From assembly GCF_011077955.1 (NCBI RefSeq), contig NZ_JAALBX010000002.1:310001-374000 (forward strand): a DNA stretch of 64,000 nucleotides, given 5' to 3'. A model generated the notes under the pieces. That model made no database searches, had not been told where the DNA came from, and was given only the letters and a program-made list of their open reading frames with translations. This document shows positions 1 through 64,000 of this stretch, in pieces. How positions within the stretch are numbered: position 1 is the first letter of the stretch; every line of letters starts with the position of its first letter. The position numbers were made by a program, and so were the translations under genes. This DNA comes from Citrobacter freundii. GTDB lineage: Bacteria > Pseudomonadota > Gammaproteobacteria > Enterobacterales > Enterobacteriaceae.

Positions 1-310
1 ATCGATGTTTGATTCCAGTTTTGTCAGGCTTTCGCCACATGGCAGTTCCGCCAGTAGCTGAGTATTACTATCCGTCGCAGTAATTTGCCGCTGACGGGCT
101 GTAAATCATCCCCCGGTGCGCTGACGCTCATTTCTGTCAGGATGCGGCTGACCTGCTGAACGTTATCTGTGTAGCTTCTGGTGCGTTTCCTGCCTGTCTT
201 ACTGGCGCGTTGTTGTTACAGCCATGCGCGATGACCTTCACGCTGGCGTTTACGTCCCGCCTTTGTCTTTGCGGCGGTGCTGCGACCACCGTGGGATTTA
301 CAGCGACCAT
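1..310 (-). pseudogene. Frameshifted, interrupted coding remnant running off the left edge
   Basis: On the minus strand two adjacent stretches read like real protein but in different frames. From about 230 down to 100 the reading gives ...NVQQVSRILTEMSVSAPGD..., and from about 105 down to 1 another frame gives ...TATDSNTQLLAELPCGES..., open to the window edge. A stop also interrupts the upstream basic stretch (near 215-230). I do not recognise the family. The neighbourhood (PerC-like remnant, icd fragment) suggests decayed prophage or other mobile DNA. The seen part is the broken frame; the prophage origin is inference. Confidence 0.35.
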
Positions 311-846
311 ATGAAAACAGCAGAGTGAGCTTGCACAGCGTTCCGGTGCGGGTTCTGGCTCAGATGGTAAGGCCGCTTATATCAGGATAAGGCTCAAATT
401 CTGGCATGTGGAATAACCACACTCACGCTTTTCCCCGTCAACATCCGGGTAAACAGGTTTCTTGCGTAGGTGAAACTTTATATTGTGCGGATGCAAAAAT
501 ACTACCCGGTGGGTTTTACCGACAGGCGAGAGCCACAGGAGTTTACTCGACCCTTTATGCCCCGATACAGGCATATAATCAGCATGCATCACACAGATTA
601 ATTCCATTAATAGACTGATAAATAACACATATTTTTGTTCATTCACGCTTAATAACGCTTACAGATGGTTAAAAATAATCGGCGTATTTTTGCTCTGATT
701 TTTACTACTGGCTGGACATTTACGCGGGGCTGGTGCGGCACAGAAACTGGCAGGAACAAGCGCTCCTGATTTTGCCACATATCCAGGGCCAGATTCCTGT
801 GGAGATGACCTAACAGATCAAACATGGATAAGAGCAGGAATAGACT
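311..846. other. No convincing gene; probable decayed accessory DNA
   Basis: Two small overlapping reading frames on opposite strands (about 377-646 and 406-618) have no family resemblance and neither is convincing. Around 660-880 a plus-strand frame reads a hydrophobic, lipoprotein-like start followed by ...PDFATYPGPDSCGDD..., but a stop near 700 breaks it and it ends just inside the next gene in another frame. This looks like eroded coding DNA, not a regulatory region. Confidence 0.35.
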
Positions 847-1248
847 ATGCGCGCCGTTCGGGTTTTTAAGAAGCGATACTTGTTAGTACTCGCGGCGCTG
901 CTAGTGTGTTTTATCGGCTGGACTATTTACGTGATGGCATTCCCGGTTGGGCAAACCCTATACCAGACCGTAAAGGTAAATAGCCTGGTAAATCTCTACG
1001 TCACACAGGCCGATGCCGGGGCCACGACAGCGTTTTCTTACCGTTATTACCTGTATGACGCGAAGCAAAGCGATGTTGACTTTATGAAGCACATAGACGA
1101 CGAAACGCCATTCATGATAACCAGTGATGACAAAGCCACATCCACCGTTAAAGATGATCAGCTTTACCTTCGGGTTCGCGGGGATATCTATTCTTTTAGT
1201 AACGTAAATTACAGCGTAAGAATTCATCTGGATGCTGCGCCGTTCTGA
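847..1248 (+). CDS. Hypothetical membrane-anchored protein
   Basis: A 133-residue protein of unknown function. The N-terminus is basic (RAVRVFKKR) and followed by one hydrophobic segment at about residues 11-31, so it is most likely anchored in the inner membrane, or exported, with the rest of the protein in the periplasm. The C-terminal part is polar and rich in beta-type residues with many Tyr, Val and Asp, and has no cysteine in a recognisable motif. An AGGA sequence lies about eight bases before the ATG, which supports this start. It sits in decayed accessory DNA and has no operon partner. I recognise no domain. Confidence 0.5.
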   Translation: MRAVRVFKKRYLLVLAALLVCFIGWTIYVMAFPVGQTLYQTVKVNSLVNLYVTQADAGATTAFSYRYYLYDAKQSDVDFMKHIDDETPFMITSDDKATSTVKDDQLYLRVRGDIYSFSNVNYSVRIHLDAAPF

Positions 1249-1260
1249 GCTTTATTATCT

Positions 1261-1295
1261 GGCGTGGCGTGGCGTGGCGTGGCGTGGCGTGGCGT
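1261..1295. repeat. Tandem repeat, seven copies of GGCGT
   Basis: Seven uninterrupted copies of the pentanucleotide GGCGT begin 12 bases after the stop of the preceding gene. A run of short perfect repeats of this kind can change length by slipped-strand mispairing. It lies outside any recognised reading frame, so if it matters it would act on transcription or mRNA ends, not on frame. Confidence 0.9.
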
Positions 1296-1335
1296 GTGGG
1301 CGGCGGACTTAATCCACACATTCAACCCGGCGGCC

Positions 1336-1475
1336 CTAAACCCGCTTGCGATCACCTTCATCGATTCATAGCATCATAATCTCGCCACTGCGGGTCGAGG
1401 CACGACGATAAAGCCCCCGTGCTTCCAGTGATTCAGCCAGGCTATCTCTTATCCTGATTTCTCTCCCGGCTAGCC
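1336..1475 (-). pseudogene. PerC/ANR-type regulator remnant
   Basis: The minus strand reads DSLAESLEARGLYRRASTRS then GEIMML, a stop, and in the same frame IDEGDRKRV and a second stop. The LAE-LEARGLYRRA-TR--EIM pattern is typical of small PerC-like (ANR-related) regulators common in enterobacterial prophages and plasmids. An in-frame stop (complement of 1366-1368), a missing N-terminus and no usable start indicate a dead copy. The family assignment is from memory of the motif. It agrees with other prophage traces here. Confidence 0.55.
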
Positions 1476-1495
1476 TGGATAATTAGCGCAAGACC

Positions 1496-2743
1496 TTATT
1501 TTCGAAGTCGTAGATTCACTTTATTTATCGATGTCGTCCTGTAGAACCAGAGCAAAACTCCAACAGCTCCGAGACTGAACAGTGAGAGACTATAAAGGGC
1601 GTAAAAAGCGCCAAAGTATTGCGCCATTGCACTGGTTATACCGGTGAAAACGGTGGCGCTCAGTACCTGCACACGCCATGACATCGCACTGGCCTTTGCA
1701 ACCTGTGTTTGTGGGAAGTTCCTCAAAACACCAAACGTACCCAAAGCAAAGACAATATTGGATGCCATATGCGCACTAAAAATAAGAACCAGCCCGATGT
1801 ACGGATTTTCGGCGGACAGGGGTAATAAAAAATAGCATCCAATAAATAAACTCAGACAGGTCAGCAACAACCTGTTATTGACGGCATACTGCTGCAATTT
1901 ACTGGCATCAAGCATCAGCGGCCCACAGAGCTGTCCAAGACTTCGGGCAAAGAGTAGCGGCAAGGCCAGCCCGGCAGAATCTTCAGGTCTTATTTCTTGC
2001 GCCAGTGCAGGTAAAAGCGCCATCGCGGGGGAGCCCACAGCGGCAAGCGCGGGTAACAGCAAAATGCTTCTTTTTTGCAAAGGTGATATGACGCGCCAGA
2101 TGGATTCCTGTCTGACCGGAGCAGCCTTTGTTGGCGGGTGTGCTGCTTTGCAAAAAACAGGGGCAGACATCACAAGCAGCGTCGCAGAAGCCGTAAAACT
2201 GAGGGCATCAATTGCAAGCAGATGTCGCGGGGAAATGAGGCCAAACAGAAGAACACCGAGGCCAGTCCCCAACAACACCTGTGAAGCAAAAATGATGGTT
2301 TCCATGGCGGTGGCTGCCGGCAGTTCATCATGGCGCAATCCGCGTTTAAACAGCAGCGTCAGCGCCGGGTAGCTGATGCCGCTAAGCAGTGCTTCTATAC
2401 ACTGCACGACCAGCAGCGCCGGCACGTTATGATGCAATAAACCGTACAAGGGAAAACCAAGCGCAAACAGGCCAGTTAACTCGGTAAAAATCAGGATCCG
2501 TAATGGTGACGTTTTTTTACACAGTACCTCACCCCAAATGCTGCCAATAAAGCTGGGCAGCATCGACAACATATACACGAGGGTAAGTGCCGCGGGGGAA
2601 GCATGCCAGTGTAAAAGCTGACCTAAGATAATGACCTGAGTCAGCCCATTGCCCAGCGATGAAAGGATATAGGCAAACCCAAGGAAACGAAGCCAGCGAT
2701 GGCTCCGAAGCGCACCAATAAGCGCAAACAGTAACGTGTTCAT
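1496..2743 (-). CDS. MFS transporter
   Basis: A 415-residue polytopic inner-membrane protein with about ten to twelve hydrophobic segments spread through its length, the size and layout of a major facilitator family exporter. The polar central linker at about residues 205-225 (PVFCKAAHPPTKAAP) separates two six-helix halves. The overall look is that of MFS_3/EntS-like exporters, but I see no motif that identifies a substrate. It stands alone, divergent from nothing obvious, between a regulator pseudogene and the displaced icd fragment, so it belongs to the accessory block and may have been acquired. Family confident, substrate unknown. Confidence 0.75.
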   Translation of the reverse strand: MNTLLFALIGALRSHRWLRFLGFAYILSSLGNGLTQVIILGQLLHWHASPAALTLVYMLSMLPSFIGSIWGEVLCKKTSPLRILIFTELTGLFALGFPLYGLLHHNVPALLVVQCIEALLSGISYPALTLLFKRGLRHDELPAATAMETIIFASQVLLGTGLGVLLFGLISPRHLLAIDALSFTASATLLVMSAPVFCKAAHPPTKAAPVRQESIWRVISPLQKRSILLLPALAAVGSPAMALLPALAQEIRPEDSAGLALPLLFARSLGQLCGPLMLDASKLQQYAVNNRLLLTCLSLFIGCYFLLPLSAENPYIGLVLIFSAHMASNIVFALGTFGVLRNFPQTQVAKASAMSWRVQVLSATVFTGITSAMAQYFGAFYALYSLSLFSLGAVGVLLWFYRTTSINKVNLRLRK

Positions 2744-2892
2744 AAAGAAAGATTCTCATCTTAAATAACAGAAGCCCACGCAGCCCACGGCAACGCGGAA
2801 AATAAGCACTGTTAAAAGAGAAAATCTTTACATCGGAAACGGTACCCTGATTAAAATCGATACATTACCTTAGCATATAAAAAATGGAGGGT

Positions 2893-3080
2893 ACTCTCGA
2901 GCTACTGCTGCGTCCCATGGAATGGTTCGACGCCGCAGACCCGATCGTCAAAGCCATAGAAGGCACGATCAACGCCAAAAACGTCACCTATGACTTCGAA
3001 CGTATGATAGAAGGCGGAGGCTGCTGAAATGTTCAGGGTTTGGTGACGCGATCATCACGCACATGCAGTCAGCCTGCTGA
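2893..3080 (+). pseudogene. icd: Displaced, frameshifted 3' end of icd
   Basis: The plus strand reads [20 protein letters not shown] and continues through [12 protein letters not shown], matching the C-terminus of isocitrate dehydrogenase (E. coli has [21 protein letters not shown]). A one-base loss near 3018 shifts the frame; after it the DNA still reads LLKC-GFGDAII, then HM, as in the normal end. No upstream icd sequence is present. In E. coli the e14 prophage inserts in icd, supplies a new 3' end and leaves the old end (icdC) on its far side. This fragment is best read as that attachment scar, with the working icd expected left of the window. Confidence 0.82.
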
Positions 3081-3121
3081 TTAGTCGCATACGGGAGTCG
3101 CCAGGTGGCCGCTTTTAACTC

Positions 3122-3385
3122 TTAGTCATCACCTTCGATAGGATAGCCCGCGCGGCGAATCGCCTCTTTGCAGTCATTTACGCCTGCCGCATAACCGGCT
3201 TCTATTTCACATACCGGGCTTGCGCTGCAGACGGGTAACAGGATTTGTGCAGCCAGTTGCTGCTGAAAACGCGCTATCTGCTGACGTGCCAGTATCAATT
3301 CACGCGCCAGACAGGCGACTTCTTCCCGGGACACCGTACAGCCGTCCGCCAGGGCCGTTAACCTCTCCTGACTGAATTCATTCAT
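3122..3385 (-). CDS. Hypothetical small coiled-coil protein, phage-like
   Basis: An 87-residue protein with a ribosome-binding site (AAGGTGG) about nine bases before the ATG. Residues 20-48 form a strongly helical, probably coiled-coil stretch (ELILARQQIARFQQQLAAQ), followed by two cysteines and a C-terminal part (AAGVNDCKEAIRRAGYP). Short proteins with this helical layout and an 'A-G--D' tail are frequent in lambdoid prophages next to DinI genes, but I cannot name the family. It lies between the icd scar and dinI, so prophage origin is likely. Confidence 0.5.
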   Translation of the reverse strand: MNEFSQERLTALADGCTVSREEVACLARELILARQQIARFQQQLAAQILLPVCSASPVCEIEAGYAAGVNDCKEAIRRAGYPIEGDD

Positions 3386-4225
3386 TAAGCGCCACCTTGT
3401 TTGCTCGTTATCCCTGGGTTTAATAGTAGCGGCTTGTTAAGGCAGATGAGATACCACATAAGAGGTTGCCAACCTGTCCACGCCTTCTTCAAAAAGCGGC
3501 TAATCGTTGCCGTTGCGAAAGGGGTAATAACGGATTTTAAGAGGGGCTTACAGCGCTAAAAAACGGGACGCGTTTTCTTATCAGGTAGCGCTGGCATGAG
3601 GTAAGAGATTTATGGGTAAAAGAAAGGGGGATAATCGGCTCTCTGTTACTGCGACACAATTCGTGATTATTGATTTCTATCAACCTATCCTAAATTTCTA
3701 GTGATAAATAAATCCTCGCGGGTGAGGAATAAAAAACGTGTTAGGTGAAGCTGATAAATAGTGGTGCAATGAAAGGATTGATTTATGGAAAGGCGATAAC
3801 GTGCAAAACAGCATAGTAATATTATCCATACCCTTCACCATCTAAAAATTAAGTCGCGCGATTATGAAGGCACAGGCGTGGTTCAAATGAAATACAACGT
3901 ATGGGTGAAGTTTTAGTTTTATATTCTTATCCTGAAATAACTCCGGACCAGAACATTATAAATGAGCCTTTTTTTAGCCAGTAAGGGAACAGAAGGTTGT
4001 GGCGAATGCCTTATTATCTCATCAAAAGACCAGAGCGAATAATATTGCTGAAGGCCGCTGGGAGTTTGTCGTGATATCAAGTCGCTGAACATAGGGAGCG
4101 GAGACGTGCTTCGGCCCACAGCAGTAATATCGACGGGCGGGCAGCTTTAATTGTCATAAGCCGCGAAATACGGGAAAGGCGTTCCCGTATCAGGTGCGGC
4201 ACAACAGGGTTCAGGCAGACGGGAC
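3386..4225. other. 840-bp region without a convincing gene
   Basis: It holds a perfect FNR-type dyad at 3670-3683 followed by a possible -10 hexamer, and several very short frames: 29 codons from about 3612, 15 codons from about 3768, and a 66-codon minus-strand frame at 3919-4119. None has good support. An FNR-controlled small RNA or microprotein is possible. Confidence 0.5.
3670..3683 (+). promoter_or_regulatory. FNR-type binding site
   Basis: TTGAT-TTCT-ATCAA is a perfect inverted repeat identical to the FNR consensus TTGAT-N4-ATCAA. Its centre is 3676.5. A TAAATA hexamer lies at 3705-3710, close to where the -10 element of a class II FNR-activated promoter would fall, with transcription to the right from about 3717. 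No recognised gene follows within 500 bases. Confidence 0.6.
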
Positions 4226-4465
4226 TTACTCCGAGACCAACCACATATCAGCTTCATCAAACATTTCTTCAAGCATACGGTTTAACTTTTCACGATCGCT
4301 TTTGCTGGCATCGCTGTTAAGCCCGTTGGCCTGCATGGGTTTCACCCGCACTTCGGCATCGGGAAAAATTTTATGCACGCGGCGGGTCAGTTCCTCAAGG
4401 ATGATCTCCCGCGCACCGGGGAGCCCTGCTACATTGCGCTTGTCGTAAACCAGTTCGACGAACAT
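4226..4465 (-). CDS. DinI/MsgA-family SOS modulator
   Basis: A 79-residue protein ending ADMWLVSE, matching the C-terminus of E. coli DinI (ADDWFVSE), and with the ELTRRVHKIFPDAEVRVKP core found in Salmonella MsgA and prophage DinI-like proteins. DinI binds RecA filaments and tunes LexA and UmuD cleavage. I chose the ATG at 4465 and not the GTG two codons earlier, because GAGG lies five bases before the ATG and the family begins MFVEL. A consensus LexA box sits 17 bases upstream. The acidic C-terminal helix that mimics DNA is intact. It is probably a prophage-borne copy left in the icd scar. Confidence 0.9.
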   Translation of the reverse strand: MFVELVYDKRNVAGLPGAREIILEELTRRVHKIFPDAEVRVKPMQANGLNSDASKSDREKLNRMLEEMFDEADMWLVSE

Positions 4466-4481
4466 AAACACCTCAAAATAA

Positions 4482-4497
4482 CTGTCTGCATGTACAG
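4482..4497 (-). promoter_or_regulatory. LexA (SOS) box of the dinI-like gene
   Basis: CTGT-CTGCATGT-ACAG fits the CTGT-N8-ACAG core perfectly and is flanked by AA and TA as in strong boxes. It overlaps the expected promoter of the dinI-like gene, so that gene should be repressed by LexA and induced by DNA damage. Confidence 0.88.
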
Positions 4498-4869
4498 TAT
4501 GTTATCTGTTAAATCAGCGGGAGACAACGGGGTCAGACGCAAAAAATGCGTGGCGTGTAACATCAGTAAGCCTGTCACAACAAGTGGACGATATATTCTC
4601 TTTCATAAACACTATTAATTTTTTAACGAAATTATTTTAAAATCAATCAACATGCGCTAAGAATATATTTTCCGCCTAACTAGCTGGTATATATGCAATA
4701 TATTCTTCAATGTGTGTTAATAATAGTTTAATTTATGGTGCACAAGTTGTGTGGTTTTCAGGTAATTCCTAAATATGTTGTCCTGCGTCTGTTTTAACAA
4801 AATATAAGCTAGTGAGGGGTGATAACCGGTGCTATTCTCGGATAAACACGCAACGTTTAAGGGAATGAA
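4498..4869. other. AT-rich intergenic region
   Basis: About 370 bases, very AT-rich, with TATATA-type stretches around 4690-4700 that could form promoter elements for the gene at 4870. I see no supported gene, repeat or RNA here. AT-rich DNA of this kind is a likely H-NS target, but that is inference. Confidence 0.4.
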
Positions 4870-5112
4870 ATGAATAGCGATAATGAGTTTCCAGTATTTC
4901 CCGTTACCGGTTGGCAAGTGGGACCAAAATCTGGCCAGAATGGATTGGTTTTTAAAATTGGGTATTGCACCTCTTCTTATAATCTTAATGCAACAACTTT
5001 CGATTCTCCCTTTTTCTCCATGACACCTGCCATGGCAAAAAGCTTAATTTATGATCTGCAACGCTACGTTGATCATTGCGAAGCACAAGAGTTTCATAAA
5101 ATTGCCATTTAG
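4870..5112 (+). CDS. Small protein resembling the BssS biofilm-regulator family
   Basis: An 80-residue soluble protein with an AAGGGA ribosome-binding site before the ATG. The layout (short acidic N-terminus, P-x-x-GW at residues 11-15, a strand L-V-F-K-I-G-Y, a hydrophobic strand, then T-x-x-x-A-x-x-L-I-x-x-L helix) parallels E. coli BssS, where PLVGWDIS, LMLRLHY and LTTDVARQFISIL occur in the same order. Sequence identity is low, so this is a tentative family call; function in biofilm or signalling cannot be inferred firmly. It is followed by a strong terminator and appears monocistronic. Confidence 0.5.
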   Translation: MNSDNEFPVFPVTGWQVGPKSGQNGLVFKIGYCTSSYNLNATTFDSPFFSMTPAMAKSLIYDLQRYVDHCEAQEFHKIAI

Positions 5113-5118
5113 CATCAG

Positions 5119-5145
5119 ACGGGGAAAATAAATTTTCCCCGTTTT
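5119..5145 (+). terminator. Rho-independent terminator after the BssS-like gene
   Basis: A ten-base perfect stem, ACGGGGAAAA / TTTTCCCCGT, with a four-base loop and a short T run. Confidence 0.85.
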
Positions 5146-5307
5146 GCCTCAGCATAATGAAGTTAATGATTGCCAAAATCCTGCGTTCTTTTTCCCTGTT
5201 TGCCTCAAAACTTCATCGTATAGTCACAATTTTTCTTCACGTGACCCGCCAAAACGAAAATGCCGTGCTTATACTGTCTTACAGACGATAAGCAAAGGGG
5301 AAACAGT

Positions 5308-5577
5308 ATGCTCTGGATGGAAGAAGGGTTGTATGTGCGTATAGAGGAATTAGCCAACGGCCCACGCCCGTTTCCCTTGCAAAGTGGATTTAATGCACAG
5401 ACGGCCTACCGGGCTATGGGATGCTTTAACTTGTCGGAAACGTCGGACGCTTTTTATATTTTATCAAACGATCGGGATGAAGTTTGGTTTATCTGTAACC
5501 GCCATTTACGTACGGTAGGCATAAATAACGAAACAAGGGCGCTTCGTTATCGTCTTGATTTACCCGTTTCGCATTAA
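5308..5577 (+). CDS. Hypothetical protein
   Basis: An 89-residue protein. The ATG at 5308 is preceded by AAAGGGGA at good spacing, which favours it over an upstream in-frame start at 5260. The sequence (MLWMEEGLYVRIEELANG... with a C-terminal part reading YILSNDRDEVWFICNRHLRT) suggests a small mixed alpha/beta fold. There are two cysteines, no signal peptide and no membrane segment. I do not recognise the family. It lies at the right end of the accessory block and is convergent with the DUF488 gene. Confidence 0.6.
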   Translation: MLWMEEGLYVRIEELANGPRPFPLQSGFNAQTAYRAMGCFNLSETSDAFYILSNDRDEVWFICNRHLRTVGINNETRALRYRLDLPVSH

Positions 5578-5596
5578 TCGTAACCTGTCGTCAGGC

Positions 5597-5956
5597 TTAA
5601 CGTTCAGGCGCCAGGTTTTCCTCAATCACGTCTACCAATACGCGCGCATGATTCTGCTCGGTATTTTTGGCGCCATACAATAGCGTCACATTGCCGTCGC
5701 GGGCGCGCCTGGCCAGTTGCGCCAACTCATCCGGGTGCGCTTTCAGTTCATCTCGATAGCAGCGTGAAAATTCAGCGAAATCGATAGATTCACTGTGAAA
5801 TGCCTTACGTAACGCCGTGGAAGGTGCGAGCGTTTTATTCCATTCATCAAGCGGTAAATCGCTTTTCTTTATCCCGCGCGGCCATAACCTGTCGACTAAA
5901 ACCCGGTAACCGTCATCCGGGCTGGCTTGCTGATAAACACGCTTACAGACGATCAT
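5597..5956 (-). CDS. yeaO: DUF488-family protein YeaO
   Basis: A 119-residue protein of the DUF488 family, closely matching E. coli YeaO through CKRVY, the strongly conserved LVDRLWPRGIKK block (residues 20-31), the DEWNK and LRKAFH segments, and LLYGAKN--QNHA near the end. The biochemical role is unknown. Its start overlaps the stop of the upstream DUF523 gene by four bases, so the two are translationally coupled and probably form one transcript. Syntenic with E. coli, although the nimR/nimT genes that lie between yeaO and yeaL there are absent. Confidence 0.88.
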   Translation of the reverse strand: MIVCKRVYQQASPDDGYRVLVDRLWPRGIKKSDLPLDEWNKTLAPSTALRKAFHSESIDFAEFSRCYRDELKAHPDELAQLARRARDGNVTLLYGAKNTEQNHARVLVDVIEENLAPER

Positions 5957-6456
5957 TGTGCCTCTTCCTCTTCAGCTTTTAACAGGATGAGTAATTGCGG
6001 TAGGGTTTTTTCATTAAATACTTTTATGCCATGCAGGCTTAACAGGGCCGCCGCAACGCCAGCCCCTGCAATACGAGTTCCACTGAAGGTGCCGTCGTAA
6101 CGCGTATCGCTTCCACAGGTTGGGCTGGCATCTGTCATAAGCGCATACTTGCAACCGTTCTGCTGCGCGGTGCGTAAAGCAAGCCACGCCGCGAGTAAAT
6201 AATGCGGCGTGACATCGCAGCCGTTGGATTCAAGGATCTGCGCTTCACCGCGTAGCGCGGCTTCACCGTCGCCGCCAACAAGCTCTGCCGGCAATCGTGG
6301 CGTGGATAAACCGGCAGCCAGCTCAGGGCAATGAATAACCAGACGACCGGCATGCTTCAGCCGGTCGAGCTCGTCTGAGACGAAGGGTTTATCATGGGCG
6401 TTATAGCGTACCTTAAACCCCATCAAGCACGCGCTAACCAATATTTTTGATCGCAT
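5953..6456 (-). CDS. DUF523-family protein
   Basis: A 167-residue protein with the DUF523 signature: KILVSACLMGFKVRYN at the start, a CPELAAGLSTPR block at residues 43-54, and TDASPTCGS with a further conserved Cys. The conserved cysteines are intact and suggest metal or cofactor binding, but no reaction is established for the family that I can state. It is the first gene of a two-gene unit with yeaO, overlapping it by four bases. A 133-base gap separates it from the divergent glutaminase-like gene. Confidence 0.8.
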   Translation of the reverse strand: MRSKILVSACLMGFKVRYNAHDKPFVSDELDRLKHAGRLVIHCPELAAGLSTPRLPAELVGGDGEAALRGEAQILESNGCDVTPHYLLAAWLALRTAQQNGCKYALMTDASPTCGSDTRYDGTFSGTRIAGAGVAAALLSLHGIKVFNEKTLPQLLILLKAEEEEAQ

Positions 6457-6589
6457 CCGGGTATTTTACGGCGATTTTTTATTGCGGCCCAGCCCCGGGA
6501 AAGAATAATTAGGTGTTGAAAAATCAAGGGGCTATCTGTAGTGTGAGGCTCCTTGTGTTGTCCTCTTTCTCCTTGCACAGGAATTTCTC

Positions 6590-7297
6590 ATGGACAGTTT
6601 CCCGCTCACGTCACCGCTTCGGATTGCGCTGGTAGGCGATTACAATGCTTCGGTTTTGGCGCATCAAGCTATTCCTCTTGCTATCGACGACGCCGCCGCA
6701 GTATTGAACCTTGACGTTGATTATGACTGGCTTCACACAACAGAAATTAAAAGCGATGAAGACCTGGTAGGTTATGACGCTATTTGGCTCGTCCCTGCCA
6801 GCCCTTATCAGAATGAAGAGGGGGCGTTCATCACTCTTCGCCATGCCCGCGAAAACAGCGTACCTTTTCTCGGCACCTGTGGCGGTTTTCAGCATGCAAT
6901 CATTGAATACGCCAGGAATGTGATGGGCTGGGACGACGCCGCCCATGCCGAAACGGACGGGGAGGGGAGAATGGTCATTACGCCGTTGGCCTGCTCGCTG
7001 GTGGAAAAAACCGATACCATCGAACTGCGCCCGAATACGTTGGTTGCCAAAGCCTATGGCAGAACAGAGATTGCGGAAGCTTATCATTGCAACTACGGTG
7101 TCGCGGATGATTTTGCCAAAGCGTTGGCGGACCAGCCGCTTAAAGTTACCGGGTGGGATGAAGAAGGCGAGGTGCGCGCCATCGAACTGGTTACTCATCC
7201 TTTTTTCGTCGCGACGCTGTTTCAACATGAACGCGCCGCGCTGACCGGTAAACCCGCCCCTCTGGTGCAGGCGTTGTTACTCGCCGCTAAGCATTAA
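6590..7297 (+). CDS. Orphan class I glutamine amidotransferase-like protein, CTP-synthase type
   Basis: A 235-residue stand-alone domain resembling the C-terminal glutaminase of CTP synthase: an opening IALVGDYNASVLAHQAIP, the nucleophile elbow LGTCGGFQ at residues 95-102 (CTP synthase has LGICLGMQ), and an ending THPFFVATLFQHE near residue 210 that lines up with EHPWFVASQFHPE. The nucleophilic Cys is present, but the catalytic His-Pro-Glu is Gln-His-Glu, so the His is displaced by one position and glutaminase activity is doubtful. No ammonia-accepting domain is attached or nearby. The ATG has a weak AGGAA site nine bases upstream. Function unknown. Confidence 0.75.
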   Translation: MDSFPLTSPLRIALVGDYNASVLAHQAIPLAIDDAAAVLNLDVDYDWLHTTEIKSDEDLVGYDAIWLVPASPYQNEEGAFITLRHARENSVPFLGTCGGFQHAIIEYARNVMGWDDAAHAETDGEGRMVITPLACSLVEKTDTIELRPNTLVAKAYGRTEIAEAYHCNYGVADDFAKALADQPLKVTGWDEEGEVRAIELVTHPFFVATLFQHERAALTGKPAPLVQALLLAAKH

Positions 7298-7385
7298 TGG
7301 TCTTCGCGCTTAAGAAACGTTAATCAACAGCGCGCATGAAATGACCGGGATCCACCTCCCGGTCATAACAGAAAAGCAGGCTGCG

Positions 7386-7832
7386 TTACTGTTTGCCTAT
7401 CAGAAGCGACACCAGGCCTGCCGCGATAAGCGGGCCGACCGGCACGCCGCGAAACAGCGCCACGCCTAACACCGTTCCTACCAGCAGCCCGGCGACCAGC
7501 GACGGCTGGCTGCTCATCAGCGTTACGCCGCGTCCGCCAAGCCAGGACACCACCACACCCACCGCGATTGCCACCAACGATTTCCAGTTCAAAAATGAGT
7601 GGAATAACGTCGAGGGCGGCAGGGTACCGCTGGCGATAGGGGCCATCACCCCGATGGTCAGAATGATAATCCCGATGGTCAGGCCCTGTTTTTCTATCCA
7701 CGGAAAGAACTGATTGAGCGGAGTGACGCGCACGATAATCAGTACCAGGATGGACACTGCTACCGTGGTGTTATGGCTGACAAAACCTAATGCCGCTAAC
7801 GCCAGCAGAACAAGCAACGTCATGTCGAACAT
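7386..7832 (-). CDS. yeaL: DUF441-family inner-membrane protein YeaL
   Basis: A 148-residue, four-segment integral membrane protein matching E. coli YeaL. Hydrophobic stretches occur at about 4-30, 50-70, 80-105 and 115-145, separated by short loops including a conserved [12 protein letters not shown]. The function is unknown in any organism I can cite. It keeps its usual place next to yeaK on the same strand, with about 68 bases between them, so the pair may be co-transcribed. Confidence 0.9.
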
Positions 7833-7899
7833 CCCATACTCCTTGCCAAATTAAGCGCTGTGCGGCGTTTTTGCGTCGCGTTGTTTTTATTAGTCGCCG

Positions 7900-8397
7900 T
7901 CAGACACGATGAAAATCAATCAAAGTCGGCGCGGTGATACGTAGGTAGTCCTGTGTATTCATGATAATCGAATGCGTCAGTAACCCGGCATTAAACGCAA
8001 TCTCATCGAAGCGTTCAAACAAGAGCGGATCGGCTACCAGTTTAAGCTCCGGATGAAAGCTAAACGGCGGAATTGCGCCAAATTCGCAGCCGGTGAGCTT
8101 ATCCACTTCTACCGGACTTGCGAGCGATGCCTTAAGCCCGCCCAGGGAAACGGCGAGTTTTGATAAATCCGCTTGTTTGTCGGCGGCAATGATGGCCAGC
8201 ACATGCAGGCGTTGACCGTTACCTTTCACATGGCAAACCAGCGCTTTTGCCCCCTGGCCTAATGCGGTCTGGCGAATAGCGGAGACCGCCTCGCATTTTC
8301 CTACCGCTTCATGCTCGACCACGCGGTAGCGGGCGTGATGGGTATCCAGTAAATCGATAATGCGTTGATGAATAACATGACCTTGATGGTGTGACAT
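7900..8397 (-). CDS. yeaK: YbaK/ProX-domain aminoacyl-tRNA deacylase YeaK
   Basis: A 165-residue single-domain protein of the YbaK/ProX fold, which hydrolyses mischarged aminoacyl-tRNA in trans and protects translation accuracy. Landmarks are [20 protein letters not shown] at the N-terminus, a GAKALVCHV strand with the conserved lysine at about residue 47, and [11 protein letters not shown] near residue 105. Length matches E. coli YeaK. In E. coli the c-di-GMP genes cdgI and dgcJ lie between yeaH and yeaK; here a kbp-like gene occupies that place instead. Confidence 0.88.
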
Positions 8398-8594
8398 GGC
8401 TGATCCCTCAAAAAGTCCACAGCATTTTTGTGGCGCATTTCACCATACTGACCCCATCACGACTTTGCAATGACCAAAAGTTTCACCAAATTTTCAGCAT
8501 GCGCCAGGACAAATCAGGAAGCGCGCATCTGCGACTGGTTAAATATTCCGCGTTTTGCCAGGCTTGTAGAGTACTTTCAATGGGAGGAATCACG

Positions 8595-9041
8595 ATGGGT
8601 TTATTCGATTTTGTAAAAGATGCAGGCGAGAAACTCTGGGACACCCTGAAAGGGGACGACCATGAAAAAGGCAGCAAAGTGGAAGAGCACCTTAAAAAAA
8701 CTGGTGTGCCGGGCGCTGATAAAGTCAGCGTTAAGGTAGAAAATGGCAAAGCCGTGGTCACGGGCGATGGGCTTACTCAGGAGCAAAAAGAGAAAATCCA
8801 GGTGGCGGTAGGTAATGTCAGCGGTATTGCGAGCGTAGAGAATAATGTTACCGCAAGCGATTCGGGTAAAGAAGCGACCTACTACACCGTTAAATCAGGC
8901 GACACGCTGAGTGCCATTTCAAAACAGGTTTATGGCGACCCCAATAAATACAACGTTATTTTCGAGGCGAATAAACCGATGCTCACGCATCCCGATAAAA
9001 TCTATCCAGGCCAGGTACTGATTATTCCCGATAAGTCATAA
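8595..9041 (+). CDS. kbp: Potassium-binding BON-LysM protein (Kbp/YgaU)
   Basis: A 148-residue cytoplasmic protein matching E. coli Kbp (YgaU): N-terminal [16 protein letters not shown], a BON domain at about residues 30-92 ([19 protein letters not shown], then [13 protein letters not shown]), and a C-terminal LysM domain at about 96-146 ([19 protein letters not shown], then [11 protein letters not shown]). Kbp senses potassium by changing conformation. I chose ATG 8595, which has GGGAGGA just upstream, over an earlier in-frame start. In E. coli the gene is elsewhere (ygaU); its place here between yeaH and yeaK is unusual. Convergent with yeaH. Confidence 0.9.
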
Positions 9042-9050
9042 CCTGAAATA

Positions 9051-9077
9051 AAAAAGCCCGGCTGCAGTGCCGGGCTT
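9051..9077 (-). terminator. Terminator between kbp and yeaH
   Basis: The stem AAGCCCGGC / GCCGGGCTT has its T tract on the minus strand, so it mainly ends yeaGH, and may also stop kbp transcription. Confidence 0.85.
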
Positions 9078-9092
9078 AATATCACGTGGCCG

Positions 9093-10424
<1,332 letters not shown>

Positions 10425-10436
10425 TCAGCGAAGTCG

Positions 10437-12371
10437 TTATGAGGATTTCCGTACCCGCAGATACCATTCGCATAACAGACGTACCTGTTTGCGTGTATAT
10501 CCTTTTTCCATCATACGATCGACAAAATCATCGTGTTTTTTCTGCTCATCGGTTGAGGTCTTGGCATTAAACGAAATAACAGGCAGTAGCTCTTCGGTGT
10601 TCGAGAACATTTTCTTCTCAATCACGGTGCGCAGCTTCTCGTAACTGGTCCAGTTCGGGTTACGGCCGCTGTTATGCGCCCGGGCGCGCAACACGAAGTT
10701 GACGATTTCATTACGGAAATCTTTCGGGTTGCTGATACCCGCCGGTTTTTCGATTTTTTCCAGTTCCGCATTCAGGGATTCGCGGTCAAACAGCTGCCCG
10801 GTATCCGGGTCGCGGTATTCTTGGTCCTGGATCCAAAAATCGGCGTAGGTGACATAACGGTCAAAAATGTTCTGCCCGTATTCCGAATAAGATTCCAGAT
10901 ACGCCGTTTGGATCTCTTTGCCAATGAACTCCGCATATTTCGGGATCAGATAGCCTTTGAGATGCTCAAGATAGCGCTCGGCCTGGTCTTGCGGGAACTG
11001 TTCGCGCTCAATTTGCTGCTCCAGCACATAGAACAGATGCACCGGGTTCGCCGCCACTTCCGCATGGTCGAAGTTGAACACGCGAGAGAGGATTTTAAAC
11101 GCAAAACGCGTCGACAACCCATTCATACCTTCATCGACACCTGCGTAGTCACGGTATTCTTGATAGGACTTCGCTTTCGGATCGGTATCTTTGAGGCTTT
11201 CCCCGTCATAGACGCGCATTTTGGAATAGATGCTCGAGTTCTCAGGATCTTTCAGACGCGAGAGAATTGAGAAGCGCGACAGCGTTTCCAGCGTGCCAGG
11301 GGCGCAAGGCGCATGGGTCAGCTCACTGTTGTTAAGCAGTTTTTCATAAATTTTGATCTCTTCAGAGATCCGCAAGCAATAAGGCACTTTGACGATGTAG
11401 ACACGGTCAAGAAAGGCCTCGTTGTTCTTGTTATTACGGAACTGTACCCACTCAGATTCGTTTGAGTGCGCCAGAATAATACCGTTGAACGGCAGGGCGG
11501 AGATGCCCTCAGTACCGTTGTAGTTACCTTCCTGAGTGGCAGTCAGTAACGGGTGCAGCACCTTGATAGGCGCTTTAAACATCTCGACGAATTCCATAAT
11601 CCCCTGGTTGGCGCGGCACAGCGCGCCGGAATAACCATAGGCATCGGGGTCGTTTTGGGCGTGATGTTCAAGCTTACGGATATCGACTTTACCGACCAGC
11701 GCCGAAATATCCTGGTTGTTTTCATCACCAGGTTCGGTTTTGGCAATAGCGACTTGCGCCAGTATCGACGGCCATACTTTTACCACTCTGAATTTGGTGA
11801 TATCGCCGCCAAATTCATGGAGCCGTTTTGCCGCCCACGGCGACATGATGGTGCCGAGGTAACGATTGGGGACCCCATACTCTTTTTCCAGAATTTGGGC
11901 ATCTTCACGCGGATTAAACAGGCAAAGCGGGTGATCGTTGACCGGGCTGCGCTCGCCGTTAGCGCTCAGCACGTAAATAGGCACACGCTGCATCAGTGAT
12001 TTCAGGCGCTCGGCAAGAGAGGATTTACCACCGCCCACCGGACCCAGCAGATACAGGATCTGCTTCTTCTCTTCCAGTCCCTGGGCTGCATGTTTCAGGT
12101 AAGAGACGATTTGTTCGATGGCTTCTTCCATGCCATAAAACTCTTCAAATGCCGGATAACGCGATATCACACGATTCGAAAAGAGACGGGAAAGCCGTGG
12201 TTCCAGGGCAGTGTCCACCATCACTGGCTCACCAATGGCCATCAGTAGCCGTTCTGCCGCGTTTGCGTAGGCACTACGATCCTGCTTACAAACAGCAAGA
12301 AATTCCTGCAGTGTGAACTCTTCGTCCTTGGCAGCTTCGTAACGCTGGCGATAGTGATCGAATATATTCAT
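10437..12371 (-). CDS. yeaG: PrkA-type serine protein kinase YeaG
   Basis: A 644-residue protein, the same length as E. coli YeaG. The N-terminal two thirds is an AAA-type PrkA domain with Walker A LGPVGGGKSSLAERLK at about residue 110, and the C-terminal part is the PrkA kinase-like region. YeaG autophosphorylates and acts in stress adaptation under nitrogen limitation. It is the first gene of the yeaGH operon. A sigma-54-type promoter sequence lies about 85-100 bases upstream of the ATG, in keeping with the NtrC control known in E. coli. Confidence 0.95.
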   Translation of the reverse strand: MNIFDHYRQRYEAAKDEEFTLQEFLAVCKQDRSAYANAAERLLMAIGEPVMVDTALEPRLSRLFSNRVISRYPAFEEFYGMEEAIEQIVSYLKHAAQGLEEKKQILYLLGPVGGGKSSLAERLKSLMQRVPIYVLSANGERSPVNDHPLCLFNPREDAQILEKEYGVPNRYLGTIMSPWAAKRLHEFGGDITKFRVVKVWPSILAQVAIAKTEPGDENNQDISALVGKVDIRKLEHHAQNDPDAYGYSGALCRANQGIMEFVEMFKAPIKVLHPLLTATQEGNYNGTEGISALPFNGIILAHSNESEWVQFRNNKNNEAFLDRVYIVKVPYCLRISEEIKIYEKLLNNSELTHAPCAPGTLETLSRFSILSRLKDPENSSIYSKMRVYDGESLKDTDPKAKSYQEYRDYAGVDEGMNGLSTRFAFKILSRVFNFDHAEVAANPVHLFYVLEQQIEREQFPQDQAERYLEHLKGYLIPKYAEFIGKEIQTAYLESYSEYGQNIFDRYVTYADFWIQDQEYRDPDTGQLFDRESLNAELEKIEKPAGISNPKDFRNEIVNFVLRARAHNSGRNPNWTSYEKLRTVIEKKMFSNTEELLPVISFNAKTSTDEQKKHDDFVDRMMEKGYTRKQVRLLCEWYLRVRKSS

Positions 12372-12797
12372 GGCATGCCGTCCTTTCGTTTTTAAGCACA
12401 GGATAAGGGCCGTTCATATGAGTAGTAGAGGCCCCCGGAAGACATTTCTGATACAGCAACCCTAATGCCAACTCTTGCGTGAACGCGCGTTGAACTGCGC
12501 TACTGCGGTCAGCGTATTTGCCTTCTCAAAATTAAGCGTAGATGGCATTTAGAAAACTTGCTGGGCCTATTTGCTAATTTCAATGACATATCAATCACTC
12601 ATCTTTAATTAAGTGTTTTTTTTACAGCGGTTTCGCCGGGTTGTCATTGGGCCGCCATAAAAATGTAAAGCGTCCGTCACGTTAGCGACAGATGATGAGT
12701 GGTTACATTTGTAAGACTTAAGTAAAAAATTTGGGGTGATCCATAAACACGGTTACACTTCGAGGCGCTGATTATTTGTTTAAGGAATAAATGGACT
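12372..12797. other. Divergent yeaG-mipA control region
   Basis: A 426-base gene-free stretch between two divergent genes. It contains the sigma-54-type promoter of yeaG near its left end. The rest is AT-rich and must hold the mipA promoter, but I cannot point to a specific -35/-10 pair with confidence. NtrC sites would be expected here too; I see none of consensus quality. Confidence 0.5.
12455..12471 (-). promoter_or_regulatory. Sigma-54-type promoter of yeaGH
   Basis: Read on the minus strand the sequence is TTGGCAT-TAGGG-TTGCT, fitting the -24/-12 consensus YTGGCAY-N5-TTGCW with exact spacing. Transcription would start about 12 bases further left, leaving a leader of roughly 70 bases before the yeaG ATG. 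Confidence 0.75.
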
Positions 12798-13544
12798 GTG
12801 ACCAAATTCAAACTTCTTGCAATGGGTATTGCGTTGGCCTCTGCCTCAACGCTGGTTCAGGCCGAAGGCCCGGTGTCGCTGGGCGTAGGCGCGGGCTATG
12901 TGGAAGGTCCGTATAAGCAGTATGACAACCATGTCCTGCCGCTACCAGTTATTGGCTATGAAGGCGAAAATGTCTGGGTCCGGGGTTTAGGCGCGGGTTT
13001 TTATTTATGGAATGATCAGACCGATAAACTGTCCGTAATGGCGTATTACTCCCCGCAATATTTCAAACCGAAGAACAGTGATAACGACCAGTTGCGCCAG
13101 CTTGATAAACGTAAAGCGACAGTCATGGCCGGTCTTTCTTATATCCATAATACTGAATATGGTTTCCTGCGTACCGCGCTGACGGGCGACACGCTCGATA
13201 ACAGCAACGGTATTCTGTGGGACATTGGCTGGTTGTATCGCTACACCAACGGCGCATTAACCCTGACCCCGGGTATTGGCGCGCAGTGGGCGAGCGAAAA
13301 TCAAAATGACTATTACTATGGCGTCAGTCGGTCTGAAGCGCGCCGCAGTGGTCTTAGCGCCTACAACCCGGATAGCGGATGGAATCCCTATCTTGAGTTA
13401 ACGGTTAACTACAAGCTGACTGACAGCTGGAATGTCTACGGCACCGGGCGTTATACCCGTCTTGATAACGAAGTGACCGACAGCCCTATGGTTGAACAAA
13501 ACTGGAGCGGCGTTTTCTCAACCGGCGTCACTTACAGTTTTTAA
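12798..13544 (+). CDS. mipA: MltA-interacting outer-membrane scaffolding protein MipA
   Basis: A 248-residue outer-membrane protein with a signal peptide ending ...TLVQA|EG at about residue 22. In E. coli MipA links the lytic transglycosylase MltA to PBP1B for murein growth. The mature protein is rich in alternating aromatic and polar strands (YLWNDQTDKLSV, TGDTLDNSNGI, YGTGRYTRL) and ends in TYSF, a typical beta-barrel C-terminal signature. The start codon is GTG, and the N-terminal match to E. coli MipA (MTKLKLLALG) supports it. It is monocistronic, followed by a strong terminator and then yeaE. Confidence 0.93.
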   Translation: MTKFKLLAMGIALASASTLVQAEGPVSLGVGAGYVEGPYKQYDNHVLPLPVIGYEGENVWVRGLGAGFYLWNDQTDKLSVMAYYSPQYFKPKNSDNDQLRQLDKRKATVMAGLSYIHNTEYGFLRTALTGDTLDNSNGILWDIGWLYRYTNGALTLTPGIGAQWASENQNDYYYGVSRSEARRSGLSAYNPDSGWNPYLELTVNYKLTDSWNVYGTGRYTRLDNEVTDSPMVEQNWSGVFSTGVTYSF

Positions 13545-13567
13545 TCAGTCGATTTGTGCAGACAAAC

Positions 13568-13588
13568 GGGGCGCTTGCGCCCCTTTTT
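13568..13588 (+). terminator. Terminator after mipA
   Basis: A perfect GGGGCGC / GCGCCCC stem with a TT loop, followed by five T. Confidence 0.9.
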
Positions 13589-13624
13589 CTTTAGTGTGAA
13601 ATAAAACGCTCACAGGAGAAAACC

Positions 13625-14479
13625 ATGGCAACGCTAACGCATTTTTTTTCGCATTCAACACCCTTGCCCGCCATTGGGCAGGGCACCTGGTATATGGGTG
13701 AAAACGCCGCCCGGCGTCGCCAGGAAGTCGCCGCGCTGCAGCGGGGGATCGATTTGGGACTGACGGTTATCGATACGGCTGAAATGTATGCTGAAGGCGG
13801 CGCGGAGCAGGTGGTGGGCGAGGCGATTCGCGGCAGACGCGACGAGGTCTATCTGGTCTCGAAGGTTTATCCCTGGAATGCGGTTGGGTACAGAGCCCAG
13901 GAGGCCTGCGAAGCAAGCCTTAAGCGCCTCGGCACCGATTATCTCGATCTCTATTTGCTGCACTGGCGCGCCACCATTCCCTTTGAAGAAACCATCAATG
14001 CCATGGAGTCATTGATGGCGCAGGGCAAAATTGGACGCTGGGGCGTTTCCAATCTCGATATCGAAGATATGCAATCGCTCTGGAAGCTTAAAGGCGGGAA
14101 AGCATGCGCCACCAATCAGGTGTTGTACCATCTCGGGTCACGCGGTATTGAATACGATTTGCTGCCATGGTGCGCGCAGAACGATTTGCCCGTTATGGCC
14201 TATTGCCCACTGGCGCAAGCGGGGCGGCTTCGTGAAGCATTGATGGAGAACCCGGTCGTCAACGCGATTGCCCGGGAAAAAGGGATAAGCGTTGCTCAGG
14301 TGCTGTTGGCATGGGTTATCCGCAATCCCTGCGTGCTTGCCATTCCGAAAGCGGCAAGTATTGCCCATGTGGAAGAAAACGCGGCGGCACTGGAAGTGAA
14401 GTTAAGCGCGCAAGAGAAGGCGCGACTGGATGAAGCTTTTCCGCCGCCACGCGAAAAAATGCCGTTGGATATAGTCTAA
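13625..14479 (+). CDS. yeaE: Aldo/keto reductase YeaE (methylglyoxal reductase)
   Basis: A 284-residue NADPH-dependent aldo/keto reductase, the same length as E. coli YeaE, which reduces methylglyoxal and other aldehydes in the cytoplasm. Catalytic tetrad landmarks are DTAEMYAEG (Asp and Tyr, residues 49-57), VSKVYPW (Lys, about 79) and YLLHWR (His, about 117); the NADPH-binding end shows IPKAASIAHVEENA. The ribosome-binding site is AGGAG. It is convergent with yeaD and ends at a long hairpin. Confidence 0.92.
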   Translation: MATLTHFFSHSTPLPAIGQGTWYMGENAARRRQEVAALQRGIDLGLTVIDTAEMYAEGGAEQVVGEAIRGRRDEVYLVSKVYPWNAVGYRAQEACEASLKRLGTDYLDLYLLHWRATIPFEETINAMESLMAQGKIGRWGVSNLDIEDMQSLWKLKGGKACATNQVLYHLGSRGIEYDLLPWCAQNDLPVMAYCPLAQAGRLREALMENPVVNAIAREKGISVAQVLLAWVIRNPCVLAIPKAASIAHVEENAAALEVKLSAQEKARLDEAFPPPREKMPLDIV

Positions 14480-14483
14480 ACCG

Positions 14484-14509
14484 CTCCCCTTACTTAAACG
14501 TAAGGGGAG
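14484..14509. terminator. Hairpin between convergent yeaE and yeaD
   Basis: A ten-base perfect stem CTCCCCTTAC / GTAAGGGGAG with a six-base loop lies between the two stop codons. It lacks a long T tract on either strand, so it may terminate weakly or protect 3' ends. Confidence 0.65.
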
Positions 14510-14518
14510 GGATCACAC

Positions 14519-15406
14519 TCAGGCTTTCTTCGTCACACGCAGGGTTTGCGCCAGGCGAGACGGTTTCTCTTCGCTGGCTTTCTGCGTGGCGGTGGCACAG
14601 GCTGTTTCTACGCAGACAAACGTTTTATATCCGTCGTCCGGCATATCCGCCATGGCTTTTGACAACGCCGGGCCTGGGTTCCAGCCCACCACGTTACAAT
14701 GGTGATGATGGATAACTTCAATGGTGCGTTTCAATGCGCCGTCGTGAATCACGCTGCAGGCTTCAGGATTCAGATAGACACGATCGGTGCGGTCAGGGAA
14801 AGTCTGTACGCCGTCAGTTAACACGCCTTCTTTGGCATCGTTCACTTTATCAATATAACGATCGCCAAGACCGCTCACTTTCACCGCATCAATATCGCCG
14901 ACGTTAAAGTAGGTGTGCAGCGCCGAGTAGGTTTCGAACTCGCCGTGGGCTTCCAGTTCCATCTCGCAGGTCGCACCCAGTTTAAAGCGCGCGAAGAGTG
15001 TGAAGTCATGTGGCCAGTACTGTTTTGTAACTTCGCTGCTATGCAGTTCAAAGGTGACGACTACGCCGTTGTCGTCTTCATTATGGGCTTTCAGCGTCCA
15101 GGGCAAATTACGGGCAAAACCATGCGAGGGCAGATCTTTTTGCGCCGCCGGGCCAAACCACGGCCAGCAAATCGGCACGCCGCCACGGATCGCTACACCT
15201 TGGCTGAAAGGCGTTGTGGCGCTTAACCACAGCACTTCCTCTTCGCCAGCCGGTTTCCAGGAAAGCAGATGAGCGCCCTGTAAGGTCAGAGATGCGCGCA
15301 CCTTAGGATGCTCGATCACCACAACATCCAGCTCATCCATTTTGCGTAACGAAATCACAGGCGTGATTTGTTCTAAAACCGGCAATGCGAAAATGCTATC
15401 AATCAT
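14519..15406 (-). CDS. yeaD: D-hexose-6-phosphate mutarotase YeaD
   Basis: A 295-residue galactose-mutarotase-fold enzyme that interconverts the alpha and beta anomers of glucose 6-phosphate. Conserved blocks are LQGAHLLSWKPAGEEEVLWLS, AIRGGVPICWPWFGP, HGFARN (His at about residue 97), LHTYFNVGDI and WNPGPALSKAM. I prefer the ATG at 15406, because the AGAGGA site is eight bases from it but only two from the earlier ATG at 15412; E. coli YeaD begins MIKKIFALP. It follows gapA on the same strand beyond a gapA terminator, as in E. coli. Confidence 0.92.
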   Translation of the reverse strand: MIDSIFALPVLEQITPVISLRKMDELDVVVIEHPKVRASLTLQGAHLLSWKPAGEEEVLWLSATTPFSQGVAIRGGVPICWPWFGPAAQKDLPSHGFARNLPWTLKAHNEDDNGVVVTFELHSSEVTKQYWPHDFTLFARFKLGATCEMELEAHGEFETYSALHTYFNVGDIDAVKVSGLGDRYIDKVNDAKEGVLTDGVQTFPDRTDRVYLNPEACSVIHDGALKRTIEVIHHHHCNVVGWNPGPALSKAMADMPDDGYKTFVCVETACATATQKASEEKPSRLAQTLRVTKKA

Positions 15407-15429
15407 GTCCATTATCCTCTGTTCAGACC

Positions 15430-15456
15430 AAAAAAAAGGGCGACTATTGTCGCCCT
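15430..15456 (-). terminator. Terminator after gapA
   Basis: On the minus strand the stem AGGGCGA / TCGCCCT is followed by eight T, an efficient Rho-independent terminator between gapA and yeaD. Confidence 0.92.
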
Positions 15457-15481
15457 CTAAGGATCAATCGTTCATCTCAAC

Positions 15482-16822
<1,341 letters not shown>

Positions 16823-17236
16823 ATGGCTAACACCCCTTCAAAAGACGATTTAAAAAACACGCTGACCGATGTTCAGTTCTATGTAACCCAGCAACACGGC
16901 ACGGAAGCGCCCTTCACCGGGCGTTTACTGCACAATAAACGCGAAGGCGTTTATCATTGCCTGGTGTGCGATGCGCCGCTGTTTCATTCCCAAACCAAGT
17001 ATGATTCCGGCTGCGGCTGGCCAAGCTTTTTTGAGCCGGTCAGTGACAACGCAATTCGTTATTTGAACGATTACTCTCATGGCATGCAGCGCACGGAAAT
17101 CCGCTGTGGTCACTGCGATGCGCATCTGGGGCATGTCTTCCCGGACGGCCCGCAGCCCACGGGTGAGCGTTTTTGCGTTAATTCCGCGTCGTTAAGCTTT
17201 ACTGACGATGAAAACGGCTCGCAAGTTAAAGGTTGA
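16823..17236 (+). CDS. msrB: Peptide methionine-R-sulfoxide reductase B
   Basis: A 137-residue cytoplasmic enzyme that reduces the R-epimer of methionine sulfoxide in proteins. It has both zinc-binding pairs (CLVCDAPL at about residue 45 and [12 protein letters not shown] at about 95) and the catalytic Cys in RFCVNSASL near residue 118. A longer in-frame start at 16790 is possible, but the ATG at 16823 begins [11 protein letters not shown], matching E. coli MANKPSAEELK. It is followed after 41 bases by yeaC. Confidence 0.95.
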
Positions 17237-17277
17237 AAAATCGATTCAGCAAACTATTCCAGGGGAGCAGTGCGAAA

Positions 17278-17556
17278 ATGAACATTGATGACCTGATTAA
17301 CAGCATGACACCGGACGTTTATCAGCGCCTGGTCACCGCCGTTGAGCTGGGTAAATGGCCGGACGGGGTGGCGTTAACGGAAGAGCAAAAAGCCAACAGT
17401 ATGCAATTGGTGATGTTATGGCAGACGCGGCATAACCATAATCCCGATCACATGTCGATTGGCACCGACGGTCAGATAGTGATGAAGAGTAAACAGCAAT
17501 TCAAAGAGGAATTTGGTATCGGTTCGCCGACGATTGCAAAGCTTAAGCCTCAATAA
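17278..17556 (+). CDS. yeaC: DUF1315-family protein YeaC
   Basis: A 92-residue cytoplasmic protein matching E. coli YeaC almost throughout (MNIDDLINSMTPDVYQRL, AVELGKWPDGVALTEEQK, VMKSKQQFKEEFGI). Function unknown. I chose ATG 17278, ten bases after AGGGGAG, because the family begins MN-DD; a frame opening at 17233 adds 15 unrelated residues. It lies directly downstream of msrB and is probably co-transcribed with it, which may suggest a link to oxidative stress, but that is only context. Confidence 0.9.
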   Translation: MNIDDLINSMTPDVYQRLVTAVELGKWPDGVALTEEQKANSMQLVMLWQTRHNHNPDHMSIGTDGQIVMKSKQQFKEEFGIGSPTIAKLKPQ

Positions 17557-17723
17557 TCGGCGCCTTGCTATTCACAGAGCTTGATAGCAAGGCGACTGTT
17601 TAAATCCCAGGGTCTGAACGGTAACAGGCCACTGGTGCTTTTGCGTTAGTGAATTCTTAATAATTTACTCGCGAAATCGCTTTTCCGTTACGGGTGGTAT
17701 TCTATCCCGCAGGAGGAGCGTAT

Positions 17724-18869
17724 ATGTCTGATACATGGAAGTACCTGTTAATCCCTGAGCTAGCTGTAACATGGGTAAATTTATTGTGGTTGGGAATGCT
17801 ACTGTATTGTTTTATATGGTTTCCTTATCGGCTTCGTCGCGATAGCCGAAATGGCCAGGTGACCAAAAGCGAATTTATTCCAGAACATTATCCTGAAGGG
17901 TTTCTGGCGTATATTTTAAACGGTAATAATACATCCGCTCATTTTTTTGCCGACTGCATTGCCACATTCATAAGCAATAAATCGGTTCTTGAAGAAAAGA
18001 ACGCTGCACTGCATATCAGATGGGGTGGAACGCCAGAATCATTACCTGTAATGAAGCATGATTTTGTTTTAGCCATGCAAAACAATCTTTTTCCCCATTC
18101 GCGTGATATTAATATCAGTGGGCAGGAATTTGAGCCTTTAATGGAGCTGCGCCGGCAGGTCTCAACGATGTATAAAAATTCAGCATCCCGGTTCTTGATT
18201 CCCGGCTCCGTATCCCTTTTATTGGGATACCTGTGTACACTAGCAATGGCATGCTGGCTGGGGGTAATTTCCGAACAGGGGTTGGGTTTTGTCTTGTTCT
18301 TTCTTTATATTTTCGTTATCCCGTTCATACTTGCCTTTTTTTCTATGTTAAACAACAATAATCCGCGCCATGAAAAATTCAGGCTTAATATGCTTATCAT
18401 TCCGCTGCTAATATCAGGGCCATTTACTGCCTTTTCCCTATATTTTATTAATAACGATAATTTTGTCCTGCCACCAGGAAGCGTTTATATCTCATTTGTC
18501 TGTGCGCTGATGGGTAGTTATTTTCAAACCTATCAAACTACACATACCAATGAAGGGAAAAGGATTTTACCGGTTATTGAGGCGTACTTTGCCAGTCAAT
18601 ATTATAGCCTGCACTGCTATAAGCCCAACTCGCCGAAAACGCAATTCCCGAATATAGAAACCTTACTCCCGTATGCGATCAGTCATCTTTATCTCAAGAG
18701 CTGGAGCCAAACTGTTGAAAAACTGATGCGCAATAAAAGTGATAAGCCTTATTGGGTGCAGCAATATCAATACGCAAAAGTTGAACGCTATAAGCATTTT
18801 TTCGATGAAGCATTGTCATCAAAACCCGATAGCAACATTGTTGATACGGACTTCGGCGGGAGTGACTGA
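17724..18869 (+). CDS. Multi-TM membrane protein of unknown function
   Basis: A 381-residue protein with one hydrophobic segment at about residues 14-33, a soluble domain of roughly 120 residues, a cluster of about four membrane segments at 160-280, and a hydrophilic tail ending TDFGGSD. A GGAGGAG site precedes ATG 17724. The segment after the first TM (RRDSRNGQ...IPEHYPEGFLAYILNG) recalls the start of the C-terminal half of DUF2207 proteins, where a P-x-YxPPEG motif follows a TM; the rest does not clearly match, so this is a weak hint. It is AT-richer than its neighbours and replaces the ydjE gene found here in E. coli. It is possibly acquired. Confidence 0.7.
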   Translation: MSDTWKYLLIPELAVTWVNLLWLGMLLYCFIWFPYRLRRDSRNGQVTKSEFIPEHYPEGFLAYILNGNNTSAHFFADCIATFISNKSVLEEKNAALHIRWGGTPESLPVMKHDFVLAMQNNLFPHSRDINISGQEFEPLMELRRQVSTMYKNSASRFLIPGSVSLLLGYLCTLAMACWLGVISEQGLGFVLFFLYIFVIPFILAFFSMLNNNNPRHEKFRLNMLIIPLLISGPFTAFSLYFINNDNFVLPPGSVYISFVCALMGSYFQTYQTTHTNEGKRILPVIEAYFASQYYSLHCYKPNSPKTQFPNIETLLPYAISHLYLKSWSQTVEKLMRNKSDKPYWVQQYQYAKVERYKHFFDEALSSKPDSNIVDTDFGGSD

Positions 18870-18885
18870 GATTAAATTAAAAGCA

Positions 18886-18908
18886 GGCCCGGAAATTCCG
18901 GGCCATGT
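18886..18908 (+). terminator. Hairpin terminator before pncA end
   Basis: The stem GGCCCGGA / TCCGGGCC with a three-base loop, then ATGTTTT, lies between the convergent membrane-protein gene and pncA and may serve both. Confidence 0.75.
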
Positions 18909-18909
18909 T

Positions 18910-19551
18910 TTAACGCTGGGTTTCCAGCCAGTCGTCTAACGTAAATAGCGTCGCGCCTTGGGCCGCCATTTCCATAAACGCATGCGCGCTGTCCTGCGGA
19001 TTGAGGTTTACGCCCCGGCAGCCGTCGGTTATCACATTCACCGTATAACCAAGCGCCAGTGCATCCAGCACCGTGAACTTAACGCAATAATCCGTTGCAA
19101 GCCCCATAATAATCAACTCTTTAATACCGTGATGGCGTAGCCACTCATCCAGCGCGGTTTTCTGGCGATGCTCGTTATCAAAAAAAGCGCTATAGCTGTC
19201 GATAAGCGGGTTTTCGCCTTTTTGAAAAACGGCATCAATGGCTTTTTGATTCAGCAATGGATGCAGTTCAGCGCCCGGCGTCAACTGAATACAGTGATCC
19301 GGCCACCAGGTTTGCGGATAACCATCGAGTTCACCCTCGGTAAACGGCTCGGCATGCTGTTGGCTTGCGAAACTGCCATGATTTGCCGGATGCCAGTCCT
19401 GACTGGCTACCACCGCATCGCCACGCGCGCGACTCCAGTCGATCATCTGGTTGGCGATATCCACCGTACTGTCGCCCTCAGCCACAGCCAGTGCGCCGCC
19501 CGCGCAAAAATCATTTTGCAGATCCACTAACAGCAAAGCGCGTTGCGTCAT
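18910..19551 (-). CDS. pncA: Nicotinamidase
   Basis: A 213-residue cytoplasmic hydrolase converting nicotinamide to nicotinate for NAD salvage. Landmarks are the catalytic Asp in LVDLQNDFC (about residue 10), the metal-binding DWHPANHGSF (residues 52-61), and the nucleophile Cys in ATDYCVKFT (about residue 156). I chose the ATG at 19551 (MTQRALLLVDLQ) for the family length; a start at 19569 would overlap the end of ansA. It is the downstream gene of an ansA-pncA pair, ten bases after ansA, as in E. coli. Confidence 0.95.
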   Translation of the reverse strand: MTQRALLLVDLQNDFCAGGALAVAEGDSTVDIANQMIDWSRARGDAVVASQDWHPANHGSFASQQHAEPFTEGELDGYPQTWWPDHCIQLTPGAELHPLLNQKAIDAVFQKGENPLIDSYSAFFDNEHRQKTALDEWLRHHGIKELIIMGLATDYCVKFTVLDALALGYTVNVITDGCRGVNLNPQDSAHAFMEMAAQGATLFTLDDWLETQR

Positions 19552-19561
19552 TATCGTTACG

Positions 19562-20578
19562 TTATTCATCTGGCGTGAGCTCCCCGCGCAGGTTTTGCAT
19601 CATCGCGTCACGTATCGCCGATGTGCTTAAATTTTGGCTTAACAGAAAATGCAGTTTCGTCAACGTGGCTTCTACGGTCATATCGAACCCGCCAATGACG
19701 CCAGCTTTAGCAAGCGCGTTCCCGGTGGCATAACCGCCCATATTCACTTTGCCGGACATGCACTGGGTGAGGTTAACCACCACAATTCCGCGTTCGCTCG
19801 CTTTCTGCAACTCTTTTAAAAACTCCTGATTTTGCGGCGCGTTGCCCACACCATACGAGCGCAGGATCAGCGCTTTTACGGGTTGGCGCAGGAAGTTGCG
19901 CACCACATCGGCGGAGATGCCTGGATAAATCGTCACCACCCCAATGGGCTGCGGCGTAATGGGGTGAACGATAAGCGGCCCGTCGCCATGCGGCGCGGCA
20001 GGCGTATTGAGCTTACGGATGTGGATCCCGGCCTCCAGCAGCGGCGAGAGGTTAGGCGAGGCGAAGGCATTAAAACCATCAGCATGGGCTTTCGTGGTGC
20101 GGTTGCCACGATACAGGCAGTTGTTAAAAAACAGCGTGACTTCATTAATGGGATAATTTGCCGCCACATACAGCGCGTTTAACAGATTGATTTGCCCGTC
20201 AGAGCGCAATTCGGCGAGGGGGATCTGCGAGCCGGTCACAATAACCGGTTTACTCAAGTTTTCCAGCATAAACGACAGCGCAGAGGCGGTGAACGCCATG
20301 GTGTCGGTGCCATGCAGGATCACAAAACCGTCGTACTGATCGTAATGGTCTTTGATATCGTCAGCGATGTGTTGCCAGTCTTCCGGCGTCATGTCCGATG
20401 AATCCATTAGCGGCTGGTATTCATGGATAGTGAAGTCGGGCATTTCCTGGCGATGGAACTCGGGCATCAGCGCCAGTTGACGTTGCAAGTGGCCGGAGAC
20501 AGGTATGTAACCTTGTTCGGAACGCTGCATACCGATGGTACCGCCGGTATAGGCAACGTAAATCGATTTTTTAGACAT
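19562..20578 (-). CDS. ansA: Cytoplasmic L-asparaginase I
   Basis: A 338-residue enzyme hydrolysing L-asparagine to aspartate and ammonia, the same length as E. coli AnsA. It has the first catalytic threonine in YTGGTIGM (about residue 14), the second in HGTDTMAFTA (about residue 91), and the SQIPLAELRSDG loop with the conserved Lys/Asp region. No signal peptide, so the cytoplasmic low-affinity isoenzyme. First gene of the ansA-pncA unit. Confidence 0.96.
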   Translation of the reverse strand: MSKKSIYVAYTGGTIGMQRSEQGYIPVSGHLQRQLALMPEFHRQEMPDFTIHEYQPLMDSSDMTPEDWQHIADDIKDHYDQYDGFVILHGTDTMAFTASALSFMLENLSKPVIVTGSQIPLAELRSDGQINLLNALYVAANYPINEVTLFFNNCLYRGNRTTKAHADGFNAFASPNLSPLLEAGIHIRKLNTPAAPHGDGPLIVHPITPQPIGVVTIYPGISADVVRNFLRQPVKALILRSYGVGNAPQNQEFLKELQKASERGIVVVNLTQCMSGKVNMGGYATGNALAKAGVIGGFDMTVEATLTKLHFLLSQNLSTSAIRDAMMQNLRGELTPDE

Positions 20579-20640
20579 GGTGTTGAGTTCGTTATGAATA
20601 AACCAAAAGATTATATCGACGCTTACGCCTAATTGCCCTC

Positions 20641-20665
20641 AAAAAAAGCCCGGCATCGCCGGGCT
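20641..20665 (-). terminator. Terminator after sppA
   Basis: On the minus strand the stem AGCCCGGC / GCCGGGCT is followed by seven T; it separates sppA from ansA. Confidence 0.92.
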
Positions 20666-20673
20666 TGAGGAGA

Positions 20674-22524
20674 TTAGCGAACGTCGCCGCACGTCAAACA
20701 GAAGGCGTAACGGTGTTGAGGATCGTTAAACGCCGCCAGTTTATCGGTCTCGGTTTTCACCTGGCTTGCCGCCTGGATAACTGGTGCGGGAATGTACGCC
20801 TGTAAGGCTTCGGGCAACATCGCGCGCACGGAGCCCGTCATGCTGGCAAACAGCGTATCCATAAAGGTCGGCTCATCCTGATAAAACTCAGCATGCCACT
20901 GTTTGAGTTTCGCAAGCTCTGCCGCTTTTTTCAGCGCGTCGTCGAAATCACCTAAGCTGTCCACCAGACCATTGGCTTTGGCATCCTGGCCCGTCCAGAC
21001 GTGACCCTGCGCGATACTGTCTATCTGCTGCGGGGTTTTGTGGCGCGACTGCGCAACCAGATTTATAAAGCGCTGATAGCCGTTCTCGATAGTCAGTTGC
21101 ATCAACTGCTGCACTTCCTGCGGCAGCGCCTTAGTCACAGAGACATCGGCCAGCGAGGACGTCGCCACGCCATCGGTATGCACGCCAATGGCGCTCAGGC
21201 TGTCTTCCACGGTATTGATAACGCCAAAGATGCCAATAGAGCCGGTAAGCGTGCTCGGGTTCGCCATGATGTAATTGGCAGGGGTTGAAATCCAGTAACC
21301 ACCGGATGCCGCCATACCGCCCATAGAAACCACCACCGGTTTACCCGCCGCTTTCGCCGCCGCCAGTTCTTCACGAATGACTTCAGAGGCAGACACGCTG
21401 CCGCCTGGGCTGTTAACCCGCAGAACAATCGCTTTCACTTTGGCGTCAAGGCGCGCTTCACGAATTTGGGCAGCAGTGGTATCGCCGCCCACATTGCCCG
21501 GCGTTTCTTCACCGTCCATGATGGCGCCATTAGCAAACACAACGGCAACCGCATCGCCCTGTTTCGACGGTTTATTCAACTGATAATCGTAAATGCTGGT
21601 GGCGCTGTAGTTTTTCTGTTCTTTACTCCAGCCAAACTGTTTCACCAGTGATTTTTCTACCTCGGCGCTGGAGCCGAGCGCATCCACCAGTTTATTGTCC
21701 AGCGCGTATTTTGCCGTATCGCCGCCGTTTTGCTGTAAACCGGCAAGCAAGGCCGCCGCACCCGGGAACACCTGGTCTGGCTGAATCTGACGGTTTGCCG
21801 CAATGGTCGCGAGATAGTTCTGCCACAGCTCGCCAATCCAGCGGCTGTCTGCTTCACGCGCTTCTGGCGACATATTGTCACGTAAAAACGGCTCTACTGC
21901 TGATTTATAGGTACCGACCCGGAACACATGGGTTGAAACTTTAAGTTTCTCAAGCAGCGATTTGTAATAAAGGCCGTTAGTCGCAAAACCGTGCAAATCC
22001 ACGGTGCCCTGCGGAGAGAGCCAAATTTTATTGGCGAAACTTGCCAGATAATATTGGCCCTGGCTGTAGCTGTCTCCCGTCGCAACGATAGGTTTGCCGC
22101 TGTCACGGAATTCGCGCAGCGCCTTGCCGATATACTGCATGGACGGCTGGTCGGCCCCGGCGAAATCACGTAAATCGAGCACGATCCCGGTAATGTTGCG
22201 GTCGTCTTTTGCCTGACGAATCGCGTCGACAATATCGAACAGCGAGTTCTCCTGCAGGCGATCCGTTGAGGCCCCGAACAACTGACGACCAATAACCCCA
22301 AGCTTATTGCTGACCGACGGCTTATCGACCACCACGCCGCTGATATCCAGCAGCAACGCGCCGCGTGACGGTTCGGAAGAGGAATTGCTCATCTGCAACC
22401 AAATACCGACGCCTACCAGCACTAAAAGGATAAAGAAAAGGTTAAGCACCAGTTCCCTGATGAAATTAAGCAGACGCCAGGTCCACTTGAAAAAACCGGC
22501 AATAATTCGCCAAAGGGTGCGCAT
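20674..22524 (-). CDS. sppA: Signal peptide peptidase A (protease IV)
   Basis: A 616-residue inner-membrane serine protease that degrades cleaved signal peptides on the periplasmic side. A single TM lies at about residues 28-46 ([17 protein letters not shown]). The tandem S49 repeats carry the two halves of the Ser/Lys dyad: the general-base Lys in [13 protein letters not shown] (about residue 209) and the nucleophile Ser in [11 protein letters not shown] (about residue 407). The start [11 protein letters not shown] at 22524 matches E. coli; an upstream frame start at 22566 adds 14 residues without support. Ends at a strong terminator. Confidence 0.96.
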
Positions 22525-22788
22525 GTGTTCTCCCTGAAGGGTGTTTAACAGGATCCCGGTTCGCAATGTGCGAAACGATTTGCAAGAAGGGTATCCTAAT
22601 TTTGCGGATCGCGCATGTCAGTAGCAATCTCCCGCTAAGCTGTAACAAATTTAGGGCATGTGTTAACGTTGTGTATAAATGCCTGTGATACCTGACAATG
22701 TCGCTGTGGTGGCAAAACCCGGCTTGCGGTCTCGCCTTTAGCCAGCAGCACGAATTATTGTGGGTACACATCACTGATGGAGCCAAAA

Positions 22789-23340
22789 ATGGATGCATTA
22801 GAACTCTTGGTAAATCGCCGCAGCGCCTCGCGCCTGGCAGAGCCTGCGCCGCAGGGCGAGGCACGAGAAAATATCATTCGCGCTGGAATGCGCGCGCCGG
22901 ATCACGGCACGTTGCAGCCATGGCACTTTTTTATGATTGAAGGGGAAGGGCGCGAGCGTTTCAGTCAGTTGCTGGAACGTGCGGCGCGTGACGCCGGGCT
23001 TGATGAAAAAGCCATTGAGAAAGCGCGCAGCGGTCCATTTCGCGCGCCTTTGATAATCACCATCGTTGCGAAATGCGAAACGCACCCAAAAGTACCGCAA
23101 TGGGAGCAACTGCTCTCTGCGGGTTGCGCGGTGATGGCCATGCAAATGGCGGCGCTGGCGCAAGGCTTTAACGGGATCTGGCGCAGCGGCCCGATGACCG
23201 ATGATCCCCAGGTGCGTGAAGCGTTTGGATGCCGGGAACAGGATAAAATCGTCGGTTTTCTCTACCTCGGCACCCCGCAGTTGAAAGCGTCCACCACCAT
23301 CAGCGTGCCGGACACCTCGCCTTTCGTCACTCATTTCTGA
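22789..23340 (+). CDS. ydjA: Nitroreductase-family protein YdjA
   Basis: A 183-residue FMN-dependent oxidoreductase of the minimal nitroreductase group, matching E. coli YdjA ([64 protein letters not shown]). The conserved RRS and APD segments bind flavin phosphate. The physiological substrate is not known. I chose ATG 22789 for the family start rather than the Met four codons earlier. It stands between sppA (divergent) and selD, separated from selD by an ERIC-like repeat. Confidence 0.93.
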
Positions 23341-23428
23341 GCCTGACCTGCAAAACTGTCTGGATTGTGAGCGAAAGCCTCGCAATTCAGACGGGCCTAC
23401 TTACCTCCTGCCGGTTCTGGCGCTACCA

Positions 23429-23545
23429 TATACCCGTCATACTTCATGCTACAGGCGCGCTGGCTTAACCTCAGTGGCTTATTGATGTAAGCGCCTGCCT
23501 CTCGCAGCGCCGCCGCCTTCCTGTAGCAGGAACTATTTAGGGTAG
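23429..23545. repeat. ERIC (IRU) intergenic repeat
   Basis: The stretch starts TATACCCGTCATACTTC, continues GCTACAGGCGCGCTGGCTT and CTTATTGATGTAAGCGCCTG, and ends CGCCGCCTTCCTG...TATTTAGGGTA. This is the layout of the roughly 127-bp enterobacterial ERIC/IRU palindrome, with matching inverted ends TACCC/GGGTA. A few positions differ from the consensus. It sits in the ydjA-selD gap, so transcripts through it would carry a long hairpin. Confidence 0.8.
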
Positions 23546-23592
23546 AGACACCCTGTATGGCAAGAAGCGTCAACAATCGACAGGAGATGTCC

Positions 23593-24633
23593 ATGAACGA
23601 AGCTATTCGCTTGACCCAGTACAGCCACGGCGCAGGATGCGGCTGTAAAATTTCCCCGAAAGTGCTCGAAACAATTCTGCACAGCAATCAGGCCAAATTT
23701 ATCGACCCGCAATTACTGGTGGGGAATGAAACCCGTGATGATGCCGCAGTTTACGATCTGGGAAACGGCACCTGCGTCATCAGCACCACCGACTTCTTTA
23801 TGCCGATTGTTGATGACCCGTTCGATTTTGGGCGCATTGCTGCCACTAATGCCATTAGCGATATTTTCGCCATGGGCGGCAAGCCAATTATGGCTATCGC
23901 GATCCTGGGCTGGCCGGTCGAAAAACTCGCCCCTGAAATCGCCGCACAGGTGATTGAAGGCGGTCGCCATGCCTGCCAGGAAGCGGGGATTGCGCTGGCG
24001 GGGGGGCACTCCATTGATGCGCCAGAGCCGATTTTCGGCCTGGCGGTCACAGGCGTAGTGCCTACCGAGCGGGTTAAACGTAACAGCACCGCGACGGCGG
24101 GCTGCAAACTGTATCTCACCAAACCGCTGGGAATTGGCGTGCTCACCACCGCCGGTAAAAAAAACCTGCTGCGCGAAGAACACGCCGGTCTTGCGACGGA
24201 AGTAATGTGCCAGATGAACAAAGCCGGTGCCGATTTCGCTAACATCGAGGGCGTAAAAGCCATGACCGACGTGACAGGGTTCGGTCTGTTAGGGCATTTG
24301 AGCGAAGTGTGCCAGGGCGCGGGTCTGCAGGCGGAAATCTGGTATCAGGACGTGCCGAAACTGCCGGGCGTGGAAGAGTACATCGCCAAAGGGTGCGCGC
24401 CGGGCGGGAGCGGGCGCAACTTCGCAAGCTACGGCCATTTGATGGGCGATATGCCGCCGCACTGGCGTGACTTGCTTTGCGATCCGCAAACTTCCGGCGG
24501 CCTGCTGCTCGCGGTCGAACCTGGCGCTGAACGCGATGTAGCGGAAGTGGCCGCTCGTCATGGCATTACCCTGACTGCGATCGGCGAACTGAAAACCGCC
24601 CGCGGCGGACGCCCGATGATCGAGATCCGCTAA
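23593..24633 (+). CDS. selD: Selenide, water dikinase (selenophosphate synthase)
   Basis: A 346-residue enzyme making selenophosphate from selenide and ATP for selenocysteine and selenouridine synthesis. It has the N-terminal [10 protein letters not shown] with the essential Cys and Lys (about residues 16-19; some bacteria use Sec at this position, here it is Cys), the DDAAVYDLG and [13 protein letters not shown]/Mg motifs and [10 protein letters not shown] near the C-terminus. ATG 23593 is preceded by CAGGAG with six-base spacing. It is followed after four bases by topB, so the two genes are an operon, as in E. coli. Confidence 0.96.
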
Positions 24634-24637
24634 CACA

Positions 24638-26581
24638 ATGCGGTTATTTATTGCCGAAAAGCCGAGCCTTGCCCGCGCCATTGCCGATGTGCTGCCAAAG
24701 CCCCACCGGCGTGGCGATGGTTTTATCGCCTGCGGCAACGATCAGGTGGTGACCTGGTGCGTCGGGCACTTGCTTGAGCAGGCGCAGCCGGATGTCTATG
24801 ACAGCCGCTACGCCCGCTGGAACCTGGCCGATTTACCCATTGTCCCGCAAAAATGGCAGCTCCAGCCGCGCCCGTCGGTGGCGAAACAGCTTAACGTCAT
24901 TAAAAAGCTGCTTGCCGATGCCAGTGAGATCGTTCACGCCGGAGACCCGGATCGTGAAGGACAACTGCTGGTGGATGAGGTGCTGGATTATCTGGCGCTT
25001 GCGGCAGATAAGCGCAAGCAGGTGCAGCGGTGCCTGATAAACGACCTCAACCCACAGGCGGTGGAGCGCGCTATTTCGCGGCTGCGCTCCAATAGCGAGT
25101 TCGTGCCGCTTTGCGTCTCGGCGCTCGCCCGCGCCCGCGCCGACTGGTTGTATGGCATTAATATGACCCGCGCCTGGACGCTGCTTGGCCGCAACGCCGG
25201 CTATCAGGGCGTGCTCTCGGTCGGGCGGGTGCAAACGCCGGTGCTGGGGCTGGTGGTGCGTCGCGATGAAGAGATAGAAAACTTCGTCGCCAAAGACTAC
25301 TTCGAAGTAAAAGCGCATATCGTCACCGGGAAGGACGAACGCTTTGTGGCAATGTGGCAGCCGAGCGAAGCCTGCGAGCCGCATCAGGACGAAGAGGGGC
25401 GCTTGCTCAATCGGGCGTTGGCGGAGCATGTGATTAAGCGTATTGAAGGTAAGCCCGCAGACGTCACCGCCTATGCCGACAAGCGCGAAAGCGAACCCGC
25501 GCCGCTGCCGTTTTCACTTTCATCGCTGCAAATCGACGCCGCCAAACGCTATGGGCTAAGTGCCCAGAACGTACTCGATATCTGCCAGAAACTGTATGAA
25601 ACCCATAAACTGATTACCTATCCACGTTCTGACAGCCGTTATCTGCCAGAGGAGCATTTCGCCGGGCGTCACGCTGTGATAAATGCCATCAGTGTGCACG
25701 CCAAAGATTTACTCCCGCAGCCTGCGGTGAACACGGATATTCGAAACCGCTGTTGGGATGACAAAAAAGTGGATGCCCACCACGCCATCATCCCCACGGC
25801 ACGCAGTTCATCGGTGTCGCTCTCGCAGGATGAGTCGCGAATCTACAACCTGATCGCGCGTCAGTATCTGATGCAATTCTGCGCCGATGCGGTGTTTCGC
25901 AAATGCACCATTGAGCTTGATATCGCCGGCGGGAAGTTTATCGCGAAGGCGCGTTTTCTGGCGGAAGCCGGTTGGCGCACGCTGCTTGGCTCGAAAGAGC
26001 GCGATGAGGATAACGATGGCACACCGCTGCCGGTGGTGGCGAAAGGCGATCGGTTATTGTGCGAGCATGGCGAAGTGGTGGAGCGGCAAACTCAGCCGCC
26101 GCGCCACTTCACCGATGCGACGCTGCTTTCCGCCATGACCGGGATTGCCCGTTTCGTGCAGGATAAAGAGCTGAAAAAAATCCTGCGCGCCACGGATGGT
26201 TTAGGTACTGAAGCAACGCGTGCCGGGATTATCGAACTGCTGTTTAAACGCAGCTTCCTGGTAAAGAAGGGGCGCTCAATCCACGCGACCGAAGCGGGGC
26301 GCGCGCTGATTCATTCGCTTCCCGAGCAGGCCGCAAGACCGGATATGACCGCGCACTGGGAATCGGTGCTGACGCAAATCAGTGAAAAACAGCGCCGCTA
26401 CCAGGACTTTATGGAGCCGCTGGTGCAAACCCTGTTTTCGCTCATTGATCAGGCGCGTGTCACGCCGGTTCGTCAGTTCCGGGGCCTGATTGCGCCAAAG
26501 GCCAAAGCAGAAGGCAAGGCACGCTTTACCAAACGGAAAAAGAAACCCGATGCGCCATCTTCTCAAAATGCAGCGGGCTAA
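24638..26581 (+). CDS. topB: DNA topoisomerase III
   Basis: A 647-residue type IA topoisomerase that decatenates DNA and resolves recombination or replication intermediates. The Toprim domain is at the N-terminus ([17 protein letters not shown], and [15 protein letters not shown] with its acidic metal site at about residue 103). The catalytic tyrosine is in [12 protein letters not shown] near residue 328. The C-terminal tail is short and basic ([14 protein letters not shown]) and lacks zinc fingers, as in E. coli TopB (653 residues). Coupled to selD. Confidence 0.96.
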
Positions 26582-26642
26582 TCCCTGGGAAAAGGGTGCC
26601 CGGTTATACTGACGCGGCTATTTTCATCACACGGAGTGAATC

Positions 26643-26819
26643 ATGGAAAACGACGCGAAGGTATTGCAACTGATGGCTGAGGCAGGGAAACCCGTCTCGG
26701 CGGGCGAAATAGAGAAAAGTAGCGGTCTGGCCCGCAAAGATATCGACAAAGCGTTTAAGCGCCTTAAGGAGCAGGGGAAGATTGTCTCCCCGGTTCGCTG
26801 TAAATGGCAGCCAGCCTGA
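26643..26819 (+). CDS. Small winged-helix-like protein
   Basis: A 58-residue protein starting MENDAKVLQLMAEAGKPVSA and ending CKWQPA, 61 bases after topB, with an ACGGAG site seven bases before the ATG. The pattern (helix, GKPVSAGEIEKSSGL turn-helix, KDIDKAFKRLKEQG recognition helix, then a strand pair IVSPVRCKW) is that of a minimal winged helix-turn-helix DNA-binding fold. In E. coli ynjI occupies this position. No partner or target is known to me. The strong terminator downstream suggests its own or a topB-linked transcript. Confidence 0.75.
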   Translation: MENDAKVLQLMAEAGKPVSAGEIEKSSGLARKDIDKAFKRLKEQGKIVSPVRCKWQPA

Positions 26820-26827
26820 AACCCTTA

Positions 26828-26860
26828 TGCCGCCTGCCTTTGCGCAGGCGGCATTGTTTT
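26828..26860 (+). terminator. Terminator between the small wHTH gene and gdhA
   Basis: A ten-base perfect stem TGCCGCCTGC / GCAGGCGGCA with a six-base loop, followed by TTGTTTTT on the plus strand. Confidence 0.9.
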
Positions 26861-28203
26861 TAAATCACGCCCTGAGCAAACATTGCATCGGCCACTTTGA
26901 CGAATCCGGCGATATTCGCGCCGCGCACGTAGTTCACCTGGTTTTCCTGCTCGCCCCATTCCACGCACGACTTATGAATGTCCAGCATGATGTGATGCAG
27001 TCGGGCATCCACTTTTTCCGCTTTCCAGCCCATGCGCGCGGCGTTCTGCGCCATTTCAAGGCCTGATGTCGCCACACCGCCCGCGTTGGCAGCTTTGCCG
27101 GGAGCAAACAGCACCCCTGCTTCAAGGAAAAGATCGGTGGCTTCAATGGTGGTAGGCATGTTCGCGCCTTCGGCAACCGCTTTTACGCCGTTGTCGATAA
27201 GCGTACGGGCACCCTGGATGTCCAGTTCGTTCTGCGTGGCGCAGGGGAGCGCGATATCGACCGGTACGCCCCACGGCTGTTTCCCTTCCAGATAGGTCAA
27301 CCCAAACTCGCGTGCGTAATCGGCGACGCGCCCGTCGCGGCTCGCTTTGATTTCACACAGGCGGCTTAATTTTTCCGGCGTGAATCCGGCTTCATCGACG
27401 ACGGTGCCGTTAGAGTCCGAGGCGGTAATCACGCGCGCGCCAAACGCCATGGCTTTTTCAATGGCGTATTGCGCCACGTTACCGGAGCCCGATACGGCAA
27501 CCCGCATCCCTTCCAGACCGAGACCATGCTGTTTTAGCATGGCATCCACAAAATAAATTAATCCATAACCGGTGGCTTCCGGGCGGATCAGACTGCCGCC
27601 AAACGACAGGCCTTTGCCGGTAAATACGCACGCGGTGTTGTTAGAAAGCTTCTTCATCATGCCGGCCATATAGCCCACTTCACGGCCACCCACGCCGATA
27701 TCGCCCGCAGGAACATCGGTGTCTGCGCCCAGATGACGATACAGTTCGGTCATCAGCGACTGGCAAAAACGCATGATTTCGCCATCACTCTTTCCTTTCG
27801 GATCGAAATCGCTGCCGCCTTTACCGCCACCCATAGGCAGGGTGGTCAGCGCGTTTTTAAAGGTTTGCTCGAAGCCCAGGAACTTTAAAATCGACAGATT
27901 CACCGTCGGGTGAAAACGCATCCCGCCCTTAAAAGGGCCGATGGCGGAGCTGAACTGGACGCGCCATGCGCGATTCACCTGCACCTGGTTGTGGTCATCC
28001 ACCCATACCACGCGAAATTGAATAACGCGTTCCGGTTCGACCAGACGCTCCAGTAAGGCATGGTTGCGATAGCGCGGGTTCTGCTCGATAAACGGCCACA
28101 GCGTGGTCATGACCTCACGTACGGCCTGAGCGAATTCCACCTGGTGCGGATCGCGAGCTGCAACGGTATTGAGAAAGTGCGAAAGTGAATATGTCTGTCC
28201 CAT
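26860..28203 (-). CDS. gdhA: NADP-specific glutamate dehydrogenase
   Basis: A 447-residue hexameric enzyme making glutamate from 2-oxoglutarate, ammonium and NADPH, the main ammonium entry route when nitrogen is plentiful. It contains LPMGGGKGGSDFDPKGKS with the catalytic Lys (about residues 122-139), PAGDIGVGGREVG and the VSGSGNVAQYA Rossmann motif (about 238). Of the two ATGs, 28203 (MGQTYSL) matches E. coli MDQTYSL and has better spacing from AGGAG than the one at 28209. Confidence 0.97.
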   Translation of the reverse strand: MGQTYSLSHFLNTVAARDPHQVEFAQAVREVMTTLWPFIEQNPRYRNHALLERLVEPERVIQFRVVWVDDHNQVQVNRAWRVQFSSAIGPFKGGMRFHPTVNLSILKFLGFEQTFKNALTTLPMGGGKGGSDFDPKGKSDGEIMRFCQSLMTELYRHLGADTDVPAGDIGVGGREVGYMAGMMKKLSNNTACVFTGKGLSFGGSLIRPEATGYGLIYFVDAMLKQHGLGLEGMRVAVSGSGNVAQYAIEKAMAFGARVITASDSNGTVVDEAGFTPEKLSRLCEIKASRDGRVADYAREFGLTYLEGKQPWGVPVDIALPCATQNELDIQGARTLIDNGVKAVAEGANMPTTIEATDLFLEAGVLFAPGKAANAGGVATSGLEMAQNAARMGWKAEKVDARLHHIMLDIHKSCVEWGEQENQVNYVRGANIAGFVKVADAMFAQGVI

Positions 28204-28458
28204 GAACATAAGCTCCTGCTATGGATATCTGATTTTATTTGTAATATTTATGCATAACGATGCAACATAAAAGACTATAACATTCACACTTGGTCTAAAA
28301 TCAAGCAAAAATTTAACACCGCAGGGCTTTTTTATCGCCAGCTCATTAGAAAATATGATGGCAAATAAGCAGGTTATTCCTCTCACCGGCTCACGGCTAA
28401 AACGCTATATTATTAGCAACGACGCGGGACTAACCGGGTGAAAAATAAGGAACAGACG

Positions 28459-28731
28459 ATGAAATACCTTCTTATGGCAGGCCTTGCGCTGGTCATGGCA
28501 TTACCGGCTGCGGCGGAGCGTTATCGCCCGGAAGTGGATGTGAATGTGCCTGCGGAAGTCTTCAGTACCGGCGGGTCGCGTCCACAGCACTGCAATCAGT
28601 GCTGTGTTTATCAGGATCAAAACTATTCCGAAGGCGCGGTCATAAAAGCGGAGGGCGTGATGCTGCAATGCCAGCGAGATGATAAAACCCTTAGCACTAA
28701 TCCTCTGGTATGGCGTCGCGTGAAGCCATAA
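28459..28731 (+). CDS. ynjH: DUF1496-family exported protein YnjH
   Basis: A 90-residue protein with a cleavable signal peptide (MKYLLMAGLALVMALPAAA|E). The mature part carries the conserved HCNQCCVYQDQNYSEGAVI and LQCQRDDKTLSTNPLVWRRV, with four cysteines likely to form disulfides in the periplasm. Nearly identical to E. coli YnjH in the C-terminal half; function unknown. ATG 28459 is preceded by AAGGA at nine bases. Its last 35 bases overlap the end of nudG on the opposite strand. Confidence 0.9.
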   Translation: MKYLLMAGLALVMALPAAAERYRPEVDVNVPAEVFSTGGSRPQHCNQCCVYQDQNYSEGAVIKAEGVMLQCQRDDKTLSTNPLVWRRVKP

Positions 28732-29104
28732 AGGCGTCAAGTAACGGGATATCCGCCGGGGCGAGCGGATAATCGCGGGCTTGTTCTGGCGTACACCACG
28801 CCAGCTCGCTGTGACTGAGTAACTGCATCTCACCGCGCCAGTGCGGCACATGCCAGGCGTGAAGGTGGATAATCCGCCCGCTAACCGGGCGAGAATGACT
28901 TGCCACATAGCGTCCGGGGGCGGCGTCGATGGCGAGCTCTTCACGCAATTCGCGAATTAACGCCTGGGTCTGGCTTTCACCTCTTTCAACTTTACCGCCA
29001 GGAAACTCCCACAGCCCGGCCTGATCGCCAGAGGGCGGACGGCAGGCCAGCAGAATCTTCCCGTCGCGCTCAAAAATGGCGGCGACCACATCGATTTCTT
29101 TCAT
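28697..29104 (-). CDS. nudG: CTP/8-oxo-pyrimidine nucleotide pyrophosphohydrolase NudG
   Basis: A 135-residue Nudix hydrolase that removes damaged or unusual pyrimidine nucleoside triphosphates, such as 5-hydroxy-CTP and 5-methyl-dCTP. The Nudix box GGKVERGESQTQALIRELRE (residues 37-56) continues into EL and is complete. The start is the Met at 29104 (MKEIDVVAAIF); upstream codons in the same frame lie in the xthA terminator. Its 3' end overlaps ynjH on the other strand by 35 bases. Confidence 0.94.
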   Translation of the reverse strand: MKEIDVVAAIFERDGKILLACRPPSGDQAGLWEFPGGKVERGESQTQALIRELREELAIDAAPGRYVASHSRPVSGRIIHLHAWHVPHWRGEMQLLSHSELAWCTPEQARDYPLAPADIPLLDAFMASRDAIPED

Positions 29105-29117
29105 TGAAAACCCAGTC

Positions 29118-29142
29118 AAAAGCACCCCGGCAAGCCGGGGCT
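29118..29142 (-). terminator. Terminator after xthA
   Basis: On the minus strand GCCCCGGC-TT-GCCGGGG followed by TGCTTTT; it lies between xthA and nudG. Confidence 0.8.
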
Positions 29143-29150
29143 GGTCAGGA

Positions 29151-29957
29151 TTAAAATTTAAAGCTTGCCCACACCGGCGCGTGATCGGAAGGTTTTTCCA
29201 TGCTGCGGATCTCGTAGTCAATACCGGTTTCTACGCAGCGTTCAGCAAGCGGCTGGCTTGCCAGCAACAGATCGATACGCAGGCCGCGATTATCATCAAA
29301 ACCTTTGGAGCGGTAATCAAACCACGAGAAACGATCCTGCGTTTGCGGGTGGGCTTCGCGGAAAGTGTCCACCAGACCCCAGTCCAGCAGGCGGCCCAGC
29401 CATTCACGCTCTTCCGGCAGGAACGAACATTTACCCGCACGCAGCCAGCGTTTGCGGCTCTCTTCGCCGATGCCGATATCCAGATCCGTCGGGCTGATAT
29501 TCATATCACCCATAATCAACACCGGATGCTGATTGCTGAGTTCTGTTTCCAGCACATTTTGCAGATTCTGATAAAACGCCGCTTTCGCCGGGAATTTGGT
29601 CGGATGGTCGCGGCTTTCGCCCTGCGGGAAATAGCCGTTAATGACGGTCAGATTGCCAAGCGGCGACGGGATTTCGGCAATAATAATGCGCCGTTGCGCC
29701 TCTTCATCATCGCCTGGAAAACCGCGCCGAACGGATATGGGCGTCTCTTTGGTCAGCAGCGCAACCCCGTAATGGCCTTTCTGCCCGTGGTAGAAGACGT
29801 TATAACCAAGCTTCGCCACCTCTTCCAGCGGGAACATGTCATCGTGAACCTTGGTTTCCTGTAAACCAATCACGTCAGGTTGATGCTTTTCGACAATCGC
29901 CGCAAGCTGGTGAGGACGGGCGCGCAGGCCGTTGATATTAAAAGAGATGAATTTCAT
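29151..29957 (-). CDS. xthA: Exonuclease III
   Basis: A 268-residue AP endonuclease and 3'-5' exonuclease, the same length as E. coli XthA, central to base-excision repair. Catalytic landmarks: FNINGLRAR at the start, [10 protein letters not shown] with the metal-binding Glu (residue 34), [13 protein letters not shown] (Asp and Asn near 151-153), and SDHAPVWA with the catalytic Asp-His at the C-terminus (about 258-259). Divergent from the ast operon, as in E. coli. Confidence 0.97.
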
Positions 29958-30400
29958 AGTCGCTGCCAGTGCAAGAGCAATAAGTGGCAGGATGGTAGCA
30001 GAAAAACGCAGCCACTGCTGCTGTTACAAAGCCAAACTGTTGCCAGAAGGTAACGACCCGTTCTGGCGCATCCCCTGCACCATGATGAGGCGTTTCGCCC
30101 TCTAAACGCGCTCATGAGCTGAGCAAATCCCGTCTGCGATCACAAATCCAGAATTATATTTTACGAATGAATAATATATCGGCAATTACTGAGGCGCAGG
30201 CCGTTTATTCAGATATTTATTCACTACTTATGCACTTTTGATGAATAGTATCCGTTTTTAAGCCGTTGATATTCCGTTAGTAATCTCACGTTATTCATTT
30301 TTAATGCTGGCTGGCATGAAGTCTGCAATCTACATTCATGGAGCAAACACATCACATTTATTAACATTTAAACAACCATTAATTTACCAGTGAGGTCGCT
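29958..30400. other. Divergent xthA-ast control region
   Basis: 443 gene-free bases. It holds the sigma-54 promoter of the ast operon. A TGCACCATGATGAGGCG stretch near 30075 loosely resembles an NtrC site but matches only one half well. The AT-rich part around 30140-30260 could bind IHF or ArgR; no consensus-quality ARG box was seen by eye. Confidence 0.5.
30311..30327 (+). promoter_or_regulatory. Sigma-54 promoter of the ast operon
   Basis: CTGGCAT-GAAGT-CTGCA fits the -24/-12 pattern with correct GG to GC spacing. Its location, about 75 bases before astC, and the NtrC/sigma-54 control of ast known in E. coli and Salmonella support it. Confidence 0.82.
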
Positions 30401-31617
30401 ATGTCTTCGTCAATCACCCGCCAGAATTTCGATGAATGGATGATTCCGGTTTACGCACCGGCACCTTTTGTTCCGGTTCGGGCAGAGCGATCTACGCTTT
30501 GGGATCAGCAAGGGAAAGACTATATAGATTTTGCCGGCGGCATCGCGGTGAACGCGCTGGGTCATGCTAATCCTGAATTACGTAAAGCTCTGGAAGAGCA
30601 GGCCGGCAAGCTGTGGCATACCGGTAACGGTTATACCAACGAACCGATTTTACGGCTTGCTAAAAAGCTGATTGACGCAACCTTCGCCGATCGCGTGTTC
30701 TTTTGTAACTCAGGCGCCGAAGCCAACGAAGCGGCGCTCAAGCTTGCCCGTAAATATGCCCACGACGTGTATGGCCCGCAAAAAAGCGGCATCGTGGCTT
30801 TCAAAAACGCCTTTCACGGACGCACCCTGTTTACCGTCACCGCAGGGGGACAACCGGCGTACTCGCAGGATTTCGCGCCGCTGCCGCCGGACATCTCCCA
30901 TGCGGTATATAACGATTTGCAATCCGCCGCCGCGCTGATTGATGACAATACCTGCGCGGTGATTGTTGAGCCGATTCAGGGCGAAGGCGGCGTGGTCCCG
31001 GCAGAACCCGCGTTCCTGAAAGGATTGCGTGAACTGTGCGATCGACATAATGCGCTGCTTATTTTTGATGAAGTGCAAACCGGCGTTGGCCGTACCGGTT
31101 CGTTGTATGCCTATATGCATTACGGCATTACGCCGGATGTACTTTCAACCGCGAAGGCGCTGGGCGGCGGATTCCCGATTGGCGCGATGTTAACGCAGGA
31201 AAAATTCGCACGCTCCATGGGCGTGGGCACGCACGGCACCACCTACGGCGGTAACCCGCTGGCAGGCGCGGTGGCAGGTAAAGTGATGGATATCGTAAAT
31301 ACGCAAGCGGTGCTTAACGGCGTAAAACAGCGCCACGACGCGATTGTTGAGCAAATCGACGCTATCAACCGTAAGCATGCACTGTTTAAGACGGTACGCG
31401 GTGTGGGGCTGCTTATCGGCTGCGTGTTAAACGACAGCTATGCCGGTCGGGCGAAAGAGATTTTGCAACTGGCGGCTGAAGAGGGGGCGATGGTTTTGAT
31501 AGCCGGCGCTAATGTGGTGCGTTTCGCGCCGTCATTGATTATCAGCGATGAAGAGATAAGCACCGGCCTTGAGCGTTTCGCCCGCGCCTGCGAGCGCTTT
31601 ATTGCGAAGTCGTCATC

Positions 31618-31621
<4 letters not shown>
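30401..31621 (+). CDS. astC: Succinylornithine transaminase
   Basis: A 406-residue PLP enzyme, third step of the AST pathway: N2-succinylornithine plus 2-oxoglutarate gives succinylglutamate semialdehyde and glutamate. Class III aminotransferase landmarks: [17 protein letters not shown] (about residue 105), [19 protein letters not shown] (about 225), and the Schiff-base lysine in [15 protein letters not shown] (about 252). It is close to ArgD, but the operon identifies it as AstC. First gene of astCADBE; its stop overlaps the astA start by four bases. Confidence 0.96.
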
Positions 31622-35458
<3,837 letters not shown>

Positions 35459-35462
35459 GGCT

Positions 35463-36425
35463 ATGCAGGATTTTTTGGCGCTGACGCTTGCCGGGGATAC
35501 CCCCGCCGCGCGCTGTGGTGAAACCGCCCATTGCCGCTGGATGTGGTGGGATGAAGGTGTGTTGCAGTTAATTCCGCATCGCGCGTCCGACAGGCCGCTG
35601 GTGCTCTCGGCGGGGATCCATGGTAATGAAACCGCACCCGTTGAAATGCTTGATGAACTGCTTAATGAGGCGCACCGCGGCGAGCTGGTTTTAACGCGCC
35701 CGGTGCTGGCAATCCTCGGTAACCCCGCCGCGCTGCGGGCGGGAAAGCGTTATCTAAGCGATGACATGAACCGGATGTTTGGCGGGCGCTGGCAGCGTTT
35801 TCCTGAAAGCGGTGAAACCCGACGCGCCTGCGTACTGGAGCACTGCATGGAGCGGTTTTTATCCGGCGTTGACGCGGCCTGGCATCTGGATATGCATACC
35901 GCGATACGTGGGTCGTACTATCCGCGCTTTGGTGTGTTTCCGGCCCGGGCTACGCCTTACGAGGCGCCATTTTTAGACTGGATGCGTGATGCCGGGTTAC
36001 AGGCGCTGGTGTTTCATCGCGCACCTGGCGGCACGTTCACCCATTTCAGTAGCGATCATTTTGATGCCCAAAGCTGCACCCTGGAATTGGGCAAGGCGCA
36101 GCCGTTCGGCCAAAACGATCTTACACAGTTTGCTTTAACCAAAGCGGCGTTGCGGGCGTTACTTTCCGGTGTGCCTGCGGCGCGCCGGGATGAGACGCCC
36201 TTACGCTTTGAGGTGGCATCGCAAATTACTCGTCAGAGCGAGGCGTTCAAGTTGCATATGTCGGCGCAAACCCAGAATTTCACCGCGTTTACCTGCGGGA
36301 CACTGCTGGCAGAAGACGGCGATACGGTTTACCGGGTCGAGAACGACACGGAATATGTTTTATTTCCCAATCCCTCGGTGGCCCCTGGGCTACGGGCCGG
36401 GTTAATGCTTAAAACCATTGCGTAA
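35463..36425 (+). CDS. astE: Succinylglutamate desuccinylase
   Basis: A 320-residue zinc enzyme of the aspartoacylase family, last step of the AST pathway, releasing glutamate and succinate. Zinc ligands are in GIHGNETAPVEM (His, Glu at about residues 54-57) and HLDMHTAIRG (His at about 145); the catalytic Glu is in CTLELGKAQPFG. Last gene of the operon. I saw no obvious Rho-independent terminator directly after it. Confidence 0.96.
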   Translation: MQDFLALTLAGDTPAARCGETAHCRWMWWDEGVLQLIPHRASDRPLVLSAGIHGNETAPVEMLDELLNEAHRGELVLTRPVLAILGNPAALRAGKRYLSDDMNRMFGGRWQRFPESGETRRACVLEHCMERFLSGVDAAWHLDMHTAIRGSYYPRFGVFPARATPYEAPFLDWMRDAGLQALVFHRAPGGTFTHFSSDHFDAQSCTLELGKAQPFGQNDLTQFALTKAALRALLSGVPAARRDETPLRFEVASQITRQSEAFKLHMSAQTQNFTAFTCGTLLAEDGDTVYRVENDTEYVLFPNPSVAPGLRAGLMLKTIA

Positions 36426-36775
36426 GACGATTATTTCCTGCCGGTACGTATTCTTTTTTTACGCGCCGGCGCTGCCTGATGAGCCGTTAATTTTCAACCA
36501 ATCGTCAATTTATCCGGATTTATCCTGGCTGACGCTTTATTTATCAGTCGGCAAAACGTATACTCCATACACAATTTCTTCTTTATCAGCTACTTGCAAT
36601 ATTCTTTTATTGCTCTCCTTCTTTTATCCATATTTCCTCCATAATTGAATAAATATTGATTTATATACTTTCAATGCTTTACCAAGGCACTAAATACTTG
36701 ACGTTGCAACACATACAATTATTCTCGTCAACACGGCAACGTGCCGAAAAATAAACTGAAATAAAGGATAGTGAT
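36426..36775. other. astE-spy intergenic region
   Basis: About 350 AT-rich bases without a gene. It holds a BaeR-like box and must contain the spy promoter. I did not see a clear GTAAA-N5-GTAAA CpxR site by eye, though spy is usually also a CpxR target. Confidence 0.5.
36632..36649 (+). promoter_or_regulatory. BaeR-like box upstream of spy
   Basis: ATTTCCTCCATAATTGAA matches about 14 of 18 positions of the published BaeR box TTTTTCTCCATNATTGGC, with the CTCCATNATTG core intact apart from one upstream position. It lies about 130 bases before the spy ATG. BaeSR control of spy is established in E. coli. Confidence 0.65.
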
Positions 36776-37267
36776 ATGCGTAAATTAACTGCGATTGTAA
36801 TGGCTACCACTCTGGCGCTTGGCGCAGCGAATCTGGCGCATGCGGCAGACACCGCCACCACTGCCGCTCAGCCGGATACCACGAATCTGAAGCAGGCGCC
36901 TTACGGCGGCCCGGGTATGCGCCACGACATGATGTTTCAGAACCTGAACCTGACGGATGCGCAAAAACAGCAGGTCCGTGAAATTATGAAAGCACAGCGC
37001 GATAAAATGAAACGCCCTTCAATCGACGATCGCCGCGCTATGCATTCGCTGGTTGCCTCCGATACCTTTGACCGTGCAAAAGCAGAAGAAACGGCCGCTA
37101 AAATGGCTGAACAGCATAAAGAGATGCTGCTGACGCGCATGGAAACCCACAACAAGATTTACAACATTCTCACCCCGGAACAGAAAAAGCAGTTTAATGC
37201 CAATTTTGAGAAGCGTCTGACAGAACGTCCGGCTAAACCGGGTAAGATGCCAATGGCTGCTGAATAA
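36776..37267 (+). CDS. spy: ATP-independent periplasmic chaperone Spy
   Basis: A 163-residue periplasmic protein with a signal peptide (...AANLAHA|AD, about residue 23). Spy forms a cradle-shaped all-helical dimer that holds unfolded proteins during envelope stress. The two LTxxQ motifs of the CpxP/Spy family are present (LTDAQKQQ at about residue 59 and LTPEQKKQ at about 137), as is the MMFQNLNL lead-in. The AAAGGA site precedes the ATG. Monocistronic with a long terminator. Confidence 0.95.
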   Translation: MRKLTAIVMATTLALGAANLAHAADTATTAAQPDTTNLKQAPYGGPGMRHDMMFQNLNLTDAQKQQVREIMKAQRDKMKRPSIDDRRAMHSLVASDTFDRAKAEETAAKMAEQHKEMLLTRMETHNKIYNILTPEQKKQFNANFEKRLTERPAKPGKMPMAAE

Positions 37268-37289
37268 CAGCACAGCCAATCCACACAAG

Positions 37290-37345
37290 ACCGCCGGTGT
37301 TGTCCATTGCAAACGCTATTGCTTTGGACAGTCCCGGCGGTTTTA
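37290..37345 (+). terminator. Terminator after spy
   Basis: The ends ACCGCCGG / CCGGCGGT pair perfectly, an inner TGTCC/GGACA stem extends the hairpin, and TTTTACTTTT follows. Confidence 0.8.
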
Positions 37346-37552
37346 CTTTTCCGATGCATAAGGGCGTTAAACCCTCTTTCTTCCTGCAGCGCGTAGTGAT
37401 AACTTCATACGTCTAATCAGAACGTTACCCCAATCCCCTTTGATCTTAACCGTGCCGGCCTGCAGCCTGCGCGTTTATTGCCGATAACAATACGGGTGAT
37501 GGTTTTTTTTGCGTGCGTGACGTTCAGTCTTTTGGTGCGCTCAGGAGCAGTG

Positions 37553-38101
37553 ATGGAGTATTTCGATCTACAGAAAATGCAGGTTAACCTGTGGAGAAAT
37601 GGCGCGGGCGAAACCCGAGAAATTTGTTGTTTTCCTCCCGCAACCCGGGATTTTAACTGGCGCGCCAGTATTGCTTCGCTCTCCGCCAACGGTGAATTCA
37701 CCCAAATTCCACAGGTTGAGCGCACCGTTACGTTGCTGGAAGGCGGCGAACTGACGTTAAATGGCGGCAATGCGTTTCGCCACACGCTAAAACATTATCA
37801 GCCGTTTAGTTTTTCTTGCGAACAGCCGGTACGCGCAGAGCTTAGCGATGGGCGGATGTCGATGGATTTCAATATTATGACCCACCGGGACCGCTGCCGC
37901 GCCAATGTGCGCGTCGCGGACCGCACCTTTACCACTTTCGCGCCGCGCGGCGGCATTGTTTATGTCCTGAGCGGGGCATGGCAGCTAGGCGATAAACTGC
38001 TGACCTCCGATCAGGGCGCCTGGTGGGAAGAGGGACGGCACACGCTGCGCTTACTGAAAGCAGAAGGGCGCTTACTGTTTAGTGAGATAACCTATCTTTA
38101 A
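37553..38101 (+). CDS. ves: HutD-family protein Ves
   Basis: A 182-residue cupin-like protein of the HutD/Ves family, matching E. coli Ves ([77 protein letters not shown]). E. coli Ves was reported as cold- and stress-inducible, but no biochemical role is firm. ATG 37553 has CAGGAG nearby and starts the family match; an upstream in-frame start at 37478 adds unrelated residues. Its stop overlaps the stop of convergent cho by four bases. Confidence 0.9.
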
Positions 38102-38964
38102 ACGCTCAACTCAATAATGTCGTGTTCGGCGCGGATCAGGGGACGGCACAAAATTTTGTAGCCGTCATGATCAAAGCCCGGCGATGCACGGGTTAAACGC
38201 GCCGCATCATCAAGATTATCCACCGTACCAAGCCACACCCAGTTATCAATAACCAGATACTGCGTCATATCCTCCGTCTGCTCTTTGACCGCAACCGGCC
38301 CACGCCACGGCCAGCACACCACCTGAAGGTGGGATAGCGAGGCCAGCAATCGGGCATGATGCGCTTCAACGGGCTCAAGCCCACAGCAAGCCCCGGCGCA
38401 GCGTTTAAGCGCAGCGCGAAAGCAGGCGCGCCCCGCGCTCAATTTCTCAAGCCCAAGCAGACCGTGACACAGCCGCTCTTCATCCGCGATGCTCTTTAGC
38501 TTTTCAAGCGCAGCACGACGATTGGCGAACAGCCCGTACAGATTCGGGGTATGGGAAAAATCGACCTCTTTGGCGTACACCACGTCCGGGCGTGTCCCGC
38601 TTAGCAGTAGCGAACAAAGCTGGCGATTACGACGCAGTCGTTTATTAAACAGCGGCTGTTGCGCTTTGATTAGCTGCGCTTCCAGCAGCAGGGCGCCAAG
38701 CTCCCCGGCGGTGCGGGTAAAAGTAATATGGCGGGCCTGGCGCAGCATAGTTGCTTCGCCGGGGGTTCTTAAATGCGACATAACCCGGGCGCGCAAATTT
38801 ATGCTTTTACCGATATAAAGCGGTAGCGTTTCACTGTCGCCATGAAATATATACACACCCGGCGCACGGGGTAATTCGGCAAGCGAGGGGCGTAAATGCT
38901 CGGGATACTGGTAAATCGCCTCGGCTTCAAAGTCGAGACGAGGACTCATGCTGCGTCGTGCCAC
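38098..38964 (-). CDS. cho: Excinuclease Cho (UvrC homologue)
   Basis: A 288-residue GIY-YIG endonuclease that makes the 3' incision at bulky lesions which UvrC handles poorly. The GIY-YIG core is [20 protein letters not shown] (residues 30-49), followed by the MSHLRTP segment with the catalytic Arg/His, and a Cys-rich part, KRCAGACCG, at about residue 190. A LexA-type box lies 15 bases upstream, in keeping with SOS control in E. coli. Convergent with ves. Confidence 0.94.
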
Positions 38965-38978
38965 TGATAACTCCTGAA

Positions 38979-38998
38979 TACTGGTTGCCTGTCCAGTA
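38979..38998 (-). promoter_or_regulatory. LexA-type SOS box of cho
   Basis: TACTG-GTTGCCTGTC-CAGTA has perfect outer half-sites of the 20-bp SOS box, but the inner core is CTGG/CCAG rather than CTGT/ACAG, so repression may be weaker than at dinI. Confidence 0.7.
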
Positions 38999-39036
38999 TA
39001 ACAAGGGTTTATGGGTTAAAAAAGCAACGATGTAAA

Positions 39037-39921
39037 TTAGCGTCGCGTTGCGAACCAACATAACAGCGATCCCGCAACCACCATTGCCACCCCTTGCCAG
39101 AAACTGATACCCGGGGTTAACCCAAGCCAGAGGCTCGCGAGCAGTGCCGACGAGACGGGGGTAAAGTAAGAGGCGGTCGCCAGTAACGTCATGTTTCCAT
39201 GGGAGATGCCGTGATTCCACGCGGAATATGCCACGGCGGTGGAAAGCCCCATAAAACCCAGTTGCAGTGTGCCGGAAAGGGTAAAGGTGAAGGGCGCGTC
39301 GCTTGAAAAGGCGTAATGGATCCAAAGCGCCAGCGCCGTGGCGCAGAAAAATAGCGTGACGCCGCTTTGACCATTGCTCCAGCGGCGAGTGAGATTGCAA
39401 TAGAGAGCCCAGGTGATTGCCGCAATAAAGGCAAGTGAATAGGCAAGCGGATTATCCAGAATATTGTGCCAGAGCATCAAAGGCGACCAGTCGCCATTGC
39501 CTTTCATCACCTGCGCCACGCCCCCCATGGCGAGCAGCAACCCAGGCCAGATTAACCACGTGCTGCGCTGGTTATTGAGCCACAACGCGAACAGCACGGT
39601 TAAGCTCGGCCACAAATAATTGATCATGCCAAGCTCCAGCGACTGGGTGCGGTTATGGGCAAAGCCAATGGCCAGGGCAAGACATATTTCGTAGATGACG
39701 AACAGCGTGCCGCCCACCAACAAATAGCGCGGCGGTAGCGAGTAAATACGTGGTCGCCCTTGTGCCAGCCATAAACAGCAGGCGCTCAGTGTATACACCA
39801 GCGCAGGGCCGCCTACCGGACCAAAATGTTCGGCTATGCTGCGAAAAAGGCCAACGGAGGTGCTCCAGAGTAAAATTGCGATAAGGCCAATCAGCGTGGC
39901 GCGGGCGACAGGGGTTTGCAT
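39037..39921 (-). CDS. yddG: Aromatic amino acid exporter YddG (DMT/EamA family)
   Basis: A 294-residue inner-membrane protein with ten TM segments in two EamA repeats. It matches E. coli YddG (ATLIGLIAILLWST at the start, YEICLALAIG, GMINYLWPSLT, GNMTLLATASYFTPV, FWQGVAMVVAGSLLCW), which exports aromatic amino acids and paraquat-like compounds. In E. coli the gene lies beside fdnG, not between cho and nadE, so its place here is a difference in gene order. It stands alone, downstream of nadE and before cho on the same strand. Confidence 0.88.
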   Translation of the reverse strand: MQTPVARATLIGLIAILLWSTSVGLFRSIAEHFGPVGGPALVYTLSACCLWLAQGRPRIYSLPPRYLLVGGTLFVIYEICLALAIGFAHNRTQSLELGMINYLWPSLTVLFALWLNNQRSTWLIWPGLLLAMGGVAQVMKGNGDWSPLMLWHNILDNPLAYSLAFIAAITWALYCNLTRRWSNGQSGVTLFFCATALALWIHYAFSSDAPFTFTLSGTLQLGFMGLSTAVAYSAWNHGISHGNMTLLATASYFTPVSSALLASLWLGLTPGISFWQGVAMVVAGSLLCWFATRR

Positions 39922-39940
39922 TTTCCATCCACTGAAAATA

Positions 39941-39960
39941 AAAAGGCGGCCCAGCCGCCT
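39941..39960 (-). terminator. Terminator after nadE
   Basis: On the minus strand AGGCGGC / GCCGCCT is followed by TTTTATTTT, between nadE and yddG. Confidence 0.82.
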
Positions 39961-40007
39961 GGTCTGGGATTCAGCCCCTGGCGCGGGGCCGTAGTAAATC
40001 GAAAGGC

Positions 40008-40835
40008 TTATTTTTTCCAGAAATCATCAAAAACGGTGACCGGTGGCCGACGCTTATGTTCGGTTTTCAGATACCAGCCTTCAATGGTTTTCGCGATGCT
40101 GTCATCCAGCGTTTTACCTTCCAGATAATCATCGATGTTCTCATAGGTGACGCCAAGCGCGGATTCATCCGGCAGAGAAGGGCGATCGTCTTCCAGATCC
40201 GCCGTCGGCGCTTTTTGATAAAGATGCTCCGGGCAGCCCAGTTCGCGCAGCAGTTGTTTCCCCTGACGCTTATTCAGACGGAACAGCGGATTGATATCGG
40301 TGCCGCCGTCGCCGTATTTGGTGAAGAAGCCGGTGACCGCCTCTGCCGCATGGTCGGTGCCAATCACCACCCCTTTCGTCATCCCAGCGATGCTGTACTG
40401 GGCCTTCATCCGCTCACGCGCTTTTTCATTGCCGCGCACGAAATCGGTAAGCTCAATTCCTGTTTCGCGCAGCGCCTGTTCACTTGCCAGTACCGCTGCT
40501 TTAATATTTACCGTAAGCACCCGATCGGCATTAATAAACGCCAGCGCATCCTGGCAATCCTGTTCGTCGAACTGAACGCCATAAGGCAGACGGACCGCAA
40601 TAAACTGATAGGCGTCGTCCCCGGTTTCATCGCGCAATTCAGTGATCGCCATCTGGCTCAGTTTGCCGGCAAGCGTGGAATCCTGCCCGCCGCTGATGCC
40701 CAGCACCAGGCTTTTAATAAACGGATTTGCTTTGAGATAGCTTTTCAGGAAATCCACGCTGCGACGAATTTCTTGCTGCGCGTCGATTTGCGGTTTTACC
40801 CCGAGTGCGGAAATAATTTCTTGTTGTAACGCCAT
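40008..40835 (-). CDS. nadE: NH3-dependent NAD+ synthetase
   Basis: A 275-residue enzyme that converts nicotinate adenine dinucleotide, ATP and ammonia to NAD+. The pyrophosphatase P-loop [13 protein letters not shown] (about residues 45-57) and the [26 protein letters not shown] block (residues 160-185) are complete. No glutaminase domain, so ammonia-dependent, as in E. coli (275 residues). Together with pncA in this window it covers two steps of the NAD salvage route. Divergent from osmE. Confidence 0.97.
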
Positions 40836-41079
40836 TTACCCCTCCGTTAACGACTTATCAGAATGTAATCAATCACCGTCAAGTTTACTGGATAAAACTA
40901 ACCTTATGCGCCGCAAACGACAAGGTGGACGGGCATTTCACGCTGTGTTTGCTGTAAATAACCGCAATTAAGGGTGAAAAGAGAATCGTCCTAAAAATTC
41001 CCGTTACGCTTTAACGACTTGAAAAAGGTTAGTTTCTCTTCCAGGCTTACTTCACACGCCGAAACATGAGGAAGACATA

Positions 41080-41427
41080 ATGAATAACAAGTTTGCAGGA
41101 TTAATGGGTGCAGCGGCTGTAATGACTATGCTGGCAGGTTGTACGGCCTATGACCGTACTAAAGATCAGGTTACACAGCCGGTCGTAAAAGATGTGAAGA
41201 AAGGCATGAGCCGTGAGCAAGTTCGCCAGTTGGCGGGGCAGCCGTCTTCAGAAGTGAGCATGATCCATGCTCGTGGTACCTGCCAGACCTACATTTTAGG
41301 TCAGCGTGACGGTAAAACCGAAACCTACTTTGTTGCCCTGGATGATACCGGTCATGTCATGAACTCAGGCTACCAGACCTGTGCTGAATACGATACCGAC
41401 CCACAGGCACCGAAGGCGAAACAATAA
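41080..41427 (+). CDS. osmE: Osmotically inducible lipoprotein OsmE
   Basis: A 115-residue outer-membrane lipoprotein of the SmpA/OmlA (BamE-like) fold. The lipobox is MLAGC with the lipidated Cys at residue 21. The mature part is almost the same as E. coli OsmE ([42 protein letters not shown]). It has two further cysteines that probably form a disulfide. Expression in E. coli depends on RpoS and osmolarity. In E. coli the chitobiose (chb) operon follows; here katE follows directly. Confidence 0.94.
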
Positions 41428-41442
41428 GTTTCCCCAGGCAGT

Positions 41443-41470
41443 AAAAAAACCGGCACAGGCCGGTTTTTTT
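41443..41470 (+). terminator. Terminator after osmE
   Basis: AAAAAAACCGGC / GCCGGTTTTTTT gives a strong, bidirectional-looking stem with a T tract. Confidence 0.92.
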
Positions 41471-41521
41471 ACGTCTTAATGCCTCTTAAACACGCCACAG
41501 CAGCACTGCTGTGGCGTGAGT

Positions 41522-43774
41522 TTAGGCCGGGATCGCCGGGATTTTATTGGCACGCGACCAGACGCGATGCTTATGCATCAAAGTGAGCAGCGTTTCTATC
41601 GCATTGCCCTGTGCATCATCGGCTTCAATCACGCCTTCTTCGCCCTGGGCATCCACCCCGAGCACCGCTTTAAACTGACGGGCATCGCCCAGTAGCGTTA
41701 TCGGTTTGAGATGCTTGTACGCTTCCAGTAAATAGTAACGGACATCGCCGCGCGAGAGCAGGTCGCTTAACGCGCCCCCCGGCACAATAACCGCATCTAC
41801 GGTCAGAGAGGGTACGCCTTCAAAGGTACCCATAACGGTAATCTGCGAGCCGTCATCCGCGGTGACCTCACCCATGCGCGAGTAGAGTAGTTTACTGTGA
41901 ACGCCTTCGCGTTTAAGTCCATGGAGAATGGAGAGTAACTCGCCCGCATTCACCCGTTCGTTTAACAGTATCGCGACCACGCGGCCTTTGACCGAGCCAC
42001 CCGGTACAGCATACAAGCTAAGAGACGCATCTTTTTTAAGGCCATTCACGTCTTTCGGCGGCGCGGTATGGATCTGCTCATCCGTAAGCGTAATGCCCAG
42101 GTTTTGGGCGACAGCGCTCGCCAGAGAGACATCAATATGGCAAAGCTGATCGACCACCCGTTCACGAATATAAGCGCGGCCCACTTTACTGAGCTCAAAG
42201 CTGAAGGCTTCAATAATGTGTTGCTGTTCAATCGGCGTCTGGCTATGCCAGAACAGGCGCGGATGGGAGTAGTATTCGCCAAAAGAGGGGCTGCGCTCGC
42301 GGATTTTATGGCCTTCAATGCGCTCCTGATAGGACTCAAAACCGCCGCGTTTCGGTGCGGGCGGGGTTTCGCGCGGCCAGTTGTCGTTAATGGAATTTGG
42401 CTCGTAGTTCGCCGGATTGGTATCAATATCCATGCGGTGCATGCCGTCGCGCTGGAAGTTGTGATACGGGCATACCGGGCGGTTTATTGGGATTTCGTGG
42501 AAATTCGGCCCACCGAGGCGACTGATTTGCGTATCGGTATAGGAAAACAGTCGGCCTTGTAACAGCGGATCGTTAGTGAAGTCGAGACCGGGGACGATAT
42601 GGCCTGGATGAAACGCCACCTGTTCGTTTTCGGCGAAGAAATTGTCCGGGTTGCGGTTGAGCACCATTTTGCCCACCCGCTGTACCGGCACCAGTTCTTC
42701 GGGGATGAGCTTGGTCGGGTCGAGCAAATCGAAATCAAATTTGAATTCGTCCTCTTCGGGGATTAACTGCAAGCCCAGCTCATATTCAGGGAAATCCCCC
42801 GCTTCAATGGCCTCCCACAGCTCACGACGATGGAAATCGCCGTCGCGGCCAATCAGTTTCTGAGATTCGTCCCACACCAGCGACGCTTTACCGGCCAACG
42901 GCTTCCAGTGAAAGCGTACAAACGTGGCTTTGCCTTCGGCGTTGATAAGACGGAAGGTATGTATGCCAAAACCTTCCATGGTGCGATAACTGCGCGGGAT
43001 CCCGCGATCTGACATCGCCCAGATCACGTTATGCAGCGTTTCGGGTTGCAGGGACACATAATCCCAGAAGGTGTCGTGCGCGCTGGCGCCTTGTGGTATG
43101 GCCCAGTGCGGTTCTGGTTTGACTGCATGCACAAAGTCCGGGAATTTATGGGCGTCCTGAATAAAAAATACCGGCGTGTTATTGCCCACCAAATCAAAAA
43201 TGCCTTCTTCGGTATAAAACTTCGTGGCGAAACCACGGATGTCGCGCACGGTATCCGCCGAACCGGCGCCGCCTTGCACGGTAGAGAAACGTACAAAAAC
43301 CGGGGTAATCTTCTCGGGATCGCTCAGGAAATCCGCTTTGGTATACTCCGTAAGGCTTTTATAAGGCTGAAAATAACCGTGGGCTGCCGATCCGCGAGCG
43401 TGGACGATACGCTCCGGGATGCGTTCATGGTCAAAGTGGGTGATCTTCTCGCGCAGGATAAAATCTTCTAAAAGCGTAGGGCCGCGTGTGCCGGCACGTA
43501 GCGAGTTTTGGTCATCGGCGATGCGGACGCCCTGATTAGTGGTAAGCGGAAAATCTTCGCTGCCTTTACGAAAGTGATTAAGCGCCTTTAGTTTTTCGTT
43601 AGAGGTGTCAGGGGCTTTCAGGCTGCCTGGTGCGGTAGGGTATTCGCCGGGGGCGCTGGGCACCGGTGCTGAACGGTGCGATCCATCTTCGGGGGCCAGT
43701 GAATCCATTCCGGGTTGGGATTCACGTGCGTCATGGAGCGGCGCCTGGTGTGAGGGTTTATCATTGTGCGACAT
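41522..43774 (-). CDS. katE: Monofunctional catalase HPII
   Basis: A 750-residue large-subunit heme catalase that disproportionates hydrogen peroxide in stationary phase. It has an extended N-terminal arm, the active-site [14 protein letters not shown] with the essential His (about residue 126), the [16 protein letters not shown] Asn region (about 200), the proximal heme Tyr in [13 protein letters not shown] (about 413), and a C-terminal flavodoxin-like domain starting near residue 600 ([15 protein letters not shown]). Length fits E. coli KatE (753). RpoS control is expected. Divergent from cedA. Confidence 0.97.
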
Positions 43775-43962
43775 GGAACTCGTCTCCTTATTTCATTACT
43801 GAAATTTGACTCGTTATGACGTCAAAACCCTTCTAACTATAGAACAATGCCGTCGCGTTGCTTTTGGCGCTGGCTTTTGTCTCCTGAGGTTGGGCTGCAT
43901 GATTCGTTCATATCCGTTATCATAGCGTCACGAATCTGAATGTTTGATGTTAATTGCCGCTG

Positions 43963-44193
43963 ATGAAACCTTTACGCCAACAAAATCGTCCTGTTATTTC
44001 TTACACGCCGCGAATTGAGCCTGCGCCGCCGGAACACGCGGTACGCATAGAAGGATTCAAAGACGTATGGATGCTGCGGGGTAAATATGTGGCCTTCGTG
44101 CTGGTGAAGGACGGCTTTATGCGTTCTCCCGCTTTCACGGTTCCGGAATCGGCGCAGCGCTGGGCGTCACAAATCAGACAGGATTTGATTTAG
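43963..44193 (+). CDS. cedA: Cell division activator CedA
   Basis: A 76-residue protein matching E. coli CedA (MKPLRQQNRPVISYTPR, EPAPPEHAVRIEGF, DVWMLRGKYVAFVL, RSPAFTVPESAQRWA-QIRQ). CedA counters the division block after chromosome over-replication and has been found to bind RNA polymerase. ATG 43963 matches the family start. A TTG three codons upstream is in frame but unlikely. Monocistronic, convergent with tcyP through a shared terminator. Confidence 0.93.
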   Translation: MKPLRQQNRPVISYTPRIEPAPPEHAVRIEGFKDVWMLRGKYVAFVLVKDGFMRSPAFTVPESAQRWASQIRQDLI

Positions 44194-44213
44194 CTTTTCG
44201 CTATTTCAGAAAT

Positions 44214-44246
44214 AAAAAAAACCGCATTTTTCAATGCGGTTTTTTA
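44214..44246. terminator. Bidirectional terminator between cedA and tcyP
   Basis: AAAAAAACCGCATT / AATGCGGTTTTTT: a long symmetric stem with A and T tracts at both sides, serving both convergent genes. Confidence 0.92.
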
Positions 44247-44260
44247 TTGGCTTGCGTTAA

Positions 44261-45652
44261 TTACCGGTGGGCGAGTTCAGTTTCTTCGTCACTGTTAAGA
44301 ATCGCTTTATCGGTCTGCTTCAGCCACTGGCTGGTGAGCGTACCAGCAGTCATTGAGCCACTGACGTTCAGCGCGGTACGGCCCATATCGATTAACGGCT
44401 CAACCGAAATCAGCAGTGCCACCAGCGTAACCGGTAATCCCATAGCCGGGAGCACGATAAGCGCGGCGAAGGTCGCACCGCCGCCTACGCCTGCCACGCC
44501 TGCGGAGCTTACGGTAACAATCCCGACGAGTGTTGCAATCCACAGCGGGTCCAGCGGGTTAATGCCAACCGTTGGCGCTACCATCACTGCCAGCATCGCC
44601 GGGTAGAGACCCGCACAACCGTTCTGACCAATCGTCGCGCCAAAGGAGGCGGCAAAGCTTGCGATGGATTCCGGCACGCCCAGACGACGGGTCTGCGCTT
44701 CCACATTCAATGGGATAGAGGCGGCGCTGGAACGACTGGTGAAGGCAAATGTCAGGACCGGCCACACTTTGCGGAAGTATTTAAGCGGGCTTACGCCGTT
44801 AATGGTCAGCAGCAGGCCATGCACCACAAACATCAACCCGAGACCGATATAAGAGGCCAGCACGAAACTGCCTAACTTGACGATGTCTTGCAGGTTGGAG
44901 CTGGCAACCACTTTGGTCATCAGCGCCATCACGCCGTATGGGGTTAACTGCATCACCAGACGCACCAGCTTCATAACCCAGCTTTGCAGGGTATCGATAG
45001 CTACCAGCACGCGTTCGCCTTTCGGCGCATCGTCTTTGAGCAGTTTTAATGCCGCTACACCGAGGAAGGCGGCGAAAATCACGACGCTAATAATCGACGT
45101 GGGGTTCGCGCCCGTTAGATCGGCAAACGGGTTTTTAGGAATAAACGACAGCAGCAGTTGCGGAACGGTCAGGTCGGCGACTTTACCGGCGTAAGTGGTT
45201 TCAATGGCGCTAAGACGAGCGGTTTCAGCGCTGCCTTGCACCAGGCCTTCTGCCGTCAGACCAAACAAGTTCGTGACCAGCACCCCCACCAAAGCGGCGA
45301 TAAGGGTGGTAAAGAGCAGCGTGCCAATGGTCAGTAAGCTAATTTTGCCCAACTGAGAAGCGTTATGCAGACGGGCGACCGCGCTCAGAATGGAAGCGAA
45401 CACCAGCGGCATAACAATCATCTGCAACAGTTGCACATAGCCGTTACCCACTACGTTGAACCACTGGATGGAGGCTTTCAGCGTAGGGTGGTCAGCGCCA
45501 TAAATAGCATGCAGCACACTGCCGAAGACCACGCCGATAACAAGGCCCACCAGTACTTTTTTTGCCAGACTCCACTGCCGATGGCGGGTTTGCGCCAATA
45601 GCAGCAGTAGGATAACGAACACGACGATGTTCGCTATTAATGGAAGGTTCAT
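44261..45652 (-). CDS. tcyP: L-cystine/sodium symporter TcyP (YdjN)
   Basis: A 463-residue dicarboxylate/amino acid:cation symporter, the same length as E. coli YdjN, which imports L-cystine. Hydrophobic segments run throughout. The serine-rich motif [12 protein letters not shown] (about residue 312) and [19 protein letters not shown] (about 340) are hallmarks of the family, and [11 protein letters not shown] marks the last core helix. ATG 45652 ([12 protein letters not shown]) is the family start; 31 upstream codons are unsupported. CysB regulation is known in E. coli, but I see no clear site. Confidence 0.95.
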
Positions 45653-45783
45653 CCCAGTTCTCCTGTTTTCATGTTGACAGGCTCGATTTGGCCCATCTTT
45701 ATGGCGCCAAGGGTAACAGAAGACGACACTGGGTCTTATATTCAAATGGAATGGTTTATATCAAAACGCTTTATATCGCGCTT

Positions 45784-46374
45784 TTACCGCTCCGACTGGT
45801 TATGAATAAAACGATCAAACTGATGCTGAAGTGAATTAATCATCTGCGACGACCAGCGCACGGCACTGTTTTCGGGAAGGCTTTGCGGCATCCATACCGC
45901 ATACACAAAAAAAGCCATGCAGAGCACGCGCTCCAGTTGATTGCCTTTTTGCGGCACAAGAATGGGCAGGCGAAAGCGCCAGCGGCAGGGCCAAAGCAGA
46001 GGCACGCCCGCGGGCGTGAGCATATCGGCAAGAATATGGCTCAGATAACCCAGCACCATACCCTGAATCGCATCCGCCGGAATAATCCAGCTGTCGGGCA
46101 CCTTGAGGTAAAAGAAAGTCAGGGCGATAAATACCGCCAACAGGCTATGGGTAAAGCCGCGATGCCCAAATGCTCTGGCGACCGGTTTAGAAATCCATTT
46201 CAGACGTTGGCCTAAAAGCGATTTGGGATGATCGATGTCGGGCAACAGACAAGTGAGTATGGCCGAGGGAACTATGTGCCACCAATCCCCCTGCGCCAGC
46301 ACAGGAGTGAGCTCGGCATTTTTAGCAAATACCGCGCACGCGATGGAAAAAAAAAGGTGGCCTTCCGCCGTCAT
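45784..46374 (-). CDS. ydjM: LexA-regulated inner-membrane protein YdjM
   Basis: A 196-residue protein of the membrane-bound metal-dependent hydrolase family (DUF457/YdjM), nearly identical to E. coli YdjM in the conserved part: MTAEGHLFFSIACAVFAKN, CLLPDIDHPKS (DxDHP metal site, about residue 47), FGHRGFTHSLLA (H-x3-FTHS, about 74) and LADMLTPAGVPLLWP (about 115). About four to five TMs. Its enzymatic role is unproven. Two overlapping LexA boxes lie upstream, as in E. coli. Confidence 0.94.
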   Translation of the reverse strand: MTAEGHLFFSIACAVFAKNAELTPVLAQGDWWHIVPSAILTCLLPDIDHPKSLLGQRLKWISKPVARAFGHRGFTHSLLAVFIALTFFYLKVPDSWIIPADAIQGMVLGYLSHILADMLTPAGVPLLWPCRWRFRLPILVPQKGNQLERVLCMAFFVYAVWMPQSLPENSAVRWSSQMINSLQHQFDRFIHNQSER

Positions 46375-46395
46375 GTTAAAACCCAGAAAAGTGCT

Positions 46396-46415
46396 GACTG
46401 TCGATTCATCCAGTA
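46396..46415 (-). promoter_or_regulatory. LexA box 1 of ydjM
   Basis: Read on the minus strand, TACTG-GATGAATCGA-CAGTC is an SOS-type dyad with CTGG and ACAG cores. It is the proximal box, about 22 bases upstream of the ATG. Confidence 0.78.
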
Positions 46416-46433
46416 TAGGGTTTTTGTACAGTA
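46414..46433 (-). promoter_or_regulatory. LexA box 2 of ydjM
   Basis: On the minus strand TACTGTACAAAAACCCTATA: one perfect half-site (TACTGTAC) and a degenerate second half (CCTATA). The second box of E. coli ydjM is degenerate in the same way, so the tandem arrangement is conserved. Confidence 0.7.
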
Positions 46434-46481
46434 TACGGAAGCTGTGACGGTGTAACTCTTTGTCACCGTCCTGTCACGTGC

Positions 46482-47243
46482 TTATCGGGCCAGCCAGCCG
46501 CCATCAACGGCGAGGGTAAATCCATTGACATACGCCGACGCGTCAGAGGCCAAAAAGACCACCGCACCCTGCAAATCTTCAGGTGTGCCCCAGCGCGCGG
46601 CTGGGATGCGGCTTAAGATCTCTTCATTACGGGCGGCATCTTCGCGCAGCTGCTGAGTATTGTTAGTTGCCATGTATCCCGGCGCGATGGCGTTAACATT
46701 AATCTGGTGGGCCGCCCATTCATTCGCGAGCAGCCGGGTAATGCCAACAATGCCGCTTTTCGCGGCGGTATAGGAAGGAACCCGAATACCGCCCTGGAAT
46801 GAGAGCATTGAGGCGATATTAATGATTTTGCCGCCGCCTCCCCTGGCAATAAAATGCCGCGCGACGGCCTGGGATAAAAAGAACACCGACTTGAGATTCA
46901 CGTTCATTACCTCATCCCAGTCTTTTTCTGTGAAATTCAGCGCATCGTCGCGCCGAATGATCCCGGCGTTATTGACCAGAATATCTACTTGACCCATGCG
47001 TTCAACCGCGGTGCTGACAATACCTTCTAACCCATCCTGATGGCTCAAATCAGCCTGAATGGCAGTAAAACGTCGACCGAGCGCGGTGATGTTCTGCGCG
47101 GCAGCGTGAGGGGGTTTTCGGCTGACGCCGACGATATCGCATCCGGCTTCGGCGAGGCCCAGCGCCATACCCAGGCCCAGCCCGGTATCGCATCCCGTCA
47201 CAATGGCAACATTGCCGGTTAGGTTAAAGGCGTCAAGAATCAT
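46482..47243 (-). CDS. kduD: 2-deoxy-D-gluconate 3-dehydrogenase-like SDR (KduD)
   Basis: A 253-residue short-chain dehydrogenase closely matching E. coli KduD: VAIVTGCDTGLGLGMALGLA (Gly-rich NAD site, residues 11-30), LVNNAGIIRRDDAL, the catalytic Ser in NIASMLSFQGG and Tyr-x3-Lys in PSYTAAKSG (about 158-162), and a shared C-terminus VNGFTLAVDGGWLAR. KduD reduces 2,5-diketo-3-deoxygluconate in hexuronate and pectin degradation. ATG 47243 has GAGGA just upstream. A KdgR-type operator sits 80-100 bases upstream. No kduI or other partner is adjacent, so the gene is an orphan inserted between ydjM and hxpB. Confidence 0.88.
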   Translation of the reverse strand: MILDAFNLTGNVAIVTGCDTGLGLGMALGLAEAGCDIVGVSRKPPHAAAQNITALGRRFTAIQADLSHQDGLEGIVSTAVERMGQVDILVNNAGIIRRDDALNFTEKDWDEVMNVNLKSVFFLSQAVARHFIARGGGGKIINIASMLSFQGGIRVPSYTAAKSGIVGITRLLANEWAAHQINVNAIAPGYMATNNTQQLREDAARNEEILSRIPAARWGTPEDLQGAVVFLASDASAYVNGFTLAVDGGWLAR

Positions 47244-47324
47244 AGCGTCCTCGTCATTTATGGAGGTATCAGCATGCGCTGCTTCATGAAGCATAGGCAG
47301 GATAAAAAGATTCGCTAGATGGAT

Positions 47325-47342
47325 GTAAAACAATGTTTCAAA
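47325..47342 (-). promoter_or_regulatory. KdgR-type operator upstream of kduD
   Basis: On the minus strand TTGAAACATTGTTTTAC, flanked by T, matches the KdgR palindrome with TGAAACA and TGTTTTA half-sites around TT. KdgR represses pectin and hexuronate genes and is relieved by 2-keto-3-deoxygluconate, which fits the kduD assignment. Confidence 0.72.
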
Positions 47343-47358
47343 AACATGATGTGCGTAT

Positions 47359-47383
47359 AAAAAAGGCAGCCAGAGCTGCCTTA
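47359..47383 (-). terminator. Terminator after hxpB
   Basis: On the minus strand AAGGCAGC / GCTGCCTT with a four-base loop and a T tract; it insulates hxpB from kduD. Confidence 0.85.
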
Positions 47384-47391
47384 TTCACCGA

Positions 47392-48060
47392 TTAACCCAG
47401 GAGATGGGAGGCGGTCAGTTCGGTAAGCGAGGCAAGTTTGACGTCCGCCAATATCCAGCGAGGATCATCGCGGTTTTCCGTCGCTGGCACCACGATGGAG
47501 CGCATGCGCGCAGCTTTGGTGGCAATCATACCGTTAATGGAATCTTCAAGCGTGACGCAGCACAACGGGTCTATCCCCAGGCGCGCGGCCGCATCCAGAT
47601 AAACCTGCGGGTGCGGCTTACTGTAGGGTAGCTTTTCTGCTGAGGATACGGCGTCAAACTGATCGCGCAGGCCCAGTATAGACAACACACTTTCCAGCAT
47701 ACGCAGCGGAGAGGCCGACGCCAGTCCCACTTTCAGGCCTTGCGCTTTGCATAACGCGACCGCCTCATGCACGCCAGGCAGCGCAGGGCGCTGTTCTTCA
47801 ATCAGGGTAATGGCGCGGGTGATGATGCGAGCGGTCACGTCCGCTTTCGACGGACCATTCCAGGGCTGATGGGAAAACCAAAGATCCACGACCAGGTCAA
47901 TGCGTAAACCCAGCGTATCAGGCAGTTCATGACGGCGGGTAATATCGACGCCGAGCGTTGCCATCACTTCCAGCTCGGCTTTATCCCAAAGCGGTTCTGA
48001 ATCAATCAACAGGCCATCCATATCAAAAATCGCGGCAAGAATCGGACGCGAATCAGCCAT
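47392..48060 (-). CDS. hxpB: HAD-type hexitol/sugar phosphatase HxpB (YniC)
   Basis: A 222-residue HAD-superfamily phosphatase matching E. coli YniC/HxpB, active on 2-deoxyglucose 6-phosphate and several sugar and polyol phosphates. Motif I is FDMDGLLIDSEPLWD (nucleophile Asp at about residue 13), motif II LASASPLRML (about 113), motif III the Lys in PYSKPHPQVYL and motif IV LEDSINGM (about 170). The cap domain lies between residues 20 and 85. Divergent from yniB. Confidence 0.94.
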   Translation of the reverse strand: MADSRPILAAIFDMDGLLIDSEPLWDKAELEVMATLGVDITRRHELPDTLGLRIDLVVDLWFSHQPWNGPSKADVTARIITRAITLIEEQRPALPGVHEAVALCKAQGLKVGLASASPLRMLESVLSILGLRDQFDAVSSAEKLPYSKPHPQVYLDAAARLGIDPLCCVTLEDSINGMIATKAARMRSIVVPATENRDDPRWILADVKLASLTELTASHLLG

Positions 48061-48236
48061 AAGTCGTCACTCCTGTGGTTAACATGTTGTGTAATCAATA
48101 GCCTGAAAATGCGCTTGCCGCTACCGCTTTATGAAAATCGCAGTAAACTTCAGGCGGAAAGCAAAGTGTGCAGGTAGACTTATTTCGACCATGTTGCGTC
48201 GGGAAGCCTGACAAAAGGCAATTTCAAGGGGAACGA

Positions 48237-48773
48237 ATGACGTATCAACAAGCTGGACGCATAGCCATAATTAAACGCCTTGCCGGTTGGATTATTTTTA
48301 TACCGGCGGTAATTTCAACGCTGATATCAGTGCTGAAATTTATGTACGAACACAGTGAGAAACAGCCAGGCATTAACGCTGTTATGCTGGATTTCGCCCA
48401 TATCATGATTGATATGATGCGTTTTAATACGCCATTTTTGAATTTTTTCTGGTACAACTCGCCGCTGCCGGACTTTCGCCATCAGGCCAATATAACCTTC
48501 TGGATTATCTTTATCTTAATTTTTGTCGGACTGGCACTGCAGGCGTCCGGGGCGCGCATGAGCCGCCAGGCGCGCTTTTTGCGCGAAGGGATTGAAGATC
48601 AGTTAATCCTGGAACAGGCGAAAGGAGCGGATGGTCTGTCGAAAGCGCAGCTTGAATCCCGCATCACGGTACCGCGCCATACTATTTTCCTGCAAATCTT
48701 CCCGCTCTATATCCTGCCGGTGATTGTCATCATCGCCGGCTATTTCTTTTTTACGCTGTTAGGCTTTATGTAA
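48237..48773 (+). CDS. yniB: Inner-membrane protein YniB
   Basis: A 178-residue protein matching E. coli YniB (MTYQQAGRIAIIKRLAGWIIFIPA, AVMLDFAHIMIDMM, NTPFLNFFWYNSP, GLALQASGARMSRQARFLREG). Three TM segments at about 14-38, 88-108 and 153-176; the segment from 110 to 150 is cytoplasmic or periplasmic and helical. Function unknown. ATG 48237 is preceded by AAGGGGA, and an upstream in-frame start at 48168 is not needed. Confidence 0.92.
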   Translation: MTYQQAGRIAIIKRLAGWIIFIPAVISTLISVLKFMYEHSEKQPGINAVMLDFAHIMIDMMRFNTPFLNFFWYNSPLPDFRHQANITFWIIFILIFVGLALQASGARMSRQARFLREGIEDQLILEQAKGADGLSKAQLESRITVPRHTIFLQIFPLYILPVIVIIAGYFFFTLLGFM

Positions 48774-48799
48774 AAAGCCGCTCCCTTTCGGGAGCGGCT
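48773..48799 (-). terminator. Terminator between convergent yniB and yniA
   Basis: AGCCGCTCCC / GGGAGCGGCT with a short loop; a TTTTT tract follows on the minus strand. Confidence 0.88.
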
Positions 48800-48803
48800 C
48801 TGT

Positions 48804-49664
48804 TCAGGCCGCTAACAGTCGTTCCAGCGCTTTTTGCGCCGCTACCAAATGCGCGCCGCCAAATAAAATGGCGCGATTCAACAGCGTGTAGAGCTGATAG
48901 AGCGGCTGGCGCGTAAGAAAGTCGGCGGGAAGCGGGGCGACTGACTGGTAGCCGTCGTAGATTTGCGGCGGCTGATCGGGATGGAGCGGCAGCATCGCGA
49001 GATCGCACTCGCGATCGCCCCAGTAGCAGGCGGGGTCAAAAATATAAGGCCCGTCCGGCCCCAGCGCGCAGTTATTAGACCACAAATCGCCATGCAGCAG
49101 AGACGGCTGCGGCTGGTGGGATGCCAGTTGTGCGGCCACCACATCGACGATCAAATCAATATCGCCAAATTCCAGCCCCTTTTCCGCGGCCAGTTCAAGT
49201 TGCCAGCCAATACGCTGTTCGGCAAAAAAAGTCGACCATTTGCGCTGCCAGGCGTTAGGTTGGGGAGTGGTGGAAAGATCGTTATCGAAGTCGAGACCAA
49301 ACTGCGGCTGGTCACTCCATTGATGCAGGCGGGCGAGTTGCTGCCCCAGCAGAAACGCATTATGAGCATCCAACGGGCGCGGTTCGAGATATTCCTGAAG
49401 CACGAAGCTGTAATCGCGATCGCTGCCTACACCCCAAACGGCAGGCACCCGGACAGTACGGCTGCGGGCGAGGAGGGCGAGTTGGTCTGACTCGGCGGTG
49501 AAGATAGGCAACATCTCGCGATCGTCACATTTCACAAACACGTCATGTTCGCCAAAGCGGACCCGCCACGCGGCATGGATTTCCCCGCCGGGTAACTCGG
49601 TGCGCTGTGTGATTTCATGTTCGCCGAATTGTTCCGCTAACAGACGACTGATGGCTTGCCACAT
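48804..49664 (-). CDS. yniA: Fructosamine-kinase-family protein YniA
   Basis: A 286-residue kinase-fold protein of the fructosamine/ketosamine-3-kinase group, matching E. coli YniA. It has the LPGGEIHAAWRV ATP-binding strand region (about 26-38), the VFVKCD lysine (about 45), LLHGDLWSNNCA with the catalytic HGD (about 196) and FDPACYWGDRECDLAM with the metal Asp (about 215). The family repairs sugar- or ribulosamine-modified proteins; the YniA substrate is not settled. ATG 49664 begins MWQAISRLL as in E. coli. Confidence 0.92.
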   Translation of the reverse strand: MWQAISRLLAEQFGEHEITQRTELPGGEIHAAWRVRFGEHDVFVKCDDREMLPIFTAESDQLALLARSRTVRVPAVWGVGSDRDYSFVLQEYLEPRPLDAHNAFLLGQQLARLHQWSDQPQFGLDFDNDLSTTPQPNAWQRKWSTFFAEQRIGWQLELAAEKGLEFGDIDLIVDVVAAQLASHQPQPSLLHGDLWSNNCALGPDGPYIFDPACYWGDRECDLAMLPLHPDQPPQIYDGYQSVAPLPADFLTRQPLYQLYTLLNRAILFGGAHLVAAQKALERLLAA

Positions 49665-49766
49665 AATGTCTCTCCCCACGATGCCTGATATATCATTACC
49701 TTAGCGCTTAACTACGGGTCAAAAACAGGAACTGGCGCACATCCCACGCGATAACCTGTTGTTGAT

Positions 49767-50057
49767 TTAAGAATCATCGGCAAGCCAGGCTTCCCAGGTG
49801 GTGATTTCCACCTCGGGTTTCTGACCGAGAGCCGCTTCGCCTAACCCTTCGGCCAACGCCCGAACGTCCTGTTCATCCTGGGCGGTTATCAGGCCAAAGG
49901 TGTTAATGCCTAACTCATGCACTTTCCCGTCATCGTCACTCATCGTGAGTGTAAAACCGCTACGGGTCAGATTGTTGTTGAGTTCGTTAATGTCAGTCAG
50001 ATTTTCTTCTTGAAAATGAAAAGTGACAACGTAACGCTTGATTTCACCGCTGGCCAT
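49767..50057 (-). CDS. ydiZ: YdiZ, GhoS-like small protein
   Basis: A 96-residue protein matching E. coli YdiZ (MASGEIKRYVVTFHFQEENLTDINELNN, LTMSDDDGKVHELGINTFGLI, VEITTWEAWLADDS). The layout (opening YVVTF strand, a helix, a D-D-GK-HELG-NTFGL strand pair, a C-terminal ITTWE strand) resembles GhoS, the ferredoxin-like endoribonuclease antitoxin of the type V GhoTS system, and I recall YdiZ as a relative of that family. No small hydrophobic GhoT-like toxin ORF is visible beside it. Function uncertain. Confidence 0.85.
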   Translation of the reverse strand: MASGEIKRYVVTFHFQEENLTDINELNNNLTRSGFTLTMSDDDGKVHELGINTFGLITAQDEQDVRALAEGLGEAALGQKPEVEITTWEAWLADDS

Positions 50058-50147
50058 CGTTCACTCCTTAGTCATTCCATAGTATTAATGAAAGATTCAG
50101 CATAGCCGATGCGTTATATAACTGCGCATTTAATGACCAGTCTGCGT

Positions 50148-51077
50148 TTAGCTTTGCAAATACTGATAAATCTTTTCGGTATTTTCATGAGAACACAGCC
50201 GCGTTCCCTGATTGAGCGTCGCCGCGCTGCCCGCCGCCACGCCATAACGCACCATATCCAAAAGCGTTGCGTTTTGGGCGAGTTTGAGTGTCATTGCCCC
50301 TACCATGCTGTCGCCTGCGCCCACAGTACTCTGGCTTTTAACCGGCGGGGGGACTACCTGCACGCAATCTGTTTCATCCACCCCAAGCGCACCCTGCGGA
50401 CCAAGCGACACCACTACGCGTTTAGCTTTGCCGCTGTTAACCAGTTCTTGCGCGGCCCGGCGCACATCGTCAGGTTGATTAAGATCGCGTCCCACCAGCG
50501 CCGCCAGCTCTTTCTGATTGGGTTTAACCAGCTCAATACCGCCGGTTTCCAGCGCGGCGTTCAGCGCCTCGCCAGAGCTATCAATAATGCAGCGCAGGCC
50601 ATGTTCCTGAGCGCGTTTAATCAGGTGGGTAAAATCATCCAGACTGACGCCCGGCGGCAAACTGCCGCTTATAACCAGCAGCGCGCCGGATTCAAGCGCC
50701 AGTACCTTTTCCTGAAGTTGCCGGAACTCTTCTTGTTTGAGATGGGCGCCCGGCATAACAAAGCGGTACTGTTCGCCGCTTGTCTCGACATGGACATGAA
50801 GATTTTGACGCGTCCAGTCATGGGTGACGAGGGCGTCCACCGTGACATTCTCTTCCTGAAGAAGGGCGGTAAGATGCTCACCCGTGGCACCGCCTGCCGG
50901 ATACAGCGCCGTGGCATTGCCGCCTAAATGGGTGATAGCGCGAGCGACGTTAATTCCGCCGCCGCCGGGTTCAAATACGGGCGCAGTGCAACGTAATTTC
51001 CCTTCCGGGTAGATTTGCGGTGTGACCGTCGCGCTGTCTAATGATGGAGCGAGTGTTAAGGTATAAACGGGAATCAT
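50148..51077 (-). CDS. pfkB: 6-phosphofructokinase II
   Basis: A 309-residue ribokinase-family sugar kinase, the same length as E. coli PfkB, phosphorylating fructose 6-phosphate in glycolysis as the minor isoenzyme. The PfkB signatures are present: EPGGGGINVARAITHLGG (residues 37-54) and STVGAGDSMVGAM with the catalytic Asp (about 256); the allosteric/substrate block KPNQKEL lies near 187. ATG 51077 follows GGAGG by four bases. A longer frame to 51116 is not supported. Confidence 0.97.
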   Translation of the reverse strand: MIPVYTLTLAPSLDSATVTPQIYPEGKLRCTAPVFEPGGGGINVARAITHLGGNATALYPAGGATGEHLTALLQEENVTVDALVTHDWTRQNLHVHVETSGEQYRFVMPGAHLKQEEFRQLQEKVLALESGALLVISGSLPPGVSLDDFTHLIKRAQEHGLRCIIDSSGEALNAALETGGIELVKPNQKELAALVGRDLNQPDDVRRAAQELVNSGKAKRVVVSLGPQGALGVDETDCVQVVPPPVKSQSTVGAGDSMVGAMTLKLAQNATLLDMVRYGVAAGSAATLNQGTRLCSHENTEKIYQYLQS

Positions 51078-51371
51078 AGGACCTCCATAATAAACGGGCT
51101 GACCTAAGCGTAGCACTCATAGTAGGGCTAAGCGTCAATTAACACTATGATTTTCAAAATGAATAGCACTTAAGGCTTACGCGTTATGCTTATGAAATAA
51201 AAGCCATTTTAAGATCTCTCTTATACAAAAAATGAAATAAGAATTCATTGCTATGTAATTCGTGGCTTTTTATAATTTGTTACCTTTCCCTCGGACGGCT
51301 TCGTTGATCCAGTGGAGAGTTTCCGGGACCGTGACGGTCTCTTTTTTTGTTGTGCGGACCTTAAAAATTAA

Positions 51372-52130
51372 ATGAAGCTTTTAAAGACAGTACCCGCAGT
51401 AGTTATGCTGGCGGGGAGCGCGTTGATGAGTCAATTTGCAACCGCTGATGATTCCGTTTTTACTGTCATGGATGATCCTTCCAGTGCGAAAAAGCCTTTT
51501 GAAGGCTATCTCAACGGTGGCTATCTGGCGCAGTCTGGCAACAGTTCCAGCTCCTCGCTGACCGCAGATAGCGCACTTACATGGTATGGCAGCACCACGG
51601 CATGGTCATTATGGGGAAATGCCAGCAACAACTCTTCCAACGACGAGCGCTCCTCAGAGAAGTACGCGCTTGGTGGACGTAGCCGCTATAACATGACCGA
51701 CACTGATTATCTGTTTGGACAGGGTAGTTGGCTCACGGACCGTTTTAACGGCTACCATGAGCGTGATGTGGTGACCGCAGGTTACGGTCGTCAGTTTATG
51801 AGTGGACCGGTACATAGCCTGCGTTTTGAATTTGGTCCGGGTGTACGTTATGACGAGTACACTGACGGCACGGAGAAAACCCAGGCGCTGGGCTATGCGT
51901 CAGGGGCGTATGCCTGGCAATTCACCGATACCGCGAAATTCACGCAAGGGGTTTCTGTATTCGGCGCTGACGATACCACCGTTAACTCTGAAACCGCTTT
52001 AAACGTCGCGATTAACGAACACTTTGGACTTAAAGTGGCTTATAACGTCACCTGGAACTCCAATCCGCCGGCAAACGCGCCCGATCACACCGATACCCGC
52101 ACGTCCGTTACGCTGGGCTATAAAATGTGA
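51372..52130 (+). CDS. ydiY: DUF481 outer-membrane protein YdiY
   Basis: A 252-residue exported beta-barrel-type protein with a signal peptide (residues 1 to about 25, ...QFATA|DD). It matches E. coli YdiY over the whole length (DDSVFTVMDDPSSAKKPFEG, SWLTDRFNGYHERDVVTAGYG, FEFGPGVRYDEYTDG, NVAINEHFGLKVAYNVTWN). The DUF481 strands alternate aromatic residues and end in LGYKM. E. coli ydiY is acid-induced; its role is unknown. Ends at a strong terminator. Confidence 0.94.
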   Translation: MKLLKTVPAVVMLAGSALMSQFATADDSVFTVMDDPSSAKKPFEGYLNGGYLAQSGNSSSSSLTADSALTWYGSTTAWSLWGNASNNSSNDERSSEKYALGGRSRYNMTDTDYLFGQGSWLTDRFNGYHERDVVTAGYGRQFMSGPVHSLRFEFGPGVRYDEYTDGTEKTQALGYASGAYAWQFTDTAKFTQGVSVFGADDTTVNSETALNVAINEHFGLKVAYNVTWNSNPPANAPDHTDTRTSVTLGYKM

Positions 52131-52136
52131 TACCGC

Positions 52137-52164
52137 AGGCCGGTTTTTACCGGCCTGTTTTTTA
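52137..52164 (+). terminator. Terminator after ydiY
   Basis: AGGCCGGT / ACCGGCCT with a four-base T loop, followed by GTTTTTTATT. Confidence 0.93.
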
Positions 52165-52500
52165 TTCCCATGTCATTCCTTTTCCCCGACAATCCATGCA
52201 AGCTTAAATAAATCCTGCCTTTTAACGTTTTTTTATTGCCATAAAAGAAGTTAAATACCTCGCTTCGATTAAAGTCAAAGACTTAACCTTAAAAAATAAA
52301 CGTTGCTTAATAGGGGCAACTGTGTGACTAATAGGGCGTCGGTTTGGTTCACAGACTCACTAAAGCGGTTAGTAAAGCAGTTCTCATCTCAAGCGTTATC
52401 CATCGATAATCCTTCAATTTGAGCCTCCTTATCGTTATTAAATTATTCTGTGGCGGAACCATCAACGCCGTAAGGCCCTGTGCAAATTAAGGTATTATCA
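52165..52500 (+). other. Promoter and long 5' leader of the csp gene
   Basis: 336 bases without a gene. Cold-inducible csp genes carry 5' leaders of about 150 bases that refold on cooling, and this gap has room for one. GGTTCACAGACTCACTAAAG near 52336 and repeated AAAGCGGTTAGTAAAGCAGTT at 52363 are candidates for leader elements. I cannot match the E. coli cold-box sequence with confidence. Confidence 0.45.
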
Positions 52501-52713
52501 ATGTCTAACAAAATTACTGGTTCTGTAAAATGGTTTAACGAGTCTAAAGGCTTCGGTTTTATCACTCCTGATAACGGCAGCAAAGATGTGTTTGTCCATT
52601 TTTCTGCAATCCAGAGTGGCGGCTTTAAAACCCTGAACGAAGGGCAGAAAGTAGAATTTACCATTGAAGATGGCCAAAAAGGTCCTTCTGCTGGAAATGT
52701 GTTCGCAATTTAA
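52501..52713 (+). CDS. Cold-shock protein (CspA family)
   Basis: A 70-residue single OB-fold RNA chaperone. RNP1 (KGFGFIT) and RNP2 (VFVHFSAI) are intact, with the flanking aromatic residues W and F. Residues fit CspC/CspE best in places ([15 protein letters not shown]) and CspB/CspG in others (MSNKITG), so I leave the gene symbol open. Its location upstream of thrS, next to a YmcF-like gene, parallels the cspG-ymcF arrangement of E. coli and suggests a cold-inducible member. An AAGGTA site precedes the ATG. Confidence 0.93.
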
Positions 52714-52864
52714 GAACCCATTTTTCCGCCATTCATTCAACTGCGTTTGATATTATCGACAGACTGTTGGAATGAGGTTCGATCCCTCAATGGCGGCTCC
52801 GTTTTAAAAAATTAATCTGCTAAAGCGATTATTCTATTGCTGGATAAGGTTTTCTGGGGGACTT

Positions 52865-53125
52865 ATGCGTACTCCTTTTTCCTTTTTTCCAATGCCAATG
52901 ATTGTCAAACACACCCTGCCGTCCGGTCTTATAAAAGACTATACTGTTTTGATTACGGATGTTATTGATTCAACCGGTTCCCGGTATGCTAAATACCCTA
53001 ATGGAGCTGAAGTCCGTATCTCCGCGCTTCGTTTCTTGCAGCTTGAAATGGCCCAGTCCGATCTGTCGACGCTTGAACCCGTGCCTCTGCCAGAGGAAGT
53101 TATCAGACGCGATATGCCGCACTGA
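52865..53125 (+). CDS. Hypothetical small protein in the cold-shock cluster
   Basis: An 86-residue protein with a strong GGGGGA site six bases before the ATG. It reads MRTPFSFFPMPMIVKHTLPS, then strand-rich YTVLITDVIDSTGSRYAK, a helical ALRFLQLEMAQSDL and an acidic proline-rich tail (EPVPLPEEVIRRD). No signal peptide, no TM and no cysteine. I do not recognise the family. It lies 152 bases after a csp gene and 342 bases before the YmcF-like gene, so a role in cold response is only suggested by position. Confidence 0.6.
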   Translation: MRTPFSFFPMPMIVKHTLPSGLIKDYTVLITDVIDSTGSRYAKYPNGAEVRISALRFLQLEMAQSDLSTLEPVPLPEEVIRRDMPH

Positions 53126-53466
53126 GTAAAACATTTCACTTTATGCGAGCCCTGGCGTGATTTCATCGCAGGAAATGACTCGGGATGATGTTTGAAGGGT
53201 AGAGAAGGTAAGACAAGCTCTACTTAACGTAAAGTGAATTAATGGGTTGCTAATATCTCGCATACGTGCGTTAATGATACATAGTTCAGAAATTGATAAT
53301 TTATTTTAGACGTTAACACTACTCTTCTTTACAATTACTCTTCCTGTTTCTTCACTTTACACCCACAATGCTTCAAATTTTCGCTATACTCAAACAACGT
53401 AAGTAAGCGAACTCTCTGAAGACATGTTCTTAGATTTTTGCGTGATAGCGCATTAAGGAAAATATT
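53126..53466 (+). other. Promoter and leader region of the YmcF-like gene
   Basis: 341 bases, AT-rich, no gene of its own. A TATACT at 53385-53390 could be the -10 of a promoter giving a leader of about 70 bases before the AUU start at 53467. AAGGA at 53455-53459 is the likely ribosome-binding site. Confidence 0.45.
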
Positions 53467-53655
53467 ATTAATTTACATATCCATTTTAGGTGCCCTTGTT
53501 GTCATGGGTCGCAGTATCGCACATCGCATTTTGATGTTTCAGCCAATAATCCTTTTGGCGCGAAATGTATTTTTTGTAAATCTGCAATGATCACCTTTGA
53601 CCATATCCCTGCTCTTATTCACTCCAATAAGATGTCACTCAGTAATCACAATTAA
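53467..53655 (+). CDS. ymcF: YmcF/YnfQ-like zinc-ribbon cold-shock protein, apparent AUU start
   Basis: An uninterrupted 62-codon frame reading NLHIHFRCPCCHGSQYRTS, then NPFGAKCIFCKSAMITFD. It has paired CxxC motifs (codons 9-12 and 34-37) of a zinc ribbon. I recognise E. coli YmcF and YnfQ, small proteins made at low temperature beside cspG/cspI and reported to start at a non-AUG codon; the 62-codon length also fits my memory of YmcF. There is no ATG, GTG or TTG between the upstream stop and the conserved region; ATT at 53467 lies seven bases after AAGGA, with a second ATT one codon earlier. Start choice is inference; the coding frame is well supported. ATG-based gene callers would miss it. 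Confidence 0.82.
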   Translation: MNLHIHFRCPCCHGSQYRTSHFDVSANNPFGAKCIFCKSAMITFDHIPALIHSNKMSLSNHN

Positions 53656-54189
53656 AACCGAAAGGTTTTTGTGATTGTCCCCCTGTTATTGCGGTTCTGC
53701 TCATTAATAAAAGTTAATAAACTAAGATAATTCTATTAAAAAAGTCATTATCTTTTTGGCGTGCAGAACCTGGCGTTACTTACTCAAAAACTGTGTTTAA
53801 CAGGCATTCGTAAAATTATTTCACATCGTGTGAACGCGCGTGCGTTTTAGAAAATGAGTGACGTTTATTACCGTGCCCTGGCATTCCACGCTACGGCGTG
53901 ACGCAGGGTACCAGGCAGGTGCAATTTTTTAAAAGATGATCCGGGTAGCCTTGAGCATCAGGCCGAAACCATAAGGCAGGGCGTTTAACCCCCTGTCGCG
54001 GATGATCAAAACACCATGAAACGAATTGACCTAAACGGGTGCATTAGCCCTTTTTTTGGTGTTAACATGGTTCTACGTCTCTGGGGAAAACATGCAAACG
54101 AACGCCCGGTTACGTACAAATTTGTGTTCCAATTTAACGTTTGTTGGTTAGATGGTTACGCAAAGCTTTGAATAAACTCATTAAATTCT
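53656..54189 (+). other. thrS upstream region with competing hairpins
   Basis: 534 bases between the YmcF-like gene and the thrS operator. Its right part is the thrS leader. The middle (53874-54056) holds strong hairpins, described separately. A 51-codon frame at 54016-54171 has no good ribosome-binding site and is probably chance. Confidence 0.5.
53874..54056 (+). ncRNA. Candidate structured RNA or leader element upstream of thrS
   Basis: Hairpin A is CACGC-TACG-GCGTG (53887-53900), which can be extended by CCCTG/CAGGG (53876-53908) or, alternatively, by TGCC-TGG/CCAGGCA to 53917. Hairpin B is GGCAGGG / CCCTGTC (53975-53997). Its left arm also pairs as AAGGC with GCCTT at 53948-53952, so two folds exclude each other. 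GATGATC occurs at both 53935-53941 and 54001-54007. GGGTGCATTAGCCC then seven T at 54037-54057 could be a weak terminator. I know no named RNA with this layout; it may be an sRNA or an attenuator in front of thrS. Confidence 0.4.
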
Positions 54190-54235
54190 TTCGTATGTGA
54201 TCTTGCGTGTGGGTCACCACTGCGAATAAGGAAAA
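54190..54235 (+). promoter_or_regulatory. thrS translational operator
   Basis: The leader just before thrS has a hairpin GTGATC / GGGTCAC (54197-54217) whose loop TTGCGTGTG contains CGT (54206-54208), the anticodon of tRNA-Thr. In E. coli threonyl-tRNA synthetase binds the equivalent stem-loop and blocks its own translation. The following AATAAGGA site is single-stranded in the E. coli model. The sequence is nearly the same as in E. coli (CTTGCG here for CTTTCG there). Confidence 0.88.
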
Positions 54236-54238
54236 AAA

Positions 54239-56167
54239 ATGCCTGTTATTACTCTTCCTGATGGCAGTCAACGCCATTATGACCATGCTGTAAGCCCCAT
54301 GGATGTTGCTCAGGACATTGGTCCGGGCCTCGCAAAAGCCTGTATCGCAGGCCGCGTAAATGGTGAATTAGTGGATGCCTGCGACCTTATTGAACAGGAC
54401 GCGCAGCTCGCTATTATCACCGCTAAGGATGACGAAGGACTGGAGATTATTCGCCACTCTTGCGCACACTTACTGGGTCACGCTATTAAACAACTCTGGC
54501 CGAATACCAAAATGGCAATCGGTCCGGTGGTGGATAATGGCTTCTATTATGACGTTGATCTGGAAAATACCCTGACCCCGGAAGACCTCGACGCCCTCGA
54601 AAAGCGAATGCACGAGCTGGCGGAGAAGAATTACGACGTTATCAAGAAAAAGGTCAGCTGGCATGAAGCCCGCGAAACCTTTGTAAACCGTGGCGAGAGC
54701 TACAAAGTTTCTATTCTTGACGAAAATATTGCCCATGATGATAAGCCGGGCTTATACCATCATGAAGAATACGTGGATATGTGCCGTGGACCGCACGTGC
54801 CGAATATGCGCTTCTGCCATCATTTTAAATTGATGAAAACGGCAGGGGCCTACTGGCGTGGCGATAGCAACAATAAAATGTTGCAGCGCATTTACGGCAC
54901 GGCGTGGGCCGATAAAAAAGCCCTTAACGCGTATTTACAGCGTCTGGAAGAGGCCGCTAAACGCGACCACCGTAAGATCGGCAAGCAGCTTGACCTGTAT
55001 CATATGCAGGAAGAAGCGCCAGGTATGGTGTTCTGGCACAACGATGGCTGGACTATCTTCCGTGAGCTTGAAGTGTTTGTTCGCACCAAGCTTAAAGAAT
55101 ACCAATACCAGGAAGTGAAAGGTCCATTTATGATGGACCGTGTGCTGTGGGAAAAAACCGGTCACTGGGAAAACTACAAAGACGCGATGTTCACCACCTC
55201 GTCAGAGAACCGTGAATACTGCATCAAACCCATGAACTGCCCAGGCCACATTCAAATCTTCAACCAGGGTTTGAAATCCTACCGCGATTTGCCGCTGCGT
55301 ATGGCAGAGTTCGGCAGTTGCCACCGTAACGAGCCGTCAGGCGCGCTGCATGGGTTGATGCGTGTACGTGGCTTTACGCAGGATGATGCCCATATTTTCT
55401 GTACAGAAGAGCAGGTACGTGACGAAGTAAACGGCTGTATTCGCCTGGTTTACGACATGTATAGCACCTTCGGTTTTGAAAAAATCGTCGTGAAGCTGTC
55501 CACCCGTCCTGATAAACGTATCGGTAGCGATGAAATGTGGGATCGCGCTGAGGCGGATCTTGCCGTTGCGCTGGAAGAAAACGGTATTCCGTTTGAATAT
55601 CAGCTCGGTGAAGGCGCGTTTTACGGCCCGAAAATTGAATTTACCCTGTACGATTGTCTCGATCGTGCCTGGCAATGTGGTACAGTTCAACTAGACTTTT
55701 CGCTGCCGCAGCGTCTGGGTGCGTCGTATGTTGCTGAAAACAACGATCGCCAGGTGCCGGTAATGATTCACCGCGCCATCCTGGGCTCCATGGAACGCTT
55801 CATTGGTATTTTGACCGAAGAGTTCGCAGGTTTCTTCCCAACATGGTTGGCGCCGGTTCAGGTAGTGGTGATGAATATCACCGATTCGCAGTCCGAATAC
55901 GTTAACGAATTGACGCGTAAACTACAAAATGCTGGCATTCGAGTAAAAGCGGACTTGAGAAACGAGAAGATTGGCTTTAAAATCCGCGAGCACACATTAC
56001 GTCGTGTCCCTTATATGTTGGTCTGCGGTGATAAAGAGGTCGAATCAGGCAAAGTGGCCGTTCGTACCCGCCGAGGTAAAGACCTGGGCAGTATCGACGT
56101 AAACGAAGTGATTGAAAAGCTGCAGCAAGAGATTCGCAGCCGCAATCTTCATCAACTGGAGGAATAA
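54239..56167 (+). CDS. thrS: Threonyl-tRNA synthetase
   Basis: A 642-residue class II aminoacyl-tRNA synthetase, the same length as E. coli ThrS. Domains in order: N-terminal TGS (1-60), the editing domain with [15 protein letters not shown] (HxxxH, about 73-77) and the conserved CRGPHVPN (about 182), the catalytic core with the zinc ligand Cys in [10 protein letters not shown] (about 334) and motif 2 [13 protein letters not shown], and the C-terminal anticodon-binding domain. The start is set by AAGGA before ATG 54239. It feeds directly into infC, four bases downstream. Confidence 0.98.
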
Positions 56168-57009
<842 letters not shown>

Positions 57010-57040
57010 GTCGTTTAACTTTTAACTTTTTACAGAATAG

Positions 57041-57412
<372 letters not shown>

Positions 57413-57424
57413 GCCAGTTTGAAG

Positions 57425-57446
57425 GAGGGAGCTTGCTCCCTCTTTT
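57425..57446 (+). terminator. Terminator after rplT
   Basis: GAGGGAGC-TT-GCTCCCTC followed by TTTT; it separates the rpl operon from the pheM leader. Confidence 0.92.
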
Positions 57447-57532
57447 ACTTTCCGGCCCGTCGTTTTATTGACATTTCAAGTCGATAGCCTTTCAATAGAC
57501 GAACACGTTCGATAATTAAGGTAACTGCAAGC

Positions 57533-58689
<1,157 letters not shown>

Positions 58690-58704
58690 GGGCAGGACTA
58701 TCCA

Positions 58705-61092
58705 ATGAAATTCAGTGAACTCTGGTTACGTGAATGGGTAAATCCCGCCATTGATAGTGAAGCGCTGTCCGGGCAAATCACCATGGCGGGTCTCGAAGTG
58801 GACGGCGTGGAAGCTGTTGCTGGCGCGTTTAACGGCGTGGTAGTGGGTGAAGTGGTGGAGTGCGGCCAGCATCCAAACGCCGACAAACTGCGCGTGACAA
58901 AAGTGAACGTCGGCGGCGAACGCCTGCTTGATATCGTGTGCGGCGCGCCAAACTGCCGTCAGGGTCTGAAAGTGGCTGTGGCGACCGTAGGTGCGGTCCT
59001 GCCGGGCGATTTCAAAATCAAAGCGGCGAAACTGCGCGGTGAACCCTCTGAAGGGATGCTGTGCTCCTTCTCTGAGCTGGGTATTTCCGACGACCACAGC
59101 GGCATTATTGAACTGCCTGCGGATGCGCCGATTGGCACCGACATTCGCGATTATCTGAAGCTTGACGATAACACCATCGAAATCAGCGTCACGCCTAACC
59201 GTGCCGACTGCCTGGGGATTATCGGTGTGGCACGTGATGTGGCTGTGCTCAACAAAGCGCCGCTGAACGAGCCGGAAATCGCGCCCGTTGCGGCGACCAT
59301 CACCGATACATTGCCTATCACCGTTGACGCGCCTGAGGCGTGCCCGCGCTATCTGGGTCGTGTGGTGAAAGGCATTAACGTTAACGCGCCGACACCGCTT
59401 TGGATGAAAGAGAAGCTGCGCCGTTGCGGTATCCGTTCCATTGATGCGGTGGTTGACGTCACAAACTTTGTGCTGCTCGAACTGGGTCAGCCCATGCATG
59501 CGTTTGATAAAGACCGCATTGAAGGCGGCATTGTGGTGCGTATGGCGAAGCCAGGTGAAACCCTGGTACTGCTGGATGGCAACGAAGCGAAGCTTGATGA
59601 AGATACGCTTGTGATTGCCGATCACCATAAAGCGCTGGCGATGGCCGGGATTTTTGGCGGCGAGCATTCAGGCGTGAATACTGAAACGCAAAACGTGCTG
59701 CTGGAATGTGCGTTTTTCAGCCCGCTCTCTATTACCGGTCGCGCGCGCCGTCACGGCCTGCACACCGATGCGTCTCACCGCTATGAGCGCGGCGTCGACC
59801 CGGCGTTGCAGCACAAAGCGATGGAGCGCGCCACCCGTCTTCTGATGGATATCTGCGGCGGTGAAGCCGGCCCGGTGATTGATGTGACCGCGCCTTCGCA
59901 TCTGCCGGCCCAGGCCACTATTACTCTTCGTCGCAGCAAACTCGACCGTTTGATTGGCCACCAGATTGCTGACGATCAGGTCACCGATATTCTGCGTCGT
60001 CTGGGATGCGCCGTGACGGAAGGCGAGGGTGAATGGCAGGCGGTTGCCCCAAGCTGGCGTTTCGATATCGCTATTGAAGAAGACCTGGTGGAAGAAGTGG
60101 CGCGTATCTACGGCTACGACAATATCCCTAATGAGCCGGTACAAGCCGGTCTGGTGATGGGCAACCACCGCGAAGCGAATTTATCCCTTAAGCGCGTAAA
60201 AACGCTGCTTAACGACAAAGGCTATCAGGAAGTCATTACCTACAGCTTCGTTGACCCGAAACTTCAGCAACTGGTGCATCCGGGCGAAGAAGCGTTGATT
60301 CTCCCGAACCCCATCGCAAGCGATATGTCGGCGATGCGCTTGTCGTTGTGGACCGGTTTACTCGCAACCGTGGTTTACAACCAGAACCGTCAGCAAAGCC
60401 GTGTACGTATCTTCGAAACCGGTCTACGCTTTGTACCTGATACCAATGCGAATCTCGGCATTCGTCAGGACGTCATGCTGGCTGGCGCCATCTGCGGCAA
60501 CCGCGTTGACGAGCACTGGGACCAGACGAAAACCGGCGTTGATTTCTATGACATCAAAGGCGATCTGGAATCCGTTCTGGAACTTACCGGTAAACTTTCT
60601 GAAATTGAATTCAGGGCCGAAGCGAATCCGGCACTGCATCCTGGTCAAAGTGCTGCTATATATTTACATGGCGAACGCATTGGTTTTATTGGCGTTATTC
60701 ATCCGGAGCTTGAGCGTAAGTTCGATCTCAATGGCCGCACGCTGGTGTTTGAGCTGCTGTGGGACAAGGTTTCTGACCGTGTTGTACCGCAAGCTCAGGA
60801 TATTTCACGCTTCCCGGCAAACCGCCGTGACATCGCGGTTGTGGTGGCAGAAAACGTTCCCGCAGCGGAAATTTTATCCGAGTGTAAGAAAGTTGGCGCA
60901 AATCAGATAGTTGGCGTAAACTTATTTGACGTGTACCGTGGCAAGGGTGTTGAACAGGGCTTTAAGAGCCTGGCCATCAGCCTGATCCTTCAGGATACCA
61001 GCCGTACACTCGAAGAAGAGGAGATTGCCGCTACCGTTGCCAGATGCGTAGAGGCACTAAAAGAGCGATTCCAGGCATCATTGAGGGATTGA
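58705..61092 (+). CDS. pheT: Phenylalanyl-tRNA synthetase beta subunit
   Basis: A 795-residue subunit, the same length as in E. coli. Domains in order: N-terminal [14 protein letters not shown], an EMAP/OB-fold tRNA-binding domain (about 40-150, [13 protein letters not shown]), B3/B4 editing domain (about 210-400), B5 (about 401-475) and a C-terminal ferredoxin-fold anticodon-binding domain (about 700-795). It edits Tyr-tRNA-Phe. ihfA follows its stop by four bases. Confidence 0.97.
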
Positions 61093-61096
61093 ACCT

Positions 61097-61396
61097 ATGG
61101 CGCTTACTAAAGCTGAAATGTCAGAATATCTGTTTGATAAGCTTGGACTTAGCAAACGGGATGCCAAAGAGCTGGTTGAACTGTTTTTCGAAGAGATCCG
61201 TCGCGCTCTGGAAAATGGCGAGCAGGTAAAACTTTCCGGTTTCGGAAATTTTGATCTGCGGGATAAAAACCAACGTCCCGGGCGTAACCCAAAAACTGGT
61301 GAGGATATTCCCATTACGGCTCGTCGTGTGGTGACCTTCAGACCCGGTCAAAAGCTGAAAAGCCGGGTTGAAAACGCCTCGCCGAAAGAAGAGTAA
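61097..61396 (+). CDS. ihfA: Integration host factor alpha subunit
   Basis: A 99-residue HU-family DNA-bending protein, nearly identical to E. coli IhfA ([20 protein letters not shown], the beta-arm [17 protein letters not shown] with the intercalating Pro, [13 protein letters not shown]). The partner IhfB is encoded elsewhere. It is translationally close-coupled to pheT (4-base gap) and in E. coli also has its own SOS-linked promoter inside pheT. Confidence 0.98.
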
Positions 61397-61408
61397 TCTG
61401 ACGTAATT

Positions 61409-61438
61409 AAAAAGGCCGCATTGTGCGGCCTTTTTTCT
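61409..61438 (+). terminator. Terminator after ihfA
   Basis: AAAGGCCGCA / TGCGGCCTTT with a short loop and TTTTTTCTTT. Confidence 0.93.
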
Positions 61439-61497
61439 TTGCCTGCCTGTAAAGGCACCGTAGAATCATTCATCTCTGTAAGTTATTCATTTCATTT

Positions 61498-62475
61498 ATG
61501 CATTCAATGATTCAGGCTCAACGCCGTCGGGAACGTACCTGGTTGATTATGCTCACGCTTGGACTGCTGATAGGCGCCTTTATCAGCCTGTGCGCAGGGG
61601 ACGTGTGGATTGCCCCGCCGGACTGGTTTACTCAAACTGGCAAGCTGTTTGTTTGGCAGATCCGTCTGCCGCGCACCGTGGCGGTCATTGTGGTGGGCGG
61701 CGCGCTGGCCTTGTGCGGGGCTACGCTTCAGGCGCTGTTTGAAAACCCGCTGGCCGAGCCGGGCTTGCTTGGCGTCTCCAACGGCGCAGGTGTAGGGCTT
61801 ATAGCGGCAATTTTACTGGGGCAGGGGCATTTGCCGGGCTGGTCGCTAAGCCTGTGCGCCATCGCGGGCGCGCTGCTTATCACGGTTATCCTGTTGCGTT
61901 TTGCCAGACGTCACTTGTCGAACAGCCGCTTGTTACTGGCCGGCGTGGCGCTTGGCATTATCTGTAGCGCCCTGATGACCTGGGCGGTGTATTTCAGTAC
62001 CAGTCTCGATTTACGCCAACTGATGTACTGGATGATGGGCGGTTTTGGTGGTGTCGACTGGCATCAGGGCTGGTTAATGCTGGCACTGCTGCCGGTAATG
62101 GTCTGGGTTTGCCGGCAGTCGCATCCCTTAAACGTGCTGGCGTTGGGGGAGATGTCAGCGCGACAGCTTGGATTACCGGTCTGGTTATGGCGTAACTTAC
62201 TGGTGGTGGCGACCGGTTGGCTGGTGGGTATCAGCGTGGCGCTTGCCGGGGCGATTGGTTTTATTGGGCTCGTTATCCCGCATGTGCTGCGCTTATGCGG
62301 GCTTACTGACTATCGCGTACTGCTTCCCGCCTGTATGGCCGCAGGCGCAGCGGTGCTGCTGCTGGCGGACGTTATTGCGCGGCTGGCGTTGTCATCGGCG
62401 GAACTGCCGATTGGCGTTGTCACCGCATCTCTCGGCGCGCCGGTATTTATCTGGCTATTATTAAAAGCCCGGTAA
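61498..62475 (+). CDS. btuC: Vitamin B12 ABC transporter permease BtuC
   Basis: A 325-residue inner-membrane permease with ten TM helices, matching E. coli BtuC ([67 protein letters not shown]). GFIGLVIPH is the L-loop that docks to BtuD. Two ATGs, 61498 and 61507, are possible starts; I give the longer. No cobalamin riboswitch is visible in the 59-base gap after the ihfA terminator. First gene of btuCED. Confidence 0.96.
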
Positions 62476-62503
62476 AACATTACACCATTATAATGAGGAA
62501 ACT

Positions 62504-63055
62504 ATGCATAACGATATTTTGAATACTGACGTCGTAACCATTGACGGTGTAAGCACCACCCTTGAACCATGGCGCGGCAATGTACTGCTTATCGTCAACG
62601 TTGCCTCGAAATGCGGCCTGACGCCGCAGTATGAGCAACTGGAGAATATCCACAAAGCCTGGCGTGACCAGGGCTTTTCGGTACTGGGCTTTCCATGCAA
62701 CCAGTTTCTTGAACAAGAGCCAGGCAGCGAGGAAGAAATCAAAACTTTCTGCAGCACCACCTATGGCGTGACGTTCCCGATGTTCAGCAAAATCGACGTC
62801 AATGGCGAACACCGTCATCCGCTGTATCAGAAACTGATTGATGCCGCGCCTACCGCCGTTGCGCCGCAAGCCAGTGGTTTCTATGAGCGGATGGCAAGCA
62901 AAGGCCGTGCGCCGCTTTATCCTGACGATATTCTGTGGAATTTCGAAAAATTCCTCGTTGGACGTGACGGGCAGGTCGTGCAGCGCTTCTCCCCGGATAT
63001 GACACCCGAAGATCCCATCGTGATGGAAGCCATCAAACTGGCCCTGGCGAAGTAA
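62504..63055 (+). CDS. btuE: Glutathione/thioredoxin peroxidase BtuE
   Basis: A 183-residue GPx-family peroxidase reducing hydroperoxides. The peroxidatic Cys is in [12 protein letters not shown] (about residue 37), with the conserved LGFPCNQF (about 64-71) and [12 protein letters not shown] (about 146). Despite its name and place it is not needed for B12 uptake in E. coli. Its stop and the btuD start overlap by one base (TAATG). Confidence 0.95.
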
Positions 63056-63801
63056 TGACGGTTTTGATGTCGTTAGAGGCGGTGCAGGAGCCTGGCAGAA
63101 TCGGGCCCATCACCGCTGAAATCCGCAAAGGCGAATGGCTGCATTTGGTCGGTCCGAACGGTGCGGGGAAAAGCACGTTACTGGCGGGCCTTGCCGGGCT
63201 TCGTCAGCCGACCGGCAGCCTGCGGTTTTTGGGAAAGCCGCTTTGCGAGTGGCAGGGCGAGTCCCTGGCAAGACACCGCGCCTGGCTTACCCAACAACAA
63301 ACGCCGCCGTTTGCCATGCCGGTGTGGCACTATCTGGCGTTGCACCGCCATGGCTCCATGGATGAGGGATTACTGAACGACATTACCGACGCTTTATGGT
63401 TGACCACGAAACTGACGCGGCCGGTCAACCAGCTTTCAGGCGGAGAATGGCAGCGCGTTCGGCTGGCGGCGGTCATTTTGCAAATCCATCCGCGTAATAA
63501 TCCGCACGGCGCCCTGTTGCTGTTAGATGAGCCTATGAACAGTCTTGATGTCACGCAACAGGCCGCGCTGGACAAATTATTGCAGCAGCTTTGCGAGCAG
63601 GGCGTAAGCGTGGTGATGAGCAGCCATGACCTCAATCACACCCTGCGCCGCGCGCACCGCGTCTGGTTATTGCAAAATGGGAAAATGCTGGCACAAGGCG
63701 AAAGCCGCGATGTGATGCGCCCGGAGAACCTCAAGCACGCCTATGGTATTGATTTTCATCGCTTGCAGATTGATGGCTACTCTATGTTGATCTGTCCCTG
63801 A
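63055..63801 (+). CDS. btuD: Vitamin B12 ABC transporter ATPase BtuD
   Basis: A 248-residue ABC ATPase that powers cobalamin import with BtuC and periplasmic BtuF. Walker A is GPNGAGKST (about residue 34), the signature [12 protein letters not shown] (about 126) and Walker [15 protein letters not shown] (about 153), followed by the switch His in [16 protein letters not shown] 63055 overlaps the btuE stop. Confidence 0.96.
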
Positions 63802-63884
63802 GATGGCTGCGTGCGGCTTGCCACGGCCCGCGGCTCACGCTAAATTACTTCTCGGGAATAAAGGCTAGAGGATGTGCCTGAAAA

Positions 63885-64000
63885 ATGCGGATGTGGATCA
63901 TTCTTATCGCAACATTATTACTGGCGGGGTGTGGGCATCACCATGCGCCACCACCGAATGCACGCCTGTCTGATTCCATCACGGTCATTGCTGAGCTTAA
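63885..64000 (+). CDS. nlpC: NlpC lipoprotein, partial (3' end outside window)
   Basis: The first 38 codons of an NlpC/P60 lipoprotein. The signal peptide MRMWIILIATLLLAGC ends in a lipobox with Cys at residue 16, followed by GHHHAPPPNARLSDSITVIA as in E. coli NlpC. The Cys-His peptidase domain lies beyond the window. It keeps its usual place after btuD. Confidence 0.9.
   Translation, partial: MRMWIILIATLLLAGCGHHHAPPPNARLSDSITVIAEL

Follow-up and report, generated by a model that had tools for sequence, protein, structure and literature searches.

Bacterial start codons outside the NUG class are usually seen as isolated oddities, infC and pcnB being the familiar cases. The closest described systems to the gene considered here are ymcF and ynfQ of Escherichia coli, which follow genes of the cspA family, ynfQ lying after cspI in strain K-12 and ymcF after cspG in strain 116. 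Work by D'Lima and colleagues, which appeared in J Proteome Res in 2017, is said to have mapped the E. coli starts experimentally to ATT. In RefSeq the first codon of both genes is likewise ATT, placed 10 nt past the csp stop. For the protein, a model of YnfQ displays a rubredoxin topology (PMC13348028). Near-cognate codons also act as genuine starts in Streptomyces sigR (GTC; PMC5472188) and in Yersinia RcsD-Hpt (AUU; PMC10191623), where the protein and its context are unrelated and no csp operon is involved.

The gene under study lies in a 64,000-nt stretch of DNA, here called the window, and is a further copy of this known kind of gene. It shares with E. coli YmcF and YnfQ the profile, the size, the CPCC and CIFC knuckles, the ATT column and the placement of the Shine-Dalgarno (SD) sequence. 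Whereas the E. coli genes begin 10 nt after csp, however, no csp adjoins the window copy, in front of which stand only a short leader and a csp-type promoter. The features of the locus are as follows.

52338-52723: thermoregulator leader (Rfam RF01766) of a separate csp gene; the sole local RF01766 match
52501..52713, + strand: cspA-family gene, separate and not an adjacent partner; its stop lies 753 nt before AUU 53467
52865..53125, + strand: 86-aa ORF, located after the csp gene and before the ymcF promoter; no significant family match
53247..53275, + strand: csp-type promoter, TTGCTA-17 nt-GTTAAT with TGC preceding the second hexamer; 200 nt from the start
53276..53466, + strand: short leader without an intact csp and without an Rfam cspA thermoregulator match
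53424..53456, + strand: mini-ORF MFLDFCVIAH, 10 codons, no clear SD; its TAA lies 10 nt before AUU 53467
53455..53459, + strand: Shine-Dalgarno sequence AAGGA
53464..53466, + strand: alternative AUU, one codon 5' of 53467 and 4 nt past the SD
53467..53469, + strand: putative start codon AUU, 7 nt past AAGGA, in the same column as the E. coli ymcF/ynfQ ATT
53467..53655, + strand: ymcF-like gene, AUU start, 62 codons plus TAA, knuckles CPCC and CIFC
56171..56173, + strand: AUU start of infC, read by eye, 2.7 kb downstream of the ymcF copy

The reading frame is closed on its 5' side by an in-frame TAG at 53446-53448, and the codons from there to the first cysteine run CGC ATT AAG GAA AAT ATT ATT AAT TTA CAT ATC CAT TTT AGG, with no ATG, GTG or TTG among them. 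The first in-frame ATG is codon 41, past both CxxC motifs, and the near-cognate codons just 3' of AAGGA are the ATT at 53464 and the ATT at 53467. The putative start at 53467 therefore falls, as in infC-like genes, outside ATG, GTG and TTG. An earlier note on this DNA had described a 62-codon frame with paired CxxC motifs and a ribosome-binding site but with no ATG, GTG or TTG, lying in an 'empty' 1.1 kb upstream of thrS and resembling YmcF/YnfQ with an AUU start. The frame, motifs, ribosome-binding site and coordinates all agree with that description, the codon reading upholds the missing canonical start, and the empty stretch corresponds to 53126-54238. The homology and its AUU start are borne out by a match to PF23641 and by column alignment with the E. 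coli ATT starts, and the core of the frame is conserved across relatives.

As to which codon is used, the two AUU codons are adjacent and differ in their spacing from the SD (4 vs 7 nt), and N-termini vary within the family, the homologous column holding just 20 of the 48 AUG calls in a broad set of loci defined below (20 of 32 for those with an SD). Both points would allow initiation at AUU 53464 or at some other near-cognate codon. AUU 53467, however, stands in the E. coli start column, a spacing of 7–8 nt from the SD is the common one, and among the best 80 of 206 relatives the same column contains 36 of the 43 AUG starts and all 36 AUU/AUC starts, which makes a start other than 53467 improbable.

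The window protein matches Pfam PF23641 (YmcF-like) at 99.8 bits (E = 9.8e-29, cut-off 27) and the NCBIfam model NF047912 below threshold only, and in alignments it contains the YmcF-like core CPxC ... GSQYR ... NPxGAKCIFCK. The cysteines, SQYR, N28, G31, A32, IF, K38 and M41 stay the same throughout 28 diverse sequences. When the window copy is set against those of four congeners, the 34-codon core gives a pN of about 0.06, a pS of 0.62 to 0.84 and a dN/dS of at most 0.05; saturation of synonymous sites affects two of these four comparisons, and constraint is looser in the C-terminal tail. Across the family, pooled pN/pS for the core is 0.26 and the median over 189 random pairs 0.21. Judged by these substitution patterns, the core of the window gene is under purifying selection and, because of the PF23641 score together with the low dN/dS of the core, the gene is far from a chance match. 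No intact adjacent csp was found in any of the five Atlantibacter genomes (the putative genus of the window) and the start is weak, as might befit an untranslated relic or a gene decaying after the loss of csp, but every cysteine is intact and the core dN/dS is as low as just described, albeit with half of the pairs saturated, and such a fate is highly unlikely. The encoded protein is predicted to bind metal, probably as a rubredoxin-like knuckle. Like the rubredoxin-like knuckle miniproteins it carries two CxxC knuckles within about 60 amino acids; unlike them, it finds no rubredoxin at E up to 1 in a PDB sequence search, the best match (E 0.047) being unconvincing.

Within the sample of the GTDB family, 131 of 392 genomes have the YmcF domain; the order sample has it in 21 of 394 genomes (20 above the cut-off, all of them of that same family) and the class sample in one of 274, which is the window genome. 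Within Atlantibacter the gene occurs in five of five genomes, namely the window and four congeners. On viral contigs 76 of 80 ymcF loci are csp-adjacent and 75 of those 76 start with a non-NUG codon, in a highly redundant set that comprises 23 distinct contexts among its 80 loci; ymcF travels with csp on these prophage-like contigs.

The region upstream of the window copy contains a csp-type promoter but no recognisable partner gene. The stop of the nearest csp (52501..52713) lies 777 nt before the first cysteine of the ymcF copy. The 86-aa ORF at 52865-53125 was matched by neither Pfam nor NCBIfam at E up to 1 and just weakly by PHROG (E 0.36), and tblastn with this ORF gave nothing in the other fetched YmcF loci. 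An Rfam search returned no RF01766 match in the leader of the ymcF copy, which also has no clear similarity to csp or to csp leaders (best z 3.2 of ten references) and whose RNA structure is not better than that of shuffles (z -0.7). In the four congeners a csp-type promoter of the form TTGMTT-17-GTTAAT, again preceded by TGC, lies at 375-383 nt, approximately the distance found in loci where csp is present. The stretch past this promoter resembles the csp leaders and genes of other genera, with a best-of-ten z of 6.3 to 10.7 (ten references, 40 shuffles; the weaker comparisons fall to z 1.5), and no csp gene can be recognised in it. We infer a loss of csp and not an original absence, a direction that tree counts do not supply.

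The promoter call is based on the family motif and not on a general sigma-70 scan, which found 4 promoters against 4.9 expected from shuffles, the csp-type promoter not being among them. The motif scan detected it in 53 of 79 loci with an adjacent csp and in 30 of 61 without one, against three of 2800 shuffled upstream regions and none of 140 downstream regions, and is thus specific. The presence of this motif suggests transcription with the csp regulon. The cold regulation that had been proposed for the gene is thereby favoured indirectly, by a motif 200 nt upstream of the start.

The relationship between start codon and csp was followed in two samples, which overlap in genomes and are not independent. 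One consists of the best 80 of 206 relatives. The other, the broad set, has 150 loci, E. coli included, of which 141 were counted after fragments or loci with a misplaced first cysteine (L052, L070, L123 and L150) and members of another family (L145-L149) had been dropped; the frame-broken L137 was additionally excluded from the tree. As a second cistron behind a gene of the cspA family, ymcF is found in 80 of the 141 broad loci and in 33 of the best 80 of 206. Among these best 80, all 33 csp-adjacent copies begin with AUU (30) or AUC (3) and never with AUG, whereas 43 of the 46 copies without an adjacent csp begin with AUG, a count in which two Atlantibacter loci reading ATT-ATG are, like in the broad set, taken as AUG and which would be 41 of 46 were they taken as ATT. 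The AUG copies without an adjacent csp come from Enterobacter, Klebsiella, Leclercia, Lelliottia, Silvania and other genera, and the three AUU copies from Pseudescherichia vulneris, Escherichia sp. ESNIH1 and Kluyvera intermedia.

In the broad set, 62 of the 80 adjacent loci have a non-NUG start and 18 a NUG start, against 25 and 36, respectively, of the 61 non-adjacent loci; these non-NUG counts are conservative because the start-calling rule prefers NUG codons. Restriction to SD-supported starts (n=105) gives non-NUG starts in 54 of 60 adjacent vs 15 of 45 non-adjacent loci, and counting per genus gives non-NUG to NUG numbers of 21/2 and 6/13, respectively (Fisher p 8e-5). Four genera contain both arrangements, and in these the adjacent copies are non-AUG and the remaining copies AUG, although one of the four depends on a weak start call and another is represented by a csp-ymcF fusion. 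In Citrobacter sedlakii (L017/L167) the stop of csp is lost, csp runs in frame into ymcF and the ymcF start is AUG; L017 is treated as not adjacent in the broad-set counts and as a separate class in the best-80 set. The predicted Csp-YmcF fusion of C. sedlakii has about 130 residues, and its leader still matches the cspA thermoregulator at 83.4 bits. In adjacent, SD-supported loci the distance from csp stop to ymcF start is 10 nt in 32 of 60 cases and 9 nt in a further nine, and at 9–10 nt the SD touches or overlaps the csp stop codon.

The five csp-less Atlantibacter genomes read ATT, ATT, ATT-ATG, ATT-ATG and ATG at the start. The window is one of the exceptions that are non-adjacent yet non-NUG in the broad set (25 of 61), which also include a Pseudescherichia group and an AUC group. 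Together with the 18 of 80 adjacent loci that have a canonical start, these exceptions mean that csp adjacency is neither necessary nor sufficient for a non-NUG start. Start class and adjacency are both clustered on the tree, which provides three supported independent contrasts, about two for and 0.2-0.5 against the association; a phylogenetically corrected test is not significant, because the tree of so short a gene resolves just these three. From sequence comparison, then, start class tracks csp adjacency as a strong pattern and not yet as a demonstrated cause. What is new here is this association, along with the csp-less Atlantibacter copies in which a csp-type promoter is left; in the literature searched, which comprised open-licence papers, no report was found that ties the start codon to csp adjacency across the family.

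Two further observations concern copies outside csp operons. In YmcF copies of three genera (L047-L049, L116, L125, L117, L120, L121, L129, L131, L119, L132 and L133) there is no csp upstream in the fetched flank, an ATC lies seven codons before the first cysteine in 13 of 13 loci, and no in-frame NUG occurs in the 20 codons before that cysteine. In L093, an Rfam RyhB match (1727-1791, 76.6 bits) lies about 150 nt past an orphan, ATG-started ymcF, in convergent orientation.

The explanation considered best, with a probability of roughly 0.55, is that the window gene is a functional ymcF that derives from a csp-ymcF cold-shock operon, in which the AUU was coupled to csp, and that with csp gone in Atlantibacter it has become an AUU orphan. 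The frame, the AUU column, the csp-type promoter, the lack of an intact adjacent csp in all five genomes and the start-class association are the parts of this account that come from sequence; the others, which we infer, are the cold mRNA, the initiator tRNA at AUU, re-initiation and selection for AUG. The csp-type promoter would have the mRNA made in the cold, and initiator tRNA would read the AUU. Within a csp operon, ribosomes that terminate on csp, next to the SD and about 10 nt from the AUU, would re-initiate, so that YmcF would be produced only alongside Csp and at a low ratio to it. Once csp was lost, selection would favour AUG, and the window copy would be a csp orphan in which the AUU is still kept. 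On the best reading, AUU is retained while ribosomes finishing csp feed ymcF, or else to cap output. The persistence of AUU in orphans like the window copy argues either that csp is not needed for AUU to be used or that the switch is unfinished. As regards coupling, PMC10666635 reports a steep loss with distance and, for E. coli gene pairs, which peak at +10 nt, deems independent or weakly coupled initiation likelier, and on that account csp-ymcF coupling is put forward here as an interpretation. Read-through or frameshifting from Csp as the source of YmcF was considered and rejected, since the phase from csp to ymcF varies (62, 14 and 4 loci) and the TAG shuts the frame of the window copy on its 5' side.

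A bolder form of the argument, which is offered tentatively, treats the start codon as an evolutionary switch set by operon architecture. AUU or AUC would serve mainly ribosomes handed on from csp, tying YmcF production to that of Csp, loss or fusion of csp would drive the change to AUG, and Atlantibacter would be mid-switch. Under this version the window copy possibly keeps the hand-over through a 10-codon remnant ORF. The TAA of the mini-ORF at 53424-53456 is spaced from the AUU by the modal csp-to-ymcF distance, and the mini-ORF is a possible remnant of the 3' end of csp. In a test for termination-reinitiation pairs it was the sole upstream ORF ending near the window start, and it has no clear SD. 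Coupling retained through a mini-ORF was rejected as a rule for AUU orphans, as L034, L065 and L066, for example, have no such ORF. The messages of csp genes are very abundant in the cold, and AUU could instead tune dosage, a weak start holding YmcF far below Csp with no hand-over of ribosomes being necessary. An efficiency of ATT of about 0.3% that of ATG (Hecht 2017, cited in PMC10666635) would suit this purpose, as would a start class that follows csp adjacency, but the csp-type promoter is still found in 24 of the 36 non-adjacent copies with a canonical start, so reduced mRNA supply by itself is not an obvious reason for the switch to AUG. Dosage tuning is considered less likely than the coupled-operon origin.

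It is also conceivable, although rather unlikely, that AUU ties the output of YmcF to free IF-3 independently of csp, with IF-3 raised in the cold capping or timing synthesis. Non-NUG starts without an adjacent csp do occur in several lineages (the 25 of 61 that include the window), infC and Streptomyces sigR provide precedents (PMC5472188), and excess IF3 inhibits non-canonical starts, as cited in PMC2268962. Were IF-3 control retained, however, AUG would not be expected in 43 of the 46 copies that have no adjacent csp among the best 80 of 206, and the sign predicted for the cold is repression. The ratio of initiation factors to ribosomes is given as rising about 3-fold in the cold (PMC6511846) and excess IF3 as cutting re-initiation about threefold, the latter with an AUG reporter and with the effect tied by the authors to a missing SD (PMC2268962); as far as these accounts go, IF-3 acting alone would make initiation at AUU less efficient in the cold. 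Rising IF-3 would perhaps limit YmcF to a pulse.

The IF-3 argument had been linked in the earlier note to infC, said to be AUU-initiated and only 2.7 kb away. The codon and the distance are correct, with ATT at 56171, but the meaning attached to them does not survive, as the proximity is conserved across neither thrS loci nor YmcF loci, which also counts against IF-3 control. Functional linkage to infC/thrS was rejected on the finding that one of 30 thrS loci, namely the window, has a YmcF profile match within 1.5 kb upstream (thrS matches in 55 of 60 genomes, 30 loci fetched including the window, combined profile). Seen from the other side, thrS falls within the flanks (1.5-2 kb) of four of 150 loci, of which the window (L003) and L106 are true YmcF and L145 and L148 belong to the other family. 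The infC gene, with its AUU start and autoregulation, resembles the window copy in combining a non-NUG start with a good SD and differs from it in that an effect of YmcF on initiation is not evidenced here. Zinc-ribbon genes within about 2 kb upstream of thrS were seen in other genera, with YmcF in L106 and the other family, divergently oriented, in L145/L148; small zinc-ribbon genes near thrS at G321:C67:154901-155026 and G293:C1:1782313-1782435 score below the cut-off of that other family. Their position is possibly due to chance. At 57528-57651 of the window, before pheS, there is an Rfam Phe leader (RF01859, 60 bits vs 55), which is an ordinary attenuator.

A second small CxxC/CxxC family, with the pattern IPNxKFxCPVC...PHGAxCxxCGTRLTA (L371-L382, L395 and L396, the same family as L145-L149), was noted separately. 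In its best loci ATT or ATC comes immediately after a strong SD (GGAGGG in 13 of 14), and 13 of the 14 lack a NUG in the 20 codons before the first cysteine, the remaining locus having just an internal TTG at -4. At exactly the ATT/ATC column, ATG stands in relatives that are more distant (L383, L384, L397 and L400). A csp-type promoter is found in none of the 14 loci, L395 alone has a csp in its 3.2-kb locus, where it is not adjacent, and GATATATC lies upstream in 10 of 14.

For annotation the matter would be relevant, as gene finders demanding ATG, GTG or TTG miss genes of this type, of which a second family has now been found. For the family itself, the retention of AUU or AUC over many genera, with a tendency towards AUG where csp is absent, amounts to a natural, replicated test of why a start codon that is normally rejected should be kept, and the window copy, which is without a neighbouring csp and yet appears to have AUU, is a natural test case.
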